Source of the DNA: Amedibacillus dolichus DSM 3991
GTDB taxonomy: Bacteria > Bacillota_I > Bacilli_A > Erysipelotrichales > Erysipelotrichaceae
DNA length: 64,000 nt
Assembly (NCBI RefSeq): GCF_000154285.1
Contig: NZ_DS483478.1
Location: forward strand, 62,001-126,000
Direction of reading: 5' to 3'
Positions within the stretch are counted from its first letter, which is position 1. Every line of letters starts with the position of its first letter. A program made the translations under genes and the position numbers. Under the pieces are notes generated by a model. The model had not been told where the DNA came from and made no database searches. It saw nothing but the letters and a program-made list of their open reading frames with translations. Below are positions 1 through 64,000 of this stretch, one piece after another.

Positions 1-114
1 TGCATAGCTTGCAATATATGCAATCGCAATCGGCTCCGTACACCCCATTGCCGGAACTAGCTCTTCCTTTAAGATTTGTATATATTGATTGTATTGCTCA
101 TCGTATTTTTTCAT
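1..114 (-). CDS. Cysteine desulfidase/UPF0597-family protein, N-terminal part only
   Basis: The first 38 codons of a gene that runs off the left edge; the ATG is at 114 on the minus strand. The translation contains PAMGCTEPIAIAY, the N-terminal signature of the UPF0597/CyuA (YhaM) family. Its characterised members are Fe-S dependent L-cysteine desulfidases related to the serine dehydratase alpha subunit, and the cysteine in GCTEP is expected to be a cluster ligand. No strong Shine-Dalgarno is visible (AATGG only). The family call is good; the substrate is inferred from the family, since most of the protein is outside the window. Confidence 0.72.
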   Translation of the reverse strand, partial: MKKYDEQYNQYIQILKEELVPAMGCTEPIAIAYIASYA

Positions 115-187
115 TTTAACCATTCCATTTCTTTTTGTTTTTATTATAATACATATCAAAAACAAACCCTAGTCTTTTTACACACTT

Positions 188-436
188 TTAAGGCTTTGTA
201 CTTTCCACAAACCACCGCATTCGTTCATAATAAAGATTCCGAATATTTCCGGCTATCCGACATTGATATAAAACACCGCAGCCTCCCACCTGAGAAACAC
301 TATTACGGATTTCCAAAATACGATCAATCGAATATTCTTTTCCATCGTCCCAAACAATGGAAATCGGTGTAATTCTTCCCTCTTTGTCTACCCTTTGAAC
401 TACCGATATATAACGTTTATACAGTCTCATACACAT
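188..436 (-). CDS. Small conserved protein downstream of Y-family polymerase
   Basis: An 82-residue protein with a basic start and a WDDGKEYSIDRILEIR stretch, ending in WFVE. It starts 5 bases after the polymerase stop codon and is very probably co-transcribed with it. Small proteins of this look often follow SOS-type Y polymerases in Firmicutes; I do not know a function. It has no signal peptide or membrane segment. A role in translesion synthesis is guilt by association only. Confidence 0.6.
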   Translation of the reverse strand: MCMRLYKRYISVVQRVDKEGRITPISIVWDDGKEYSIDRILEIRNSVSQVGGCGVLYQCRIAGNIRNLYYERMRWFVESTKP

Positions 437-441
437 AACCT

Positions 442-1683
442 CTAAAAGAACGACTCAGGGTGAATCACATGATCCCGCTGTGGCTGAAAATCACTAAGAC
501 CTTGATCTATGAGCATACAACACCGTTGAATTTTCTTAAATCCATATTTTTTCCGGATATCATCTACAACTTGCTCTAAACGCTGTTGCTTTTGATAATT
601 TTTCTCATCAACAAATAAATTCAACTGACGATAACATTCCATATATTGAATCCCACTAATTGAAACAGCAACACTACGCAACGGTATATGAAAATCATAA
701 TTTTCTTTCAACAACAATAAAATATGCTCCATAATCTCACTCGCTAAATTTGTTGCTTTATCAATTTTACATTGCCTGGTTATACTTTCCAAGTATTTAT
801 TCCGCAAGCTGATAGAAATAACATTTCCTTGCAGCCCCTGTTCACGAAGTCTTGAAGCAACCGATTCCGCTAACACATAAAAAACAATTTTCGCCTCTTC
901 AAACGTGCACAAATCTCTAGGCGTTGTAATACCATTTCCAATCGACTTTACCTCTTCTTTTTGATTGTGAAAAGCAACTTCCGAAATATCCTGCCCATTC
1001 GCAAACCACCAAACAAGCTCTCCCATTTTACCAAAGTGTTCTTTCAGCCAAACACGGGGAAGCTGTGCCAATTCACCAATCGTAACAATTGAATATTGTC
1101 TTAGCTTTTTAGCTGTTGCCTTACCAACATAAAATAAATGTTCAATCGGCAACGGCCACAGCATATCACGAAAATTGGTTCGTGTAATTTCTACAAGTCC
1201 CATATTTTTTTTCATATCGCTTCCCATCTTTGCAAACACCTTGTTATAACTAATGCCGATAGATACACTCAATCCAAGCTCATCTTTTACTCGTTTTTGT
1301 ATCTCAGTCGCAATCTCATATCCACTACCAAACAGCTTTGTGGATTCACTGACATCAATCCATGCTTCATCAAGACCAAATGACTCCACTTTATCGCTAT
1401 ATGCTTGATAAATTTCCTTTACTTTTTCACTATAATACACATATTCCTCATAATTAGGAGGAATGATACATAGCTGAGGACATTTCACAAACGCTTCGCG
1501 CAACGATTCTCCAGTTTTTACACCACATTCTTTGGCCTTGTCATTTTTCGCAAGAATAATACCATGTCGGCTTCTTTCACTTCCTCCAACTGCCATACAT
1601 ACCTCACGAAGCTGGGGAAACTTCATTTCTTCAATTTGCGCATAACAATGATTGATATCGCTATGCAGAATCACTCGTTCCAT
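442..1683 (-). CDS. Y-family (error-prone) DNA polymerase, DinB/UvrX type
   Basis: 413 residues. The N-terminal catalytic palm starts with a VILHSDINHCYAQIE strand (first metal-binding Asp). The second acidic motif reads FGLDEAWIDVS near residue 105, and a helix-hairpin-helix thumb reads FYVGKATAKKLRQYSIVTIGELA. The C-terminal little-finger domain follows. The ATG at 1683 is preferred over an in-frame GTG at 1692 because GAGGTGAGG lies at the proper distance upstream of it. Enzymes of this family copy past DNA lesions with low fidelity. The gene is divergent from a LexA-like repressor gene, and its promoter carries a palindrome, so damage induction is likely. The second acidic motif differs slightly from the common S-I-D-E-A-Y form, as in many clostridial members. 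Confidence 0.9.
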   Translation of the reverse strand: MERVILHSDINHCYAQIEEMKFPQLREVCMAVGGSERSRHGIILAKNDKAKECGVKTGESLREAFVKCPQLCIIPPNYEEYVYYSEKVKEIYQAYSDKVESFGLDEAWIDVSESTKLFGSGYEIATEIQKRVKDELGLSVSIGISYNKVFAKMGSDMKKNMGLVEITRTNFRDMLWPLPIEHLFYVGKATAKKLRQYSIVTIGELAQLPRVWLKEHFGKMGELVWWFANGQDISEVAFHNQKEEVKSIGNGITTPRDLCTFEEAKIVFYVLAESVASRLREQGLQGNVISISLRNKYLESITRQCKIDKATNLASEIMEHILLLLKENYDFHIPLRSVAVSISGIQYMECYRQLNLFVDEKNYQKQQRLEQVVDDIRKKYGFKKIQRCCMLIDQGLSDFQPQRDHVIHPESFF

Positions 1684-1702
1684 ATTCCTCACCTCGCAAT
1701 TT

Positions 1703-1730
1703 ATTATATACCTTTTGTTCCAAAAATCAA
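1703..1730 (-). promoter_or_regulatory. SigmaA-type promoter of the Y polymerase gene
   Basis: On the minus strand the -35 TTGATT (1730-1725) and -10 TATAAT (1708-1703) are separated by 16 bases, about 20 bases upstream of the polymerase ATG. The -35 lies inside the 10-9-10 palindrome at 1716-1744, so a protein bound there would block RNA polymerase. Confidence 0.6.
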
Positions 1731-1744
1731 TATATTTTGGAACA
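1716..1744. promoter_or_regulatory. Palindromic operator candidate, TGTTCCAAAA-N9-TTTTGGAACA
   Basis: A perfect 10-base inverted repeat with a 9-base AT spacer in the divergent intergenic region. A half-site copy (GTTCCA) recurs at 1779-1784, next to the -35 of the repressor gene. The likely ligand is the S24-family repressor encoded at 1841. It does not match the Bacillus LexA box (CGAAC-N4-GTTCG), so it would be a different operator sequence. Confidence 0.6.
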
Positions 1745-1787
1745 TTTCTATATTTTGTAAAAAAACCATATATTTATCGTTCCATTC

Positions 1788-1815
1788 TTGACATATCATT
1801 ATTCTATGGTAAACT
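1788..1815 (+). promoter_or_regulatory. Promoter of the S24 repressor gene
   Basis: TTGACA at 1788-1793, 16-base spacer, then TAAACT at 1810-1815 preceded by TGG, an extended -10. A GTTCCA half-operator lies just upstream of the -35 and suggests autoregulation. Confidence 0.5.
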
Positions 1816-1840
1816 AAACTTAAGAAATCAGGTGATATTC

Positions 1841-2425
1841 ATGAAGCTAAGCGAACTCATTGCTTATTATCGCAAGCTCAACAATCTAAGCTTAGAAGCT
1901 ATCGGCGATTATGTCGGTGTTGCAAAATCAACTGTCAAGCGGTGGGAATCCGGGGAATCGAAAAATATTCCGGAGGCAAAGTTGGAAAAGCTTTCCGAAC
2001 TATTTGAAATTGATGTTCCCACTTTTTTGAACGGACAGGTCAAGCCGATTCTTGGCTATGTCAAGGCAGGCTATGACATGTTTGCAAGCGAAAATCTTTT
2101 AGGCTATGAAGAAGTAACAAAAAAGGAAGCCGCACAAGGAGATTACTATTTAAAGGTACAAGGAGATTCCATGAACGGTTCTCGTATCCATGACGGTGAT
2201 TTGGTCTATGTGAAAACTTGTTCAGATGTAGAAAACGGTGATATTGCCGTTGTAATTATCGACCAAAGTGAAGTTACAATAAAGAAAATACTTAAACAAG
2301 AACATGCCTTAGTCTTAATGGCTACCAACCCTGCTTACGAGCCGCGTTTTTTTGATGAAAATGATATTCGTAATAAACGCGTACAAATTATTGGGAAGGT
2401 TTTACATTCGAAAATTCAATTTTAA
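1841..2425 (+). CDS. LexA/CI-like transcriptional repressor, HTH plus S24 peptidase
   Basis: 194 residues. Residues 1-60 form an XRE-type helix-turn-helix (LEAIGDYVGVAKSTVKRWESG). Residues 70-194 are a LexA-type S24 autopeptidase domain. The candidate cleavage site is Ala76-Gly77 in YVKAGYD, the nucleophile is Ser110 in QGDSMNG, and the general base is Lys148 in EVTIKK. All parts needed for RecA-stimulated self-cleavage are present. The ATG at 1841 is preceded by AGGTGA; longer upstream reading is not supported. Its divergent neighbour is a Y polymerase, so it probably represses that gene and itself until DNA damage occurs. It could also be a domesticated phage repressor. Confidence 0.85.
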   Translation: MKLSELIAYYRKLNNLSLEAIGDYVGVAKSTVKRWESGESKNIPEAKLEKLSELFEIDVPTFLNGQVKPILGYVKAGYDMFASENLLGYEEVTKKEAAQGDYYLKVQGDSMNGSRIHDGDLVYVKTCSDVENGDIAVVIIDQSEVTIKKILKQEHALVLMATNPAYEPRFFDENDIRNKRVQIIGKVLHSKIQF

Positions 2426-2462
2426 GCGTCCACTCATTTAAAATTGCTAGGAAGGTGAATAT

Positions 2463-3137
2463 ATGTATCACATTATGATTATTGAGGATAACGAAAAAAT
2501 ACGTAAAGAGCTTTGTGATTTTTTAAGTAAAAACGGTTATCAGACCTCTGGACCTGATGATTTTGAGCATATCTTGAAAATCATTCAAAATTCAAAGGTA
2601 GACTTATTATTATTGGATCTAAATCTACCTGTTGTCGATGGGCATTACATTTGCAGCGAAATTCGCAAAAAAAGCAATCTCCCTATCATTGTAGTAACCA
2701 GTCGTGATTCTGAAATGGACGAATTGATCAGTATGAATTTAGGAGCTGATGACTTCGTTACCAAGCCTTATAACCTTCAAATTCTTTTGGCACGGATTGC
2801 TCGTGTACTACAACGAAGTTATGAACATGAAAACAGCAATATTTTAAAAATTCACGACATTGCTTTGGACATATCGAAAAGCACCTTATCTTATAAAGGT
2901 AAAAGTTGCGATTTAACCAAAAACGAATTGCGGATCATGCACTGCCTTTTTATCAATAAGAACAAAATTGTTTCACGCAATGAGCTAATGCAGCATATGT
3001 GGGATTGTGATTTATTCGTTGATGACAATACCTTAACAGTAAATATCAATCGTTTACGCAAAAAACTAGAGCTTCTGCAATTAGACGACCTGATTGTTAC
3101 AAAGCGCGGATTGGGATATATTATTTATGAAGATTAG
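2463..3137 (+). CDS. OmpR-family response regulator, BceR/VirR type
   Basis: 224 residues. The receiver domain has phospho-acceptor Asp52 in LLLLDLNLP, and switch residues T and K in VVTSRD and VTKPYN. The C-terminal winged helix (about 125-224) ends GLGYIIYED. The kinase gene overlaps it by 11 bases and an ABC transporter follows, the standard antimicrobial-peptide sensing layout. The probable target is the promoter at 4349-4404 ahead of the transporter genes, where two direct repeats 11 bases apart are seen. Confidence 0.88.
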   Translation: MYHIMIIEDNEKIRKELCDFLSKNGYQTSGPDDFEHILKIIQNSKVDLLLLDLNLPVVDGHYICSEIRKKSNLPIIVVTSRDSEMDELISMNLGADDFVTKPYNLQILLARIARVLQRSYEHENSNILKIHDIALDISKSTLSYKGKSCDLTKNELRIMHCLFINKNKIVSRNELMQHMWDCDLFVDDNTLTVNINRLRKKLELLQLDDLIVTKRGLGYIIYED

Positions 3138-4140
3138 TGAATTTCTGCGTGAAAAAATTTATCTTTTTGTTTTCACTTTCTTATGCAGTCTTATTATCTT
3201 CTTCTTTTTATTTGCTATTCGAGTTACACCTAGTATTATCGTTATTATCGAGTTTCTTGTTTGGAGCATCGTTATCGTTGTACTTTGCGTGGAGTATGGT
3301 CGTCGATATTCCTTTTATAAAGTATTAGATGAAACACTGGCAGGTTTGGAACACAAATATTTAATTACCGAAATCATTGAAGAACCGCAATTTGCAGATG
3401 GAAAAATGCTGTTTGAAACTTTGCGCGATGTGGATAAATCTATGGCAGATCACGTACATATATATCGCAACATTCAAAACGATTATAAATCTTATATTGA
3501 AATGTGGGTACACGAGGTTAAAACACCTCTTGCTGCCGCTAAATTGATTCTCGATAACAACCCAACAACAGTCAGCGAATCCTTATGTGAAGAAATCGAA
3601 AAAATCGAGTCTTTTGTTGAACAAGCACTATTTTATGCTCGCAGTTCCAATCCGGAAAAAGACTATATCATTAAAAAAATCCCCTTACAGGAATCTGTCA
3701 ATCGTGTTATTCGAAAGCATTCAAAATCTTTCATTTATAAAAGAATGCGTATCGAAATAAAGGATATTGATACTTTTGTGTATTCCGATACCAAATGGTT
3801 AGAGTTTATTCTTGACCAAATTATAGGCAACGCTCTAAAATATATGCCTCAGGAAAACGGGCTATTGCAAATTTTTTGCGAACAGGTCGAGAATGCTGCA
3901 TATCTGCACATCAAAGATAATGGCATCGGTATTGCTTCACATGAGCTCCCTCGCATCTTTGATAAAGGGTTTACCGGAAGCAATGGCCGTACGAATGAAA
4001 AAGCTACCGGTATTGGACTATATCTATGTAAAACACTTTGCGATAAGCTATATCTAAATATCCAAGCTTCTTCAATACAAAGAGAAGGTACGACAATCAC
4101 AATCACTTTCCCAATCAGCAAGCTTATGCTACTTAAATAA
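3127..4140 (+). CDS. Intramembrane-sensing histidine kinase, BceS type
   Basis: 337 residues. Two membrane helices (about 13-33 and 38-60) are separated by only a few residues, so there is no extracellular sensor domain; this marks the BceS group, which senses through its partner ABC transporter. The H-box is MWVHEVKTPLAAAK with His129. The N-box (IIGNALKY), G1 (DNGIGI) and G2 (TGIGLYL) are intact. The start is the ATG at 3127 inside the end of the regulator gene, which implies translational coupling. Confidence 0.87.
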   Translation: MKISEFLREKIYLFVFTFLCSLIIFFFLFAIRVTPSIIVIIEFLVWSIVIVVLCVEYGRRYSFYKVLDETLAGLEHKYLITEIIEEPQFADGKMLFETLRDVDKSMADHVHIYRNIQNDYKSYIEMWVHEVKTPLAAAKLILDNNPTTVSESLCEEIEKIESFVEQALFYARSSNPEKDYIIKKIPLQESVNRVIRKHSKSFIYKRMRIEIKDIDTFVYSDTKWLEFILDQIIGNALKYMPQENGLLQIFCEQVENAAYLHIKDNGIGIASHELPRIFDKGFTGSNGRTNEKATGIGLYLCKTLCDKLYLNIQASSIQREGTTITITFPISKLMLLK

Positions 4141-4171
4141 CAACTGTATGAAAATAGCTTTTGTCTATTCG

Positions 4172-4212
4172 AAACGTACCATGCGCCTACTTCCCAAGAA
4201 GGTACGTTTTTT
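4172..4212 (+). terminator. Terminator after the two-component pair
   Basis: Stem AAACGTACC (4172-4180) pairs with GGTACGTTT (4201-4209), followed by T residues. It separates the regulator-kinase unit from the transporter unit, so the two are probably transcribed separately. Confidence 0.7.
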
Positions 4213-4348
4213 CATTATGGCTACTTAGATAACTTGACATTTTGTTGATGTTCCTTACTTTATCGTTTATCATCAAATTCTTTGTATTCTTTTTTTATAT
4301 AGTTGCAGAACGCTGCTTCATTTTATCCTTTTTTCTTATCTTACAAGT

Positions 4349-4404
4349 TTGTAATAGTATTGTAATATACTTCCATGGCAAGAAATCTTGCTCTTCCTTA
4401 CAAT
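4349..4404 (+). promoter_or_regulatory. Activated promoter of the Bce-like transporter unit with response-regulator repeats
   Basis: Direct repeats TTGTAATA at 4349-4356 and 4360-4367 are exactly 11 bases apart, one helical turn, as OmpR-family regulators usually bind. They sit just upstream of a weak -35 (TGGCAA, 4376-4381) and a good -10 (TACAAT, 4399-4404) with a 17-base spacer. This arrangement fits activator-dependent transcription. A separate TTGACA at 4234 has no good -10 partner. Confidence 0.5.
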
Positions 4405-4430
4405 ATAGGTGTACATTGGAGGTGTCTGAT

Positions 4431-4640
4431 ATGAAACAACTGTGGAAATACCGATTTGAATTTTGTATTGCCTTATCCGGAGTTTTGTTATTGGGAAGTA
4501 TTTTATTTCCTACAACCATGCCGGAAGAACTTTATGTTTTATTGCTTATTTTATTCTTGGTATCCATTGTGTTACTGAAATTAAATGGCATCAACAATTA
4601 TTTAAAAAAGAAAATTCAAAAAGGAGGAAGAATTTTATGA
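4431..4640 (+). CDS. Small two-helix membrane protein of the Bce-like operon
   Basis: 69 residues with a basic N-terminus, two predicted membrane helices (about 11-27 and 33-50) and a lysine-rich C-terminal tail. A strong ribosome site, GGAGGTG, lies 6 bases before the ATG. The stop codon overlaps the ATPase start (ATGA). It is the first gene of the transporter transcription unit. I do not recognise a family. Its position suggests a small accessory or sensor subunit of the transporter. Confidence 0.7.
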   Translation: MKQLWKYRFEFCIALSGVLLLGSILFPTTMPEELYVLLLILFLVSIVLLKLNGINNYLKKKIQKGGRIL

Positions 4641-5404
4641 AACCGATTTTAGAAGTCGAAAATCTTGAAAAATATTATGGGAACCGTGGAAACATTACAA
4701 AAGCGGTTGATAACATCAATTTTTGTGTAAATGAAGGAGAGTTTGTCGGTATTATGGGCCCAAGTGGTTCAGGAAAAACCACCTTATTAAATTGTATTTC
4801 TACTATTGATACAGTTACCAGCGGTCATATTCGTATCAATGATAAGGATATTACCACCCTCAAAAAAGACAACTTAAGTAAGTTTCGTCGTAATGAGCTA
4901 GGCTTCATTTTCCAAGACTTCAACCTGCTTGATACTTTAACCGCCTATGAAAATATTGCACTTGCTTTAACAATCCAAAAGGTAAAGACGGCGGAGATTG
5001 AAAAACGTGTACACGATGCAGCACGAAAATTAGATATCATGGATACTTTAGAAAAATATCCTTATCAGCTTTCTGGCGGACAAAAACAGAGAATCGCTGC
5101 GGCTCGCGCACTCATCACCAATCCAAGCCTTATTTTAGCCGATGAACCTACCGGTGCTTTGGATTCTAAATCAAGTCGTATGCTACTTGATTCTATGGAA
5201 CGTATGAATCAAGAATATAATGCTACCATTATGATGGTTACTCATGATGCCTTTACCGCTTCTTATGCACAACGTATTTTATTTATTAAAGACGGAAAAA
5301 TCTTTAATGAGATTATTCGCGGAAACGATTCTCGTAAGGAATTTTTCAACAAAATCCTAGAGGTTGTTACACTGCTTGGAGGTGACACAAGCAATGTACT
5401 TTAA
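4637..5404 (+). CDS. ABC transporter ATPase, BceA/MacB type
   Basis: 255 residues. Walker A is GPSGSGKTT, the Q-loop FIFQDFNLL, the signature LSGGQKQR, Walker B LILADEPTGALD and the H-loop THD. The family powers Bce-type permeases that remove bacitracin, nisin or similar peptides from lipid II-cycle targets. The start at 4637 has AAGGAGG upstream and a 4-base overlap with the small membrane gene. It overlaps the permease by 11 bases. Confidence 0.92.
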   Translation: MKPILEVENLEKYYGNRGNITKAVDNINFCVNEGEFVGIMGPSGSGKTTLLNCISTIDTVTSGHIRINDKDITTLKKDNLSKFRRNELGFIFQDFNLLDTLTAYENIALALTIQKVKTAEIEKRVHDAARKLDIMDTLEKYPYQLSGGQKQRIAAARALITNPSLILADEPTGALDSKSSRMLLDSMERMNQEYNATIMMVTHDAFTASYAQRILFIKDGKIFNEIIRGNDSRKEFFNKILEVVTLLGGDTSNVL

Positions 5405-7478
5405 GTTAGCCTTAAAAAATGTTAAGAAGAGTTTTAAAGATTTCTTAATCTACTTTTTAACCTTAGCCTTCGCTGTCTGTTTATTCTATATATTCAACTC
5501 TTTTCAATCTCAACAGGCTGTACTGGAAATGAATGCTTCACAAGCAGAAATTGTAGATCTGTTATCCACCTTTATGTCTTTGCTATCCGTTTTTGTAACA
5601 GTCGTTTTAGCTTTTCTTATCTTGTATGCCAACAACTTCCTTATTCGCAGACGAAAAAGAGAGCTTGGTATCTATACCTTATTAGGTATGCCAAAAGGTA
5701 AAATATCAAAAATTCTTGTCTACGAAACCTTAATCATCGGCATCATCTCATTGATAACCGGTATGCTTTTCGGCATTCTCTTATCTCAGGCACTTACTGC
5801 CGTTACCGCTTCGATGTTCGAGGTTCCACTAAATTATCACTTTGTTTTCTCTCCATGGGCAACCTTGATTACCTTTCTTTCTTTTGGCGGTATCTTCCTA
5901 TTAACCATGGTTTTCAACACCTTTGTTTTAAATCACTATAAACTAATCGACCTTATCAATGCAGATCGTAAAAATGATGAATTTAAAATCAAAAAGGTAT
6001 GGATTTCCGCTTTAATCTTTATGCTATCTGTCATCATTTTAGGCTGTACCTACTATTACGCAATCGACAAGGGACTATTAGCTTTTAACAATCTACCTAT
6101 GATTATCGCAGCCGGTTGCCTTGGAACCGTATTATTCTTCTTATCACTAGCCGGATTTTTACTAACTGTTGTAAAATCAAATAAAAAGCTCTACTTTCAT
6201 GGCTTAAACAGCTTTATCTTACGTCAGCTTCATTCCAACATCAACTCTAACTTTTTGTCCATGAGTGTTGTCTGTATCATGCTGTTGTTAAGTATCGGTG
6301 CTCTATCAACCGGTATGAGCTTAAATAATACAATCAATAAAACTATTCGTGTTTCCACTCCTTACGATGCCACGATATCTTTACGTGAACACTATGAACT
6401 TGTAGATAAAGAAGCTTCCGATGAAGATCGTAAATTTGCAGTTCATTTAAACGAAGAATCTCAAAAAATGATGGCAAACACAAAAAAACTTTATGAAAGT
6501 CTCAACCAAAAATATGCCGATAAGCTTCAAGGCTCTAACATTGTTTCTACTTATCTATCCGATTTCACTTACGAAGATTTAAAAAAGCTGCATATCTTAA
6601 ACAAAGACAATAGCGCTATGCTGCCTAACGAATACGATATGCCACTGATGCTAATACCTCTTTCCGTCTTTAATCAAGAATTAAAGGTACGTGATTTTGA
6701 TCCTATTGAATTGAAAAATGACGAGATTTATATCCATAACGATTCTGGTGTACTCGCCGATTTCACATATGATATCCTTGAGGATAAACCGACAATGGAA
6801 ATTTTTAATAAATCTTTCCATGTTATTAACGATGATTTCGAAATCATGCCAATCGGCACAACATCTGCTGTCGGTTCTATGGGAATCTGTATCGTCATGC
6901 CGGATTCACAAATCCCGAAAAATGCTACTGTATATGAAACCTATTGGAATTTTGATGTTATAAAAGATACAGATGCCGAACGCATCAGACAAGAATCAAC
7001 CAATACTCTTAGCAACTCAAATTCTAAATACGAGTGTGGTTATATGTATTCTTCAGACACCAAAGAAGATGTTTACGTCAACAGCAAGGGCTTATCTGTT
7101 GTATTCACCTACATCGGCATATACCTCGGAATTGTATTCTTAATGGCTAGTGCAGTTATTTTAGCACTTCAACAACTATCACAAGCCAACGATAATAAGA
7201 AACGCTATACAATCCTTGAAAAAATCGGTACCGAAAAGAAAATGATCAATCGTTCGATTTTCGTTCAAATCGCTATTTATTTCTTCTTACCGTTACTGCT
7301 TGCTATCGTTCACAGCATTGTCGGTATTCAAGTCGTTAATAATATTGTCATGGTATTTGGCAGAGCAAGTATTCTTACTTCCTCTTTAATTACCGCTGGT
7401 ATTATTATTCTCATTTATGGCGCTTACTTCCTAATTACCTATATTGGATATAAAAACATCTGTAAGACCACTCGCTAA
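5394..7478 (+). CDS. ABC transporter permease, BceB type (FtsX-like)
   Basis: 694 residues. Predicted membrane segments lie near 18-38, 50-75, 100-130, 150-170, 205-225, 230-260 and 285-310. A large extracellular domain follows (about 320-575), then three C-terminal segments. The arrangement of two FtsX domains and one big outer loop is typical of BceB, where the loop recognises the peptide or its lipid target. The ATG at 5394 has GGAGGTG upstream. It probably acts together with the kinase at 3127 as sensor and with the ATPase as detoxification pump. The substrate cannot be read from sequence. Confidence 0.88.
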   Translation: MYFKLALKNVKKSFKDFLIYFLTLAFAVCLFYIFNSFQSQQAVLEMNASQAEIVDLLSTFMSLLSVFVTVVLAFLILYANNFLIRRRKRELGIYTLLGMPKGKISKILVYETLIIGIISLITGMLFGILLSQALTAVTASMFEVPLNYHFVFSPWATLITFLSFGGIFLLTMVFNTFVLNHYKLIDLINADRKNDEFKIKKVWISALIFMLSVIILGCTYYYAIDKGLLAFNNLPMIIAAGCLGTVLFFLSLAGFLLTVVKSNKKLYFHGLNSFILRQLHSNINSNFLSMSVVCIMLLLSIGALSTGMSLNNTINKTIRVSTPYDATISLREHYELVDKEASDEDRKFAVHLNEESQKMMANTKKLYESLNQKYADKLQGSNIVSTYLSDFTYEDLKKLHILNKDNSAMLPNEYDMPLMLIPLSVFNQELKVRDFDPIELKNDEIYIHNDSGVLADFTYDILEDKPTMEIFNKSFHVINDDFEIMPIGTTSAVGSMGICIVMPDSQIPKNATVYETYWNFDVIKDTDAERIRQESTNTLSNSNSKYECGYMYSSDTKEDVYVNSKGLSVVFTYIGIYLGIVFLMASAVILALQQLSQANDNKKRYTILEKIGTEKKMINRSIFVQIAIYFFLPLLLAIVHSIVGIQVVNNIVMVFGRASILTSSLITAGIIILIYGAYFLITYIGYKNICKTTR

Positions 7479-7480
7479 AG

Positions 7481-7524
7481 AAAACAAGATGTTGAGTCAT
7501 AATGCTCAATCATCTTGTTTTTTA
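7481..7524. terminator. Bidirectional terminator between convergent genes
   Basis: AAAACAAGATG pairs with CATCTTGTTTT around a loop, with T or A runs on both sides. It serves the permease (+) and the convergent glycosyltransferase (-), whose stop codon lies inside the hairpin. Confidence 0.8.
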
Positions 7525-8585
7525 TATCGAAAGCATTGTGCATTCCTTTGTACCTCTGCACTATCCGGCTTATAGTTTGCTGCCCTCTTATGATAAATAA
7601 ATGCTTTGTCCTTATCCCCCAATTGCCACCAACAAACACATAGCTGCAAGCATGGTAAATAGCCATAGCAATCCACTTCAATAAATGCTCCGCTAGTAGC
7701 ATCAATCCTTCTTGATAATGCTGTTTCATACCAAAAAATCGCTTGATGATATTGTTTACGATCAAGAAAATGCTTACCGATATCACAACAAATTTCCGCA
7801 CGTGGCTCATCATATATAAAACTACGTAAAAAGCAACGCAGTGCATACTTCTCATTTCCCAAGAAATAAGCACAATATCCTAAAATCTGACATGCGCTAA
7901 TACAATTTTCTTTCCACCCTTGTCCATCATTCAAAAATTGTTCTAATAGATCAGCAGAGCGTTGATAAAATTGATGATTGTATAACTCACGAGCATAATA
8001 AAATTGTTCTCTTGGTGTTAGCACTACCCCCTTATCCAGCTGCTTTTCAAAGATACGCAAATTACGCAATGGATCGTTAACCACTAGCTTTTGATGCCGA
8101 ATCGCAATATCCAAATATTCAAGCTTTCCTTGCAAAGCAATCGTTTCATGCACTGCTCCTACCCACTGATGCGAAGAATCATTTTTTATGATACGCTCAC
8201 GATAATACGAAAATACTACTGCTCCCTGTTCATCAAATTCCGTATCATATTTGCATAAGAATATATCAACACTGTGATTTCCTTGCTGCTTCAACCTTTT
8301 CAGCTTGGCAATATCTTCATCAAGAATCACATCATCAGCATCTAACCACATCACATACTCACAGCTTGCTTTTGAAAAAGCCTCATTACGAGCTGCCGCA
8401 AAATCATCTATCCACGGATAATCGAATACCTGTTTCGTAAAGGAATAAGCGATTTCCTTCGTTCGATCACTGCTACCGGTATCCACGATAATGATTTCGT
8501 CAGCAAATTGTTTCACACACGCTAAACAACGCTCCAATACAGCCTCTTCATCTTTCACGATCATACAAACACTAATCGTAAGCAT
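7506..8585 (-). CDS. Family 2 glycosyltransferase with TPR-like C-terminus
   Basis: 359 residues. The N-terminal GT-A domain begins ISVCMIVKDEE, has a nucleotide-binding Asp in VDTGSSD and the metal-binding WLDADD. The C-terminal half (about 190-359) is helical with TPR-like units, as in the SunS/YjgM-type family 2 enzymes that modify proteins. It lies 14 bases downstream of a collagen-like gene with threonine-rich Gly-X-Y repeats, and that protein is the obvious candidate acceptor. Acceptor and sugar are inferred. Confidence 0.82.
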   Translation of the reverse strand: MLTISVCMIVKDEEAVLERCLACVKQFADEIIIVDTGSSDRTKEIAYSFTKQVFDYPWIDDFAAARNEAFSKASCEYVMWLDADDVILDEDIAKLKRLKQQGNHSVDIFLCKYDTEFDEQGAVVFSYYRERIIKNDSSHQWVGAVHETIALQGKLEYLDIAIRHQKLVVNDPLRNLRIFEKQLDKGVVLTPREQFYYARELYNHQFYQRSADLLEQFLNDGQGWKENCISACQILGYCAYFLGNEKYALRCFLRSFIYDEPRAEICCDIGKHFLDRKQYHQAIFWYETALSRRIDATSGAFIEVDCYGYLPCLQLCVCWWQLGDKDKAFIYHKRAANYKPDSAEVQRNAQCFRYKKQDD

Positions 8586-8599
8586 GCTTTACCTCAAGA

Positions 8600-9379
8600 T
8601 TAAAAACTCATTTGATAAACATTGAGATAAGCATTCACGCTTTGTCCACCACAGCATAGCTCTATACAACCGCAGCCATCTGCCACTAAAGAAATGCAGT
8701 CATGCTCTGCCAATTCCAACACGATGCTGCCACTCGTATATATACCCCCAACGATTGCCATACGTGATTGCTCAAGCACTTGCTCATGGTTAATCTCAAT
8801 TGCCAAAGCTCCCCTTCCATTCACATTACCGGAAACAAAGGCACCATATTGAATGACATACAAGCCGGTTTCTTCAACCATAAGTGTACGAAAATCATCA
8901 GATATCTTTATCCCGCTAAGCATATTCCCCATATCAAAGGTAACCGCTTCACCGGCCGAAATTTCTTTGCATGCAAAGCTTTGTAATGTTGCCGCAGCAA
9001 AACGAACACTTCGCACATCTTCTCCTGCTTCACCGCAAGGTCCCGTAGCTCCCCTTGGACCTGTGCAGCCCATTGGACCGGTAGCACCGGTTGCACCACG
9101 AGGTCCGGTTGCTCCCGTAGGCCCCTGCTTCCCCATTTCTCCCTGTGCCCCCGTATTTCCTTGGGCACCTCTTGGCCCCTGCAAACCTTCCTTTCCCTGC
9201 ACTCCCTGAATCCCTCTAGGACCTTGCGGTCCACGTGGTCCACTGACAACACAACATCTCTTCAAACAAGCTTCGCAAGGCTCCTCATCACAACAAAGCG
9301 CTTCCTCTGCCATACAATCCTCTTGCTCATCAAATTCCGCAAATGGATAATCCTCATCATATTCATTTCTTTGAAACAT
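8600..9379 (-). CDS. Collagen-like protein with BclA-like C-terminal domain
   Basis: 259 residues. The acidic, cysteine-rich N-terminus (1-46, with CC pairs) is followed by about 23 Gly-X-Y triplets (47-117, with GPTGATGP units). The C-terminal domain (about 125-259) resembles the C1q/TNF-like heads of BclA-type proteins. In Bacillus and Clostridioides such proteins form glycosylated filaments on the spore surface. There is no signal peptide, as expected if it is made in the mother cell. AAAGGAGAA precedes the ATG. Spore location is inferred from the family and the sporulation genes elsewhere in the window. Confidence 0.85.
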
Positions 9380-9625
9380 TTTATTTTCTCCTTTCCCAAC
9401 ACTGCTCTCTATTCACTCCCACTATATGCAGGCTAGGCAAATGTGTGCATCATCGGAAAAATAAAATTTCCATCAAAAACATAATTTCCCATAATTTTGC
9501 TGTTATATTAACAACACTTTTGGGTACAATGAAACTAGGCAGAGAAAACTGCCTAACGCATGATCAGAAATATTCCCCCTTATTTCTATCATTGCGTTTC
9601 TCCCTTTCAATTATAATATAGAAGT
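9380..9625. other. Intergenic region upstream of the collagen-like gene
   Basis: No convincing gene. On the minus strand CATATAGT (9428-9421), 42 bases before the collagen gene start, resembles the -10 of mother-cell sigma factors (SigE/SigK, CATAnnnT), with only a weak AC-type -35. The overlapping short reading frames lack ribosome sites. Confidence 0.3.
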
Positions 9626-9665
9626 AAAAGAAAAATCACTGAACCCAAGCAGTGATTTTTCTTTT
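9626..9665. terminator. Terminator of pta, 16-base perfect stem
   Basis: AAAAGAAAAATCACTG (9626-9641) pairs perfectly with 9650-9665 around an 8-base loop, with T-rich flanks on the minus strand. It lies directly beyond the pta stop codon. Confidence 0.85.
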
Positions 9666-9683
9666 ATATAGTATTCTGTGAAA

Positions 9684-10655
9684 TTAAATATCCATGAATT
9701 TCTGTGCAGCTGTTACGATTGCCATCTTATAAACCTCTTCTGCGTTACAGCCACGTGATAAGTCATTGATCGGAGCATTTAACCCTTGAAGAACCGGACC
9801 GATCGCTTCATATCCACCTAAACGAGATGCAATCTTATAACCGATATTACCGGAATTGATATCCGGGAAAATAAAGGTATTTACATTACCGGCAACGGTT
9901 GAACCAGGTGCTTTTAAGCTGGCAACCTCAGGTGCAACACAGCAGTCGAACTGCATTTCTCCATCAACTGCAAAATCAAGTGGCATACGCTTCAAACGTA
10001 CAGCAGCCTCTTGAACCTTGGAAACACTTGGTCCTTTCGCAGATCCTAACGTTGAGTAAGACAATAAACCGACTCTTGGCTCAATACCGAATTGACGAAC
10101 GGTATGTGCTGTCTGTAACGTAATTTCAACCAAATCATCTGCACTAGGATCAATATTGATGGAGCAATCGCCCATAACAAGATACTGATCTTCCTTTTGA
10201 AGAATAAAGCAGCTGGAAACCAATGAGCTTCCCGGACGTGTTTTAATCAACTGAAGTGCCGGACGTACCGTATCGGCAGTTGAATAAGTAGCTCCTCCCA
10301 AAAGACCATCGGCACAACCTAACTGCACATACATCGTACCGAAGAAATTACGGTGCAAGCAAGCCTCTCTTGCCTGTGCTTCGTCCAATTTACCCTTACG
10401 AAGTTCTACCACACGTGTTACCATCAGCTCCATGTGCTGATATTCCTTTGGATCCAACAATTCAATGCCGTCCAAATCAAATCCGTTTTTCTTTGCGGAT
10501 TCCAACAATTCCTCTTTCTCTCCTAATAAAATAGGAACTAAGATATTTTCTTTGTGTAAACGAACAGCGGCTTCCTGAATACGTGCATCGTTTCCCTCAG
10601 TAAATACGATACGTACTCCCTTGCCTTTAATTTGTTCAATAAGCTTATTGATCAT
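9684..10655 (-). CDS. pta: Phosphate acetyltransferase
   Basis: 323 residues, the usual size of the short single-domain form. Motifs include VFTEGNDARIQEAA, GLLGGATYSTADTVRPAL, LVMGDCSINIDPSADDL and GPVLQGLNAPINDLSRG. It converts acetyl-CoA and phosphate to acetyl-phosphate and CoA in the cytoplasm, the first step of acetate fermentation with ATP gain. The ATG at 10655 has TGAGGA upstream; an in-frame start at 10694 would add 13 atypical residues. No acetate kinase gene is adjacent. Confidence 0.95.
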   Translation of the reverse strand: MINKLIEQIKGKGVRIVFTEGNDARIQEAAVRLHKENILVPILLGEKEELLESAKKNGFDLDGIELLDPKEYQHMELMVTRVVELRKGKLDEAQAREACLHRNFFGTMYVQLGCADGLLGGATYSTADTVRPALQLIKTRPGSSLVSSCFILQKEDQYLVMGDCSINIDPSADDLVEITLQTAHTVRQFGIEPRVGLLSYSTLGSAKGPSVSKVQEAAVRLKRMPLDFAVDGEMQFDCCVAPEVASLKAPGSTVAGNVNTFIFPDINSGNIGYKIASRLGGYEAIGPVLQGLNAPINDLSRGCNAEEVYKMAIVTAAQKFMDI

Positions 10656-10760
10656 GAAAAAAATCCTCACTTTCTCTTCGGCTTTATTATACACTTTTAT
10701 ATGCTAAAAAAAAAGAGATTTTCACAAACGAAAAATTTCACAAAGTTTTTCCATCAGTAC

Positions 10761-10789
10761 TTGTCAGATCTTGAAAAAATGTCTATAAT
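10761..10789 (+). promoter_or_regulatory. Promoter of the folT riboswitch transcript
   Basis: TTGTCA (10761-10766), 17-base spacer, TATAAT (10784-10789). Transcription would start about 5 bases before the riboswitch. Confidence 0.75.
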
Positions 10790-10797
10790 TCCTACAT

Positions 10798-10950
10798 AAG
10801 CAGAGTAGGATAGGAAGCGTTAAGTATCTTCTGAACGGGGAGTTGTCAGAAGGGCGAAAAGATTTTCTTGCGATTTCTTATCCGCATCCCGCTGTTGCAT
10901 AATCGAGTGAACCTTCTTTTCCTTTATGCAATATGGAAAAAGGAGGTTTT
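10798..10950 (+). ncRNA. Tetrahydrofolate (THF) riboswitch with translational expression platform
   Basis: The aptamer (about 10798-10894) carries the conserved blocks GAGTAGGATAGGAAGCGTTAAG, GAACGGGG and ATCCGCATCCCGCTG in the order of the folT-type THF riboswitch. Downstream, TTGCATAA (10895-10902) can pair with TTATGCAA (10924-10931). Alternatively AACCTTCTTTTCC (10910-10922) can pair with the ribosome site at 10935-10948. The two pairings exclude each other, which gives a switch of ribosome access. The following gene is a folate transporter, as expected. Confidence 0.88.
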
Positions 10951-10954
10951 TTAT

Positions 10955-11506
10955 ATGAATGCTTTGCGAGAAATAAAACAGCTTCCCGAAACACTGAAAA
11001 CAAGTGCGAAGGAGCTAAAAAATGTCAAATCGTTGTGTGGAACAGCGATGCTGACAGCATTGAATGTGGTTGCCGGTATGTTTTCCATTCCCTTAACACC
11101 AACCTTAAAAATCGGTTTTTCCAGCGTCTTTGCCGGTCTTTCCGGTATGGTATATGGTCCCTTATTAACAGGTTTCGCCGGTATCATCGCCGACAACTTA
11201 AAGTATATCCTACGTCCCGATGGACCATACTTCCCTTTTTTTGGCATCAATGAATTTTTAACCGGTATGATTTACGGTGCTTTCTTCTACAAGAAAAAAA
11301 TCACCTTACCAAGAGTCATTGCAGCACGTGCCTGCATCACCGTTTTAATCAATCTAATTTTAACTTCGCTTTGGTTAAATATTATGTATCAAAGTCCTTT
11401 ATTCACCATGGTACGCTTAGTTAAAAATATCGTTTTATTCCCTGTCGATGTTGCTGTATTGTATTTCTTATTAAAAGCAGGAGAAAAAATCCTGCCAAAA
11501 CAATAA
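10955..11506 (+). CDS. folT: Folate ECF transporter substrate-binding subunit
   Basis: 183 residues with about six hydrophobic segments. Motifs are ALNVVAGMFSIPLTPTLKIGFSS, GMVYGPLLTGFAGIIADNLKYIL and FFGINEFLTGMIYG, typical of the FolT/ECF S component. It binds folate outside and works with the shared EcfA-EcfA'-EcfT energising module encoded elsewhere. AAGGAGG lies 8 bases before the ATG and is the element occluded by the riboswitch. The convergent neighbour is folC, which traps imported folate by glutamylation. Confidence 0.88.
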   Translation: MNALREIKQLPETLKTSAKELKNVKSLCGTAMLTALNVVAGMFSIPLTPTLKIGFSSVFAGLSGMVYGPLLTGFAGIIADNLKYILRPDGPYFPFFGINEFLTGMIYGAFFYKKKITLPRVIAARACITVLINLILTSLWLNIMYQSPLFTMVRLVKNIVLFPVDVAVLYFLLKAGEKILPKQ

Positions 11507-11534
11507 ACACGGTCATGCCGTGTTTATTATTTTT
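11502..11534. terminator. Bidirectional terminator between folT and folC
   Basis: AATAAACACGG (11502-11512) pairs perfectly with CCGTGTTTATT (11518-11528) around a 5-base loop, followed by T residues. It lies between convergent genes. Confidence 0.85.
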
Positions 11535-12750
11535 ATCCAGCTTTAAAATAAGCTCTGACCTCACTAATAAAATATAAAGATCCGGTAATCACAACCGCTC
11601 GCTTCATCGCACAAGCTTGTTGAATGGCAGTCTTGCTATCCTCTATATAACAGACATCATACTGCTGTGCCAAGCGATCCATATCATAAGCACGTTCATG
11701 ATGAAGCTTTGTTACGATCATCGTATCGGTAATACCCATCAGCTTTTCTAACATAACCGTAAAATTCTTGTCCTTTAAGACCGAAAATACAATGACCGGA
11801 TTGTGAATATTATCAAGCGAATCACACAATGCCTCAATGCCCTCTACATTATGTGCGCCATCTAAGATGACAAGCGGTTCCTTTTGGACTATTTCAAAAC
11901 GTCCTTTCCATTGCGTAGCAGCAAGTGCCTGACGTAAAATTTCCTCGCTAATATGCAGCCTTCCATGCAACAAAGAAACGGCTTCTATTGCCAAAGCGGC
12001 ATTTTCACATTGATAGTCTGCCGCTGTCGCAAGCTTGATTTGCTTATGATCTCCATAATCAAACAAGATATGTAAATTTTCGCAACGACGATTCTCAATC
12101 GGCTTAAGTACATGCACCTCACTATGCTTTTCTTTAGCAATTTCCGCAAACACGCTGCAACATTCCGCTTTTTTCTCAGCTGTTACAAGAGGAATGCCCT
12201 CCTTGATGATCCCCGCTTTTTCCTTGGCAATCGCTGTATAGCTATCTCCTAATAGTTCACTATGATCCATACCGATATTGGTAATTACACTTAATAACGG
12301 TTGTAGCACATTGGTTGCATCTAAGCGTCCTCCAAGTCCAACCTCGAACACACAATAGTCTACCTTCTGTTGTTTAAAGTACACCGAAGCGATACACATA
12401 TCAATTTCAAACATAGATAGATCCCATTCTATCCAAGAAGCATAATAATCATTGGCAATCTTTAAAAAATCGGCTTCTGAAATTTCGATATCATTGATGC
12501 GAATACGATCACGATGCGTAATCAAATAAGGCGACGTAAAGCTACCCACACGATAACCGGCCGCTTGTAAAATAGCACGTACATAATTGGTTGTGCTTCC
12601 TTTTCCATTGGTTCCGCCTACATGAATCGCACATAAGTCCAAATGTGGATTTCCGATACTTTCCATATACGCTTGAAAATGAGAAAGACCATAGCCTCGA
12701 TTTTTTCGTCCTTCGATTTCCGCAATCAGTTCATCAACATTATGATACAT
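11533..12750 (-). CDS. folC: Folylpolyglutamate synthase / dihydrofolate synthase
   Basis: 405 residues. The P-loop is HVGGTNGKGSTTNY near residue 45, the Mur-ligase type central domain includes FEVGLGGRLDATN, and the C-terminal glutamate-ligase domain includes LDGAHNVEG. It adds glutamate to folates in the cytoplasm. The ATG at 12750 lies within the end of ung (11-base overlap) with GGAGGATC upstream. Confidence 0.93.
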   Translation of the reverse strand: MYHNVDELIAEIEGRKNRGYGLSHFQAYMESIGNPHLDLCAIHVGGTNGKGSTTNYVRAILQAAGYRVGSFTSPYLITHRDRIRINDIEISEADFLKIANDYYASWIEWDLSMFEIDMCIASVYFKQQKVDYCVFEVGLGGRLDATNVLQPLLSVITNIGMDHSELLGDSYTAIAKEKAGIIKEGIPLVTAEKKAECCSVFAEIAKEKHSEVHVLKPIENRRCENLHILFDYGDHKQIKLATAADYQCENAALAIEAVSLLHGRLHISEEILRQALAATQWKGRFEIVQKEPLVILDGAHNVEGIEALCDSLDNIHNPVIVFSVLKDKNFTVMLEKLMGITDTMIVTKLHHERAYDMDRLAQQYDVCYIEDSKTAIQQACAMKRAVVITGSLYFISEVRAYFKAG

Positions 12751-13414
12751 CTTCCATGATCCTCCAATCAATCGGTGTTCTTCCCATTTCCTTTAAATAT
12801 TCATTCGTTTTTGAAAACGGACGGCTTCCGAAAAAGCCTTGATATGCAGATAAGGGAGATGGGTGTGGAGAGGTAATGATACGATGCTGTGGATTGGTAA
12901 TCAGCTTGGTTTTTTGAATTGCCCAATTTCCCCATAGGATAAAAACAATCCCCTGCGACTGTGCATTTAAAACCTCGATCACTCGATCACTAAACTGTTC
13001 CCAGCCCTTTTTGCGATGGCTTCCTGCCTTTCCCTTTTCCACACTCATAACGGCATTCATCATAAAAACACCCTGCTTTGCCCAATCCATCAGATAGCCA
13101 TGCGATGGAGCATAAATATCCAAATCACTTTTCAATTCCTTATAAATATTACGCAGGCTCGGTGGAATCTTTACCCCCTTTTGTACGGAAAAACAAAGTC
13201 CATGCGCTTGATTGGGTTCGTGGTATGGATCTTGCCCGAGAATTACCACCTTTACCTGCTGTAAGGGGCATACCTCAAAGCAAGTAAACAGTTTTTCTTT
13301 CGGTGGAAATACCGTTGTTGCGGCATAAGCATGATTTAAAAAAGCCATCAGTTCTTGATAGTATGGCTTGGTTTCTTCTTCACGAAATAAGTCCTTCCAA
13401 TCTTTTATTTCCAT
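12740..13414 (-). CDS. ung: Uracil-DNA glycosylase
   Basis: 224 residues, full family length. The catalytic motif is VVILGQDPYHEPNQAHGLCFSV with the general-base Asp, and the C-terminal DNA-intercalation motif is HPSPLSAYQGFFGSRPF. It removes uracil from DNA at the start of base-excision repair. It overlaps folC and likely forms an operon with it. Confidence 0.96.
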   Translation of the reverse strand: MEIKDWKDLFREEETKPYYQELMAFLNHAYAATTVFPPKEKLFTCFEVCPLQQVKVVILGQDPYHEPNQAHGLCFSVQKGVKIPPSLRNIYKELKSDLDIYAPSHGYLMDWAKQGVFMMNAVMSVEKGKAGSHRKKGWEQFSDRVIEVLNAQSQGIVFILWGNWAIQKTKLITNPQHRIITSPHPSPLSAYQGFFGSRPFSKTNEYLKEMGRTPIDWRIMEDVS

Positions 13415-13695
13415 GCTTCTTATTGTATCACAAAATCTTACGTTTTCATTACGGTTTTGTTAGAAATCGTACGGATAAAAAAAGACATGCTATAATGATG
13501 ACGAAAGCTGCGATACCAAAAAAACAAAAGTAAATGATCATGTAGAAGCAAACAGAAACAGCACAAAAATAAAACGATCGGCGACAAAAATCATACAACA
13601 AGGTTAGTAATAAACGATATCCTTGAGCATCTGAAAAAGTGAAACAAACAAATGACAATTCGATAAATACTGAAAGTAAAACGGAGGGATTATAA

Positions 13696-14079
13696 ATGAT
13701 ACATAACTTAATGTATATAGAGCTGAAAACCGGCTATTGTGATGATGGTCCGGCATGGATCGGCTATGTAAAAACTTCAAAAACTAAGAACACTATCTAT
13801 TTTAATAATCATGCATTTCAAAAAAGCATTGGAAATTATTCAAATTATATAGATATTGAAAACGGCGATGAATATTGGATTTCCGGATTAAAGAAAAAAG
13901 AAAGCAATCGCCATTGGGCAGGTCATGGAAAGATTATGATCGATCAAAGAGCCGTTAAGGAATATCTTACACTGATTAACGAACAAGAATTACCTTTGCA
14001 TTTGTTTGAAATCGTCAAAATCGAGGATACATTTCCGATTGAAAGAGTACATAAGTTATTGAATGAAAAAAGAGCATAA
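13696..14079 (+). CDS. Small conserved protein of unknown function
   Basis: 127 residues starting MIHNLMYIELKTGYCDDGPAWIG and containing ENGDEYWISG and RHWAGHGK. Soluble, with no membrane segment or signal peptide. I recall closely similar unnamed proteins in many gut Firmicutes and Bacteroidetes, but no function is known to me. GGAGGG lies at good distance before the ATG. A TATAAT at about 13491 could serve it through a long leader. Confidence 0.75.
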   Translation: MIHNLMYIELKTGYCDDGPAWIGYVKTSKTKNTIYFNNHAFQKSIGNYSNYIDIENGDEYWISGLKKKESNRHWAGHGKIMIDQRAVKEYLTLINEQELPLHLFEIVKIEDTFPIERVHKLLNEKRA

Positions 14080-14163
14080 ATTCAATCTTGTGTCAAACTT
14101 TGTAAATAATAATTTCCATACATAAGGATAGGGAATACTGTTAAGCAAGAACATACTAGGATA

Positions 14164-14319
14164 ATGAGGGATACGATAATGGAAAAAGATATGAAAAAAG
14201 AACATGAAGCAGAAATCAATGCGATAAGCAATGTAATATTTTCTTTTCATACGGTGCTTTTACTGGCATTCACTTTAGGCACGCTTTTAGTATTGCTTTA
14301 CTACTTCGGACTGCTTTAG
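14164..14319 (+). CDS. Small single-pass membrane protein
   Basis: 51 codons: a charged N-terminus (EKDMKKEHEAE) followed by one long hydrophobic helix to the end. Translation may start at the ATG at 14179, which has GAGGG upstream, giving 46 residues; the ATG at 14164 has only AGGAT. The stop codon abuts a good terminator, which supports a real short gene. Function unknown. Confidence 0.5.
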   Translation: MRDTIMEKDMKKEHEAEINAISNVIFSFHTVLLLAFTLGTLLVLLYYFGLL

Positions 14320-14340
14320 CATCTCACAAGATGCTTTTTT
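14319..14340 (+). terminator. Terminator of the small membrane gene
   Basis: GCATCT-CACA-AGATGC followed by six T residues. Confidence 0.8.
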
Positions 14341-14389
14341 GTAATAATTTTTATTGATGTAAACATAGTAATTATTTTTCATCACGCTA

Positions 14390-14418
14390 TTGTATTTAAG
14401 CATAGAAAATGATATGAT
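14390..14418 (+). promoter_or_regulatory. Promoter of the lysA-dapA-dapB transcript
   Basis: TTGTAT (14390-14395), 17-base spacer, TATGAT (14413-14418). Transcription would start a few bases before the lysine riboswitch. Confidence 0.55.
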
Positions 14419-14430
14419 ACGACTATATTA

Positions 14431-14640
14431 GATAGAGGTGCGGATACGACAAGCACTTGCGAGCCGGCAGGCAATGAACAAGTGTATAAGCAAATCCGCC
14501 GAACTGTAGTTTCAGGCATGATGCTATGGTGGGTTCATGGAGAAGATCCATGAAACTGTCTGCGATATTGTAGATGTGCTATCTTACTTACCAAGCGCTG
14601 TATGGTCAGTAAGTCTTAGCACTTACTGCTTTTTTTATAG
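14431..14640 (+). ncRNA. Lysine riboswitch (L-box) with transcription terminator
   Basis: The aptamer runs from GATAGAGGTGCGGATACGACAAG to CTATC (P1: 14431-14435 with 14579-14583), with the conserved GAGCCGGCAGGCAATG and CCGCCGAAC blocks and a long GGTTCATGGAGAAGATCCATGAAACTG arm. Downstream a terminator, CAGTAAGT (14607-14614) with ACTTACTG (14621-14628) and a T run, competes with CTTACTTAC at about 14583-14591, which can pair with its 5' arm. High lysine should end transcription before lysA. Confidence 0.92.
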
Positions 14641-14652
14641 GAGATTGTTGTG

Positions 14653-15939
14653 ATGAATAAAAATATGTTGGAAATCGGTGGTGTTTCTGTAGAACAGCTA
14701 GCCAAAAGCTGTCAAACACCCTTATACATTTACGATGAAGAAAAAATCAGTACAAAGTTGGCGCAATTCCACGATCTATTTCAAAGCGATGCTTTGGAAA
14801 CAGAGGTACTCTATGCCTCCAAGGCATTTACCTGCAAAGCCTTATTGGAATTGGTAAAGCAGCATGGCTTATCCTTAGATGTGGTAAGCGGTGGCGAACT
14901 GTATGTTGCCAAACAAGCAGACTTTCCGATGGAGCGCGTATATTTCCATGGAAATAATAAATCCTATGAGGAACTGCAAATGGCACTTTCGTATGGTATA
15001 GGAACGATTGTAGTAGATAATGCTATGGAATGCGAGCTTTTGGTACAAGTTGCTAAACAAAGCGGACACAGTGTAAAAGCTTTGTTACGTGTCAATCCGG
15101 GAGTCGAAGCACATACGCATAAATATATCGTAACTGCCCATCTTGATTCAAAATTCGGAACCTCGATAACCCATAAGGAAGAAATTGCCCACATGGTTCA
15201 AACTTTATCCGCTATTCCTAACATTCACTTTGAAGGCTTCCACTCCCATATCGGAAGTCAGATCTTTGATGCCAATGCCTATGTTGCGGAAATTCAAACC
15301 CTGATGAAATTTGTTTATGAACTGCAAGAGGAATATCAAATTCAAACGAAGGCATTAAATCTCGGTGGCGGCTTTGCGGCTTACTACACTGCTGAGGATA
15401 AACCGATTCCATTATCTGAGGTATGTAGCACCATTCTCGATACCTGCTCTATGGAAAAAGAACGCTATCAGCTGCCACTATGTAAAGTTATGATCGAGCC
15501 GGGAAGAAGTATTGTCGCAGAAGCAGGAAGCACCTTATATCGAGTTGGCTTTACCAAACAAACCGCAAATAAAAAGTATGTCTTTGTTGATGGTGGTATG
15601 AGCGATAACATTCGCCCTGCCTTATATCAAGCAGCCTATGCCTGTGATCTTGCCAATCGCATGAATGAAGAAAAATGCGAAAAGGTTACAATTGCGGGAA
15701 AATGCTGTGAATCCGGAGATATTCTTATTGAAGATGTCATGTTACCGCATGCGCAAAGAAATGATCTGTTGATTTTGTACACAACCGGAGCTTATGGTTA
15801 CAGCATGGCATCGAATTACAATCGTTTAGGACGACCGGCCGTAGTATTTGTTAAAAACGGCAAAGCCAGAATCGTTGTAAAACGCGAAAGCTATGAGGAT
15901 ATGTGCATGATGGAATGCGATGAACTTGTGCATATCTAG
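14653..15939 (+). CDS. lysA: Diaminopimelate decarboxylase
   Basis: 428 residues. The PLP-binding lysine is in EVLYASKAFTCKA. Further motifs are the glycine loop LNLGGGFAAYY, EPGRSIVAEAG, and the second-domain KCCESGDIL (active-site Cys) with TTGAYGYSMASNYN. It converts meso-diaminopimelate to lysine and CO2. AGGAGA lies 8 bases before the ATG at 14653 (a GTG at 14650 is in frame). It is the first gene of the lysine operon, under L-box control. Confidence 0.95.
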   Translation: MNKNMLEIGGVSVEQLAKSCQTPLYIYDEEKISTKLAQFHDLFQSDALETEVLYASKAFTCKALLELVKQHGLSLDVVSGGELYVAKQADFPMERVYFHGNNKSYEELQMALSYGIGTIVVDNAMECELLVQVAKQSGHSVKALLRVNPGVEAHTHKYIVTAHLDSKFGTSITHKEEIAHMVQTLSAIPNIHFEGFHSHIGSQIFDANAYVAEIQTLMKFVYELQEEYQIQTKALNLGGGFAAYYTAEDKPIPLSEVCSTILDTCSMEKERYQLPLCKVMIEPGRSIVAEAGSTLYRVGFTKQTANKKYVFVDGGMSDNIRPALYQAAYACDLANRMNEEKCEKVTIAGKCCESGDILIEDVMLPHAQRNDLLILYTTGAYGYSMASNYNRLGRPAVVFVKNGKARIVVKRESYEDMCMMECDELVHI

Positions 15940-15954
15940 TTGGGAGGGAAATGT

Positions 15955-16833
15955 ATGTTTGATGTAAAAGGAAGTATTGTAGCACTTATCACTCCATTTC
16001 ATGAAGATGGCAGTGTAAATTTTGAAAAGCTAAAGGAACTTTGTGAATGGCATATTCAAAATGCGACCGATGCGCTGTTAATTTTAGGAACAACCGGAGA
16101 ATCCAGCACTATGACACACGAAGAGGACGATGCGGTTGTAAAATGTGTACTTTCCTGTGTGCAGGGACGTGTTCCCGTCATTGTCGGAAGCGGCTCAAAT
16201 TGTACACAAACGATGATTGAAAAAAGCGTAAAATATGCTAACATGGGGGCAGATGCCTTATTGGTTATTTCTCCTTATTATAATAAAACGAATACGCAAG
16301 GCATGATTCAACATTTTACAGCTGTTGCCGATGCTGTGAATAAACCCTTGATTTTATACAATGTACCGGGAAGAACCGGCTGTTCGATCAGCGAGGAAGC
16401 AATTCGCATCTTAAGCAAGCACCCCAATATTGTTGGCATTAAGGAAGCCAGCGGAAACATCTCCTATGCCGCAAACATCGCACGTTATCTAAGTGATGAC
16501 TTTGTAATGTATAGCGGAAATGACGATATGATCGTACCAATGCTTTCTCTAGGTGCCAGCGGAGTCATCAGCGTACTGGCAAATGTTGTACCGAAACAAA
16601 CGCATGATATGGTCATGGACTACTTACAAGGAAACACCAAAAAAGCTTGTGCAGCACAGCTTTACTATCTTGATTTGATTCATGCGTTATTCTGTGAAGT
16701 CAATCCGATTCCGGTTAAAGAAGCCTTAAATATCATGGGAAAAGAAGTAGGAGGCTATCGCCTTCCTCTCTATGAAATGAGTGATGAACATAAGGCACTT
16801 CTTAAACAGTGTATGCAGGAGGTTGGCCTATGA
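15955..16833 (+). CDS. dapA: 4-Hydroxy-tetrahydrodipicolinate synthase
   Basis: 292 residues, the usual length. The active-site Tyr/Arg motif is LYNVPGRTG, the Schiff-base Lys is in IVGIKEASGN, and the substrate loop is LGTTGESSTM. It condenses pyruvate with aspartate semialdehyde. GGGAGGG precedes the ATG at 15955. Operon member between lysA and dapB, with a 4-base overlap to dapB. In a spore-former the product pathway also supplies dipicolinate. Confidence 0.95.
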   Translation: MFDVKGSIVALITPFHEDGSVNFEKLKELCEWHIQNATDALLILGTTGESSTMTHEEDDAVVKCVLSCVQGRVPVIVGSGSNCTQTMIEKSVKYANMGADALLVISPYYNKTNTQGMIQHFTAVADAVNKPLILYNVPGRTGCSISEEAIRILSKHPNIVGIKEASGNISYAANIARYLSDDFVMYSGNDDMIVPMLSLGASGVISVLANVVPKQTHDMVMDYLQGNTKKACAAQLYYLDLIHALFCEVNPIPVKEALNIMGKEVGGYRLPLYEMSDEHKALLKQCMQEVGL

Positions 16834-17561
16834 AGCAAATTATGATCGTAGGCTTCGGTAATATGGGACAACGTATTGCACAGGCAATCGAAGAAAGCAG
16901 CGATATGGAGATTGCCTATATCGTCAAGGAAAACAATCAGCCCGATATGGAAAAGCTTCCTGATAGAATTGATGCCGTTATCGACTTCTCACACCCCAAT
17001 CACTTCGCTTGGCTGTTTGACTTTATCAAGGAAAAGCGATGTGCTTATGTTTGCGGAACGACCGGACATAATGAGCAGCAAAAGCAGCGTATTGAAGAAT
17101 TAAGCCATTTTGTTCCCATCGTATTTCAAGCAAACTTTTCCCTCGGTGTAGCGGTGATGAAGGAAGTGCTTGCGATGATTACACCGATGCTGGAAGATGA
17201 ATTTGATATGGAAATCGTGGAAAAACATCATAATCAAAAGCAAGATGCGCCTAGTGGAACTGCCAAAATGCTGTTGGAGGTTATGAATCCGAATAAGCAA
17301 TACAAGGAAGTATATGGCCGAGAGGGCTTTGTCGGAAAACGACAAAAAGAAATCGGTGTTCATGCACTGCGTGGCGGCAGTGTTGCCGGTGAACATAGTG
17401 CCTACTATTTCGGTGATGATGAAATCCTTGAAATCAAGCATACTGCCAACAGTCGCAAGATTTTCGTAAACGGTGCATTGCATGCGGTTCGCTTTGCGAT
17501 GAAGCAGACGACACCGAAAGCTTATACCATGAAGGATATTCTGTTTACAAAGGGTGCTTAG
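16830..17561 (+). CDS. dapB: 4-Hydroxy-tetrahydrodipicolinate reductase
   Basis: 243 residues. The N-terminal Rossmann motif is VGFGNMGQRI (compare the usual GxxGxMG). The catalytic signature is EKHHNQKQDAPSGTA, and the C-terminal dimer part ends MKDILF. It reduces the DapA product with NAD(P)H. The ATG at 16830 overlaps the dapA stop (ATGA). The protein is slightly shorter than the Escherichia coli enzyme, as is common in Firmicutes. Confidence 0.94.
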   Translation: MKQIMIVGFGNMGQRIAQAIEESSDMEIAYIVKENNQPDMEKLPDRIDAVIDFSHPNHFAWLFDFIKEKRCAYVCGTTGHNEQQKQRIEELSHFVPIVFQANFSLGVAVMKEVLAMITPMLEDEFDMEIVEKHHNQKQDAPSGTAKMLLEVMNPNKQYKEVYGREGFVGKRQKEIGVHALRGGSVAGEHSAYYFGDDEILEIKHTANSRKIFVNGALHAVRFAMKQTTPKAYTMKDILFTKGA

Positions 17562-17597
17562 CCGCACCTTTTCTGCTATAATAAGCATGGTGATTTT

Positions 17598-18206
17598 ATG
17601 GCACGTTTAAAAGAAGATTTACAAACCGAATTAGAAATTAAAAAAAGCCGCTTTCTTTGTTACCTCCACGCATCAACCAACGAAGAAGATGCTAAGGACT
17701 TTATTCAACAAATAAAAAAAGCACACCCCAATGCCACGCATCATTGTTATGCTTTTGTCATTGGCGAACAAAACGAAATCCAACGCTCCAACGATGATGG
17801 AGAACCTTCCGGTACTGCCGGTGTACCGATGCTTGATGTCTTAAATAAAGCCGGTATGCAGGATATTGTTGCGGTCGTTGTACGCTACTTCGGCGGCATC
17901 AAACTAGGTGCGGGGGGGTTGATTCGTGCCTATGGGAAAAGTGTTTCCAATGCTTTATCCTTTGCCAAGAAAACCACACGTATGACAATGCATAAATATC
18001 AGCTTACTTTTTCCTATGATCTCATCGGCAAGTTGGATCATTATTTCCGTACACACAGCATTGAGGTCATTAACAAGGAATACAATGAACAGGTAACTTA
18101 TGAGTATTTATGCAAGACTGCGATTGATATGGATATTTCGGAAATGAGCAATGGTATGTTCCTTCCTGTTTTTATAGAAGATGTTTATGTTGATGTAGAT
18201 ATTTAA
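17598..18206 (+). CDS. YigZ/IMPACT (UPF0029) family protein
   Basis: 202 residues. The UPF0029 N-terminal domain carries SNDDGEPSGTAGVPML and VVRYFGGIKLGAGGLIRAYG, and a DUF1949 C-terminal domain follows. Eukaryotic IMPACT modulates the translation kinase Gcn2; the bacterial role is unclear. The start has GGTGA upstream. Gap of 36 bases after dapB; it may be partly co-transcribed. Confidence 0.9.
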   Translation: MARLKEDLQTELEIKKSRFLCYLHASTNEEDAKDFIQQIKKAHPNATHHCYAFVIGEQNEIQRSNDDGEPSGTAGVPMLDVLNKAGMQDIVAVVVRYFGGIKLGAGGLIRAYGKSVSNALSFAKKTTRMTMHKYQLTFSYDLIGKLDHYFRTHSIEVINKEYNEQVTYEYLCKTAIDMDISEMSNGMFLPVFIEDVYVDVDI

Positions 18207-18208
18207 AA

Positions 18209-18252
18209 AAAATCCAAGGATCTCTTATGCAAAGAAATCTTTGGATTTTATT
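18209..18252. terminator. Bidirectional terminator between convergent genes
   Basis: AAAATCCAAGGAT (18209-18221) pairs with ATCTTTGGATTTT (18237-18249), one G-U pair, and has A and T runs on both sides. The NUDIX stop codon is inside it. Confidence 0.75.
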
Positions 18253-18740
18253 TTATATTCCTGTAAGAAGTTATTTAAAAAGCGTTGTGCTAAGGAATCG
18301 GGTTTTACCTGTGTAATTGCTTCCTCAAAACTAAACCACTGTGCCTTATCAACCTCCCAATCACTTACCTGACTTAGATCCTCGCTGTCGATTACAACAG
18401 CAAAATTCCAAATCAAAGTATTGGTCTTAGGAAAATATTCACTGCGCATAAAGCGTTGTTTTAGGATACTTCTTCCGATTTCCTCTTTCATTTCACGCTT
18501 TAAAGCTTCCTCAGCACTTTCCTTTTGATTGATATAGCCGGCTACCAATATATTATCTTTTTTTCCATATTGCTGGATCATTAAAATCTTATCCTCATTT
18601 GGATTTAACACAACCATAGACACCGCACTATGATAGATAGGGAAACGATATTGACGACATTGCTCACAATACGCTACTTCTCCCTCATGCTCCAAATCCT
18701 TCATTATCAACGGACTGCCGCACGCATAACAAAATTTCAT
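18225..18740 (-). CDS. NUDIX hydrolase with zinc ribbon, NudC-like
   Basis: 171 residues. An N-terminal four-cysteine zinc ribbon (CYACGSP and CEQCRQYRFP) precedes a NUDIX fold with the full box GYINQKESAEEALKREMKEEIG. This domain order is that of NADH pyrophosphatase/decapping enzymes (NudC), but the protein is shorter than E. coli NudC because the N-terminal domain is missing. The substrate, probably a dinucleotide such as NADH or a nucleoside diphosphate derivative, is inferred. Confidence 0.82.
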   Translation of the reverse strand: MKFCYACGSPLIMKDLEHEGEVAYCEQCRQYRFPIYHSAVSMVVLNPNEDKILMIQQYGKKDNILVAGYINQKESAEEALKREMKEEIGRSILKQRFMRSEYFPKTNTLIWNFAVVIDSEDLSQVSDWEVDKAQWFSFEEAITQVKPDSLAQRFLNNFLQEYKIKSKDFFA

Positions 18741-18841
18741 AGTATCACTTCCCGCGTATTATTATACCACGTTAGCTGCTAGTTACTTGTTTGAAAGGGA
18801 AAAGATTTCAATAATACGTCTAGCGTATTTGCTTATGATTC

Positions 18842-20749
18842 TTAAAAGCTACGATAATCGCTTTTCGATAACCTTATCGTTTCTTTCGATGAAACACTAT
18901 CTGCCATAACCTCTACCTTCTTACCACTGAAAGCAACACCATAGCGATAAATCATCTCAACTCCTTCCGCAAACATTTCCACATCGTAACGTCCGTCAAT
19001 GATTTGTTGGAGTGCTTTTTGCGAAAGCTTCTTTAGACTTTCTTCTGTTCCATGCTTTTCGGCTTTTAACTTAATTAAGATACCCGGCAGCTTTTTATTC
19101 TTAGGCTTTAACTGAATATCATATCTGCCATTTCCCGATTCCCTATTTGACGATACAAAGAAACCACTGAGCAATGCACAAAGACCTAGCATAAATCCAT
19201 GATAAAAATTTTCTCCTACGCTATCATAATAGCTTACCGACTGCATTAGCAAGCCTTGAATCAAATCCTTAAGCTTTGCATGATTGCCGGAAAAAATCGT
19301 CTCTTGAATCGCTACCGCTATGGACGGTGAGATGATTTGATTAAGCTGCTGCAATATTTCCTTATGATATACAAAAGCGATTTCTTTGTTAGGAAGTGCT
19401 ACCTCACACATATAATCGCCGTTAAAGGAAGGTGTTGTTTTTAATACCTTTAAATATCCGGCAACAAGCAGAAAGCTATAAATGGTAGATGGATTGCTTT
19501 TTATTTGCGGATAAATAACTCCTGTATCAATATACGTAGTAAAGGACTTTCCATTTACTAACGAGGTTAAACGATCATATATTTCATTATCCGCTTGGGC
19601 AATGATTTCACTAATAATATCATTGCTTCCGGTAGATTGCCAAAAAGCACGTGGTTCGCATTCATTATGAAAATAGTTAATTACTGACCATGGATTAAAG
19701 ATTTCCGTCTTACCGAAGCGATATCCGTCATACCATGCACAAAGCTCATCGTATTTGTTCGCAACACCATAATATTCTGCCATCTCTTTTACTTCATCGC
19801 AGGTAAACCCAAAATAACTGCTGTATTTATTATCCAATACAGAATGGATCGTTAAGTTATTCAAGCCACTGAAAATACTTTCCTTTGCTACATGTAAAAT
19901 TCCGGTTAGAAAGCCATAGGACACATGTCTATTATCCTTTAAGCCACCGGAAAACAGATTACGCATAAATAAAATGATTTTATCATAATAATGCTTCATA
20001 TAGTCTTGCTGTATCGGAATATCATATTCATCAATAATGATAATCGGCGCAATATCATAATGCTTGTGAAGCATTCGTGAAAGATCAAGTAAGGCGTTAG
20101 AAAGCTCAATTTCATTTGCTTGTCCGGATAATAGTCGTTCATAAGCCTTCTTATCAATTTCATCACACTTATCACTGTTGCGCAACTCACTGTGTCGAAT
20201 GGCTTCTTTCGCAAAAATATTACGAATAGCCTCAAAGCTCATCTCCCATGAATCAAACTTAATATCCTTAAAGGTAATAAAAATGACCGGATATTTTCCT
20301 TGATATTCCCGATACCTTTCCCCACATGACCATATTTTCTTATCTTTAAAGTAAATAGAGGTATCCTCTTCACTTCTTTCAAAAAAGGTACGTAGCATAT
20401 CCATATTTAATGTTTTTCCAAAACGACGCGGACGTGTAAACAAGGACACCTGTGGACGTTCATCAATAAAATCCTTGATCATCATGGTCTTATCAATATA
20501 ATAATATTGAGAAGATGCCAAACGATAATCGGATATCCCGATTGGTAATGGTAGTCGTTCCGCTTGCTTCTTATACGCACCTGATTTAATACGTTGATCT
20601 AACGGTTTTTTAGCAGTTGCAGGAATTTGCCAGCTGCGTCCTTGCTTCTTAGCACCCGTTATCTTTCCTTCCCTACATAATCCAACAACCCGTCTTTCCG
20701 TTAAATTCCAAAGCCTTGCTGCTTCCTTTACCGTCATGGTATCACTCAT
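18842..20749 (-). CDS. AAA-ATPase-like / PD-(D/E)XK-like protein with N-terminal HTH
   Basis: 635 residues. Residues 4-50 are an excisionase-type helix-turn-helix (TVKEAARLWNLTERRVVGLC). Then come an AAA-ATPase-like domain (Pfam PF09820 type) with Walker A RPRRFGKT at 106-113 and Walker B IIIIDEYD, and a C-terminal PD-(D/E)XK nuclease-like domain (PF08011 type). In the C-terminal motif the Asp of GRYDI is present, but the expected E-x-K reads K-L-K (LIKLKAEK), so nuclease activity may be lost. The family is hugely expanded in gut anaerobes and has no settled function. GGAGGTG precedes the ATG. It is monocistronic. Confidence 0.82.
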   Translation of the reverse strand: MSDTMTVKEAARLWNLTERRVVGLCREGKITGAKKQGRSWQIPATAKKPLDQRIKSGAYKKQAERLPLPIGISDYRLASSQYYYIDKTMMIKDFIDERPQVSLFTRPRRFGKTLNMDMLRTFFERSEEDTSIYFKDKKIWSCGERYREYQGKYPVIFITFKDIKFDSWEMSFEAIRNIFAKEAIRHSELRNSDKCDEIDKKAYERLLSGQANEIELSNALLDLSRMLHKHYDIAPIIIIDEYDIPIQQDYMKHYYDKIILFMRNLFSGGLKDNRHVSYGFLTGILHVAKESIFSGLNNLTIHSVLDNKYSSYFGFTCDEVKEMAEYYGVANKYDELCAWYDGYRFGKTEIFNPWSVINYFHNECEPRAFWQSTGSNDIISEIIAQADNEIYDRLTSLVNGKSFTTYIDTGVIYPQIKSNPSTIYSFLLVAGYLKVLKTTPSFNGDYMCEVALPNKEIAFVYHKEILQQLNQIISPSIAVAIQETIFSGNHAKLKDLIQGLLMQSVSYYDSVGENFYHGFMLGLCALLSGFFVSSNRESGNGRYDIQLKPKNKKLPGILIKLKAEKHGTEESLKKLSQKALQQIIDGRYDVEMFAEGVEMIYRYGVAFSGKKVEVMADSVSSKETIRLSKSDYRSF

Positions 20750-20891
20750 CTTTCAACACCTCCGCTCTTATAATTTTATTATGGCATCGAAACGGAAAAT
20801 GTCAATATTATTCGGAAATATATCGTATATATCTTGATATATTTCCGAAATTTATGAATATTATTTAACTTATTTCTGCTTTCTGTTTAAA

Positions 20892-20926
20892 AAACGGATA
20901 TCCATCAAAGGCTTATCCGTTTTTTT
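20892..20926. terminator. Terminator between unknown gene and AAA-ATPase gene
   Basis: AAACGGATA (20892-20900) pairs with TATCCGTTT (20914-20922), with T or A runs on both sides. In the minus direction it follows the stop codon of the gene at 20952-21785. Confidence 0.7.
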
Positions 20927-20951
20927 CGCTAACACTCACCATTATCTCATG

Positions 20952-21785
20952 CTATCTCCATGCATTCTGACGAATTATTTTCCACAATTGTGTAAATGAT
21001 ACAAAGCTGATATTATCCGCTTTTTCCTTTGCAACCTGTCTTTGTCTCTTTACATTGCCGCCATGTATAACATTTAGATTGTTTTTGTCCATCATATACT
21101 GTACGTACGAAAATTTCTTCATCAAAAACCATTTCACGATCAGCTGATTGATACATAATGCTTTATCCTCAGCCTGTGCAAGAAGCTCACCCATCTGCTC
21201 ACTTTGTTCATCGGCAATACGTTTTGCTTCCTCATACATTTCATCATAGCTTTCAAACATCAGCATATCTAACCTTCTTTGCAGTGATCCTGCTTTTTTA
21301 TGCTCCATAAAAAATGCCCTTGTACTTTCAATCAGTGTCTCTAAATGTTCTTCATTCGCCGCAAATGCAATCATTTCATTACGTGTTCCCTCATATTCAT
21401 TATCCGGCTCGCTCATAACAAAATACAATGCTTTCGCAATAATATATTGTGCTCGATCGCCAAGTGTTACAATGATTGCACGCTGCTCATCGTCGCTCTT
21501 TCCATAGATGATATACGGACAGCGAATCATACCATCAGGCAACTTAAAGGAATCCTTATAATGAATAATCTGATTCGCAATTGCTTCCTTATTGATATTT
21601 AAGCCTAAACCTACGATGACCTTAAGACTAGGATCTATTGCGGACAAAGCTGAAAGTACATCATGCGCTTCATCATCACGATCTAGGTTTGCCACATAAT
21701 CCTCTAAATAGCCATTGAAATCACAGACTCCCTCTTGCTGCTTACGGCAATCTTTCTTCTGACATAAAATATCATAAATAGCCAT
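20952..21785 (-). CDS. Protein of unknown function
   Basis: 277 residues that I do not recognise. Two N-terminal cysteines (CQKKDCRKQQEGVC) could bind metal. A central helical, acidic region contains FESYDEMYEEAKRIADEQSEQMGELLAQAEDKAL, probably coiled coil, and the C-terminus is basic (GGNVKRQRQVAKEKAD). Soluble, with no signal peptide. GGAGGAG lies before the ATG. The AAA-ATPase gene follows it on the same strand but behind a terminator, so a functional link is not shown. Confidence 0.55.
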   Translation of the reverse strand: MAIYDILCQKKDCRKQQEGVCDFNGYLEDYVANLDRDDEAHDVLSALSAIDPSLKVIVGLGLNINKEAIANQIIHYKDSFKLPDGMIRCPYIIYGKSDDEQRAIIVTLGDRAQYIIAKALYFVMSEPDNEYEGTRNEMIAFAANEEHLETLIESTRAFFMEHKKAGSLQRRLDMLMFESYDEMYEEAKRIADEQSEQMGELLAQAEDKALCINQLIVKWFLMKKFSYVQYMMDKNNLNVIHGGNVKRQRQVAKEKADNISFVSFTQLWKIIRQNAWR

Positions 21786-22058
21786 CTCGCTCCTCCTCTC
21801 TTATTGAACTGCATGTTTCGAATAATACGGTGTATGATAACGTCCCTAATCTTAGTGTATGTGGCATTCGATAAGATTATGTGAGTGAAGCTAGTGTTTG
21901 TTACAATTTAATCATACATGAAATTCTAAGAATTACAAGGCAATTCCCCTTTTTCCATTGCTTGATTTGTGAAATCACACCACTTGTCGTCAATATATAT
22001 TTACCAAACCCTAAGAATAGTTTAAAATGAATATAACTATAAAAGAAAAGGTGATTGT

Positions 22059-22547
22059 ATGAATAAAGAAATGCTATTATCATTATTGGAAACAAACGCT
22101 CGCTATTCAACAAAGGATCTAGCCGATGTATTGTTGGAAGATGAAGAAAGTGTTATCCATACGATGAGTGAATTGGAACGTAAGAAAATTATTTGCGGTT
22201 ATCACACCATTATCAACTGGGATAAGACAAACAAGGACAAGGTCATGGCGCTTATTGAGGTGGAGGTTACTCCGGAGCGAGATTACGGCTATGATCGAAT
22301 TGCCCGCAATATTTATCGCTTCCCTGAGGTAGATACCATGTATCTCATGAGTGGCAAAGCGGAATTTATCGTTATTATATACGGACGAACGATGCAGGAA
22401 ATTTCCAACTTTGTCGGTGCAAAGCTGGCAACAACGCAAAATGTTACCTCTACCTCAACCTTCTTTGTGTTGAAGGAATACAAGGTAAACGGTGTGGTAT
22501 TAGATGAAGAAGAAAAGAAATATGACAGATTGGTAGTGACTCCCTAA
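22059..22547 (+). CDS. Lrp/AsnC-family transcriptional regulator
   Basis: 162 residues: an N-terminal winged helix (RYSTKDLADVLLEDEESVIHTMSELERKKIICGY) and a C-terminal RAM ligand domain (about 70-150). Such proteins sense amino acids as octamers. The stop codon overlaps the start of the aminotransferase gene, so it probably controls its own operon. AAAGGTGA precedes the ATG. Confidence 0.88.
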   Translation: MNKEMLLSLLETNARYSTKDLADVLLEDEESVIHTMSELERKKIICGYHTIINWDKTNKDKVMALIEVEVTPERDYGYDRIARNIYRFPEVDTMYLMSGKAEFIVIIYGRTMQEISNFVGAKLATTQNVTSTSTFFVLKEYKVNGVVLDEEEKKYDRLVVTP

Positions 22548-23713
22548 TGTATGAACAGTATTTAAGTGATAAAGTAAAACAAATCAAACCGAGCGGTATT
22601 CGTAAATATTTTGATATGGCAAGTGAAATGGAGGGCGTTATTTCCCTTGGTGTCGGTGAACCGGATTTTACTACGCCTTGGCATATTTGCGAAGCTGCAA
22701 TTTATTCAATTGAAGAAGGACGAACACATTATACAGCCAATCAAGGTTTATTGGAGCTGCGTGAGGCTATTTGTGATTATCAGTATCGTCGTTTTCATTT
22801 AACCTATGATCCCATAAAAAATGTCATTGTTACGGTTGGAGGCAGTGAAGCCATTGATATTGCGATGCGGGCAATCGTTAATCCGGGCGATGAGGTTATT
22901 TTAATGGAGCCTTCTTATGTTGCTTATACACCAAGTGTTGAGCTTCAAGGAGGGATTCCGGTATATATCAAACTATCTCATGAAGACGAATTTAAGCTGA
23001 CTGCCGAGAAGCTAGAGGCTGCGATTAGTGATAAAACCAAGGCTATTTTACTGAACTTTCCAAGCAATCCTACCGGTGGTGTCATGAGTAAAGAGGACTA
23101 TGAAAAGCTAGTTCCGATCATCAAAAAACACAATCTTATCGTGTTAAGTGATGAGATTTATGCCGAGCTTACCTATGATACCGACTTTTGTTCCCTAGCA
23201 AGCTTCGATGAAATCAAGGATCAGGTTATCATTATCAGCGGCTTTTCCAAGGCGTATGCCATGACCGGCTGGCGTTTAGGCTATACTTTAGCAAACGAAA
23301 CCTTTACACAAGCAATGAACAAAATTCATCAATACATTATCATGTCCGCTCCGACAGCTGCTCAATACGGAGCAATCGAAGCTATGCGGCATGGCGATGT
23401 GCATGTGCAGGAAATGAAGGAAAGCTATCAAGCCAGACGCAATTTCATTACTCGTGGTTTTAATCGCTTAGGACTTCCTACGCATTTGCCACAAGGCGCT
23501 TTCTACATCTTCCCCGATATTCGCTCTACCGGTTTAACAAGCGATGAATTTTGTGAACAGCTTTTATTAGATCAAAAGGTGGCTTGTGTTCCCGGAACTG
23601 CCTTTGGTGATGCCGGTGAGGGCTTCATTCGTATCTCTTATGCTTACAGCATTGAGCATATTAAGGAAGCCTTAGAACGCATTGAGAAGTTTCTTACAAA
23701 GCTTAGAAAATAA
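22547..23713 (+). CDS. Class I/II PLP-dependent aminotransferase, PatA/AspB type
   Basis: 388 residues of fold type I. The PLP lysine is Lys235 in SGFSKAYAMTGWRLGY. Other family residues are in VTVGGSEAIDIAM, LNFPSNPTGG, LSDEIYAEL and IRISYA. It transfers an amino group between an amino acid and a 2-oxo acid. The Lrp-aminotransferase pair resembles Bacillus patA arrangements, which suggests an aromatic or N-acetyl-diaminopimelate type substrate, but substrate cannot be read from sequence. Confidence 0.88.
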   Translation: MYEQYLSDKVKQIKPSGIRKYFDMASEMEGVISLGVGEPDFTTPWHICEAAIYSIEEGRTHYTANQGLLELREAICDYQYRRFHLTYDPIKNVIVTVGGSEAIDIAMRAIVNPGDEVILMEPSYVAYTPSVELQGGIPVYIKLSHEDEFKLTAEKLEAAISDKTKAILLNFPSNPTGGVMSKEDYEKLVPIIKKHNLIVLSDEIYAELTYDTDFCSLASFDEIKDQVIIISGFSKAYAMTGWRLGYTLANETFTQAMNKIHQYIIMSAPTAAQYGAIEAMRHGDVHVQEMKESYQARRNFITRGFNRLGLPTHLPQGAFYIFPDIRSTGLTSDEFCEQLLLDQKVACVPGTAFGDAGEGFIRISYAYSIEHIKEALERIEKFLTKLRK

Positions 23714-23746
23714 TTATGGATATCTTCATTCTTTAGGAGGTTGAAT

Positions 23747-24166
23747 ATGAAACGCTATGACGGTAAGAACGCATGGTGGTTCTTGTTGATTATCATTTTG
23801 TATAATCTTATCCCTATCATTACCTTATTCTTATTCAAAGATTTTAGTAATGGGTTTATTTTAACGATTTCTTACATCTTTTATTATTCCTTTGACTTCC
23901 TGCTTATTCCAATATGTGTTAGAAACTATATCGAGCTATACGATGATCATTTCCTATTTTATTATGGATTCAGCAAAAAAGAAGTACGCTTAGCACAAAT
24001 AAGGAAAATGGAAAAGACACATAGCATTGCAGCATCGAGTGCCAATTCTCTTGATCGCATCTATATTGAAACCTATGGTGATGAATTGATGATAGCATTA
24101 AAAAACAATGATGAATTTATAGAAGATGTAAAACATCGGATTGAACAATTACGAGAAAACACATAA
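23747..24166 (+). CDS. Small membrane protein with PH-like domain
   Basis: 139 residues. Two membrane helices (about 9-29 and 37-60) are followed by a soluble domain with the beta-strand pattern of bacterial PH domains (IELYDDHFLFYYGFSKKEVRLAQIRKME). AGGAGG lies 6 bases before the ATG at 23747. Its role is unknown. The stop codon runs into a strong terminator. Possibly the third gene of the Lrp-aminotransferase unit. Confidence 0.65.
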   Translation: MKRYDGKNAWWFLLIIILYNLIPIITLFLFKDFSNGFILTISYIFYYSFDFLLIPICVRNYIELYDDHFLFYYGFSKKEVRLAQIRKMEKTHSIAASSANSLDRIYIETYGDELMIALKNNDEFIEDVKHRIEQLRENT

Positions 24167-24193
24167 AAATCGCTTCTTAGAGCGATTTTTATA
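24165..24193 (+). terminator. Terminator
   Basis: AAAAATCGCT (24165-24174) pairs perfectly with AGCGATTTTT (24181-24190). Confidence 0.85.
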
Positions 24194-24205
24194 TATTTGT
24201 GAGTG

Positions 24206-24346
24206 CTAGTCATCGTTTTCAAGCAGCCAATCACGTGCATTCATTTTACATATTCCACCAAAATCCTGTTTTGGATCATCGTCCATAGTAAGAAGATATT
24301 TAGGATAATTATCCTTGATAGAATATAAAGAACGTAGTTCTCGTGA
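24206..24346 (-). pseudogene. C-terminal remnant of a DUF4143-type AAA ATPase
   Basis: The minus strand encodes SRELRSLYSIKDNYPKYLL followed by TMDDDP and NARDWLLENDD, then a stop codon at 24208-24206. This is the usual ending of AAA_14/DUF4143 ATPases. The upstream part is absent: the frame is cut at the left end of an IS3 element, and the other flank of that element does not continue the gene. Confidence 0.7.
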
Positions 24347-24391
24347 TGTATACCCATAATCCTGGACACGTTAAAATTTAATTTTATAAGT

Positions 24392-25195
24392 TTAACTCAT
24401 GGATGCTAGCCTGTATTGAACAGGTGGCATCCATTTTGTTTTTGCTTGTATTCTTTCGTTATTATAATAATCTATATATTCCTTCATTGCATTAGAAAAT
24501 TCTTTAAATGATTTATAATTATTTTCATATCCATAATAAATTTCGTTTTTCAATCTTCCAAAGAATGTTTCCATTATAGAGTTATCATAACAGTTTCCTT
24601 TACGAGACATAGACTGAGTTATTCCATGTTCCTTTAATGAATTGATATAATGAGCATGTTGATATTGCCATCCTTGATCCGAATGAAAGATTAATCCATT
24701 TAATGTTGGAAACTTTTCATATGCTTTATTAAGCATATTTTTTATCTGCTCAAAATTTGGACTTAATGATAAATCATAAGAAATGATTTCGTTAGTAAAC
24801 ATATCTAAGATTGGCGAAATATAACACTTGCCCCATGGAAAGTTAAACTGCGAAACATCAGTTGTCCACTTCTGAAAGGGTGCTGTCGCTGTAAAGTTTC
24901 TATCAATAATATTATCTGCAATTCTTCCTACATTGCCTTTATATGAATGATATCTTTTTTTTGGACATTTTCCCAGTAATCCGTTAATATGCATAATCCG
25001 TTGTACACGCTTATGGTTAACATGAATACCTTTAGCTTTTAATGCGTGATAAATGCGTCTTACACCATATCGTCCTTTATGTTTATTAAACAATTTTACT
25101 ATTTCCTTGGTTAATTCTTCATTTCTTATAGCTACTTTATCATCTTTCGATACTTCAAAATAATATGTTGATTTAGATAATCTCATAGCTTTCAA
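24392..25195 (-). CDS. IS3-family transposase OrfB (DDE integrase domain)
   Basis: 267 residues from the first ATG; the frame is open further upstream and is probably made as an OrfAB fusion by -1 frameshifting at 25246-25252. It has the HTH_21 region (GRYGVRRIYHALKAKGI) and an rve core with DDE residues in WTTDVSQF, FHSDQGWQY and NSIMETFFGRLKNE. It catalyses cut and join of IS ends. It appears intact. Confidence 0.9.
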   Translation of the reverse strand: MKAMRLSKSTYYFEVSKDDKVAIRNEELTKEIVKLFNKHKGRYGVRRIYHALKAKGIHVNHKRVQRIMHINGLLGKCPKKRYHSYKGNVGRIADNIIDRNFTATAPFQKWTTDVSQFNFPWGKCYISPILDMFTNEIISYDLSLSPNFEQIKNMLNKAYEKFPTLNGLIFHSDQGWQYQHAHYINSLKEHGITQSMSRKGNCYDNSIMETFFGRLKNEIYYGYENNYKSFKEFSNAMKEYIDYYNNERIQAKTKWMPPVQYRLASMS

Positions 25196-25203
25196 TAGAT
25201 ATT

Positions 25204-25773
25204 TTAGTTTGTATCCTTGCTCTCTAAGTTCTTTGATGATCGCTGCTTTTTCGCCTTGAGATGCGCAGCTTCCTTTTCCTTTCTCAAGGCGATCGATTTT
25301 TTTAATACTTCAATTTCTGCTTTGATATATTCATTTTCAGCTCTTAATCTAATTAATTCTTCTAATTCAGTTTCATTTAAATCTCTTTGTACTATTGTTT
25401 TCTTGTTCATATCAGGATTCTTGCATTTGCGACCTTTCTTAGATTCTACAAGACCATTATATCCTAATTCTTCGTATTTGCGAATCCAAGAGTACAATAA
25501 ACCTTTATCAATTCCCGCGTCAATCGCAACAGACGTCATGGATTTACCTGTTAAATATTGATTTATTAAAACTAACTTAGCATCAGGTGTCCACTTATAA
25601 TTTTCGTTTGAATGTTTCAAGATATTAGGTCCGTGTTTATCATACATTCTTGTCCATTCTCTAATTTTATATCTAAAAGAATGTTGTTTGACTTTCTCGG
25701 GTGTTGGTGGATATGTGCCTGTTTCTTTATAGAATTGTACACATTCCAATTTAAACTCATAACTATAACGCAT
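25204..25773 (-). CDS. IS3-family transposase OrfA (HTH and leucine zipper)
   Basis: 189 residues: two helix-turn-helix segments (SMTSVAIDAGIDKGLLYSWIRKYEELG) and a C-terminal coiled coil (LRAENEYIKAEIEVLKKSIALRKEKE). This is the DNA-binding part of the transposase. The start ATG at 25773 follows AAGGAGGG, which is buried in a hairpin (25781-25815). Confidence 0.88.
   Translation of the reverse strand: MRYSYEFKLECVQFYKETGTYPPTPEKVKQHSFRYKIREWTRMYDKHGPNILKHSNENYKWTPDAKLVLINQYLTGKSMTSVAIDAGIDKGLLYSWIRKYEELGYNGLVESKKGRKCKNPDMNKKTIVQRDLNETELEELIRLRAENEYIKAEIEVLKKSIALRKEKEAAHLKAKKQRSSKNLESKDTN
25246..25252 (-). other. Programmed -1 frameshift site in the IS
   Basis: On the minus strand the heptamer G-AAA-AAG lies in the OrfA frame; slipping back one base enters the OrfB frame (GCA GCG ATC and onward). 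Fits IS150-type fusion translation. The usual heptamer is A-AAA-AAG, so efficiency may be lower. Confidence 0.55.
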
Positions 25774-25780
25774 ATAAAAA

Positions 25781-25815
25781 TACCCTCCTTACTGGCTTGT
25801 CCAGTAAAGAGGGTA
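25781..25815 (-). promoter_or_regulatory. Hairpin sequestering the OrfA ribosome site at the IS end
   Basis: A 15-base stem with a single G-U pair and the loop ACAAG. Its downstream arm contains AGGAGGG, the OrfA Shine-Dalgarno. RNA read through from outside would fold and hide the ribosome site; a T run follows the stem, so it may also terminate. Confidence 0.55.
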
Positions 25816-25817
25816 CA

Positions 25818-25894
25818 TATCAATATGAGTGCGTTTTTTAATACCCGCTTCAATTTCCGTAATTTCACACCATTGCTTGACATATTCTAAACAA
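25818..25894 (-). pseudogene. Short coding remnant beyond the IS end
   Basis: The minus strand is open for about 26 codons (CLEYVKQWCEITEIEAG, then KKRTHID) up to the IS border, with no start codon and an upstream stop. It could be the inner part of a gene removed when the IS rearranged. It is not similar to the ATPase remnant on the other side. Weak call. Confidence 0.25.
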
Positions 25895-25909
25895 GCGACA
25901 TGCTATACT
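25877..25909 (+). promoter_or_regulatory. Promoter candidate with extended -10
   Basis: TGC-TATACT (extended -10, 25901-25909). A consensus TTGACA (25877-25882) lies 21 bases upstream, longer than optimal. Serves the gene at 25936. Confidence 0.45.
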
Positions 25910-25935
25910 GTAAGCATAGAAGGAGGCTTGATGCA

Positions 25936-26466
25936 ATGCACTGGATATTGAAGCATAAAGGGAAAGGGGAATGTATTGAGAACAACGGTGGAAAAACATT
26001 AAGCTATGATGCGAATCAAGGAATCCGAATTTTAGAAATTGATGGCTATGCATTTAAGGATATAAACGGTAATGGTGAATTAGATGTATTTGAAGATTGG
26101 CGCTGTCCATTAAGTGAGCGAATCAAAGATTTTGTAGGAAAGTATCACCTTTATCAAAAAGAAGGGATATTGTATTATCCACATGGTAAGCTTATATTGC
26201 CAATGGAGTTTTATGAAGAATTTGAAAGTGTCCATGTACGTCGGCTTATCATGCAGCTAGATGAAAGTGAAGATGTGTTTTATATCATGGAGCATTCGAT
26301 GATTGCTGTTTTTATCTTGATGATGGATAATGATTATGGTGTAAAAAAAGGCGGCTATCTGCTTGATGTTCTATTACGGGGTATGAAATTGAAAGTTTTG
26401 GAAAATATGGCGTATACAATCGTAGAGGTTTTACAGGGATATCTTAGTATTGCATATAACAGTTAA
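25936..26466 (+). CDS. Unknown protein with GH3-like EF-hand segment
   Basis: 176 residues. Residues about 35-60 (YAFKDINGNGELDVFEDWR) match the stretch found at the N-terminus of many glycoside hydrolase family 3 enzymes, and resemble an EF-hand calcium loop (D-x-N-x-N-G-x-x-D). The rest does not look like a GH3 catalytic domain and is not recognised; it is acidic and has no signal peptide. AAGGAGG precedes the ATG at 25936. A terminator follows. It may be a fragment recombined from a GH3 gene or an independent small protein. Confidence 0.6.
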   Translation: MHWILKHKGKGECIENNGGKTLSYDANQGIRILEIDGYAFKDINGNGELDVFEDWRCPLSERIKDFVGKYHLYQKEGILYYPHGKLILPMEFYEEFESVHVRRLIMQLDESEDVFYIMEHSMIAVFILMMDNDYGVKKGGYLLDVLLRGMKLKVLENMAYTIVEVLQGYLSIAYNS

Positions 26467-26479
26467 GCAGTTCAAAGAA

Positions 26480-26506
26480 AAAGTCAGTGTGTCATTGGCT
26501 TTTTTT
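26480..26506 (+). terminator. Terminator
   Basis: AAAGTCAGTG / CATTGGCTTT hairpin with two G-U pairs and a run of seven T residues. Confidence 0.7.
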
Positions 26507-26613
26507 ATGTTTTTCGAAAAATTAGTAAATTTTTTTGTTTTTCTAGTGCTTGTAATCGTATTACCTTATGAGATACCAAAGCGTAGCTCTAAAACGAAAG
26601 GAGGAAAAAATAT

Positions 26614-26652
26614 ATGATATATCGAATTGAGAATGCTAGAAGGGTATGCTAA
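26614..26652 (+). CDS. Thirteen-codon ORF with strong ribosome site
   Basis: AAAGGAGG lies 9 bases before an ATG, followed by 12 sense codons (MIYRIENARRVC) and TAA, about 50 bases ahead of the decayed nuclease gene. It may be a leader peptide or the remnant of a longer gene. No further support. Confidence 0.25.
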   Translation: MIYRIENARRVC

Positions 26653-26705
26653 GCTTTACATAAAGTAAGATATTAAAAAATACATAAAAAATGAGGAGGT
26701 GTGTG

Positions 26706-27502
26706 ATGAAAAGTAAAGAAGTTTTAGCATCAGTGATTCATCATCAGGATAAACAAAAAGCATACGATCGTTATTGTAAAAGAATATTCAGCAATAAACA
26801 AATCCTAGCAAGATTATTAAAGGAATATATTGCAGAGTATAAAACACTTTCGTTAAAAGAAATCATGAAATGCTTAGGGAATGAAAAAGAAGAGTATATC
26901 AGTAATCTCAACTTGGAGGACGAAAGCGTATTAGGCTCTTTGGTACGCTATGATATATTGTTTGTAGCGGATATTCCCAAGAGTGATAAGCAACAGATGA
27001 TCAATATCGAAATACAGATGAATGATCGACCCCGGATACCCGTTGCTAAAGCGAGCGGAATACTATTGCAGTCGATTGATCGTACGCCAGAAAGAATATA
27101 AGAAGATACAAAGGGTACATTCGATATGGCTGATGCAGGAATATGCAAATAGGAAAGAAGGAGTAGCGAATCATTACAGCATGAAAGAAGAATGCTTGGG
27201 AAATAGATGGGAGGAGAAGGTAGAGAATTATGGTATGATGCATATCTTCATGTTGTATCCGAAAGGGAAGTATGACGCAAAGGATACAAGCTTTCAAAAT
27301 TGATGAATGTATTGTTTAAGAATGAGCATAGTGCAGAGGAGAAGTTGGAGATATTGAGGAAGCAATTTGGAATAAAGGTAACGGAAACGATGGAAGAGGA
27401 GGTAGAAGAAATGAGCCATATATGTATGTATTATGAGCAGGAAGGTAAGAAAGCAGGATTGGCAGAAGGAATGCTTATCGGAGAACGACGTGGAAAGAAA
27501 AG
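26706..27502 (+). pseudogene. Decayed PD-(D/E)XK (Rpn/transposase-associated) nuclease gene
   Basis: Three successive frames make one protein of the PDDEXK_2 family. The first (MKSKEVLASVIHHQDKQKAY to NIEIQMNDRP, with the E-x-Q type catalytic region) ends at an extra C in the CCCC run at 27030-27033. The second covers GYPLLKRAEYYCSRLIV to GKYDAKDTS. The third (LMNVLFKNEHSAEEKLEILRK) resumes after loss of one base near 27290. The net frame is restored but the middle is not readable, and part of the middle may be deleted. The 3' end is cut by the second IS. GAGGAGGTG precedes the ATG. Confidence 0.8.
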
Positions 27503-27554
27503 TGTGGTACTATGTCAAGATTTCGGACAACTAAAATATAAGAATTTTCAATTT

Positions 27555-28373
27555 TTAGTTTAAATTATTCTGGTAGTAGTTTTTTTCATATTTGTTTGGA
27601 GATTGGTAATCACAATGAGAATGTATTCTTACTGTATTGTAAAATCCTTCTATGTATTCAAATACCATCTGATAAGCTTCTGAATAGTCATTTATCTTTT
27701 TTCTGTTTAGCCATTCTCTTTTTATCAATGCATGAAATGATTCTATGCATGCATTATCCCATGGATTCCCTTTTTTAGAGTAACTGCCGATCATTCCTAC
27801 CGTTAGATTATAGTATTTTTTTGATGTGAATTGAACACCTCTGTCACTGTGTATTACTACCGGATTATCTGTTTTTCTCCTCCTTTTTGCTTCTTCCAGA
27901 CATTTTAATACTTCCTCTACTTCCATTGTTTTTGTTAGTTTCCAGGCTATTATTTTTCTTGAGTATAAATCCATTATACTTGTCAGATACACAAATCCTT
28001 CTTCCTGTGTCCAAATATAGGTTATATCTGTACACCAGGCTGAATTCGGCTTTTCAGGATTGAAATTACGTTTTAGAATATTCTTCAGTTTTGATGAAAA
28101 ATCACTGTCCTTAGTGGTTATTGTGCATGGTCTGATATAATGGGCTTTAATACCCATCTCACGCATAATATTGCCCACATATTTTTCGCTGACTTTTATT
28201 CCTGACTGATTCAGTTTTACAGTTATTTTCGGTGCTCCATAAATTTCATGTGATTCTTCATGAATTGCTTTTATTTTTTTACTGAGTTCTTGTTTTCTAA
28301 CTTTTTGTTTAGAAGGTTTTCTGTTAACATAATCATAATATCCTGATTTACTGACATTAAGTTTATCGAGCAT
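27555..28373 (-). CDS. IS3-family transposase OrfB
   Basis: 272 residues from the first ATG, open upstream into the OrfA overlap. HTH_21 (EIYGAPKITVKLNQSG) and rve domain with the DDE set in WCTDITYIW, IHSDRGVQFTS and CIESFHALIKREW. Appears intact. Confidence 0.9.
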   Translation of the reverse strand: MLDKLNVSKSGYYDYVNRKPSKQKVRKQELSKKIKAIHEESHEIYGAPKITVKLNQSGIKVSEKYVGNIMREMGIKAHYIRPCTITTKDSDFSSKLKNILKRNFNPEKPNSAWCTDITYIWTQEEGFVYLTSIMDLYSRKIIAWKLTKTMEVEEVLKCLEEAKRRRKTDNPVVIHSDRGVQFTSKKYYNLTVGMIGSYSKKGNPWDNACIESFHALIKREWLNRKKINDYSEAYQMVFEYIEGFYNTVRIHSHCDYQSPNKYEKNYYQNNLN

Positions 28374-28441
28374 ACCGGAAATCGAAGCATTATTATCATT
28401 CTGCTTTTTTATTTTGATTTGATAATAAAGTTCCTGTTTCG

Positions 28442-28732
28442 TTATTTTCCCAGTATGCCAATAGCCTTTTTTAAGACATCAAGCGCATCCTGTGTATCTT
28501 TAAGCTCCTTACGCAAACGAGCAATTTCTTTAGCTTCATCACTAGAGAAATTACCAGAACCTCTGGAAACAATAGTACCATTATTTTTATCAGCATCTTT
28601 CACCCATTTATGAACAGTACTGTCAGCAATGTCAAAACGTTTAGCAATAGAAAGTTTAGATTCATCAGGATGATCAAGTACATACTGAACAACTCCTTGT
28701 TTAAATTCATCTGTAAATGTAGGTTTAGCCAT
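28442..28732 (-). CDS. IS3-family transposase OrfA
   Basis: 96 residues: helix-turn-helix (KLSIAKRFDIADSTVHKWV) and C-terminal leucine-zipper coiled coil (EIARLRKELKDTQDALDVLKKAIG). OrfB is reached by -1 frameshift at its 3' end. Confidence 0.88.
   Translation of the reverse strand: MAKPTFTDEFKQGVVQYVLDHPDESKLSIAKRFDIADSTVHKWVKDADKNNGTIVSRGSGNFSSDEAKEIARLRKELKDTQDALDVLKKAIGILGK
28466..28472 (-). other. Canonical -1 frameshift heptamer A-AAA-AAG
   Basis: Minus-strand A-AAA-AAG in the OrfA frame. A shift of one base back gives an open frame that continues into OrfB without a stop. Confidence 0.7.
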
Positions 28733-28985
28733 AATTAAATTCCTCTTCTTTCTGTGTTAATAATTTATGACAGTATACCATAAGATGCTTTAACTCTCAC
28801 ATTTAACTGATACGGTTTTTATTCTAGCATCAAGCTATAAAAGTTTTATCGTATGCGTATCATCAAAACATGCATAAAAAATATCATTTGTTTATAAAAT
28901 TAAGTGAAATTTAAGAAATGCTATCAACAGATTGCTAAGAAGAATGATATAATGATTAAGAACTTAAAAGACATGGAGGATATTT

Positions 28986-30008
28986 ATGTTGAAAGATGAA
29001 CGCGATGATTTGATGCAAGATGATGAAAGCTTAGATGATATGATTCATCAGTACAATGAAGAAAGTGAATTGCGCCGAAAAATAAATGAGATGAAAAAGC
29101 AGAAGGAAGCTTCAATTCCTAAAGAAGATGATGAAGAAACCGGTTTTTATATTCCACCAAAGGAAACAAAGGATTTCACAGAAAACGAAGAACCTTTGGA
29201 CGAAGATAAGACATTGGTTATCATGGACTCTCAAGCAAAGGCAAGTTTTTGTACACAACCGGAAGATACACTTCAAGATGCTTTAGAAGAAAATGTTGAA
29301 GTGGAGGAAGAAACAAAACACGCCAAAGCAAAGAAAGCTAAGAAACGAAGTGCTGCCGAAGAAGAGGAAAGAGCAAAGAAATTGAACAAGATTATCACAA
29401 TTGTTATCATTTCTATCTTGTCAATTGTGTTGATAGCCGGTGTTGGCTATGGTATTTATTCTGTTTTCTTTAATAACGATGATGAGGACATTGAAGAGGT
29501 TGTTCCTGAAGATAAAGAAGATCATAAGGACAAGGATACCAATCAACAAAACAGCACGCCACAAGAGGATATTACTGACAACAGTGCGGAAATTTCACGT
29601 TTAGAAAAACAATATCAGGTATATGAGGATCAAATTAAAAGCATTGAAAATCAAATCAATGAAAAAGTAGGGGAAATTCAAAATCTTGAGCAAGCGGAAA
29701 AAAATTCACAGGCACGTAAAACTGCAATGGACGATGCGCAAAGAAAAATGGACGATGCGAAACTATTGATGGATTCTATTAGCGATAAGGAATCTGCGGA
29801 GTATAAAACCGCTACTCAACGATACGATAATGCCAAGTATCAGTACGAATTGGCAAAACAGGAATTTGACAGCAATGGCGGATTGGTTGATAATACGAAG
29901 AAAATCAACGATTTACAGGCAAGTATATCGCAACTAAACGCAAAGATACCGGATATTCAATTAGAAATGTCTAAGATTGAAACGGATTTATATAACCTAA
30001 AGAAATAG
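28986..30008 (+). CDS. Single-pass membrane protein with extracellular coiled coil
   Basis: 340 residues. The cytoplasmic N-terminus (1-130) is highly charged and disordered-looking, with an alanine/lysine stretch (KAKKAKKRSAAEEEE). One membrane helix lies at about 135-160. The outer part contains an acidic linker and a long coiled coil (about 205-340, ISRLEKQYQVYEDQIKSIENQI). No enzyme motif. A role in the cell envelope or division is possible by architecture only. GGAGG precedes the ATG. Confidence 0.75.
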   Translation: MLKDERDDLMQDDESLDDMIHQYNEESELRRKINEMKKQKEASIPKEDDEETGFYIPPKETKDFTENEEPLDEDKTLVIMDSQAKASFCTQPEDTLQDALEENVEVEEETKHAKAKKAKKRSAAEEEERAKKLNKIITIVIISILSIVLIAGVGYGIYSVFFNNDDEDIEEVVPEDKEDHKDKDTNQQNSTPQEDITDNSAEISRLEKQYQVYEDQIKSIENQINEKVGEIQNLEQAEKNSQARKTAMDDAQRKMDDAKLLMDSISDKESAEYKTATQRYDNAKYQYELAKQEFDSNGGLVDNTKKINDLQASISQLNAKIPDIQLEMSKIETDLYNLKK

Positions 30009-30031
30009 CTGACTGCCAAGGTCAGCTTTTC
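30007..30031 (+). terminator. Terminator
   Basis: AGCTGAC (30007-30013) pairs with GTCAGCT (30021-30027), then T residues. Confidence 0.7.
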
Positions 30032-30080
30032 TGCATCTGTGAATGTGCTATAATAATTCTGTTGGAATGGAGGAATTAAA

Positions 30081-31286
30081 GTGGGAAACTTAAATGTGAA
30101 GCTACACCATTTGTTAGATCAATTTAGTACAGATGAAAAACGTATTCTTTTGGTAGGAGCTTCTTTGTATATCCATTATGCTTTGGCGGCAGTTGTGGTT
30201 TTGTGGATAATCATAGCTATGCTACGTGAAAAAAGGTTGTTGACTATCATTAAACAAGTACCTCGTTCACGTTTTGCTTTGGTATTCTGTATCATCACGA
30301 CAATTGTGGCAGCTCTCTATGAAAATTGGATAGGGGTTGCTTGCGGTATCGGACTGCTTCTTGTTTTTCTGTATATTTTTTATTATCGTACGGTAATTAC
30401 AAAACCTTGTTTCGAGCTGCTGTTAGATATTTGCATAGTTTGTTCAATGTTTTTTGTCGTTTGGGGCTGTATCGAATATTATTTGATATGTCAGCGTTTA
30501 GATCATAGCGTCTTTGAGCTGTTTATTGCGAATAGTCCTAAAAACCGCGTGCATGTCGGCAGTTTTAATGCCAATTATTACGCTATGATCATCGAATTTA
30601 CTGTCTTACTATGTTTTTATAAAGCTTTGCAATGGAAGTCTGTGAAGCATACTCTATGGTATGGCTTTGCGGTAATTGCTAATTTGTTTATGCTTGTGTT
30701 TACCGGTTGTCGTACAGCATGGGTACCGTTTGTAGTAAGTGTACCGTTATTGATCTTGTTTTGCGGAATGTATAAGCTCTTTGCTCTTTCTCTTGTCAGC
30801 ATCGGAGGTGTTGGTGGATTTGTCTTGATGAATCCGGAGCTGATGAAACGTGCCGCGTATATAACAAAGGATTTTGCCAAACGTGAACGTATATGGACAA
30901 CAGCTATTCAAGGAATAAAGGCACACCCATTGTTTGGAGAAGGGCCAATGACCTATTTACAAATTTATCCACTCTATAACGGACACCCGACAAACCATTC
31001 ACATAGTATCTATTTAGATCCTATTCTTAGTCATGGCATCATTCCGGTATTGATTGTTGCTGTATATTTTTTCAGTAATTTAAAAGAAGCTGTCAAACTC
31101 TTTACACAAAAAATAGATGTTCCTTTATTTGGGTTAATAGTTGGTTTTCTTGTAACCGTACTCTTGCATGGAATGCTGGATTACACAGTGTATTGGATAC
31201 AGACAGGAATTTTATTTTTGATGGTTATGTCTGCTTCAAGTATGTATTTTCAAGATGGATATAATAAAGGGAAAAGAAAGATATGA
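30081..31286 (+). CDS. O-antigen ligase/Wzy-like membrane protein
   Basis: 401 residues with about 10-11 membrane segments. The Wzy_C/WaaL region contains GSFNANYYAM, FTGCRTAWVPF and a large outer loop with RERIWTTAIQGIKAHPLFGEG and NHSHSIYLDPILSHG; these Arg and His residues are typical of ligases and polymerases that use undecaprenyl-linked glycans. A GTG start is preceded by GGAGGAATTAAA. It may act on a teichoic acid-like or capsular glycan, or attach glycans to proteins. It overlaps the next NUDIX gene by 4 bases. Confidence 0.8.
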   Translation: MGNLNVKLHHLLDQFSTDEKRILLVGASLYIHYALAAVVVLWIIIAMLREKRLLTIIKQVPRSRFALVFCIITTIVAALYENWIGVACGIGLLLVFLYIFYYRTVITKPCFELLLDICIVCSMFFVVWGCIEYYLICQRLDHSVFELFIANSPKNRVHVGSFNANYYAMIIEFTVLLCFYKALQWKSVKHTLWYGFAVIANLFMLVFTGCRTAWVPFVVSVPLLILFCGMYKLFALSLVSIGGVGGFVLMNPELMKRAAYITKDFAKRERIWTTAIQGIKAHPLFGEGPMTYLQIYPLYNGHPTNHSHSIYLDPILSHGIIPVLIVAVYFFSNLKEAVKLFTQKIDVPLFGLIVGFLVTVLLHGMLDYTVYWIQTGILFLMVMSASSMYFQDGYNKGKRKI

Positions 31287-31711
31287 CAAGTGTTCGTTTT
31301 TATGAAGAAGTTGCCGATGAATTATTAAAATTTGCGGTTATTATTGCCAAACATAAGGGAAAATGGGTGTTTTGTAAGCATCGTGAACGTGATACCTATG
31401 AGCTTTGTGGTGGGCATAGAGAAGAAGGAGAAGCTATTATCGACACTGCTAAGCGAGAGTTGTATGAGGAAAGCGGTGCTTTAACATTTGATATGCACGC
31501 AATCTGTGTTTATTCGGTACAAAAAGATGATGCTTCAAATGGAGAGGAAAGCTTTGGAATGCTTTACTATGCCGATGTTAAAAGCTTTGAGCCACAGCTG
31601 CATTATGAAATCGAAAAAACAATACTTACAAAGAATCTGATTGAACATTGGACATATCCGGATATTCAGCCTGCATTGATAGCGGAAGCAATCAGACGAG
31701 GTGTTTGTTAG
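31283..31711 (+). CDS. NUDIX hydrolase
   Basis: 142 residues with a complete NUDIX box, GHREEGEAIIDTAKRELYEESG, and an ELCGGH strand before it. The family hydrolyses nucleoside diphosphate-linked compounds; substrate unknown. ATGA overlap with the ligase-like gene indicates one operon. Confidence 0.85.
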   Translation: MTSVRFYEEVADELLKFAVIIAKHKGKWVFCKHRERDTYELCGGHREEGEAIIDTAKRELYEESGALTFDMHAICVYSVQKDDASNGEESFGMLYYADVKSFEPQLHYEIEKTILTKNLIEHWTYPDIQPALIAEAIRRGVC

Positions 31712-31723
31712 GGTATCAAAATT

Positions 31724-31759
31724 AAGCGCGTTATGGATAGAAATCCATGCGCTTTTTTT
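31724..31759 (+). terminator. Terminator
   Basis: AAGCGC (31724-31729) pairs with GCGCTT (31749-31754), with an inner ATGGAT/ATCCAT stem and a T run. Confidence 0.85.
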
Positions 31760-31811
31760 ATTCTAATTCATAAATGTTATCTATCGTTCAAAAAAATGTA
31801 ACCGCTTTCTA

Positions 31812-31840
31812 TTTACAGTTATTTTTTAAAGGACTATAAT
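31812..31840 (+). promoter_or_regulatory. SigmaA promoter
   Basis: TTTACA (31812-31817), 17-base spacer, TATAAT (31835-31840), 38 bases upstream of the secreted YdcF-like gene. Confidence 0.75.
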
Positions 31841-31877
31841 ATTTTTAGAAGAACTGGTAATAAAAGGAGGGGTAAGC

Positions 31878-33203
31878 ATGAAGAAAATCTGCAAGATAAT
31901 TATTAGTTTATCGCTAGTTCTAAGTATGTCCTTCTTTGGTGGAGGCACTCGTATTTTGGCAGATGAGCCACAAGATGTAGATACTTTGATCGGAAGTCTT
32001 ATCGGTTATTATCGAGATGGTGCCGAAACTGATGTGCTAAGGACATTGGATACTTTAAAAGAGGTTTCATCAGAGGATTATGAAACATGGAAAGCAATTA
32101 TGGATTATTGGGATTATACGGAAAAGGAAATGGTTGAAAATATCGGTGTAGCACCCGATGGACTTCCAAACGATAATTCCCATGCGTTTATTGTGTTGGG
32201 ATTTGCTTTAAATTCAGATGGAACGATGAAGCCGGAGCTGATCGGTCGCTTAGAAACAGCTTTAGCAAGTGCGCAAAAATATCCAAATTCTTATGTGCTT
32301 GTTACCGGCGGAGTTGAAAAGAATGGTTGGACAGAAGGTCAAAGAATGCATGATTGGCTTGTAGAACATGGAGTGGCAGAAGAAAGAATCCTAGTGGAAA
32401 CGGAAGCTGCGGATACGGCTGGAAATGCACAAAATAGCTTTAAAATTCTTTATAATATGCCAAATATTAAAACCATATCAATGATTACCAGTCAATATCA
32501 CTTGAAACGTGGCACAATTCTTTACTATGCACAATCATTGTTATCCGCAAAAGAGCTTGGCAAAACACCGATTGAATTATTGGGATATGGAAATGCCGGT
32601 TATAAAGTAGATGGAAAAGATGGAGAAACAATGTTCCAAAAAGCCAATAGTCTTAAGGATATAGCCAATGTGAAAATTCCGACAAAGTTGGTAAAATCGA
32701 AATTAGATTCTATCGAAATCAGTGGAAAACAAACGTATGTACTTGGCGAGGAATTGGATATTAAAGTAACTGCTCATTATGACACTGGATATGCAAGAGA
32801 TGTAACAGACAAGGCAACGATTGTCGGCTTTGATAGTCAAAGAGAAGGCAAACAGGAAATTGCTGTTGTTTATACGGAAACGGTGCATGAATCTACATCA
32901 AGCTCTTATGATATTACAAAGAGCAATAAGCTGACGGTTGAGGTGAAAAAAGAGGATAGCGGTTCAGGAGGTACAGAAACACCTGAAAATCCGGATACAG
33001 AGAAACCTGAAACACCGGAAGGAAATGGTGGACAGGATACAAATGGCAATGCTTCCAATGGAGCGAACACTTCACAAAATGGCACAAACAACAATCATGT
33101 ATCTACCGGAGATACTACCCATGTGATGCTTTATGCAGCATTGCTTGTTGTTTCATGTATAGGAATCTATGCGCTTTATAGAAAAAATAAACATGTAAAA
33201 TAA
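31878..33203 (+). CDS. Cell-surface YdcF/SanA (DUF218)-domain protein with C-terminal anchor
   Basis: 441 residues. Signal peptide 1-28 (MKKICKIIISLSLVLSMSFF). The DUF218 domain (about 95-245) has AFIVLGFALNSDGTMKPELIGRLETAL, VLVTGG and SQYHLKRG. A bacterial Ig-like domain (about 270-355, LDSIEISGKQTYVLGEELDIKV) and a Pro/Glu/Asn-rich linker follow. The end reads VSTGD, a hydrophobic helix and a basic tail (YRKNKHVK), resembling a sortase signal but without LPxTG. DUF218 proteins act in the envelope, with unclear chemistry. AAGGAGGGG precedes the ATG. Confidence 0.82.
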   Translation: MKKICKIIISLSLVLSMSFFGGGTRILADEPQDVDTLIGSLIGYYRDGAETDVLRTLDTLKEVSSEDYETWKAIMDYWDYTEKEMVENIGVAPDGLPNDNSHAFIVLGFALNSDGTMKPELIGRLETALASAQKYPNSYVLVTGGVEKNGWTEGQRMHDWLVEHGVAEERILVETEAADTAGNAQNSFKILYNMPNIKTISMITSQYHLKRGTILYYAQSLLSAKELGKTPIELLGYGNAGYKVDGKDGETMFQKANSLKDIANVKIPTKLVKSKLDSIEISGKQTYVLGEELDIKVTAHYDTGYARDVTDKATIVGFDSQREGKQEIAVVYTETVHESTSSSYDITKSNKLTVEVKKEDSGSGGTETPENPDTEKPETPEGNGGQDTNGNASNGANTSQNGTNNNHVSTGDTTHVMLYAALLVVSCIGIYALYRKNKHVK

Positions 33204-33212
33204 TACTTAATG

Positions 33213-33276
33213 AAAAAGACAGATGTCTAGGATCGGCATTTCGAATGGTTCGATCATAAAAAGACTCTGTCTTTTT
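33213..33276. terminator. Bidirectional terminator with long loop
   Basis: AAAAAGACAGA (33213-33223) pairs with TCTGTCTTTTT (33266-33276). The loop contains an inner GATCG/CGATC stem. It lies between convergent genes. Confidence 0.75.
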
Positions 33277-33282
33277 GATGTG

Positions 33283-33645
33283 TTATTTTTTGAAATTTGC
33301 GATTTTTTGAAAGGTATCTTCACTGATTACATGCTCGATATGACAGGCTTCTTCATCTGCTACTTCGGCATCAACACCTAAGACATTGCATAGAAAGCTT
33401 GATATGGTCTTGTGGCGATGATAGATTTTATCTGCTAATTGCTTACCGCTGTCGGTAAAATGAATATCGCCATAGCTTTCTTGTAAAAGCAAGCCTTTTT
33501 CCTTTAATATCTTCATTGCTTTGTTTACACTTGGCTTAGAAACAGCCATTTCATTCGCAACATCAACACTGCGAATCTTGCCATGACGTTCTTCTAAGAT
33601 AAGCATCGTTTCTAAGTAATCTTCCAATGATTCTCCTAAATCCAT
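33283..33645 (-). CDS. DtxR/MntR-family metal-dependent regulator
   Basis: 120 residues from the ATG at 33645, preceded by GGGGTGA. N-terminal winged helix (RSVDVANEMAVSKPSVNKAMKILKEKGL) and a dimerisation domain with metal-ligand candidates in HHRHKTISSFL-like KIYHRHK and EEACHIEHVIS. It probably represses metal uptake genes when Mn or Fe is plentiful. No metal transporter is adjacent. It lacks the C-terminal SH3-like domain, as MntR does. Confidence 0.83.
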   Translation of the reverse strand: MDLGESLEDYLETMLILEERHGKIRSVDVANEMAVSKPSVNKAMKILKEKGLLLQESYGDIHFTDSGKQLADKIYHRHKTISSFLCNVLGVDAEVADEEACHIEHVISEDTFQKIANFKK

Positions 33646-33689
33646 GATTTCACCCCAAACTCTAGCTGTATGATACCATAACCTCTCAA

Positions 33690-34040
33690 TTATTGACAAA
33701 GGCTTTGATAATCTTCTTCTTTAAAACCGACAAGTACCGTATTTTCATGAATCAGTAAAGGACGTTTAACAAGCATACCATTGCTTGCTAATAGCTGAAG
33801 CTGTTCCTCTTCACTCATATCCTTTAGTTTGTCCTTCAACTGCATTTCCTTGTAAAGCTTACCGGAGGTATTAAAAAATTTCTTTAAAGGAAGCTGACTT
33901 TGTTTATGCCATAAGGCTAATTCCTTGTAGCTTGGATTATTTTCTACAATGTGTCGTGCTTCAAAAGCAATATGATGATCCGTTAAATATTTCTTTGCCT
34001 TCTTGCATGTGGAGCAAGGAGGATATTCGATAAATAGCAT
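33690..34040 (-). CDS. ArsC/Spx-family thioredoxin-fold protein
   Basis: 116 residues. The CXXC-type motif PPCSTCKKAKKYL lies at the N-terminus; RPLLIHENTVLVGFKEEDY at the end is typical of the ArsC-like Spx/MgsR/YffB group. In Bacillus, Spx proteins bind RNA polymerase under thiol stress; many other members are uncharacterised. The start at 34040 has AGAGAGG upstream. Confidence 0.85.
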   Translation of the reverse strand: MLFIEYPPCSTCKKAKKYLTDHHIAFEARHIVENNPSYKELALWHKQSQLPLKKFFNTSGKLYKEMQLKDKLKDMSEEEQLQLLASNGMLVKRPLLIHENTVLVGFKEEDYQSLCQ

Positions 34041-34142
34041 AAGCAAACCTCTCTTTCTTTCATAATGATAATATGATTTTGATGTTTTTGCAAACACATT
34101 GCCTTTGGTATGGTAAAATAGAAAGAAGAAAGTTGGTGTAGA

Positions 34143-34751
34143 ATGGAAACGATACGTTATCATAAAGAGGATATACAAGCCGTTGTAAAGCAGCTTAAGC
34201 AAAAAAAAGTAATAGCTTTTCCCACCGATACGGTCTATGGCTTGGGAGTGATTTACGATGAGGAAGCACTAGCTGCATTGAAATACAGCAAAGGACGTCC
34301 GGAGAATAAGCCGATACCGACCATGGTAGGAAGTTTAGCGCAAATGGAGGAAATTGCGGTTTTGAATGAAGAAGCCAAAAAGCTGGCAGCTGCATTTATG
34401 CCGGGGGCTTTTACGATGATTTTAAAGAAGAAGGACAGTGTTGCGGATTTTGTAACAAATGGAATGGAAACGATTGGTATTCGTATGCCTCAAGATGATT
34501 TTGTTTTAGAGCTGCTTCGTCAGGTGGGCTCACCGATGCTGGTAACTAGTGCAAATTTATCCGGAGAAGCAACCGGACTAGTCGATGTGCAGGTGCTCTC
34601 TCAGCTAGATGGACGAATTGATGGGATCGTACTTGGAGAAGCCGGAGGTAAGGTGGCAAGCACCATTGTGGATATGACAAGCGGAAAGTTGAAAATTTTG
34701 CGTGAAGGTCCGATTTCCAAGGCAATGCTGGAAGCGGCATTAAAGAAATAA
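34143..34751 (+). CDS. Threonylcarbamoyl-AMP synthase, TsaC/YrdC type
   Basis: 202 residues, the YrdC domain alone without the Sua5 C-terminal domain. Motifs are AFPTDTVYGLG, KYSKGRPENKP (K-x-R), and VTSANLSGE (S-x-N). It makes threonylcarbamoyl-adenylate from Thr, bicarbonate and ATP for the t6A37 base of tRNAs. Essential in most bacteria. A small DUF1146 gene follows. Confidence 0.93.
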   Translation: METIRYHKEDIQAVVKQLKQKKVIAFPTDTVYGLGVIYDEEALAALKYSKGRPENKPIPTMVGSLAQMEEIAVLNEEAKKLAAAFMPGAFTMILKKKDSVADFVTNGMETIGIRMPQDDFVLELLRQVGSPMLVTSANLSGEATGLVDVQVLSQLDGRIDGIVLGEAGGKVASTIVDMTSGKLKILREGPISKAMLEAALKK

Positions 34752-34772
34752 GGTAAGTAAAGGGAGGATTTT

Positions 34773-34970
34773 ATGGGAAGCTATTTGGTTCGCTTATGTG
34801 TATATGTCATAAGCTTTATGCTAAGCTTTTGGGCACTTTCGGCAGTACGTTTTGAACAGCTTTGTGATGTTCGAAAGCCGGGTAAGGTACAGCTGTTGTT
34901 GTTGCTGATGGCATTGGCTTTAGGCTATTTGGTAGGACAGTTTTTATTTTCCATTACGTATTATATGTAG
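34773..34970 (+). CDS. DUF1146 (YwzB-like) small membrane protein
   Basis: 65 residues with two membrane helices around a VRFEQLCDVRKPGKVQLL hinge, the DUF1146 pattern. In Firmicutes the family is usually found near atp or cell-wall genes; function unknown. GGGAGG precedes the ATG. Probably co-transcribed with the upstream gene. Confidence 0.8.
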   Translation: MGSYLVRLCVYVISFMLSFWALSAVRFEQLCDVRKPGKVQLLLLLMALALGYLVGQFLFSITYYM

Positions 34971-34982
34971 GAGCCTGCTTTT

Positions 34983-36638
34983 ATGATTTCCAAGTTTTAT
35001 AAATTTTTACGAAAGAAGGGCATGAAATCACGCATCGTTTTTGCCTTTATTGTAGTACCGCTTGTTTTGATTGCGGTTATTTTCTTGCTGTATTATGTCA
35101 TCAGTGCCAATATTTTGTATGACAAAAGTGAACAGAGTGCAAAGGCCTTTGTTGATATGACGGAAGAAAATATTTATTTGAATACAACAAAGCTTGAGGA
35201 ACAGCTGGCAACAATCATGCAGCAAAGCAATTTTTCCGCAATGCTTGCATACCCAGATGAGGACACCTATAAGCAGGCTTTTGAAGCCTATATGAGTGAA
35301 AACTCTTATTTACGTCTGCGAAAGGATTTTCAACTGTTTGATGCAGATGCGCATTTGATTTTTAAAGAGGGAGCACACATTTATCCATTGGACACTATTC
35401 TGGAAAGGAAAGATGAACAAGAAGAAAACAGTTGGGTATATGTGGAGGAATTGAAGGAAATCGTATTGATTCAAAATGTTCGTAAGAATCAACAGCTTAT
35501 CGGCTATGCAGTATGTGGATTTCCTCTTGATGCCTTAAGTCCTTCGTTTACACGCATGGATCGTGAGGGAAGCATGCTGGTCATTGCCGATGAACAAGGG
35601 GAGTATTTATTTGGTACAAAGCATCTTCCTTCCGATATCAAATTTGATTTTTCACAAAAATCATTTTCTTTGCGTGAAGATAATTATTATGTAACAAGCA
35701 AAAAGGTGAGGGGAATGGATTGGCAGATCGTAAGCTTGATCAGCGAAGAAAATCTGTATCAGGAGCTGCACAACTTCCGCAATATGATTTTATTGTATGG
35801 AATTTTACTAACAATCGTATTGGAAATCATTGCTTTCTTTATTTATCACAGCATTTATGATCCGATGAATAATATTTTGACCACGATGCGCTCGATTGAT
35901 GAAGAACGCAGTTTGGTACAGCGTGTAGTCGATGACGGCAATGATGAGGTGCATCAGGTAGCAGTTAATTTTAATGAGCTGTTGGATCGCATTGAGGAGC
36001 TGGTGAAAACGGTGGAATCGGAACAGGAACAAAAGCGTGAAACTCAATTTCAGCTCTTACAAGCCCAGATCAATCCACACTTTTTATTCAATACGCTAAA
36101 TACGCTGCACTTTTTGGCTTTGATGAACGATGACAAGCCGGTAGGAGAAGGCATTAGTGCATTGGCAAAGCTGCTGCGTAATACGATAACCGATCAAAAG
36201 GACGAGGTAAGCGTAGCGGAGGAAATCGAAAACCTAAAAAATTACATCATTATTCAAAAACTGCGTTATGGCGATCTGTTTGAAACCGTCTATAATATTG
36301 ATGAGGAAGTAAAGGATTGCAAAATCTTGAAATTTTTGTTGCAGCCAATCGTAGAAAACAGTATTTTACATGCATTTGAGGAGGATCGCGAGCATCAGCT
36401 ATTGACGATTCGGGCGCAGAAGTATCATCATTATTTAAAGATTTCGATTGGTGATAATGGAAAAGGTTTCAAACCAAAGGAACGTAAGAATAGCAATCGT
36501 AACTTAAGCGGAATCGGCATTGATAACATATCCGAACGTATTCGTTTGATGTATGGAGAAAAATATTCCATGCAGATTCAAAGCTCGATTGGCTTTGGTA
36601 CGATCGTAACGCTGCTGCTTCCATTTACAAAGGAGTGA
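34983..36638 (+). CDS. Sensor histidine kinase, YesM type (LytS-like)
   Basis: 551 residues. Membrane helices at about 19-41 and 262-285 flank an extracellular Cache-like sensor. A HAMP domain (about 287-340) precedes the His_kinase domain with phospho-acceptor motif QAQINPHFLFNTLN and an ATPase domain (LLQPIVENSILHAF, DNGKGF, GIGIDNISERI). The adjacent gene is its AraC-type regulator. YesMN pairs usually control sugar uptake in gut Firmicutes, but no transporter is adjacent here. Confidence 0.9.
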   Translation: MISKFYKFLRKKGMKSRIVFAFIVVPLVLIAVIFLLYYVISANILYDKSEQSAKAFVDMTEENIYLNTTKLEEQLATIMQQSNFSAMLAYPDEDTYKQAFEAYMSENSYLRLRKDFQLFDADAHLIFKEGAHIYPLDTILERKDEQEENSWVYVEELKEIVLIQNVRKNQQLIGYAVCGFPLDALSPSFTRMDREGSMLVIADEQGEYLFGTKHLPSDIKFDFSQKSFSLREDNYYVTSKKVRGMDWQIVSLISEENLYQELHNFRNMILLYGILLTIVLEIIAFFIYHSIYDPMNNILTTMRSIDEERSLVQRVVDDGNDEVHQVAVNFNELLDRIEELVKTVESEQEQKRETQFQLLQAQINPHFLFNTLNTLHFLALMNDDKPVGEGISALAKLLRNTITDQKDEVSVAEEIENLKNYIIIQKLRYGDLFETVYNIDEEVKDCKILKFLLQPIVENSILHAFEEDREHQLLTIRAQKYHHYLKISIGDNGKGFKPKERKNSNRNLSGIGIDNISERIRLMYGEKYSMQIQSSIGFGTIVTLLLPFTKE

Positions 36639-36643
36639 TATTC

Positions 36644-38206
36644 ATGTATAAAGTAATGATTGTAGATGATGAACGACTGATACGTATGACATTGAAAACG
36701 ATGATTGATTGGCATGCATTGGACTGTGAGGTTGTGGCAAGCGCAAAAGATGGGGAAGAAGCAATGAAGCTTTTTAAGCTTCATCAGCCGGAAATTGTGA
36801 TTACCGATTTAAAGATGCCGGGAATGGACGGAGTAGAGCTGATTGAACAAATCAAAGCCGATAAGCCGGATACAGCAGTCATTGCGTTAAGCAACTACTC
36901 TGATTTTGAATATGTACGTACGGCAATGAAGGCAGGAGCATTCGATTATTTGTTGAAGGTAACATTGGAAAAGGAGGATTTGATCTCCATTATTACGCAG
37001 GCAAAGCAATGCTGTATCGCCAATAGTACATCGAATGATGAGGCAATGCACACCGCTATTCAGGCGCTTCAACAAAATTTGGTTTTGATGAAAAACGAGC
37101 ATTTGGTTAATCAGGCACAGTATGAGCGTATCTTTGCATTGCCTTATTTTGTTGGATATGAGGCGCATTATCAGTTGGCTTATTTTCGTATTGATAATAT
37201 TGATTTCCTATATCTTGATAAGATCAAGGATCATCATCGCTTGCAAGCTCATCTGCATGATTTGATAAAGGAGTGTATTCCGGTAAGCATGGAGCATACT
37301 TTATTGTTTATCAGCAATCATTCCGGTATGATTTTATTTAACAGTGGAGAAAAACTACGAGTTGTGAATATTTGTAACAGTATCATTCGCAATATCGCAC
37401 AATATATGGATATTGCGGTAAGTATTACGGTATCTGATGCCTTGCATAGCTTTGAAGATTTCATTCCGGCTTATGAAAGGCTATTGGAGGCGCATGAGCA
37501 GCGGTTTTATGAAGGAGAAGGTGTGCTGATTCAAAGTGAGGGCTATCAGCCATTTCATGAGTTGAGCTTAGATGATTTGCATGTGCATTTGGATATTTTG
37601 GAGGCTCAAAAAGCAAGGGATTTCGCAAGTATTGCTCAACTGCAACAGGAAGCCTTAAGCTATATGCGAGAGCACTGGATCGATCCGAAAACGGTAAAGG
37701 ATTATTTCGTTTTTATCTTTAATAATATGGAGGGAAATGAGATTTCCAAAGGGAAGAAGATTGCTATTCCATTCGATAAGCTAAATGAACAAATCCGCAT
37801 GGCAGAAACCATAGAAAAGCTAGATGAGGTATTGGACGAATCTTTTACGGTCATTGACAGCTGGCTGAAAAGCGAGGAAACCAATAAGTATCGTAAGGAA
37901 GTAGTCGATGTAATGGAATATGTAGAGGCACATTTGGATCAACGTCTGACATTGTGTATGATCGCGCAGCATTTTGAAATGAGTGAAAGTACCTTAAGCC
38001 GTATGTTTAAAAACGAAACCGGAAAGAATATGAATTATTATATCAATGAAAAGAAGATGCAAAAGGCAATGGAGATTTTGGTGAATGATGCCGCAATGAT
38101 CAAAGATGTCGCAGCTGCGGTAGGAATGGACGATCAGCTGTATTTCAATAAAGTGTTTAAGAAGTATTATCATGTTTCACCGAGCGAGGTTCGTAAAAAG
38201 CGTTAA
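36644..38206 (+). CDS. Response regulator with AraC-type DNA-binding domain, YesN type
   Basis: 520 residues. Receiver domain with DDE at the start (IVDDERLIR), phospho-acceptor Asp in VITDLKMPGMDG, and a Lys near 108. The long middle part is variable. Two C-terminal AraC helix-turn-helix motifs (LCMIAQHFEMSESTLSRMFKNETG and KDVAAAVGMDDQLYFNKVFKKYYHVSP). AAGGAGTGA precedes the ATG at 36644. Partner of the kinase at 34983. Confidence 0.9.
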   Translation: MYKVMIVDDERLIRMTLKTMIDWHALDCEVVASAKDGEEAMKLFKLHQPEIVITDLKMPGMDGVELIEQIKADKPDTAVIALSNYSDFEYVRTAMKAGAFDYLLKVTLEKEDLISIITQAKQCCIANSTSNDEAMHTAIQALQQNLVLMKNEHLVNQAQYERIFALPYFVGYEAHYQLAYFRIDNIDFLYLDKIKDHHRLQAHLHDLIKECIPVSMEHTLLFISNHSGMILFNSGEKLRVVNICNSIIRNIAQYMDIAVSITVSDALHSFEDFIPAYERLLEAHEQRFYEGEGVLIQSEGYQPFHELSLDDLHVHLDILEAQKARDFASIAQLQQEALSYMREHWIDPKTVKDYFVFIFNNMEGNEISKGKKIAIPFDKLNEQIRMAETIEKLDEVLDESFTVIDSWLKSEETNKYRKEVVDVMEYVEAHLDQRLTLCMIAQHFEMSESTLSRMFKNETGKNMNYYINEKKMQKAMEILVNDAAMIKDVAAAVGMDDQLYFNKVFKKYYHVSPSEVRKKR

Positions 38207-38263
38207 GGCTTATATGTATATTGGTAAATTGGCTTTCATATAATGGGATAAGGGCGTGATTGA

Positions 38264-39175
38264 ATGAAGGTGTATATCAAGGCGGTGGTTATAGCGCTTA
38301 TCGTGGTGGGCGTGTTTCTGCTGTTGGTACATAACAATACGTATGAGGTCTTATGGGAGGATATTAAGGAAGGTATTTTTCAAACACAAAAGAAGGAGCC
38401 TGTTGTGCATCTGACAAGACAAGATGGTACGAAGCAAGAGCTGGCATTGGAAGCCTATTTAGAGGGTGTTGTCGGTTCGGAAATGCCGGCTTCCTATGAA
38501 ATGGAAGCGTTGAAGGCACAATGTGTAGCGGCGCGAACCTTTGTAACCCAACGGGATTTTCAGGTTGATGATACGGTGTCCTCACAGGTATATCATGATG
38601 AGGCGCAGCAACGACAAATTTGGGGCGATGATTACGATTATTATCATAAACGGATTCAAAGTGCGATCGAACAGACACGAGGAGAGATCATGACCTATGA
38701 GGGAGAGCCGATTTCAGCGGTATTCTTTTCAACATCATGTGGGAAAACAGCCAATGCACATGAGTATTGGAACAAGGAAACGCCATATTTAAGAAGTGTG
38801 GACAGTCATTGGGACAAGGAAAGTGATGGATTTGAGCAGCAAGTAGTTTTTACAGCACAGGAATTTGCGAATAAACTAGGCTTTGTTCATTCGATTACCC
38901 AACTTTCCGCTCCTGCTTACTATGAAAGCGGCTATGTGAAAAGCATTACGATCGATGGTATTACCTTTAGCGGACGTGAGATCCGTGAAAAGCTAGGACT
39001 TCGCTCCTCTTGTTTTACGATTGCGAGGGAAAATAATCAATATACAGTAACAACCAAGGGATATGGACATGGTATTGGTATGTCGCAAAAGGGAGCGCAG
39101 GCAATGGCGTTGGAAGGAAAGAGCTATAAGGAAATATTGAAGCATTACTATCAAGGTATCAAGATTGAAAAATAG
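38264..39175 (+). CDS. spoIID: Stage II sporulation protein D (peptidoglycan lytic enzyme)
   Basis: 303 residues. N-terminal membrane anchor (about 7-25), then the SpoIID/LytB domain with EAYLEGVVGSEMP (catalytic Glu), EALKAQCVAARTF, FFSTSCGKTANAHEYW and GYGHGIGMSQKGAQAMA. In Bacillus it cuts denuded glycan strands during engulfment. It is followed by a SpoIIQ-like gene and an MreB-type gene, the order seen in Bacillus and Clostridium. Confidence 0.9.
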   Translation: MKVYIKAVVIALIVVGVFLLLVHNNTYEVLWEDIKEGIFQTQKKEPVVHLTRQDGTKQELALEAYLEGVVGSEMPASYEMEALKAQCVAARTFVTQRDFQVDDTVSSQVYHDEAQQRQIWGDDYDYYHKRIQSAIEQTRGEIMTYEGEPISAVFFSTSCGKTANAHEYWNKETPYLRSVDSHWDKESDGFEQQVVFTAQEFANKLGFVHSITQLSAPAYYESGYVKSITIDGITFSGREIREKLGLRSSCFTIARENNQYTVTTKGYGHGIGMSQKGAQAMALEGKSYKEILKHYYQGIKIEK

Positions 39176-39236
39176 ATGTATATAGATGTATAAAGCGGCT
39201 TGGATAAGGGCATAATCATCACGAGAGGTGATGATT

Positions 39237-39848
39237 ATGTATAGCTATACGAATAAGCGAAAGCTATCGAAAAAAAAGGTTTTTCTTTCACTGACCTGTC
39301 TTTTTGTCGCAGGTGTTGCATACTTCACATACGATTATATGAATAAGCAAAAACCAGCTGCACCGGTGTTTAAGGAGGAACTTCCCGTCTTGGCGCTTCC
39401 GGATAGTGCAAAGAAGATCGGGCTTCCCTTTACGGTACAAGCAACAACCGCACTTGATTTTTTTGACGGTAAGCAGGGAGATATTGAAAGCATGACCTTG
39501 TTTGAGGGTGTATATCGTGGAAATCAAGGTATGGATTACACCTTCGGGGAGGAAGCCTTTGAGGTAGTATCCTGTTATGATGGAAAGGTCAGTGAGGTAA
39601 AAGACGATCCGATCTTCGGCCAAAGCGTCAGTGTTGCCTATGATGATGTGGTATTTACCTATCAAAGTCTTTCCGAAGTGTTGGTAAAAAACGGTGATGA
39701 AATAAAAAGCGGTGAAGTGATCGGTAAGGCAGGTAAGAATATTTACAATAAGGAGCTGGGAAATCATCTGCACATCGTTGTTACAAAAGGCGGTCAAATA
39801 AGAGATCCGGAAAGTGTGTATGGCAAAACGATAGAGGAACTGAAATAG
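39237..39848 (+). CDS. spoIIQ: SpoIIQ-like M23-fold forespore protein
   Basis: 203 residues. One membrane helix (about 15-35), then a LytM/M23 domain. The first zinc ligand H-x-G-x-D reads N-Q-G-M-D (RGNQGMDY), so the His is lost, while the H-x-H pair (GNHLHIVV) is kept. This partial loss is like Bacillus SpoIIQ, which has a structural role binding SpoIIIAH across the septum. The start at 39237 is chosen because GAGAGGTGA lies 6 bases upstream; GTG 39228 and ATG 39231 are too close to it. Confidence 0.82.
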   Translation: MYSYTNKRKLSKKKVFLSLTCLFVAGVAYFTYDYMNKQKPAAPVFKEELPVLALPDSAKKIGLPFTVQATTALDFFDGKQGDIESMTLFEGVYRGNQGMDYTFGEEAFEVVSCYDGKVSEVKDDPIFGQSVSVAYDDVVFTYQSLSEVLVKNGDEIKSGEVIGKAGKNIYNKELGNHLHIVVTKGGQIRDPESVYGKTIEELK

Positions 39849-39870
39849 TACCGTAAGCAGGTACTATTTT
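39843..39870 (+). terminator. Terminator after spoIIQ
   Basis: AAATAGTACC (39843-39852) pairs with GGTACTATTT (39860-39869). A second small hairpin, CTTACGttgtCGTAAG, lies at about 39909-39924. A TATAAT at 39963 probably serves the mreB-type gene. Confidence 0.65.
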
Positions 39871-39999
39871 ATGTATTTTAAGGGGCAAAAGGCTTCCTTT
39901 GCGCAATCCTTACGTTGTCGTAAGAAAGCCATATTTTAGGTTTTTAATTTTTAAAAGTATGTTATAATGTTGTATGCTTGAAGAACGGAGGAAATATAA

Positions 40000-40986
40000 A
40001 TGTTTTCAAAAGAAGTTGGAATTGACTTAGGAACAGCGAACCTCTTGATGTATGTAAAAGGGGAAGGCGTTGTAATCGACGAACCTAGTGTTGTTGCCAT
40101 AGATGCAGAAACAAAGAAGTGCTTAGCGGCTGGACAGGACGCAAAAGATATGCTTGGAAGAACGCCGGGCAGAGTGCTTGCGATTCGACCTTTGAAGGAT
40201 GGTGTTATTGCGGATTTTGAGGTAACGGAGATCATGTTGAACTTTTTCTTTAAAAAGCTTGCGATTAAAGGAATGTTTAAACGTCCTACGATCTTGATTT
40301 GCTGCCCAAGCAATATTACCAGTGTAGAGCGTAATGCGATTCGTGATGCGGCATATCGTGCCGGTGCGAAAAAAGTATATATCGAAGAAGAACCAAAAGT
40401 TGCGGCTGTCGGTGCCGGTTTGGATATCGGTAAGCCAAGTGGCTGTATGGTGCTTGATATCGGTGGTGGAACAACCGATGTTGCGGTCATTTCATTGGGT
40501 GAAATCGTATCCAGCACATCTTTGAAGGTAGCGGGTGATACTTTCGATCGCGATATTATTAAATTTGTCAAAGAAGAAAAGAAACTGCTGATTGGAGATC
40601 GTACGGCAGAAGATGTGAAAAAGCAGATCGGTACGGCTTGGAAGGGCAGTGCAAGTGATACGATTGAGGTTAGCGGTCGTGATTTGGTAACCGGACTTCC
40701 TACAACGATTACCTTGAATTCACGTGAGATTCAATCAAGCATGGCAGAAAGTTTACAGGACGTTGTTCGTGCTTGTAAGACCGTGTTGGAACAAACACCT
40801 CCGGAATTGGCAAGCGACATCGTAACACGCGGTATCGTACTGACCGGTGGAGGTGCATTGCTTCGTGGTATTGATGAGCTATTGCGCAATGAGCTGCATA
40901 TTCCGGTATATGTTGCGGAAAATGCTTTGCGTTGTGTTGCCGAGGGAACCGGTATTTTATTAGAAAACTTGCATTTAGTACAGTAG
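40000..40986 (+). CDS. mbl: MreB/Mbl-type actin-like cell-shape protein
   Basis: 328 residues. Actin-fold signatures are GIDLGTANLLMYVKGEGVV (phosphate 1), VLDIGGGTTDVAVISLG (phosphate 2), and GIVLTGGGALLRGIDELL (adenosine). It forms membrane filaments guiding side-wall synthesis. The position after spoIIQ suggests the Mbl paralogue, as in Bacillus (spoIIID-mbl), but no spoIIID gene is present in the 151-base gap. Confidence 0.88.
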   Translation: MFSKEVGIDLGTANLLMYVKGEGVVIDEPSVVAIDAETKKCLAAGQDAKDMLGRTPGRVLAIRPLKDGVIADFEVTEIMLNFFFKKLAIKGMFKRPTILICCPSNITSVERNAIRDAAYRAGAKKVYIEEEPKVAAVGAGLDIGKPSGCMVLDIGGGTTDVAVISLGEIVSSTSLKVAGDTFDRDIIKFVKEEKKLLIGDRTAEDVKKQIGTAWKGSASDTIEVSGRDLVTGLPTTITLNSREIQSSMAESLQDVVRACKTVLEQTPPELASDIVTRGIVLTGGGALLRGIDELLRNELHIPVYVAENALRCVAEGTGILLENLHLVQ

Positions 40987-41014
40987 AACAAAGGTAGTAA
41001 GCGGGGTGATCATC

Positions 41015-42106
41015 GTGGAATGGCTGGTGTATATTTTGGTTCCAATGGCTCTTTCAGTGGTGATTACGCCGCTTTTAAAACGCATTGCCTGTCATTTGGG
41101 CATTTATGCGAAAACCAATCAGCGTACGATTCATAGCGGAAAGATTGCCCGTATCGGCGGAGTTGCAATCTATGTTTCGTTCATCATTTGCATGGCGGTA
41201 TTTATGAAAGCCGATGCGACCATGAACGGTATTTTGATTGGTGGTACGATTATGTTTATCGGTGGATTGATTGATGATATGGTTGAACTTCCACCTTATG
41301 GAAAGCTGCTGTTTCAAATCGTAGCTGCCCTTGTTGTGATGTGGGTTGGCGGTATTTCCTTGGATACGATTCGATTGCCTTTTGATATTACGATCAATTT
41401 CAGTCTTGTTTCCATCATGGTAACACTGCTTTGGATCATCGGTATTACGAATGCTATCAATTTGGTTGATGGATTAGATGGCTTAGCGGGCGGTATCAGT
41501 GCCATTATCTTGATGGTTATTGCCTGTATTTCGGTTGTAGAGGGACGCTTGGATATTCAAACCATGTCGCTGCTTTTGGTAGGTGCTATTCTAGGCTTTC
41601 TGTTTTATAACGTGCACCCTGCCAGCATTTTTATGGGAGATTGCGGTGCGTTATTTTTGGGCTTTATCATCTCGGTTATTTCGCTTTTGGGATTCAAGGG
41701 CTCTACGGTTATGACCTTGGCTTTACCGATCTTATTATTGGCAGTGCCGATTGTCGATACGATTGGAGCGATTTTACGTCGTAAGCTTTCCGGACATAAG
41801 TTTTCCGATGCGGATAAAATGCACCTTCATCATTTGTTGATGCAGCGTTTCGGACATCGCAATACGGTGATTTTGTTGTATATCGCAACGGCAATGTTTG
41901 GCTTTACCGCTTATGCTTATATCATTAACAAAGCAACCGGATTGGTAGTTTTGTTTGTGATTGGTTTGATTATGGAGCTGTTTATTGAATTTAGTGGTAT
42001 GATATCGAAACAATATCACCCCATTCTATCATTAGCAAATCGTATGTATCGTAAAAGCAAGCAGCTCTATTATATGTTTTCTAAGACCAATAAAAAAACA
42101 AAATAA
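41015..42106 (+). CDS. Undecaprenyl-phosphate GlcNAc-1-phosphate transferase, TagO/WecA type
   Basis: 363 residues with about 10 membrane segments. MraY/WecA family motifs are GGLIDDMVELPPYGKLLFQ (DDxxD-like), NAINLVDGLDGLAGG, FMGDCGALFLGF and the HxHH-type KMHLHHLLMQRFGHR. It links GlcNAc-1-phosphate to undecaprenyl phosphate, the first step of wall teichoic acid or other glycans. The GTG at 41015, 5 bases after GGGGTGA, is preferred to the GTG at 41006. Confidence 0.88.
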   Translation: MEWLVYILVPMALSVVITPLLKRIACHLGIYAKTNQRTIHSGKIARIGGVAIYVSFIICMAVFMKADATMNGILIGGTIMFIGGLIDDMVELPPYGKLLFQIVAALVVMWVGGISLDTIRLPFDITINFSLVSIMVTLLWIIGITNAINLVDGLDGLAGGISAIILMVIACISVVEGRLDIQTMSLLLVGAILGFLFYNVHPASIFMGDCGALFLGFIISVISLLGFKGSTVMTLALPILLLAVPIVDTIGAILRRKLSGHKFSDADKMHLHHLLMQRFGHRNTVILLYIATAMFGFTAYAYIINKATGLVVLFVIGLIMELFIEFSGMISKQYHPILSLANRMYRKSKQLYYMFSKTNKKTK

Positions 42107-42112
42107 ACACAT

Positions 42113-42147
42113 AGCTGTACTTCAACTGGAGGTTACAGCTTTTTTTG
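42113..42147 (+). terminator. Terminator
   Basis: AGCTGTA pairs with TTACAGCT around a short loop, then seven T residues. Confidence 0.75.
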
Positions 42148-42271
42148 AGCTATTTTTACAAGAAGTGGTGGTAACAGTTAAATAACTAAAAAATAAAAAG
42201 ACAGGATTTTGGCAATCCTGTTCTCACAGCTTTAGTCTTTTAAGGCAGTGATAGGCACTACAAATATGCCA

Positions 42272-43044
42272 TCATCTCTTTGATATGCAGCATTCGATAG
42301 TCCATAAATAATGCACAGGCGAGTGAGGAATCGCAGAAATGTCTTTTTTCGGCTTGTTTAACTCTGATTGATGAACGAATTTTGCTTGCTTTTGGTTATC
42401 AATGATGAATAAACGTGAGAATATATTTAGATATTCTGCAAGGGTATTTACATCAATATCTTTGTCATCATTATCCTCTATATCATTTTTTAAGGTTTTG
42501 TTTGTAACTGTTGTATTTTCGTTTCTTGCTAGTGAGCGTAACAACAATCGCATCTTATGAATATCTCTTTTTACGCCATCGGTTCTATAAACATCATCGT
42601 TTAATACTACCTCGATATATTCTTTAGGTAACAAGGCAGCTTGTTTCATAGGCAATTCAATGCTTGCGAGCCAACCACCGTGAATGACCAATTCGATGAT
42701 TTTTTTAAGCTGATAGAACCGGTCATCTTGCAAGGATATATCGCCAGAGGAATCATTTGACTCGTATAATGACATGGTTTGCATGCGCAATCTAGCAATC
42801 TAGGAGTAAAGCCTTCTAATATTAAAGATGGTTCCATTTCTGCTGATTTTCTATTTTGGAAGTTTTTGCTTGGTTCTTCAAGATATATCTCACTATTGCA
42901 ATGGTAGGAAGATGTCCAAGTTTTACCACACGATTTAGGACCTTTGATACAAATTGCGCTAAAGGTAGATAGGTATGTACGTATCCATTTTTTTGTTGAT
43001 GATTCTGTATTTTCAACCCGAATGATTTTTAAAAATTTATACAT
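42272..43044 (-). pseudogene. Decayed DUF4143-type AAA ATPase gene
   Basis: The N-terminal part (frame starting 43044) keeps a Walker A, CIKGPKSCGKTWTSS, and FTPRLLD. The frame then breaks near 42795, and another frame carries the middle of the same family (MSLYESNDSSGDISLQD, LLPKEYIEVVLNDDVYRTDG, DIDVNTLAEYLNIFSRLFIIDNQ). The Walker B to sensor region between the two is missing, so there was an internal deletion as well as a shift, and the C-terminal DUF4143 nuclease-like part is lost. Confidence 0.8.
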
Positions 43045-43228
43045 TTATTTTATGCTGTATACCAAAAAGATATTTTGAATATGGACTGTTAGTGAATTTA
43101 TAAGGGCTAGAAAGAAGAGGTAAAGCATTCAAATAAATTTGAATTTTCATGAAAATTATCACGTATTTGTTTATTTTTCACGTTTATGTATAAAAAGTAG
43201 CGTAAGTATATAAGTAGAGGTGGTATGT

Positions 43229-43798
43229 ATGGAAATAAAAAAATTATATGAGCTTTTGGCACAGGATAATGCGCAGGGTGTTTTGGGGGATAAAATCTAT
43301 TGGAATGAGCTTTGGGATCATTATGTAGAAGAAAAGAGTGCGGATTATAAAAGCTTAGATGTTAAGGAAGGCATTTCACGTTTTATCTCGGATCAAAATT
43401 TGCGTATGCGAAGGAATGCGACGAATTGTGCGCAATTGGGAGTGGATATTCGTGTGGGAGATATTTGTTATATTGATTTTGGAGAAGCCTATGTATCGGA
43501 AATCGGTTATCAACACTTTGGTATCATATTGGCATTCTTTCATAATAAAGCATTTGTAGTGCCGATGAGTGGCAATCATACAGCTTATGTGCAGGCTTAC
43601 AGCAAGGATAATCCGAATGGAAAGCGTCATTTGATGCGTTTGGGAAAGGTGGAGGGCATGAATAAGGAAAGCGTATTGTTTATCAATGATGCGAAGTTTA
43701 TCAATACAGCTAGAATTATTGATGTTAAAGCACATTTATCCCGTCAAAGTGAGCTTTTTAAGGAAATCAAGCAGCGTGTGATCAAATGCTTGGAATGA
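43229..43798 (+). CDS. PemK/MazF-like protein without a visible antitoxin
   Basis: 189 residues. The C-terminal 110 residues have the MazF/PemK layout: IRVGDICYIDFGEAYVSEIGYQHFGIIL, AFVVPMSG, then SVLFINDAKFINTARI. An N-terminal helical extension of about 75 residues is unusual. MazF-type enzymes cut mRNA, but the normal small antitoxin gene is not present on either side. GAGGTGG precedes the ATG at 43229. Possibly a non-toxic relative or a toxin whose control lies elsewhere. Confidence 0.65.
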   Translation: MEIKKLYELLAQDNAQGVLGDKIYWNELWDHYVEEKSADYKSLDVKEGISRFISDQNLRMRRNATNCAQLGVDIRVGDICYIDFGEAYVSEIGYQHFGIILAFFHNKAFVVPMSGNHTAYVQAYSKDNPNGKRHLMRLGKVEGMNKESVLFINDAKFINTARIIDVKAHLSRQSELFKEIKQRVIKCLE

Positions 43799-43811
43799 AT
43801 TTCAAGGTGCA

Positions 43812-43853
43812 TGACAAAAACTGACAGAATATATAGGAAATCTCCTCTACAAT
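43812..43853 (+). promoter_or_regulatory. Spo0A-type promoter of spoIIE
   Basis: CTGACA (43821-43826) and TACAAT (43848-43853) are 21 bases apart, the abnormal spacing known for the Spo0A-activated spoIIE and spoIIG promoters of Bacillus. Two 0A-box-like repeats, TGACAAA (43812-43818) and TGACAGA (43822-43828), lie 10 bases apart and overlap the -35 (consensus TGNCGAA). Confidence 0.6.
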
Positions 43854-43871
43854 ACGGTAGAGGTGGTTGGA

Positions 43872-45719
43872 ATGGAAAGAACCATAGCATACAGAGAACA
43901 AAGAGAGGCAGTGCTGAAGCTAAGTGATGTCTATTGCATCGTATTAGCCCTTTTCGCAATAGGAATACCTACGGCTTTTCGTCCGGCTTTTCTCTTTGTT
44001 TATATAGCAGCTTTGGCATTAAGAAATACAAGGGAATGCGTACTGACAATTTTAACCTTGATGGTTTGTTTCCTATTACATAGTATGCGCTTGGCATATA
44101 TTTATGCCTTAGGCTTCTTGCTTTATTTTACGATATTACAAGCTGCAAGACTCCTACAGGCCAATATTTATCGCTTGCTTCCCTATATAAGCAGTGCACT
44201 TGTTGCCATATACAGTTTTATGGAATTTGCTTTGAGAAAGGAAGTAATCGTACTTCCACTTGTGACCTTTCTGCTTGTGAAAGAAATGCTGCACGATACG
44301 CGTTGGATCAATCATGATGAATTCTTTTATAAACGTATGAAGGAATTGTTGATTTTGGGTGGTATGTTTGCTTTGGTGGGAATACTTCCAAACTATGCTG
44401 TGTTATGGTATATGCTTGGGATTGCTTTGATATGTGGTTTGACATCAATGGAGATCGCAATTGGATTTTTGGTGGTATGTGCAATCTTTTTATCGTCATC
44501 TTTTACTTTGCCCTTGGCACTTATGGGCTTATGTGTGATGTATCAGCAACGAAAGCAGTTCTTATTCCTATGTGTGTTAGGCGGCTTTTATTTTATACCG
44601 ATGCGTTGGGAGATGTATGTCGGTGTGTTGGTGCTTGCAGGAATACTGTTGTTAAAGCAGCCGGTGTATGTAGATCAAAAGGAGCCAATAGCTTTGCCGC
44701 AGAATCAGCAGTTAAAGCGCAATATTGTAAACTATGCCGGTATTTTTCAGCTGTTGGCGGATTACTATGCCTCTATCAGTGATGTGGAAAGTGAATTGCT
44801 GTTTAATATGGCACAGGCTTTGGAATATCAAGCGGATATGCTGGTAAATGAGCAGGATATGGATCGGAAAAAGCAGATGATGAAGGAGGTTTTGGAGGAA
44901 TATCGCTATCGGGTACATCATATTCATTTGGAAGAGGAAATGAAAGGAATTATACAAATGGAGCTGGAACTTGGCAATATGCAAAAAAAAGAGCTGAAGC
45001 TTACGGTTCTTCCGCTATTGGAAAACTTAACCCATCAGAAGCTGCAAATTGAAACAGTTTTACGTCATCGTTGGCTGCCGAAAACCTATCGTATCCTTGT
45101 TACAAATAAAGCTGTACTGCCGATTGAAACTGTTTGCGACAGCCTTGGCAATGCGTATACGGAAAATGGTGATAGTCATAGTGTGTTTCGTTTCCAACAA
45201 AGTTTGGTATGTATGATTTCCGATGGTATGGGGAATGGGGAGCGAGCATTGCAGAGCAGTCGCTTGGTTACCGGTATGTTTCAACGCATGGTTACCGGTG
45301 GAATGTCGCAAAACAATGCTATTCGTTGTATCAATAAGCTAGTGCAAAGCGATACCTTTGCGACGCTTGATGTTTTATGTTTTCACGAAAGTGAACAAAA
45401 GCTGTATATTTCCAAATCAGCAGCTTGTCCGACATATTTGCTTCGACAGGGGAAATTGCAGGAGATCAACGGCAGTGCGCTTCCCATAGGGATTGTAACG
45501 CAGATGCAGCCGGATTGTTTCTGTATGGAATATTTGCCGGAAGATGAGTTTTTAATGGTAAGTGATGGCATTTCGCATAGAGAAATCGAAGCTTGGCTTG
45601 TGAAACGCAGTGGTAAAACACTTGATGAACAGGCAAAGGAGCTGCGCGAAATCTTGCATCAAAACAAGCGCTTTGATGATTCGACATTCATTTTCATAAA
45701 AGTAGGGAAAATAACATAA
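43872..45719 (+). CDS. spoIIE: Stage II sporulation protein E, membrane PP2C phosphatase
   Basis: 615 residues, shorter than the 827 of Bacillus. About ten N-terminal membrane helices (to about 270), a middle regulatory region, and a C-terminal PP2C domain with CMISDGMGNGERALQSSRLV, DTFATLDVLCF and FLMVSDGISHREIEAWL. In Bacillus it dephosphorylates SpoIIAA to activate SigF in the forespore. The order spoIIE-tilS-hpt-ftsH matches Bacillus and supports the call. GAGGTGG precedes the ATG at 43872. Confidence 0.88.
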   Translation: MERTIAYREQREAVLKLSDVYCIVLALFAIGIPTAFRPAFLFVYIAALALRNTRECVLTILTLMVCFLLHSMRLAYIYALGFLLYFTILQAARLLQANIYRLLPYISSALVAIYSFMEFALRKEVIVLPLVTFLLVKEMLHDTRWINHDEFFYKRMKELLILGGMFALVGILPNYAVLWYMLGIALICGLTSMEIAIGFLVVCAIFLSSSFTLPLALMGLCVMYQQRKQFLFLCVLGGFYFIPMRWEMYVGVLVLAGILLLKQPVYVDQKEPIALPQNQQLKRNIVNYAGIFQLLADYYASISDVESELLFNMAQALEYQADMLVNEQDMDRKKQMMKEVLEEYRYRVHHIHLEEEMKGIIQMELELGNMQKKELKLTVLPLLENLTHQKLQIETVLRHRWLPKTYRILVTNKAVLPIETVCDSLGNAYTENGDSHSVFRFQQSLVCMISDGMGNGERALQSSRLVTGMFQRMVTGGMSQNNAIRCINKLVQSDTFATLDVLCFHESEQKLYISKSAACPTYLLRQGKLQEINGSALPIGIVTQMQPDCFCMEYLPEDEFLMVSDGISHREIEAWLVKRSGKTLDEQAKELREILHQNKRFDDSTFIFIKVGKIT

Positions 45720-45727
45720 TCTCACAT

Positions 45728-45766
45728 AAAAGACAGGTTGAAATAGCCTGTCTTGTTTTGTATAAT
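45728..45766 (+). promoter_or_regulatory. Terminator of spoIIE fused with the tilS promoter
   Basis: AAGACAGG (45730-45737) pairs with CCTGTCTT (45747-45754), followed by GTTTTG. The loop contains TTGAAA (45738-45743), which forms a good promoter with TATAAT at 45761-45766 (17-base spacer). The expected transcription start falls at or next to the tilS ATG at 45774. Confidence 0.7.
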
Positions 45767-45773
45767 ACCTCTT

Positions 45774-46994
45774 ATGAACATGGAAACATTGGATTTGCAT
45801 AAGGTATATATTATCGGTGTCAGCGGAGGACCGGATTCGATGGCACTTTTAGACATGTGTCGAAGACATGGCGTATCCATGGTAGTAGCACATGTGAATT
45901 ATCAAAAGCGAGAAAGTGCAGCTCGTGATATGCAAATTGTGCAGGATTATTGCAAGCAGTATGGTATAGCCTGTGAGGTATATATGCAAAATAAGCAGTG
46001 TACCTATAATTTTCAAGCCTTTGCACGTGATGTACGTTATGCGTTTTATCGTAGTCTTTGTGAGATTTATCATGCACAGGGGGTACTTTTGGCACATCAG
46101 ATGGACGATCATATCGAAACCTATCTGATGCAGAAGGAAACCAAGCGTTTAGGTTCGTATTACGGTATTCGCAAAAAGGGAATCGTGCTTGGTGTAAAGG
46201 TGTATCGACCATTGCTTACGAAAAGCAAAAAACAGTTAGAGGAGTATTGTGCGCAACATGGTGTAGAATATGGCATTGATGAATCGAATCTATCTGATGA
46301 TTATGCTAGAAATCGAATGCGCCATCACGTTGTGGATAAAATGACAACAAAAGAAAAGCAAGCCTTATGCGATACGATTGAACAGGAAAATAAAGCGTGG
46401 CAAGCCTTGTGTTTGAAATGTCAGAGCTTTCTATCCACTTGGAATGGAAGCATTGCCTCCTTGCAAGATCTAGAGGAAGAAATGCTGATGCAGGTGCTGG
46501 CACAATTTATTTTTGAGCAGTGTGCGATGCATGTATCACGTAAGGAGCTAGTTACTTTAAAGGAGTTAATTTGCCACCATGCAAATCAGTGGACAAGAGA
46601 TATCGGAAGCAGCTATCTTATATATAGCGAATACGGTAAGCTATGTTGTGATGTAAAGGAAGATGTTTCTTATAGCTATACCTTGCAGACACTAGAGGAG
46701 CTGCATACACCATATTTTCATATCGGAAAAGAAGGCAAAGGAAGCGAGGCGCTTACGCTTTATGAAGCGGATTTTCCGATAACGATTCGCTCTTATCGCC
46801 AAGGAGATCGTATTGCGATGCGCTTTGGAAGTAAGCGGGTAAGTCGTTGGTTTATAGATCGTAAAATACCACAGGCTGTGCGTAGACGCTATCCGATTGT
46901 GGAAAATGCGCAGGGAAAGGTGATTTTAGTGCCTAATTTAGGGTGTGATATTACACATTTCTCTAACAATCCTACCTGTTTTGTGGTAAAATAA
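45774..46994 (+). CDS. tilS: tRNA(Ile)-lysidine synthase
   Basis: 406 residues. The PP-loop is IIGVSGGPDSMALLDM, followed by LLAHQMDDHIETYLM. The C-terminal TilS domain has SYRQGDRIAMRFGSKRVSRWFIDRKIP. It uses ATP to attach lysine to C34 of tRNA-Ile(CAU) so that AUA is read. No ribosome site is seen before the ATGs at 45774 or 45780; the promoter position suggests a leaderless mRNA. Confidence 0.93.
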   Translation: MNMETLDLHKVYIIGVSGGPDSMALLDMCRRHGVSMVVAHVNYQKRESAARDMQIVQDYCKQYGIACEVYMQNKQCTYNFQAFARDVRYAFYRSLCEIYHAQGVLLAHQMDDHIETYLMQKETKRLGSYYGIRKKGIVLGVKVYRPLLTKSKKQLEEYCAQHGVEYGIDESNLSDDYARNRMRHHVVDKMTTKEKQALCDTIEQENKAWQALCLKCQSFLSTWNGSIASLQDLEEEMLMQVLAQFIFEQCAMHVSRKELVTLKELICHHANQWTRDIGSSYLIYSEYGKLCCDVKEDVSYSYTLQTLEELHTPYFHIGKEGKGSEALTLYEADFPITIRSYRQGDRIAMRFGSKRVSRWFIDRKIPQAVRRRYPIVENAQGKVILVPNLGCDITHFSNNPTCFVVK

Positions 46995-47023
46995 AACTAT
47001 ATGTCTTATTAGGAGGACGAAGC

Positions 47024-47563
47024 ATGCAGAATGTAATCGAAAGAGTTTTAGTTACAAGAGAAGAAATTGAAAAACGATGCGATGAACTGGGAAAGGAAAT
47101 CAGTGAAGCATATAAGCAGGATAAGGAAGCACCGCTGTTGGTTGCTTTATTAAAAGGAAGTGTGCCTTTTTTAAGTGAGTTGATCAAGCATATTGATTTG
47201 GATATTCAATTTGATTTTATGAATGTATCCAGCTATCAGGGTACACAGTCTGTCGGTGATGTGAAAATCCTAAAGGATTTGGATATTTCCATTAAGGATC
47301 GCCGTATTCTTTTGGTAGAGGATATCGTTGATACCGGAAGAACCTTGAAAAAAGTAACGCAGCTGTTAATGAATAAAGGGGCTGCCGATGTTAAGGTTGT
47401 CGCATTATTGGATAAGCCGGAGCGTAGAGTGGTGGATATTGAAGCGGATTATATCGGCTTTACGATTCCCGATGAATTTGTTGTCGGCTTTGGGCTTGAT
47501 TACAATGAGCATTATCGCTGCTTCCCATACGTTGGGGTATTGAAAAAAGAAGTATATAAATAA
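47024..47563 (+). CDS. hpt: Hypoxanthine phosphoribosyltransferase
   Basis: 179 residues. The PRPP-binding motif is ILLVEDIVDTGRTLKKV, and FMNVSSYQG and VGFGLDYNEHYRCFPYVG are typical of the family. It salvages hypoxanthine (and guanine) to nucleotides. AGGAGGACGAAGC precedes the ATG. Between tilS and ftsH as in Bacillus. Confidence 0.95.
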   Translation: MQNVIERVLVTREEIEKRCDELGKEISEAYKQDKEAPLLVALLKGSVPFLSELIKHIDLDIQFDFMNVSSYQGTQSVGDVKILKDLDISIKDRRILLVEDIVDTGRTLKKVTQLLMNKGAADVKVVALLDKPERRVVDIEADYIGFTIPDEFVVGFGLDYNEHYRCFPYVGVLKKEVYK

Positions 47564-47585
47564 TTCTCGTTAAGGAGGAAATCTT

Positions 47586-49577
47586 ATGAACAATAAAAAA
47601 GTGGTTAGCTTTCTGCCTTATATTGCGGTGATTGGTATTTTATTGTTACTGATATCATCACGTTTTACAAGCAATGCCAAAAGCTTTACGTACAATGAGT
47701 TTTTGAATAAGGCGGATAAAATTGAATTTAAGAGTGCGGAAATGTCCATGGGAACGACCGTTATCGACATCAGCGGTACGTATATGGAAAAGGGTAAGGA
47801 AGTCGGCTTCATGGTCAGTGTTCCAAATACCGAAAGCAATGTGGAAACATTGACAAAAACCTTTCAGAAGAATAAAAAGATGAAGCTGGTGGTCAATGAC
47901 CCGAATCGTGAAAACTTTTTGATGAGCTTTCTGATGAATATTTTACCGTTTATCTTTATTGCCGGTATTGCCTTTTTCATGTTTAGCAAAATGAATGCCG
48001 GCGGTAATAACAAGGCATTTGAATTCAGTAAGTCCAAAGCACGTATGGAGGGCAATATCAAGGTGCGCTTCAAGGACGTTGCGGGCTGTGATGAAGAAAA
48101 AGAAGAAGTCAAAGAAATCATTGATTACTTGAAGGATCCAAAGCGTTTTACGGATATGGGAGCGCGGATTCCGAAGGGCATGTTGATGGTAGGTCCTCCG
48201 GGTACCGGTAAAACCTTATTGGCGAAGGCTGTTGCGGGTGAGGCAGATGTTCCTTTCTTCTCTATCAGCGGTTCGGATTTTGTGGAAATGTTTGTCGGTA
48301 CGGGTGCCAGTCGTGTGCGTGATATGTTTAAAAAGGCTGCTCAAGCTGCTCCATGTATCGTGTTTATTGATGAAATTGATGCAGTTGGTCGTCAGCGTGG
48401 TGCCGGTATGGGCGGTGGAAACGATGAGCGTGAACAGACCTTGAACCAGTTGCTTGTGGAAATGGACGGTATGGGCGAGAATAAGGGTATCGTTATTATT
48501 GCCGCTACCAACCGTCCTGATGTTCTTGATCCTGCTTTGTTGCGTAGTGGACGCTTTGATCGTCAGATTACCGTAAATTTACCGGATAAGCGCGGACGTT
48601 ATGAAATTTTGAAGGTTCATGCAAGAAACAAAAAATTGGCTGCCGATGTCAATTTGGAAAATTTAGCGAAGCGAACTCCCGGCTTTTCCGGTGCGGATTT
48701 GGAAAATGTCTTGAACGAAGGTGCGATTTTAGCTGTTCGTGGAAAACGTAAGATCATTACATTAGACGATTTAGATGAAGCAATTGACCGTGTTATGATG
48801 GGACCGGCAAAAAAATCCAAGAAATATTCCGACAAGGAAAAACGTTTGGTGGCTTATCATGAAGCAGGGCATGCGGTAATCGGTTTGAAATTGGAAAGTG
48901 CCGATAATGTCGAAAAAGTTACGATCATTCCACGTGGGGAAGCCGGAGGCTATAATATGATGATTCCGGGTGAGGAAAAAATGTTCCCTACAAAAGCGGA
49001 TTTCATGGGACAGATTACCGGTTTAATGGGTGGTCGTGTTGCGGAAGAAGTTATATTTGATGAGATTTCTGCAGGGGCCAGCAATGATATTCAAAAGGCA
49101 ACGAAGATTGCGAAAGCAATGGTACGCAGTTGGGGTATGTCAAGCCTTGGACCGATTCAATACGATGATGGTACAGGCAATGTGTTCTTAGGTAGAGATT
49201 ATAGCAGCGGATCAAATTATTCCGGTGAAATTGCATACGAAATTGATAAGGAAATTCGTAAGATCATCAATGAATGCCATGAACAGGCAAAACAGATCAT
49301 TCTTGAAAATAAGGATTTATTAACATTGATTGCGGATACATTGGTAGAAGAAGAAACAATTACCAGTGAACAGATTATGAATCTGATGAATTATGGAACT
49401 TTGGACAATCCAAATGAAGAAAAAAAGCAAACGATTGAAAAGCTGGAAGCTGATGCAACTGATGTTTTTGAAACAGAACGTGTGGAGGAACAAACAGCTG
49501 CCAACGAATTGGCAGAGAGTGAGCTTGATGAGGCTTTAAAGGAATTGACCAAAGATGATTTCCATGATGAGAATTAA
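47586..49577 (+). CDS. ftsH: ATP-dependent membrane zinc protease FtsH
   Basis: 663 residues. Two membrane helices (about 9-25 and 113-133), then the AAA module with Walker A GPPGTGKT, Walker [13 protein letters not shown] and SRH region [20 protein letters not shown]. The M41 protease domain has the zinc motif HEAGH. It degrades damaged membrane and regulatory proteins. The acidic C-terminal tail is unconserved. AAGGAGGAAATCTT precedes the ATG. Confidence 0.97.
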
Positions 49578-49606
49578 AGGGTACGAGGAATCGTGCCTTT
49601 TTTTTG
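49578..49606 (+). terminator. Terminator of the tilS-hpt-ftsH unit
   Basis: AAGGGTACGA-GGAA-TCGTGCCTT hairpin followed by eight T residues. Confidence 0.85.
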
Positions 49607-49631
49607 GATTTCCCATTTTTGATGATTATCT

Positions 49632-49691
49632 AATATTTATTCTATAAATATTGAAATAATGTTTGACATACATCTAATATATGTTTATAAT
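49632..49691 (+). promoter_or_regulatory. Consensus promoter with palindromic operator ahead of the MFS gene
   Basis: TTGACA (49663-49668), 17 bases, TATAAT (49686-49691): a perfect sigmaA promoter. Just upstream is a perfect 9-3-9 inverted repeat, AATATTTAT-TCT-ATAAATATT (49632-49652). ATCTAATAT occurs twice (about 49628 and 49672), the second copy within the promoter spacer. The likely binder is the ArsR-type regulator encoded at 51000. Confidence 0.65.
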
Positions 49692-49710
49692 AGCGTTGAG
49701 GTTGATGGAT

Positions 49711-50964
49711 ATGAAACAATTATTAGATAAGTATAAAACATTGAGTGATCAAAGGCAATATCATAAAATTATTGCCGCTAATATCGTGAATCGCTTTGGT
49801 GATGCGATCGATCAGATAGCTTTTACATGGTTGGTGTATGAGCTAACGCATAGTGCACTATGGAGCACCTTGGTTTTCGGTGTGAATATGTTGCCTACTG
49901 TATTGATTCAGCCCTTTGCCGGAGCTATCGTAGAGCGTATGCGAAAACAAAATGTTATGGTAGTCTGCGATATTATTCGTGGGATCCTTGTTGCCGGCAT
50001 TGCTTTCGGTTATGTGTTTGGTATTTTACAGCCATGGATACTCTTGGCAGTAACCTTTTTAAACTCATTGGTTGAAGCAATGCGTGTACCGGCGGGTATT
50101 GCGATTGTTCCAAGATTGTTGGATAAGCAATGCTTCGATACCGGAGTATCTTTAAATTCCTCATGTTCAAGAGCGATGGAGTTGATTGGAACAGGCGCTG
50201 CCGGATTTATTATTGCGCTGATCGGTGTCCATGGTGCAATTCTATTAGATGCGCTAACCTTCTTCATGAGTGCAGGTATCATTGCATTGATTCGCTACCA
50301 AGAAGAAACAAAGCATGCGCAGCTAAATGTTCATTCTTATTTTGTAACCTTAAAGGAAGGCTTCCACTATATTATGAAAAGTGATACCTTGCTTGTGATT
50401 TGCGTAATCGGTGCTTTCCTTAACTTCTTTACAACACCTTTGAACTCCGTATTACCATCATATATCCATGAGGTGTTAAGAAGCGGAAGCGAAATGCTAT
50501 CGGTATTGTCAATTGCCATATCCTTAGGCTCTATTCTAGGCAGCTTTCTTTATCCGCTTATCGCCGAAAAAATTTCAAAGCGGTGGCTGCTTATCGGTAT
50601 ATTTATGTTTGAAGCTGTTTTCTATATCTTGATCATTGTTCTTCCTTATGCATTAACAAGTCTGCTGCTATCTCAATTTCTTATTCTTGTTTTGTTCTTT
50701 ATTATAGGCTTTTTGAGTGCTGCCTGCAGCACGTATCTATCGGTATATCTTACAAGTCATGTTGATGTAGATTACATGGCAAGAATTTCCGCTACCTTTA
50801 ATGCCTGCTTATGCTGCTGTATTCCGATTGCAAGTACTATTATTTCTTTGTTATTAAATATAACAAACTTTGTGGTAATCATACTAGGAACCGGTTTTCT
50901 GTCTTTGTTTGTAGCACTTTGTATGCTATCTTTACGAAGTATTCGTGTATTAGATGAAAAGTAA
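49711..50964 (+). CDS. MFS transporter, drug/siderophore-export type
   Basis: 417 residues, about 12 membrane segments. The N-terminal ANIVNRFGDAIDQIAFTWLVYELTHSALWSTLVFG is typical of the MFS_3-like exporters, followed by the loop-2/3 pattern GAIVERMRKQNVMVVCDIIRG. It probably exports a small compound by proton exchange; substrate unknown. The ATG at 49711 with GAGG upstream is favoured over the ATG at 49705. The regulator gene follows. Confidence 0.85.
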   Translation: MKQLLDKYKTLSDQRQYHKIIAANIVNRFGDAIDQIAFTWLVYELTHSALWSTLVFGVNMLPTVLIQPFAGAIVERMRKQNVMVVCDIIRGILVAGIAFGYVFGILQPWILLAVTFLNSLVEAMRVPAGIAIVPRLLDKQCFDTGVSLNSSCSRAMELIGTGAAGFIIALIGVHGAILLDALTFFMSAGIIALIRYQEETKHAQLNVHSYFVTLKEGFHYIMKSDTLLVICVIGAFLNFFTTPLNSVLPSYIHEVLRSGSEMLSVLSIAISLGSILGSFLYPLIAEKISKRWLLIGIFMFEAVFYILIIVLPYALTSLLLSQFLILVLFFIIGFLSAACSTYLSVYLTSHVDVDYMARISATFNACLCCCIPIASTIISLLLNITNFVVIILGTGFLSLFVALCMLSLRSIRVLDEK

Positions 50965-50999
50965 TGGTATAATAAAGTCATAACAAAAAGGGTGATGAC

Positions 51000-52076
51000 A
51001 TGGGAGTATTTTATCATAGAGAGTATCATGTAATTTTAGAGGCACATGGGATTTTAACGCGTTATTATATGCGTGAAGACCTTGATAAGCTAAAAAATAA
51101 TTTGCAAAAGAAATCAGGTTATACACAGTATTCGGAATATGTTTTAACAACGGTAAAACGCATGTATGAAGAAGTTGTCAAAGGTTTTGAATTTCCGCAA
51201 GGAATGGAAATGTATTTCCAATATATTGATTCTAATAATAGCGGAGGTAATTTGGCAAATGCCATGCTTATGGATAGTTGGTTAACAGAGGGAATAGAAG
51301 AGGCGGATTTAGCAGCTTATTTGAAACAGCGATTTCATGAGGATAAGACGTTGTTTATTGCCTGCGTTATTGATGAATTTGATGTAAATAAAAAACTTGA
51401 TGATAAAGAATTTATGGCTATTCTGGAAGCAATGGATATTGAAGAAGGAATGAAATGGAATATTTGGCGCATTTATCAAAATTTTGATGAGCATGTAGAT
51501 CGCGTAGTAGCTGTTGTATTAAAGTTGATACCTAAAATTCGTGAAGTGTATGCTAACTATGAGCATGCCTTTGATGAATTTCATGAGTATTGGGAAACGG
51601 CTTGCCAGGATGGCAGCTTTTATGAAAAGTTAAAGAAGAGTGTAAAAATTTCGGGAAATTTAGAACAAGATGAAATTGTATTTCATCCGAATTATGTTTT
51701 ATGTAATTCTATTCAATTTACAACAAATGATCGTACGATGAAGCGATTGTATCTTTATCTAGGTGTATTATTTCGCGAGGATAGCTTTGTCAATGATGCA
51801 AAGCTGAGTCGTTCGGAAATGCTGATACGCTTCAAGTTGTTATCTGATGCCAGTAAGTATGAAATTTTACAGCTATTGAAAAACGAACGTAAGTATGGCT
51901 TGGAACTGGCAGAGCACTTACATTTATCGGCCGCTACGATTTCACATCACATGAATGCCTTGAGCACTTGTGGCTTGTTGAATATGGAAAAAGATGCCAA
52001 TCGTGTGTATTATCGTTTGAATAAGGTGCAGATTGAATGTATGATCGATCAGCTGCGCAAGGATTTATTGGAGTAG
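51000..52076 (+). CDS. ArsR-family regulator with long N-terminal domain
   Basis: 358 residues. The C-terminal 75 residues form an ArsR-type winged helix (ELAEHLHLSAATISHHMNALSTCGLL and VYYRLNK). The first 270 residues are an uncharacterised, mostly helical, acidic domain probably used for ligand binding or dimerisation. No cysteine metal-binding motif of the ArsR/CadC kind is obvious. It likely controls the exporter just upstream. AAGGGTGATGAC precedes the ATG. Confidence 0.8.
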   Translation: MGVFYHREYHVILEAHGILTRYYMREDLDKLKNNLQKKSGYTQYSEYVLTTVKRMYEEVVKGFEFPQGMEMYFQYIDSNNSGGNLANAMLMDSWLTEGIEEADLAAYLKQRFHEDKTLFIACVIDEFDVNKKLDDKEFMAILEAMDIEEGMKWNIWRIYQNFDEHVDRVVAVVLKLIPKIREVYANYEHAFDEFHEYWETACQDGSFYEKLKKSVKISGNLEQDEIVFHPNYVLCNSIQFTTNDRTMKRLYLYLGVLFREDSFVNDAKLSRSEMLIRFKLLSDASKYEILQLLKNERKYGLELAEHLHLSAATISHHMNALSTCGLLNMEKDANRVYYRLNKVQIECMIDQLRKDLLE

Positions 52077-52388
52077 CTATATGTGTAAAAAGATAAGTGC
52101 TTCTATAAGTCTTATCTATATTACAGCGTATGGGGAATGGAAGACTATCGGTATTTTCTTGCTATATTGAAATATTTATGAAGATTATGATTAGATTGTT
52201 GATATCATTGAGTGCTTATATGGAAGTGGCTTTGCTTGAGAAAATTATTAAAAGCTTAATGATATCATGTTCAATCATCTCTACTTATCGCAATTTAAAA
52301 ATATGTGAAACACAGGTACAATAGAGTACAGGTGTTTCTTTTTTTATTCGATTTGTGATATACTGTAAGACGCTTGGAGAGTGATATT
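52077..52388 (+). other. Intergenic region with two terminators and the hslO promoter
   Basis: AGATAAG / CTTATCT hairpin at about 52093-52121 follows the ArsR gene. A second strong hairpin, GAAACAC...GTGTTTC with inner GTAC/GTAC (52307-52338) and a run of seven T residues, ends the region. An extended -10 TGATATACT (52356-52364) may serve hslO. A 64-codon frame (52130-52324) has no ribosome site and is judged not to be a gene. Confidence 0.55.
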
Positions 52389-53282
52389 ATGAAAGATTAT
52401 TTAATAAAGGCATTGACTTGTGAGGAGCGAGTACGTGTATATATATGCAGTTCTACGGCATTGGTTGAAGAAGCAAGACAGCGCTTTGATATGTATCCGA
52501 CATCAGCAGCGGCTCTTGGTCGTGTATTAAGCGTTGGTAGTATGATGGGAAGCATGTTGAAAAGTGAAAAGGAGCAATTAACCATTCGTATCAATGGACA
52601 TGGTCCGATTGGGACCATTCTTGTAGATGCGTACCACGATGGACACGTTCGTGGCTTTGTCAGTGATCCTCATATCATGTTGCAATATAACGATACCGGA
52701 AAATTAGCGGTTGGTATGGCTGTGGGAAATCAAGGAACCTTAGAGGTTATTAAGGATTTGCACATGAAAGAAAACTGGGGCGGAACGGTTGCTTTGCAAA
52801 GCGGAGAAATCGGTGATGATTTTGCATATTATTTTACAGCAAGTGAACAAACACCATCTGCTGTTTCCGTTGGTGTGCTGGTGGATACCGATAATTCCAT
52901 TAAAGCAGCAGGAGGCTTGATTATTCAAATGATGCCAGATGCGAAGGAAGAGGATATTGTTAAAATCGAACAGATCGTTGCGAATATGAAGCATATTTCC
53001 AGCTATATTTTAGAAAAAGAAAGCTTGGAGGCAATTTTAGAGGAGCTGTTCGGTGATGATTTACAGATTTTAAGCAAACAGGATATTTGCTTTAAGTGTG
53101 ATTGTGATAAGGCAAAGATGAAACGTGCTTTAACGACACTTAGCAAAGAGGAGCGTATGGCAATGATCGAAGAAGATCATGGCTGTGAGATTACCTGCAA
53201 TTTCTGTAATGAGCGTTATCAATTCAGCGAGGAAGAACTACGTGATTTAGAAAGGTTCATTGATACCTATGCCAAAGCATAG
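52389..53282 (+). CDS. hslO: Redox-regulated chaperone Hsp33
   Basis: 297 residues. The C-terminal zinc redox switch C-x-C ... C-x-x-C reads CFKCDCDK and CEITCNFCNERYQF. The N-terminal domain has RINGHGPIGTILVDA and GMAVGNQGTL. Oxidation releases zinc and activates it to hold unfolded proteins. GGAGAGTGA precedes the ATG at 52389. It overlaps dusB. Confidence 0.95.
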   Translation: MKDYLIKALTCEERVRVYICSSTALVEEARQRFDMYPTSAAALGRVLSVGSMMGSMLKSEKEQLTIRINGHGPIGTILVDAYHDGHVRGFVSDPHIMLQYNDTGKLAVGMAVGNQGTLEVIKDLHMKENWGGTVALQSGEIGDDFAYYFTASEQTPSAVSVGVLVDTDNSIKAAGGLIIQMMPDAKEEDIVKIEQIVANMKHISSYILEKESLEAILEELFGDDLQILSKQDICFKCDCDKAKMKRALTTLSKEERMAMIEEDHGCEITCNFCNERYQFSEEELRDLERFIDTYAKA

Positions 53283-54276
53283 TTGGAAGATTGGCGATAT
53301 TGTCATTGATAATCAAGTAGTTATTGCGCCAATGGCAGGTATCAGCAATCCTGCCTTTCGTGTGATTTGTAAACAATTTGGAGCAGGTTTGATTTATACC
53401 GAGATGGTCAGTGATAAGGCTTTATATTATGACAATGAAAAAACGATCGGAATGACGGCAGTAGAGGAGAATGAACACCCATTGGCCTTACAGTTGTTCG
53501 GACATGATATCGAAACGATGGTATATGCGGCAAAGCTTATGGACGAGAAAACGAATTGTGATATTATTGATATCAATATGGGGTGTCCGGTAACGAAAAT
53601 CGTAAAATCGAATGCCGGTAGTGCCTTAATGAAGGATCCCGAGCATGCGATTGCCATGGTAAAGGCGGTTGTGGAAAATGTGAAAAAGCCGGTTACGGTG
53701 AAAATGCGAATCGGTTGGGATTTGGAGCATATTAACTGTGTGGAGCTTGCGAAGGGATTAGAGGCTGTCGGTGTTGCAGCGATTGCCGTACATGGACGTA
53801 CAAAAAAGCAGATGTATGAAGGTCATGCGGATTGGTCATATATTAAAATGGTCAAAGATGCTGTTTCGATACCGGTTATCGGTAATGGAGATATTCATTG
53901 CGGAGAAGATGCTAAACGCATGCTGGAGGAAACCGGGTGCGATGCGGTAATGGTCGGTCGAGGTGTATTGGGTGATCCATGGCTAATCAAGGATATTGTT
54001 GCTTATTTGGAATGCGGTGAGCATTTGGAAGCGGTAAGCTTGCAAGAAAAATTCGCAATGGCAAGACTTCATGCGAAGCGTTTGATGGATTTGAAGGGTG
54101 AGCATATCGGTATTCGGGAGATGAGAGGGCATGCTGCTTGGTATGTAAAGGGACTTCCTAAGAGCCATCGTTTGAAAGATGCATTGACGAAAATAGCAAG
54201 CTATCAGGATTTGGAGGATATTTTATCGGCATACGAAAAGGAGTATGCTGCATATCCGCAAAAGAGCGATTTTTAA
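53269..54276 (+). CDS. dusB: tRNA dihydrouridine synthase, DusB type
   Basis: 335 residues. FMN-barrel motifs are VIAPMAGISNPAFR, IYTEMVSDKAL, DINMGCPVTKIVKSNAGSALM (catalytic Cys), HGRTKKQMYEG and VMVGRGVLGDPWL. It reduces uridine in the tRNA D-loop or variable positions with NADPH. The ATG at 53269 (14-base overlap with hslO) is used; a TTG at 53260 with AAAGG upstream is also possible. The stop codon lies in a 15-base sequence that recurs at 55490 and 60383. Confidence 0.93.
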   Translation: MPKHSWKIGDIVIDNQVVIAPMAGISNPAFRVICKQFGAGLIYTEMVSDKALYYDNEKTIGMTAVEENEHPLALQLFGHDIETMVYAAKLMDEKTNCDIIDINMGCPVTKIVKSNAGSALMKDPEHAIAMVKAVVENVKKPVTVKMRIGWDLEHINCVELAKGLEAVGVAAIAVHGRTKKQMYEGHADWSYIKMVKDAVSIPVIGNGDIHCGEDAKRMLEETGCDAVMVGRGVLGDPWLIKDIVAYLECGEHLEAVSLQEKFAMARLHAKRLMDLKGEHIGIREMRGHAAWYVKGLPKSHRLKDALTKIASYQDLEDILSAYEKEYAAYPQKSDF

Positions 54277-54285
54277 ACGATGAAA
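54271..54285 (+). repeat. Cassette-border direct repeat, copy 1
   Basis: TTTTAAACGATGAAA, overlapping the dusB stop codon (54274-54276). Context AGCGATTTTTAAACGATGAAA. Copies 2 and 3 are at 55490 and 60383 in the same orientation. Confidence 0.7.
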
Positions 54286-54322
54286 AAATCGATGAAAAAA
54301 TACACAAAAATGATAAAAAGCA

Positions 54323-54350
54323 TTGATTTTTTGTGTTTATAGCATATAAT
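54323..54350 (+). promoter_or_regulatory. Promoter of the abiF-leader RNA
   Basis: TTGATT (54323-54328), 16-base spacer, TATAAT (54345-54350). The predicted start is near 54357, directly ahead of the hairpin RNA. Confidence 0.65.
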
Positions 54351-54356
54351 AATATT

Positions 54357-54408
54357 GATTGTAGTCCTCGCACCTCTCTAAGATGTGGCCCAGAGGGCTC
54401 TTTTATTT
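54357..54408 (+). ncRNA. Short structured RNA ending in a terminator, ahead of abiF (abiF-RNA-like)
   Basis: AGTCCTC (54363-54369) pairs with GAGGGCT (54393-54399; one G-U), with an inner CAC/GTG stem (54371-54373 with 54385-54387), then C-TTTT-A-TTT. A transcript of about 50 bases would begin at the promoter and mostly stop just before the abiF ribosome site (AGGAGA, 54409-54414). I recall an Rfam motif called abiF RNA located upstream of such genes; membership here needs a covariance-model test. Confidence 0.6.
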
Positions 54409-54419
54409 AGGAGATTGTT

Positions 54420-55337
54420 ATGCAAAATAATTTAAAAAAGCCTTTAACCTATGAACAGCAGTTAGAACATTTAATTGTTGATAAAAAACTAAATGTTGAA
54501 AATAGAGATAATGCATTATTGATTTTAAAACATAATAACTATTACCGACTAAGCGGATATATGATTGATTTTTTAGATAAAGATGATATATTTTTCAAAA
54601 ATATAACTTTTGAAAAGATATTTAATATTTATACGATAGATAAGGAAATGAGATCTATTCTATTTGCCCTAATCAATGATATAGAAGTTTATTTTAAAAC
54701 ACAAATTGTAAATTATTTCACATTAAAGTATGGGCCGTTAGGACATAGAGATCCTAATAATTTTATGAAATACGAAGAAACCATAAATTTGCTAAAGGTT
54801 TGTAATGATATTAAAGAACGAAATCGATCAAGCCTAATAGTTAAGCATCATTTTAAAAAATATGATGGTTGTGTTCCTTTATGGGCGATGGTTGAATTGA
54901 TGTCATTAGGTAATATTTCTAAATTTTATTCTATTATGAAAACTACAGATAAAAAAGCTGTATGCAAATTAGGCTTTAAAAACCTTACGTATAAGCAGTT
55001 AGAAAGCTTTTATCATTCCATAGTGTATTTTAGAAATGAATGTTGTCATTACAAAAGACTATATGATATAGATCATACCATTATTCCTAAAGAATATAGG
55101 AGCAATGAAATCAATTTAGAGGGTATTGATTATAAAAGAACATATAGTTTTATAGTTATACTTCTATTGCTAAATCCTAACAAAAAACTAGGTGAAAAAA
55201 CAATTTATAGTTTAAAAAAATTAGTAAATAAGAATAGGAATATTGATTTTTGTGATAAATATGGATTTCAAAAAGAATGGTTTTCAAATTTATTTGCAAT
55301 AAACGGATATTGCATAAGTAATGAGAATCCAAGTTAG
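54420..55337 (+). CDS. AbiF/AbiD (Abi_2 family) HEPN-type abortive-infection protein
   Basis: 305 residues of the Abi_2 family: PLTYEQQLEHLIVDKKL near the start, YYRLSGYMIDF, and the central region VPLWAMVELMSLGNISKFY. The HEPN RNase motif R-x4-H is RNECCH at Arg205-His210 in IVYFRNECCHYKRLYD. Family members block phage growth and are likely RNases; the Abi_2 family has been proposed as ancestral to Cas13. GC is clearly lower than in dusB or lysS, which suggests transfer. AGGAGA lies 5 bases before the ATG. No other gene shares the transcript. Confidence 0.85.
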   Translation: MQNNLKKPLTYEQQLEHLIVDKKLNVENRDNALLILKHNNYYRLSGYMIDFLDKDDIFFKNITFEKIFNIYTIDKEMRSILFALINDIEVYFKTQIVNYFTLKYGPLGHRDPNNFMKYEETINLLKVCNDIKERNRSSLIVKHHFKKYDGCVPLWAMVELMSLGNISKFYSIMKTTDKKAVCKLGFKNLTYKQLESFYHSIVYFRNECCHYKRLYDIDHTIIPKEYRSNEINLEGIDYKRTYSFIVILLLLNPNKKLGEKTIYSLKKLVNKNRNIDFCDKYGFQKEWFSNLFAINGYCISNENPS

Positions 55338-55489
55338 GTAGGTTTGCAATAAATATCCTGAGGTAAATGAAAAGGTATAAATATATTTAATGATATGTCT
55401 TTGAACGGGAACATAGAAAAGAAACTAATTCGTAGATTTTTTTCATGAACTAGCGTGTTATATTGAAAATCAAAATAAAAAATAGCGTT

Positions 55490-55504
55490 TTTTAAACGAT
55501 GAAA
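55490..55504 (+). repeat. Cassette-border direct repeat, copy 2
   Basis: TTTTAAACGATGAAA in the context AGCGTTTTTTAAACGATGAAATAG. It shares AGCG-N-TTTTTAAACGATGAAA with copy 1 and the 18 bases ending ATAG with copy 3. Confidence 0.7.
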
Positions 55505-55531
55505 TAGATAGATTAAAATTCAAAATAAGTA

Positions 55532-55560
55532 TTGCAAACGTTTACATAATCTGTTATACT
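55532..55560 (+). promoter_or_regulatory. Operon promoter with CcpA (cre) site
   Basis: TTGCAA (55532-55537), 17 bases, TATACT (55555-55560). A near-palindromic cre, TGCAAACGTTTACA (55533-55546), overlaps the -35 and fits the consensus TGWNANCGNTNWCA. Glucose-grown cells should repress the operon through CcpA. Confidence 0.8.
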
Positions 55561-55573
55561 AAACATGTAAAAA

Positions 55574-55645
55574 GGTTAGTGAATTAAGGGATTAATCAAT
55601 TTGCTTAATGCTAGACCACGTCATTTATTTGATGTGGTCTTTTTT
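55574..55645 (+). promoter_or_regulatory. RAT antiterminator and overlapping terminator of the PTS operon
   Basis: Antiterminator helices are GGT/ACC (55574-55576 with 55615-55617), TAG/CTA (55577-55579 with 55611-55613) and ATTAAG/CTTAAT (55583-55588 with 55604-55609), separated by small internal loops. The competing terminator AGACCAC (55613-55619) with GTGGTCT (55634-55640) and T run shares the AGACC segment. This is the classical layout for a BglG/LicT-type RNA-binding protein, encoded two genes downstream. Confidence 0.8.
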
Positions 55646-55667
55646 ATTGGATGGAGGTATGGGACAA

Positions 55668-56162
55668 ATGCGACTTCATATATTTAAAAATAAGAAAGCT
55701 GATGATACTGAAATTATTTCTCCATGTGAGGGGAGACTTAATCAATTAGAAGCATCAAATGATGAAGTATTTGCAACAAAAACTTTAGGCGAAGGATTCT
55801 TTGTAAGAGCTAGTGAGAATCAGATTTTTGCTCCAGTATCAGGAATTATAACTTCAGTATTTCCTACTAAGCACGCTATAGGAATTCGTAGTGAAAATGG
55901 CATGGAGATTATGCTTCATATAGGTGTAGATACGGTGAGGGTAAAAAAAGATATTATAGAATGTTCGTTGAATGTGCATGATGTTGTTAAAAAGATGCAG
56001 CCGATTTGTGAAATCGATCTTATTGCATTTAAAGAATTGGGGATACTACCTGATGTGTATGTATTTGTTACAAACAGTAGCGAATATTACATTGAAAATG
56101 TAATGAAAGCTCAAGATGTATATGAAGGAGATGTTGTATTAAAGTGTGTTAGGAGGTTATGA
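55668..56162 (+). CDS. PTS EIIA component, glucose family
   Basis: 164 residues. IISPCEGRL at the start and LHIGVDTVRV with the phosphorylated His84 are diagnostic; KMQPICEIDL and PDVYVFVTN follow. It takes phosphate from HPr-P and passes it to the EIIB domain of the partner at 57079. The ATG at 55668 has GGAGGT upstream; frames extending further 5' run through the terminator. First gene of the operon. Confidence 0.92.
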   Translation: MRLHIFKNKKADDTEIISPCEGRLNQLEASNDEVFATKTLGEGFFVRASENQIFAPVSGIITSVFPTKHAIGIRSENGMEIMLHIGVDTVRVKKDIIECSLNVHDVVKKMQPICEIDLIAFKELGILPDVYVFVTNSSEYYIENVMKAQDVYEGDVVLKCVRRL

Positions 56163-56164
56163 TA

Positions 56165-57031
56165 ATGGACTACTTCTATCTAAAAACGATAAATAATAAT
56201 GCAATCTGCGCGACTAATGAATATCATCATGAAGTTATTATATTGGGAAAAGCAATCGGTATAAAATGTAATCGATCATTTCATTCCCTTGTTGATAAGA
56301 AGTTAATAGAACGTGTATTTATTGCAGATAACGAGAATAGAAAATATATAGAAACAATTATTGGACAAATTCCTTATACATTATTCAAAGTTGTTGATGA
56401 TGTAATAAAACAGGCAGAAGATGATTTGCAAACAAAGTTTAAAGATGTTTTATATTTATCATTGTTAGACCATATCTATTTTGCATATAAAACATGGGAG
56501 GATAAACAAAAAATTGAAAATCCACTATTGAATGAACTAAAAATGTTTAATTCTAAGGAATTTAACGCAGCTAAGCATTCGATACAAATTATTAATAATA
56601 CGTTGAAAACAGATTTTGATGAACATGAGGCTGCATTTATAGCATTTCATTATATAAATGCTTTATCAAATTTAAGTAGTTTTCAAAATAAAACAATAAT
56701 GAAAGATTTAGAACAAACTGTAAATTATATTGATAAGTTAACAAATTATTCATTGGATAAAAGTTCATATTTGTATGGAAGATTACTAATACATTTAAAA
56801 TGTTTATTTAATCGTTTGGTAACGGACGAAAGGATAGAGTATGATGCAGCTTTTATAAATGATTTTTCTAATTCATTAAAAGTGGCACATGAAGAAGAGT
56901 GGGAATATGCTGTAAAAATTTCTAGTTTCATGAAGTACGAATTGCATTTAAACGTTAATGATGGTGAAACAGCGTATTTAACGATGCATATCGTACCAAT
57001 ATTAAAACAGAAAGGAGGAAAACAAACGTAA
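56165..57031 (+). CDS. BglG/LicT-family transcription antiterminator
   Basis: 288 residues: an N-terminal RNA-binding CAT domain (about 1-55, including NNNAICATNEYHHEVIILGKAIG), PRD1 (about 65-170, His in LSLLDHIYFAY and HEAAFIAFHY) and PRD2 (about 171-280, LIHLKCLFNRL and ETAYLTMH). The phosphorylatable His pattern is kept. It should bind the RAT at 55574 when inducer is transported. The ATG at 56165, 8 bases after AGGAGG, is preferred to the ATG at 56159. Confidence 0.92.
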   Translation: MDYFYLKTINNNAICATNEYHHEVIILGKAIGIKCNRSFHSLVDKKLIERVFIADNENRKYIETIIGQIPYTLFKVVDDVIKQAEDDLQTKFKDVLYLSLLDHIYFAYKTWEDKQKIENPLLNELKMFNSKEFNAAKHSIQIINNTLKTDFDEHEAAFIAFHYINALSNLSSFQNKTIMKDLEQTVNYIDKLTNYSLDKSSYLYGRLLIHLKCLFNRLVTDERIEYDAAFINDFSNSLKVAHEEEWEYAVKISSFMKYELHLNVNDGETAYLTMHIVPILKQKGGKQT

Positions 57032-57078
57032 TTTTTGCTATTAAAAAGTAAGCGAAGAAAGAGAAGAGGTGTAAACAT

Positions 57079-58461
57079 ATGGCAAACTTTAAAAAAATGG
57101 CAAAAGAAATTATTGATTATGTAGGGGGATTAGACAACATTAAAGAGATGTCGCATTGCATGACAAGACTTCGATTAGGCTTAAAAGATGAATTAAAAGT
57201 AAAAAAACACGAACTAGAAACAATTGATGGTGTTATGCGTGTTGTCGTTATCGGTGGGCAATATCAGATTGTATTAGGTGGAATCGTAGATGAAGTTTTT
57301 GAAGAAGCAAGTAAAATTGTTGGCGATAATGTGAATGTAAATAAAGAAATGATTCAGGAAAACTTAGATAGCGACACTCAAAGAAAAAAAGGTAAGTTTA
57401 TTGAAAATTTAATCTCATTATTATCGGGTATTGTAAGTCCTATTATTCCGGCGATGTTAGCCGCAGGGTTTATTAGTGCACTTGCAAAGCTGACAGTACT
57501 TGCTGGTGTGTCTGAAACTAATACTACGATTCAAATTTTAACAGTAGCTGGAGATGTTTTATATGGCTTTTTCCCTATATTCATCGGTTGGTCGGCAGCG
57601 AAATATTTTAAAGCCAATATAGCAATTACGATTATGGTAGTAGGTCTATTAGTATATCCAAATTTTACTGCCTTGTTTACAAACTTTGAAAGTTTAAAGT
57701 TTTTAGGGGTTCCAGTAACAAATGTATATTATGGAAGTTCAGTACTACCAGCAATTTTCGCAGCATATTTGATTGCAAAGTGTGAGTTAATTTTACGTAA
57801 AATACTACCTAACGCTTTACGTAGTATATTTGTACCTTTTCTAAGTGCGTTAATTGTAATACCGTTGCTTATCGTAGTGATTGGTCCAATTGGTGTTTGG
57901 GGTGGTGAAGTATTTGCAAATCTATTTAGATCTACATATGAATTAAGTCCAATTTTGGCTGGTGCAATTATTGGAGGTGTTTGGCAAATTTTAATTATCT
58001 TCGGTATGCATATTGCGATTCTTGGTTTAGTATCAGCACCTAATATTGCAATGTATGGAAGAGATATGATTATTATGACACATGCTCCTTCTCTAATTTG
58101 TCAAATAACAGCGGGATTAGCAGTGGCGTTAAAAGCAAAAGATAAAAAAATTAAAAAGAACGCTTTAACATTAAGCTTAACATCATTCTTTTCTGGAAAT
58201 GTTGTAGAACCGGTTATGTACGGAATAAATTTAAAGTATAAAAAACCATTTATCGCAGTTTGTATTGGTGGTGCTGTGGGCGGTGCTATCACTGGAGCTG
58301 CAGGTGCAGGAACTAGTGCGGCAGTAGCATTTAGTATTTATACTTTTCCAGTATATTTAGGAGCGGGCTTTGGCGGACTAATGCTTGGATGTATTGTAGG
58401 TGGATTGGTGACATTTATTTTAACTTATATTATGGGGATTAATGAAAAGGAGAGTGTATAG
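57079..58461 (+). CDS. PTS EIIBC component, glucose/sucrose superfamily
   Basis: 460 residues. The EIIB domain (1-90) has phospho-Cys27 in MSHCMTRLR and VVIGGQYQIVLG. The EIIC domain (about 110-460) has about 10 membrane segments with SGIVSPIIPAMLAAGFISAL and FFSGNVVEPVMYGINLKYKKPF (compare the usual GITEPAIYG, here NVVEPVMYG). It imports and phosphorylates its substrate. It belongs to the sucrose/beta-glucoside/MurNAc branch by layout, but the neighbours point to a ribosyl compound. The altered substrate motif may reflect this. Confidence 0.88.
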   Translation: MANFKKMAKEIIDYVGGLDNIKEMSHCMTRLRLGLKDELKVKKHELETIDGVMRVVVIGGQYQIVLGGIVDEVFEEASKIVGDNVNVNKEMIQENLDSDTQRKKGKFIENLISLLSGIVSPIIPAMLAAGFISALAKLTVLAGVSETNTTIQILTVAGDVLYGFFPIFIGWSAAKYFKANIAITIMVVGLLVYPNFTALFTNFESLKFLGVPVTNVYYGSSVLPAIFAAYLIAKCELILRKILPNALRSIFVPFLSALIVIPLLIVVIGPIGVWGGEVFANLFRSTYELSPILAGAIIGGVWQILIIFGMHIAILGLVSAPNIAMYGRDMIIMTHAPSLICQITAGLAVALKAKDKKIKKNALTLSLTSFFSGNVVEPVMYGINLKYKKPFIAVCIGGAVGGAITGAAGAGTSAAVAFSIYTFPVYLGAGFGGLMLGCIVGGLVTFILTYIMGINEKESV

Positions 58462-58463
58462 AA

Positions 58464-59423
58464 ATGAGTAATAGGGTAAAGGATATAGAATTTCAATCAG
58501 CTAATCATGTTATTGAAGAAATACGCAACATGAATGTAAAAGGGGGGAGTCCTTTTGGAAGATCAGCAGCTTGGGCATTTAAACTTGCTTTACAACAAGA
58601 GGAATTAAAGACATTTTATGAAATAAAAGAACGTTTTGAAAATCTACGTGATCAGATGTATGAATTGAAGCCAACTATGGCAACAATTCATAATAGTTGT
58701 GAAGCAGTAATAGACGCATTGGATGAAACCATAGAATTATCTAAGTTAAAAGAAGATATAATTCGTTTATGTGATAGTATTATTGAACAATCTTTTGTTG
58801 CTGTGGAAAAAGTCGGTAGGATAGGGGCAAATCTTATTCATGATAACGATGTCATTATGATGCATAGCTACAGCAGTACGCTCATGGGGATTTTTCGTTC
58901 TGCTGCTAATGCAAATAAAAGGTTTAAGGTGATTTGCAGTGAATCAAGACCACTTTGCGAATCAAGAAATGCAGTTAATGTTTTAACTAAACTAGGTATT
59001 GATACAGTATTTATTTCTGATGCTTCGGTATATGCTTTTATGAAAGAAGCGGATATGATTTTTATGGGAGCTGATACATTATGTGCAAATGGCGATGTAG
59101 CTAATAAAATGGGAACAGCACAAATTGCACGTCTGGCTCAAAGTTGTAAAGTACCGGTTTATATCGCTAGTGAGCTTTATAAATTAGATATTAGAACATT
59201 AGATGGTGAGCAGGTCGTTCTGGAAAAAAGGGATAAACATGAGCTTGTGAATGAAAATGATTTCATAGATTTTGATAAAGTAGAAGTTATTAATCAATTT
59301 TTTGATATAACACCGGCAAAGGATATTACAGGTATTATTACTGAATTTGGAGTACTTCACCCATCGCAAATGTTGCAATACTGGGATAAGCTTTGGGAAA
59401 ATATAAAGGAGGGCAAGTGCTAA
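58464..59423 (+). CDS. eIF2B/R15P-isomerase-like protein lacking the catalytic Cys
   Basis: 319 residues of the eIF-2B alpha/beta/delta superfamily, which also holds MtnA and archaeal ribose-1,5-bisphosphate isomerase. GADTLCANGDVANKMGTAQIA keeps the conserved Asp and the N-K-x-G-T motif. At the position of the catalytic Cys in the isomerases (THCN-type) it reads MHSYSS, with Ser135, as in the non-enzymatic eIF2B subunits. The context suggests action on a ribose phosphate. It lies 2 bases after the EIIBC stop and overlaps psuG by 1 base. Confidence 0.8.
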   Translation: MSNRVKDIEFQSANHVIEEIRNMNVKGGSPFGRSAAWAFKLALQQEELKTFYEIKERFENLRDQMYELKPTMATIHNSCEAVIDALDETIELSKLKEDIIRLCDSIIEQSFVAVEKVGRIGANLIHDNDVIMMHSYSSTLMGIFRSAANANKRFKVICSESRPLCESRNAVNVLTKLGIDTVFISDASVYAFMKEADMIFMGADTLCANGDVANKMGTAQIARLAQSCKVPVYIASELYKLDIRTLDGEQVVLEKRDKHELVNENDFIDFDKVEVINQFFDITPAKDITGIITEFGVLHPSQMLQYWDKLWENIKEGKC

Positions 59424-60334
59424 TGAATAAGTATTTAGATATTTGTGAAGAAGTGAAAGACGCAATTAATAGAAAGAAAGCAGTAGTGGCTTTGGAATCT
59501 ACTATAATTTCACATGGTATGCCATATCCTCAAAATGTAGAAATGGCAAAACATTGTGAAGCGATAGTACGTGAATATGGTGCAGTACCTGCAACCATTG
59601 CAATTATGGATGGGAAAATTAAAATTGGTTTAAGTGATGAAGATCTAAAGATTTTAGCAACTGCTGAAAACGTAACGAAAGTTTCAAGAAGAGATTTAGC
59701 ACAAGTATTGTCTGAAAAGAAACTGGGGGCTACAACGGTAGCGACAACTATGATATGTGCTGAACTTGCAGGTATTAAATTTTTTGTAACCGGTGGGATA
59801 GGAGGTATTCACCGAGGATATGAGCAAACACTTGATGTATCAGCAGATTTAGAAGAATTGGCACAAACTGATGTTAATGTAATTTGTGCGGGGGCTAAAT
59901 CAATTTTAGATTTACCAAGAACACTGGAATACTTAGAAACAAAAGGTGTTTGTGTGATAGGGTATAAAACAGATTATCTACCACAGTTCTTTACTGCAGA
60001 AAGCGAATATAGATTAAATACTCGCATGGATTGCGTAGAAGATATTTGTTCTTTAATACATACGAAAGAAAATTTAGGTTTAAAAGGAGGTGTGTTGATT
60101 ACAAATCCGATTCCTAAAGAGAATTCGATGGATAAAAGTTATATTGATACACTCATTGAGAAAGCGGTAAAAGAGGCAAATGAAAAAGACATAAAAGGAA
60201 AAGAAGTTACGCCTTTCTTATTAGCTAAAATAGTAGAAGAAAGCCATGGTGCAAGTTTAAAGGCTAATATAGCATTAGTTTATAATAATGCAAAGCTAGG
60301 TGCTAAACTTGCAGTGGCGTATTGTAATGAATAG
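59423..60334 (+). CDS. psuG: Pseudouridine-5'-phosphate glycosidase
   Basis: 303 residues. Family motifs are VALESTIISHGMPYPQNVE, TVATTMICAELAGIKFFVTGGIGGIHRG, DLEELAQTDVNVICAGAKSILD and VLITNPIPKENS. The enzyme cleaves the C-C glycosidic bond of pseudouridine 5'-phosphate to give uracil and ribose 5-phosphate. In E. coli it works after the kinase PsuK; no kinase is encoded here. GGAGGG precedes the ATG at 59423. Confidence 0.93.
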   Translation: MNKYLDICEEVKDAINRKKAVVALESTIISHGMPYPQNVEMAKHCEAIVREYGAVPATIAIMDGKIKIGLSDEDLKILATAENVTKVSRRDLAQVLSEKKLGATTVATTMICAELAGIKFFVTGGIGGIHRGYEQTLDVSADLEELAQTDVNVICAGAKSILDLPRTLEYLETKGVCVIGYKTDYLPQFFTAESEYRLNTRMDCVEDICSLIHTKENLGLKGGVLITNPIPKENSMDKSYIDTLIEKAVKEANEKDIKGKEVTPFLLAKIVEESHGASLKANIALVYNNAKLGAKLAVAYCNE

Positions 60335-60382
60335 AATACGCAATTCTTCTCTCATTAATAAATTTGTATTTTTTGAGATGCC

Positions 60383-60397
60383 TTTTAAACGATGAAA
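60383..60397 (+). repeat. Cassette-border direct repeat, copy 3
   Basis: TTTTAAACGATGAAA, followed by TAG as in copy 2, ending 2 bases before the lysS promoter -35. Together with copy 1 it brackets both inserted cassettes between dusB and lysS. Confidence 0.7.
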
Positions 60398-60401
60398 TAG
60401 T

Positions 60402-60430
60402 TTGACAAACAAAGGTATTGTATATATAAT
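60402..60430 (+). promoter_or_regulatory. Promoter of the lysS T-box transcript
   Basis: TTGACA (60402-60407), 17 bases, TATAAT (60425-60430): a perfect consensus. Confidence 0.85.
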
Positions 60431-60436
60431 CAATAT

Positions 60437-60671
60437 GCAAATAGGCGTTGAAAAGAGAGTACGTTATCAGATAGTTATAGAGAGCATCGACAAGGCTGGA
60501 AGCGATGTATGAAGGGGTAACGGAAATAAAGACTTGGAGCTATCCGTAAGGACGTAGAATTCACGTTACGAATTGACTTATTAAGTCACTAAGGCTGTTT
60601 CGGGTAACCGAACAGTGAATTAGGGTGGTACCACGATTAGCTCTCGTCCCTAGCGGATAAGAGCTTTTTTT
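60437..60671 (+). ncRNA. T-box riboswitch, lysine specifier
   Basis: The T-box core AGGGTGGTACCACG (60622-60635) lies before a terminator, AGCTCT (60639-60644) with AGAGCT (60660-60665) and a T run. In stem I, CGTTATC (60462-60468) pairs with GGTAACG (60516-60522), and the adjoining internal loop GAAATAAAGAC holds AAA or AAG (60528-60531), both lysine codons. Uncharged tRNA-Lys should allow read-through into lysS. Confidence 0.92.
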
Positions 60672-60685
60672 ATAGGAAAAATTAG

Positions 60686-62182
<1,497 letters not shown>

Positions 62183-62294
62183 AGAGTAAAAAAATACGAT
62201 AAATAAAAGGTATTTGATGTATAAATAGGTTTGAATTGTTTGTTTTTACGCCTGATTTACGCCCAAATATTAAAAAGTAGAAAATTGACTTGTA

Positions 62295-62324
62295 AAATGG
62301 TATGCAAAATTGTATGCCATTTTT
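62295..62324 (+). terminator. Inverted repeat downstream of lysS, possible terminator
   Basis: AAAATGGTATGC (62295-62306) can pair with GTATGCCATTTT (62313-62324) using two G-U pairs, and TTACTTTTTT follows. It is 113 bases after lysS in an AT-rich gap with no gene (62183-62434). Confidence 0.45.
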
Positions 62325-62434
62325 ACTTTTTTGAAGAGTAACTAGTGAATATTTAGAATGTTTGCAATTAACGTTAGTAAATGGTTGTCTACTTAATTTT
62401 ATTGTGGTATCTTTAATAAGAAGGAGATGAAATT

Positions 62435-62917
62435 ATGTATCAATATCGTTATTGTATTACTACTGCAAAAAAAATAAAAAATATGAATGAGTATTCTAAT
62501 GAAATTGAAGAATGTGTAATTAAATTTAACGAAGCATCACATAGAGCAAGAAATTATAAAAATATAGTTCTTCCTATAATATATGATAAGGAGAATATGG
62601 AATTTACTTTTGAATCAGAAAATGACTTAGGCGATTATCCTTCACTTAGACCACTTTGGCTATTTTCTAAATTATTATTGGAAGTAGATGGTCTAAATAA
62701 CTATTGTGTAAATAAGAGATTTTTAAAACCTGTGTTCATTAAAAGAATAGGTATTGATAGCTCAGAAGTAGAATTAAGTGATAAAGAAATACTAAAAGTA
62801 CTAATAGATATTTATATGAAGGAAGGAGTATCTAGTACTTATATGAATCGGCTAAATACAGAAATAAAACTAGAAATAAATAATGTTATAAAAAAATATA
62901 TAGAAAAGAGAGAATAA
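62435..62917 (+). CDS. Unknown AT-rich gene
   Basis: 160 residues that I do not recognise: soluble, lysine/asparagine rich, starting MYQYRYCITTAKKIKN, with GDYPSLRPLWLFSKLLLEVDGLN in the middle. AAGGAGATG precedes the ATG and a good terminator follows. Its base composition is lower in GC than lysS, suggesting recent transfer. Confidence 0.6.
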   Translation: MYQYRYCITTAKKIKNMNEYSNEIEECVIKFNEASHRARNYKNIVLPIIYDKENMEFTFESENDLGDYPSLRPLWLFSKLLLEVDGLNNYCVNKRFLKPVFIKRIGIDSSEVELSDKEILKVLIDIYMKEGVSSTYMNRLNTEIKLEINNVIKKYIEKRE

Positions 62918-62938
62918 AAAGTGCATTAGCACTTTTTT
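62916..62938 (+). terminator. Terminator
   Basis: AAAAAGTGC-ATTA-GCACTTTTT, directly after the stop codon. Confidence 0.85.
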
Positions 62939-62986
62939 ATTTATATACAACAAACGCATAAAATAGTAACATACGTACATTAATAC

Positions 62987-63015
62987 TTGACAAAAGGATT
63001 AGTTGTTATTATAAT
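62987..63015 (+). promoter_or_regulatory. Consensus promoter of the last gene
   Basis: TTGACA (62987-62992), 17 bases, TATAAT (63010-63015); AGGAGG follows at 63029-63034. Confidence 0.85.
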
Positions 63016-63040
63016 ATGTATGAAAACAGGAGGTAGTCTT

Positions 63041-64000
63041 ATGGAAGATTTAAAAAAATATGTATTAGTTGATAGTTCAAAACTAAAAAAAAGTTTAGAG
63101 GAAGGAAAACTAAAATATTTATCATTTATTTCAGATAATATAGAGTACTGGGAAGATTTATTTATCTACGATGAAGAAAAAAGTGAATTAGAAAAGTTTT
63201 TATTGTACAGAACGGCTGGAGCTTTTGATATTCATGGATATATTGATGACGGAGATATAGCACCTCCAGTTTTTGATTATTTAACAAATAAGCTTAAAAC
63301 AATAAAAAACGTTAAACAAATAGAATGTAAATCTAATTTAGAAAAAAAAGAATATTATAGTTCAAAACGTGTTGTAATAGTATTTTTGGATGATGGTACA
63401 AAATTATATTTAGAAACAGATACAGCAAATTCATTAATGTATGATTTAGGAGATTTTTTTAGAGAAGTGTTGGTAAAAAGATTTGGAAGAACATGGTATC
63501 AAAATTATATTAAATCATTTCAGTTGCCGGAAGACAAAGAGGATAGATGGTATAAACCTTTCAAATTTTATTATTTCTATACATTGGTATCTGATTCATT
63601 TAACGGTTTAGAACTAAGTGATGAAGAAATTGAATGCTTAAAAGCTTTAGAAGAAAGAGCAAAATACACTCACACATTAAAAAATATGATATTAGTTCCA
63701 TTTCGCTATAATATGTTTAGGGGAAAATTAAATAGTAAGACTTGTTCAGGAAAAAATATAAAGGATAGATTAGATTTAACTATTGTTGATTTAAAAGACA
63801 TGCTAGATAAAGTGAATAATGATTCTATATTTCAAAAAAGAATAAGGGATAAAAGAGGACTTAGTAGTTTGAAATCAGTTGAATTTTTATTAGATAATCA
63901 GAAAATATTATTTCCTGATATTCCTGAATATACGAAAGAAATGGAAGAAAATAGTATTAAAGCAATAACATTGAGAAGTAAATTAATTATAAAAACATTG
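63041..64000 (+). CDS. Large unknown protein, 3' end outside the window
   Basis: 320 codons open to the window edge. AGGAGG precedes the ATG at 63041. The product is soluble, rich in Lys, Glu, Asn and Asp, with aromatic segments (EYWEDLFIYDEEKSELEKFL, WYKPFKFYYFYTLVSDSF). I recognise no domain in the visible part. Strong promoter, own transcription unit, AT-rich composition like its neighbour. It could be part of a defence or mobile island beyond the window; that is a guess from context. Confidence 0.6.
   Translation, partial: MEDLKKYVLVDSSKLKKSLEEGKLKYLSFISDNIEYWEDLFIYDEEKSELEKFLLYRTAGAFDIHGYIDDGDIAPPVFDYLTNKLKTIKNVKQIECKSNLEKKEYYSSKRVVIVFLDDGTKLYLETDTANSLMYDLGDFFREVLVKRFGRTWYQNYIKSFQLPEDKEDRWYKPFKFYYFYTLVSDSFNGLELSDEEIECLKALEERAKYTHTLKNMILVPFRYNMFRGKLNSKTCSGKNIKDRLDLTIVDLKDMLDKVNNDSIFQKRIRDKRGLSSLKSVEFLLDNQKILFPDIPEYTKEMEENSIKAITLRSKLIIKTL

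Follow-up and report, generated by a model that had tools for sequence, protein, structure and literature searches.

The spoIIE gene of Amedibacillus dolichus DSM 3991 is preceded by what is very probably a sigma-A promoter that requires Spo0A~P. Comparison of upstream regions indicates that the conservation of a spoIIE promoter of this Spo0A type is real: the 21-bp spacing between the -35 and -10 elements is old, and the 10-bp tandem of boxes found at this particular promoter is a local solution. The window, i.e. the whole 64,000-nucleotide stretch of DNA analysed here, reads GCATGACAAAAACTGACAGAATATATAGGAAATCTCCTCTACAATACGGTAGAGGTGGTTGGAATG upstream of spoIIE. A -35 hexamer CTGACA (43821..43826, + strand, five of six positions matching TTGACA) is followed by a spacer counted at 21 bases (43827..43847, +) and a near-consensus sigma-A -10 hexamer TACAAT (43848..43853, +, 5/6), a position that is occupied by TACAAT or TATAAT-like hexamers in relatives. 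Over the -35 region lie TGACAAA (43812-43818) and TGACAGA (43822-43828), whose starts are 10 bp apart; direct reading confirms this repeat and the CTGACA-N21-TACAAT arrangement as located in the preliminary description. When the bottom strand is read, these correspond to a candidate 0A-like box overlapping the -35 element (43820..43826, - strand, top-strand letters ACTGACA), marked out by the equidistance of YGACA from the -10 element in the order and in Bacillaceae and by its strand preference, and to a second such candidate lying a helical turn upstream of the -35 box (43810..43816, -, top-strand CATGACA). The 0A-like boxes of the window match TGTCGAA at four to five of seven positions on either strand.

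Downstream of the promoter, a ribosome-binding site GAGGTGG (43860..43866, +) precedes spoIIE itself (43872..45719, +, assigned from SpoIIE profile and structure matches). The ATG at 43872 is more likely to be the start codon than the GTG at 43863, since the latter falls inside the ribosome-binding site. Judged by the position of the -10 hexamer, the transcript probably starts near 43860. The leader is very short, with 18 bases between the end of the -10 hexamer and the ATG (43848-43874, both elements included), so that the transcript would have almost no sequence ahead of the ribosome-binding site, and nothing notable was found in the RNA structure of the leader (z = -1.25). The gene directly upstream (43220-43798) has a weak PemK/MazF likeness (PF02452, E=0.15, under the cut-off), and the part encoding its C-terminus was seen upstream of spoIIE in many relatives (by eye, uncounted).

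The spacing was followed through the order in the DNA preceding spoIIE in 64 genomes, 36 from the window's own family (f1) and 28 from the second family (f2). These were drawn from 67 SpoIIE genomes (66 plus G026) by dropping G119, G135 and G091, where contig ends left no usable upstream sequence; locus L027 duplicates L069, and for L044 and L051 the start was assigned manually. A site was defined as CGACA or TGACA, a spacing of 10-31 bp, and then a hexamer matching TATAAT at 4/6 positions at least, with A second and T last. By this definition 56 of the 64 promoters have a 21-bp spacer and the other eight have 20 or 22 bp; no other single spacing occurs more than seven times, and shuffled sequences yield a mean of 0.30 and a maximum of 2 sites at 21 bp. 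At least one spoIIE promoter with 21-bp spacing is found in 16 of 18 genera of f1 and in all 11 genera of f2. The same YGACA-N21-(-10) arrangement is common to spoIIG of the order (upstream of SpoIIGA), for which 48 SpoIIGA places led to 30 fetched loci, 29 of them used (L076 being a second, partial match): 22 of the 29 have a 21-bp spacer, four have 20 bp, one has 22 bp and two are without a site. The spoIIG promoter of the window's own genome is among them, with TCGACA-N21-TATACT (L096). It differs from spoIIE in that there is no clear 10-bp tandem in spoIIG of the order, where 4 of 19 f1 loci have CA 10 bp above the core, a count equalled at another offset. Beyond the order, but within the class, TTCAACA-N21-TATAAT is found in five of seven genomes of one family (f9), and a similar site in one genome of another (f17); of the 17 more distant loci examined in the class, 11 lack a YRACA-N20-22 site by the criterion used. 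A conserved alternative -35 element at 17 bases would have argued against the 21-bp reading, and none of 166 sites has one at 16-18 bp, a result partly forced by construction, given that the fixed core caps the alternative hexamer at three matches for spacing 18 and at four for spacing 17.

In B. subtilis, Spo0A-activated sigma-A promoters have a -35 to -10 spacing of 21-22 bp, and its spoIIE promoter is reportedly of this kind, being sigma-A- and Spo0A-dependent. Close relatives of B. subtilis among the Bacillaceae sequences do show the 21-bp spacing at spoIIE. Among the best 80 of 245 Bacillaceae loci, in which L190, L192 and L193 (apparently wrong start) and L224 and L235 (weak -10) were retained, 71 have a 21-bp spacer and four have 22 bp, and the promoters read TTTTGACAAA-N21-TATAAT. 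The YGACA core, the 21-bp spacer and the TATAAT-like -10 element are common to both groups in these 71 of 80 loci, and the proposal that the activation geometry has been kept between Bacillus and the lineage of the window is supported as far as the spacing goes. What surrounds the core is different. All 71 Bacillaceae loci with a 21-bp site carry a GTCGA box upstream of the core, at a distance of 33 bp (49 loci) or 32 bp (22 loci), whereas the window has a weak box 10 bp upstream instead. GTCGA is found 32-33 bp above the core in none of the 64 promoters of the order, and once each at 37 and 74 bp. In the Bacillaceae column profile this box occupies -33 to -28 and is preceded by AAA, and the letters adjoining the core on its upstream side are CCTTCT, with no GACA-like repeat there. 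In f2 the profile has single columns only (T-20, T-19, C-10, A-4, A-3 and A-1), and in f1 it has C-7 and A-6 only above position -2, no column from -62 to -8 passing 0.5 bit. The Bacillaceae core TTTTGACAAAA moreover holds a perfect TTGACA, where the window has CTGACA. The tandem near the core belongs to the window's family, and its earlier description as a Bacillus design does not hold for Bacillaceae spoIIE, where CCTTCT and the GTCGA box 32-33 bp upstream stand in its place. The window site probably belongs to the broad class of Spo0A-activated sigma-A promoters, with its 21-bp spacing, near-consensus -10 element and a Spo0A with a conserved DNA-binding domain in the same genome; of the features of the Bacillaceae spoIIE subtype, both the distal GTCGA and the perfect TTGACA are absent.

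Outside these groups, PMC13395437 describes a predicted, unmapped Spo0A site near the -35 element of C. difficile spoIIE, placed as in B. subtilis and with CAAAAA beside it, a likeness to the window, which has CAAAAA at 43815-43820. According to the same source, CAAAAA in C. difficile is the CamA methylation site; a link to CamA-type methylation was dropped for the order, as only 7 of 64 promoters contain CAAAAA. Sporulation genes of Erysipelotrichales are treated in PMC10868615, whose main text does not contain the word "promoter". The literature search found nothing joining Spo0A, the 0A box and Erysipelotrichaceae, and no comparison of spoIIE promoters of such kind in titles and abstract openings; older B. 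subtilis promoter papers fell mostly outside its scope, and it is no proof of absence.

The preliminary description had read the boxes on the top strand, as 0A boxes that had drifted by an A for G at position 5. In PMC3485338, Spo0A of B. subtilis is described as reading TGTCGAA with contacts to G2, C4 and G5, and the same letters are said to be needed by the C. difficile protein. Scored against this box, 26 of 36 f1 spoIIE cores favour the bottom strand and none the top strand, with ten ties; the bottom strand is also better in 16 of 17 f1 spoIIG, in 6 of 10 f2 spoIIG (top in none) and in 72 of 75 Bacillaceae sites. For f2 spoIIE the outcome is ambiguous, with five bottom and ten top of 28. 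The top-strand reading, which is not better in f1 spoIIE, in spoIIG of either family or in Bacillaceae, probably takes the wrong strand, and on the letters of the window both readings are weak. Upstream of spo0A in the same genome (C4, L072:8570-8769) a perfect TTCGACA precedes a TATAAT by 30 bp, and two TTCGACC lie 10 bp apart, all in the same orientation as the bottom-strand reading at spoIIE; this suggests self-regulation of spo0A.

The most serious alternative, which is nevertheless improbable, is that YGACA serves simply as a sigma-A -35 element, that the promoter is merely too long, and that the 0A likeness of YGACA comes from an accidental overlap of TTGACA with TTCGACA. The window's CTGACA does match TTGACA at 5/6 positions, and the Bacillaceae core TTTTGACA contains TTGACA in perfect form. 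A plain -35 element would, however, favour T as the first base of the core, where the window's family has C in 53% of its spoIIE and 88% of its spoIIG sites, and in f1 the bottom-strand reading of the core is a perfect 0A box, TTCGACA, at 12 of 36 spoIIE and 7 of 17 spoIIG promoters. Nor would a plain promoter gain anything from a 21-bp spacer or from a repeat 10 bp above it.

The preferred reading is a promoter that requires Spo0A~P. The -10 and -35 elements would be about 4 bp too far apart for good use by RNA polymerase alone; Spo0A~P would bind the box on the -35 region, with help from the second, weak box a helical turn further up, and would touch region 4 of sigma-A, allowing the polymerase to start. 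The gene would then be expressed at high Spo0A~P, before polar division. We infer Spo0A binding, the sigma contact and activation at spoIIE from sequence, and both partners are encoded in the genome. Its Spo0A (275 aa) has receiver and Spo0A_C domains, its DNA-binding domain closely matches solved chains, and its recognition region SRVERAIRHAIEVAW is identical to theirs; the neighbouring genes look like spoIVB and recN. The Spo0A_C domain is likewise found in 65 of 66 SpoIIE genomes, the exception being G122. The SigA protein retains the region-4 end ALRKLKHP, reportedly the surface that meets Spo0A in B. subtilis.

The genome also encodes another protein whose DNA-binding domain is of the Spo0A type (C4, L002:1480-2208, 242 aa) and in which Pfam finds no receiver at E <= 10. 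In 20 selected relatives (L252-L271), the column of the phosphorylation site holds Asp in 11 and another residue in nine; the protein of the window's own genome has Glu. That this protein, and not Spo0A itself, is the main binder of the boxes is very unlikely: at least two Spo0A_C matches occur in 33 of the 42 f1 genomes with Spo0A_C, which together with the presence of the gene in this genome would speak for it, but f2 genomes mostly have a single match (all but the g75 genomes) and yet share the same promoter geometry.

In contrast to the spacing, the tandem is local. In f1, xGACA exactly 10 bp above the core is found in 7 of 36 promoters, from seven genera, and at any other offset in one at most. 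An upstream CA 10 bp above the core, the sole upstream element exceeding 0.5 bit in the family, is found in 21 of the 36. Taking the majority within each genus, 12 of 18 f1 genera have CA at -10, and any other offset from -30 to -5 has it in two genera at most. The tandem was not seen in f2 spoIIE or in Bacillaceae. Within f1, the upstream CA accompanies only one of 12 promoters with a perfect TTCGACA, versus 20 of 24 with an imperfect box (Fisher p 2.3e-5, inflated by related rows); counted by genus, the proportions are 1/5 and 11/13 (p 0.022). When the labels are placed on a 30-row SpoIIE tree, the one for absence of the tandem is clustered (5 changes versus a shuffled mean of 10.0), while the CA label (7 versus 7.8) and the GACA label (6 versus 6.4) are unclustered. 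By these counts the 10-bp tandem is a trait of f1 that is mostly absent where the -35 box is perfect.

The fixed part of these promoters would then be the placement of Spo0A on the -35 region at 21 bp, with the surroundings rebuilt in each lineage: Bacillaceae would keep a distal box at a distance of about three helical turns, and f1 would have either a single perfect box where the -35 element stands or a weak one backed by another box a turn further up, the quality of the box and the presence of the tandem compensating for one another. We regard this wider scheme as evenly poised between right and wrong. If it is true, the geometry of the Spo0A-sigma-A complex would impose an unchanging constraint on the initiation of sporulation, from Bacillus to the order Erysipelotrichales, the signature YGACA-N21-TANNNT before spoIIE or spoIIG would help to flag uncultured lineages with a working sporulation start, and the alternation of one good box with two weak ones would be a natural experiment in cooperative binding.

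The significance of the motif comes from its conservation at one fixed spacing across species, and not from the window alone. YGACA-N21-TANAAT has two matches in the window, where 0.54 are expected, and at least two in 11 of 100 shuffles; across the whole genome YGACA-N21-TAHAAT has 10 matches versus 21 for a reversed control pattern. The only exact match to the tandem TGACARANNNTGACARA in the window is the spoIIE site; allowing up to two mismatches gives seven matches versus 2.88 expected. Significance within a single genome was rejected, there being no excess in window or genome. That the motif reflects shared ancestry or chance with no function is the least probable reading of all, already disfavoured: the window motif alone is within chance and related genomes are not independent, but the core and spacing persist where SpoIIE proteins of the family are 24-39% identical to that of the window and no f1 column from -62 to -8 exceeds 0.5 bit, and the design recurs at a separate locus, spoIIG.

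The gene 3' of the promoter encodes SpoIIE (PF07228, E=3e-18); its phosphatase domain can be aligned to SpoIIE chains of known structure, and it matches TIGR02865 at E=1.2e-31, yet under the curated cut-off of that model. The protein was described earlier as much shorter than that of Bacillus, and it is indeed short, but this is not peculiar to the genome: open frames of 571-683 aa are usual in f1 (33 matches, E <= 1e-28, the set to which the 24-39% identity with the window's protein refers), and 28 of 30 open frames in f2 have 714-763 aa, the remaining two being truncated. Across the phylum, a SpoIIE search at E <= 1e-100 returned none of 149 genomes, a threshold too strict to be informative, as the window's own genome failed it too. 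One genome (G140) has a second, longer SpoIIE (L132, an 841-aa open frame on a separate contig), which is either contamination or a second gene; it matches TIGR02865 with 459 bits, and the other copy in G140 with 233 bits.

Follow-up and report, generated by a model that had tools for sequence, protein, structure and literature searches.

A divergent abiF RNA upstream of an Abi_2 HEPN gene in Amedibacillus dolichus points to a type III-like RNA-antitoxin module

Results

Organization of the A. dolichus abiF locus

The DNA analysed was a 64-kb stretch (the window) of contig NZ_DS483478.1 of Amedibacillus dolichus DSM 3991 (GCF_000154285.1), and positions 54323-55337 of this window hold what we take, with a probability of about 0.86, to be an AbiF RNA-antitoxin module, i.e., a type III-like toxin-antitoxin system in which the action of the RNA on the protein is assigned by homology. 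The locus is a well-formed, ordinary copy of a recently described system, with an RNA that is invisible to Rfam. A first-pass annotation of the same letters had described here a promoter, a short RNA ending in a terminator, a ribosome site and an Abi_2 gene, and all of these parts were found:

54323-54328 and 54345-54350, + strand: predicted promoter, -35 TTGATT and -10 TATAAT with a 16-nt spacer, 10/12 positions as in the consensus
54363-54405, + strand: abiF RNA, single motif, located by R1, a covariance model that excluded the window sequence, and with covariation in relatives
54393-54404, + strand: predicted intrinsic terminator (outer-stem 3′ arm, then CUUUU), doubling as part of the antitoxin fold
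54409-54413, + strand: predicted ribosome binding site AGGAG, 6 nt 5′ of the ATG
54420-55337, + strand: abiF gene for an Abi_2 HEPN protein of 305 aa (Pfam Abi_2; PDB 8vz6)
55032-55049, + strand: HEPN RNase motif R205-N-E-C-C-H210, with R205, N206, C208 and H210 invariant

The sequence lays out RNA, terminator and toxin gene as one transcription unit. Transcription is predicted to start near 54357, which would give an RNA of roughly 48 nt (about 54357-54404), near the 50 bases estimated earlier. A promoter scan by itself was not above chance (10 sites against 11.5 expected in shuffles); a -10-like hexamer with at least 5/6 matches was present in 36 of the 39 scored family leaders at a median of 13 nt 5′ of the RNA stem, and the corresponding distance in A. 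dolichus is 12 nt. A U-run followed the outer stem directly in these leaders, with at least three U in all 39 and at least four in 37, and the median distance from the end of the outer stem to the start codon was 26 nt, the counts leaving out 10 further abiF-labelled leaders that a simple stem scan did not match. Since the U-run adjoins the outer stem in the scored leaders, antitoxin motif and terminator form one structure in most members; a C. difficile phage locus (L032) has a separate distal terminator, and one locus (L050) has two motifs. The order of promoter, motif, U-run, ribosome site and gene is common to the abiF family, and a single-motif RNA was the common form among the loci examined, so that the compact single-gene version singled out by the first-pass annotation is not special. 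A 5-bp hairpin at 54387-54399, proposed by a terminator scanner as the terminator stem, is an alternative pairing and was set aside in favor of the 7-bp outer stem.

The AbiF protein

The 305-aa protein matched Pfam Abi_2 (PF07751) at E 1e-46 and 160 bits (cut-off 25.6) and was assigned to AbiD by PADLOC (E 3.5e-78); a search of the 2.19-Mb genome found no second Abi_2 gene. Residues 205-210 read RNECCH, in which R205, N206, C208 and H210 were invariant both in 9 and in 39 aligned proteins, and the R-x4-H motif (Arg205-His210) named earlier is thus confirmed, with no variation in the 39. The best PDB match by sequence was 8vz6 (E 2e-21), and the same entry, ‘PbAbiF dimer bound to ncRNA’, was the fold match of the AlphaFold model (pLDDT 94), with an E of 4.7e-13 and a TM of 0.82. 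A structure search with this model returned nothing but 8vz6 below E 0.001 and no Cas13 match; the link between Abi_2 proteins and Cas13 raised by the first-pass annotation accordingly stands on the literature (PMC12373285 and the review PMC12737573), and this search, which returned PbAbiF alone, did not reproduce it. In a tree of 83 proteins, A. dolichus AbiF paired with L003 (49% identical; support 100/100) among proteins whose genes carry an abiF RNA. Deeper branches of this tree were weakly supported, and the abiF label was clustered, not limited to one clade. Single-protein pattern scans found nothing, and these scans and the Rfam searches were replaced by a purpose-built covariance model and profile searches.

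The leader RNA is an abiF RNA beyond the reach of the Rfam model

The predicted fold consists of a 7-bp outer stem (54363-54369/54393-54399) followed by CUUUU, a one-base spacer (G54370), a 3-bp inner stem (54371-54373/54385-54387), a loop (54374-54384) and a CCCA-type bulge, GCCCA (54388-54392). The Rfam abiF model RF03085, to which the first-pass annotation had pointed, gave no match to this RNA in cmscan, even at E 10; the public model is too narrow for it, and one made from relatives finds the RNA easily. A search of 392 genomes with RF03085 matched nothing, its controls included, and is therefore uninformative. Three relatives, on two plasmids and one C. difficile phage, did reach the Rfam abiF threshold directly 5′ of Abi_2 genes, and their fold is recognisable in the A. 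dolichus leader; several of the sequences behind the family model thus reach the Rfam threshold themselves. Alignment A2, which combined bulges of 5 nt and 6 nt, was rejected because its 3′ arm was out of register, and the model was therefore built from the 6-nt-bulge set only (A3; 14 relatives, without the A. dolichus sequence). In A3, 95.7% of cells pair, two-sided changes occur in 8 of the 10 pairs, and the covariation score is 0.58, compared with 0.20 in shuffles and 0.02-0.09 for slid structures.

The covariance model made from the A3 relatives (R1) had a sole match in the window at E up to 10, namely 54363-54405 (E 7.1e-7), which lies 15 nt ahead of the ATG at 54420. Across the 2.19-Mb genome the next candidate had an E of 5.7, and there was no other credible match. 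At 32.5 bits the A. dolichus RNA lies low in the family, only 6 of 44 matches scoring lower. The covariation persists when all 44 matches, the A. dolichus RNA included, are aligned, although this alignment is fitted to the model and hence biased towards it. Support is weaker for the inner stem, which consists mostly of invariant C-G pairs, than for the outer stem. The folding energy of the leader RNA was not above chance (z -0.6). Among 40 genomes with only other Abi_2 classes, 39 had no abiF RNA match. A candidate pseudoknot pairing the loop's CCUCU with AGAGG was rejected, given that the covarying outer stem uses AGAGG in its 3′ arm. Judged by its sequence, the leader RNA is an abiF RNA that has diverged beyond what the Rfam model recognises, and its hairpin, whose lack of conservation would have refuted the first-pass annotation, is kept with compensatory changes. 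Parts, conservation, covariation and family membership are direct results of this analysis.

Genomic setting and flanking repeats

In several relatives lysS directly follows hslO-dusB, and in the closest relatives other genes intervene; in A. dolichus the interval from dusB to lysS holds abiF and a PTS operon. The neighbors of abiF are dusB and this operon, with no prophage or defence genes among them. Promoter, RNA and gene are enclosed by a pair of direct repeats:

54260-54285, + strand: 26-nt direct repeat, left copy, spanning the stop codon of dusB and matching the right copy at 24/26 positions
55479-55504, + strand: 26-nt direct repeat, right copy, 3′ of abiF

About 8e-5 such pairs are expected from base composition. 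Pattern searches found no close copy of the repeat core elsewhere in the genome, and there is no recombinase gene between the repeats. At L185, the abiF locus of the nearest relative, no flanking repeats were found, and they were rejected as a general feature of such modules. From its sequence, the module looks like a small insertion at the 3′ end of dusB. At L185 (2638-5592, genome G175), abiF lies between a glgA-like housekeeping gene and a PRD-type regulator with PTS genes, i.e., with a housekeeping gene on one side and PTS genes on the other as in A. dolichus, which may be coincidence or shared history. Downstream of the A. dolichus module, 55532-55640 contains a cre-like TTGCAAACGTTTACAT and a strong terminator (55613-55640) 5′ of genes for a PTS EIIA protein and a BglG-type antiterminator; this region looks like sugar-responsive antitermination of an operon ending in IF-2B-like and PsuG-type (PF04227) genes. 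Elsewhere in the window, THF and lysine riboswitches were found at 10799-10896 and 14425-14589, respectively, both on the + strand and far above Rfam thresholds.

abiF RNAs without an intact toxin in relatives

Genome-wide abiF RNA searches were run on relatives, most of which had been chosen for Abi_2 matches. An intact toxin accompanied 4 of 11 RNAs, that of A. dolichus included, when two contig-end matches and one weak match were left out. Broken toxins stood beside the RNA in G093 (six stops), G171 (a fragment), G432 (a frame break) and G088 (an internal deletion); no toxin was detectable at L318 (G172), L319 (G175) and L320 (G169), and at L322 the toxin is reduced to its first and last codons. 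At these last four loci the RNA is intact, the promoter is kept and no intact Abi_2 toxin lies downstream, while G175, G172 and G169 each also carry an intact module. Two further intact abiF RNAs with a promoter (L315 and L316) lie at contig ends, also with no intact Abi_2 toxin downstream. Given that the genomes were picked for Abi_2 and that a short RNA is a small mutation target, toxin-less RNAs do not demonstrate selection on the RNA; those of L318, L319, L320 and L322 are possibly anti-addiction RNAs or relics.

Leader RNAs of other Abi_2 clades

Three other RNA forms occur 5′ of Abi_2 genes. Class B (GCG-stem-UA-UCUC-UACG-GGGA-stem-UGCGG, a hairpin capped by a UACG-type loop and followed by a separate terminator) was found at L011, L020, L139, L141, L146, L147 and L190-L280, in Erysipelotrichia, Lactobacillales and Selenomonadales, with two tandem copies at L011 and L020. 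In class C, CUUCGGUAUCCCGUGUGGACCGAAG leads straight into a U-run (L281-L289, L293, L294, L300, L015, L021, L007 and L137). Class B is 91.5% paired with two-sided change at 6 pairs in alignment A7, and class C covaries in alignment A8, both structures having been drawn from the same sequences as were scored, so that the slid control favors them. Class D (GGUCAG..GCG..CGC..CUGGCC, then a U-run) belongs to a further Abi_2 clade (L022, L026, L140 and L144). Rfam gave no leader match at the six class B, C and D loci tested (for class C, L284 and L021). As cited in PMC12804078, the Cell 2025 study of AbiF had covariance models named AbiF5 and diverse_rna, and classes B, C and D may thus already be known.

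Discussion

Together, these data argue for an RNA-antitoxin module, and the type III-like reading of the first-pass annotation agrees, by analogy, with experiments on C. difficile AbiF/RCd22 (PMC12373285) and, as reviewed in PMC12737573, on PbAbiF/AbiFr, both experimentally established as RNA-antitoxin modules. Transcription from a single promoter would mostly end at the outer stem and U-run, so that a free RNA of about 45-50 nt outnumbers the toxin, whose mRNA would come from the transcripts that read through. Published relatives suggest that AbiF would form a HEPN dimer, be toxic, and be bound and neutralised by its RNA: the R205/H210 site would cleave single-stranded RNA, and one abiF RNA per monomer would hold the active site blocked with its single-stranded GCCCA bulge. 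In C. difficile, RCd22 binds AbiF and neutralises it in cis and in trans, and R202/H207 substitutions abolish AbiF toxicity (PMC12373285); for PbAbiF, one RNA per monomer and inhibition of the RNase by bulge nucleotides are described in PMC12737573. Disturbed transcription, e.g., upon phage infection, might then cause a shortage of RNA and toxin-induced growth arrest; for A. dolichus, both this trigger and an anti-phage role are conjecture. Points that weigh against the RNA-antitoxin reading are the low score of the RNA and its miss of the Rfam threshold, the weaker support for the inner stem, and the lack of prophage or defence genes nearby.

The RNA could instead be a riboswitch-like cis leader that limits or senses transcription of an Abi defence gene and neutralises no protein, with the outer stem and U-run serving as a terminator directly 5′ of abiF, much as RCd22 also acts in cis (PMC12373285). 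We consider this improbable: a plain attenuator would have no need of the inner stem, loop and CCCA bulge, all of which are conserved, related RNAs act in trans and bind the protein (PMC12373285), PbAbiF was solved with bound ncRNA, and abiF RNAs with a promoter occur where there is no toxin gene at all. That the module is a decaying relic whose toxin or RNA no longer works is very improbable; the open 305-aa frame, the intact catalytic residues and RNA pairs, the promoter and ribosome site in place and the confident predicted fold speak against it, even though this copy is divergent and loci of the family are often broken (L004, L006, L012, L129 and L322). A chance hairpin, i.e., a plain Abi_2 gene behind the ordinary terminator of the upstream gene, would suit the silence of Rfam and the unremarkable folding energy but is contradicted by an E of 7.1e-7 from a model blind to the A. 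dolichus sequence, at the exact place expected, with the next genome match at 5.7, and can be dismissed.

Under the RNA-antitoxin reading, the RNA probably both limits abiF expression and blocks the toxin. A bolder, doubtful proposal would combine two ideas: that AbiF, by binding nascent RNA, favors termination and so sets its own dose, the shared stem acting as a self-limiting switch, and that the solitary promoter-bearing RNAs of L318, L319, L320 and L322 are anti-addiction antitoxins against incoming AbiF modules.

The locus matters because the Rfam abiF model misses real members, which a wider model recovers, and because its minimal layout (one motif, a stem that is also the terminator, and one gene) is convenient for testing RNA control and block of a HEPN RNase of the sort proposed as the Cas13 ancestor. 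Two questions follow from the side results: can abiF RNAs that lack a toxin gene protect against AbiF, and do unrelated RNAs serve as antitoxins in other Abi_2 clades?

Among known systems, C. difficile AbiFCd/RCd22 (phi027, phiC2; PLoS Genet 2025, PMC12373285) shares with the A. dolichus locus an Abi_2 toxin with an R-x4-H site, an upstream abiF RNA in the same transcription unit, one SigA-type promoter and a terminator between RNA and gene. However, RCd22 has two abiF motifs plus a separate terminator hairpin (98-132 nt), whereas A. dolichus has one motif; the C. difficile locus sits in a prophage lysis module, and its protein is about 29% identical to A. dolichus AbiF. PbAbiF/AbiFr of Prevotellaceae (8vz6; Zilberzwige-Tal et al., Cell 2025, as described in PMC12373285 and PMC12737573) has the same HEPN fold (TM 0.82) and one RNA motif per monomer, but is only about 26% identical over the structural alignment and comes from a distant host phylum. 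The RNA of Rfam RF03085 is alike in its outer stem, one-base spacer, 3-bp inner stem, CUCU..AU loop and 3′ bulge, which is 6 nt long as opposed to 5 nt in the A. dolichus RNA, a sequence below the model's reach. Finally, the type III systems ToxIN, TenpIN and CptIN likewise encode an RNA antitoxin and a toxin, along with a terminator, in a single transcription unit, but their toxins belong to a family unrelated to the HEPN protein of A. dolichus, and in place of their tandem antitoxin repeats, the classical mark of type III, the A. dolichus RNA carries one copy of its motif.
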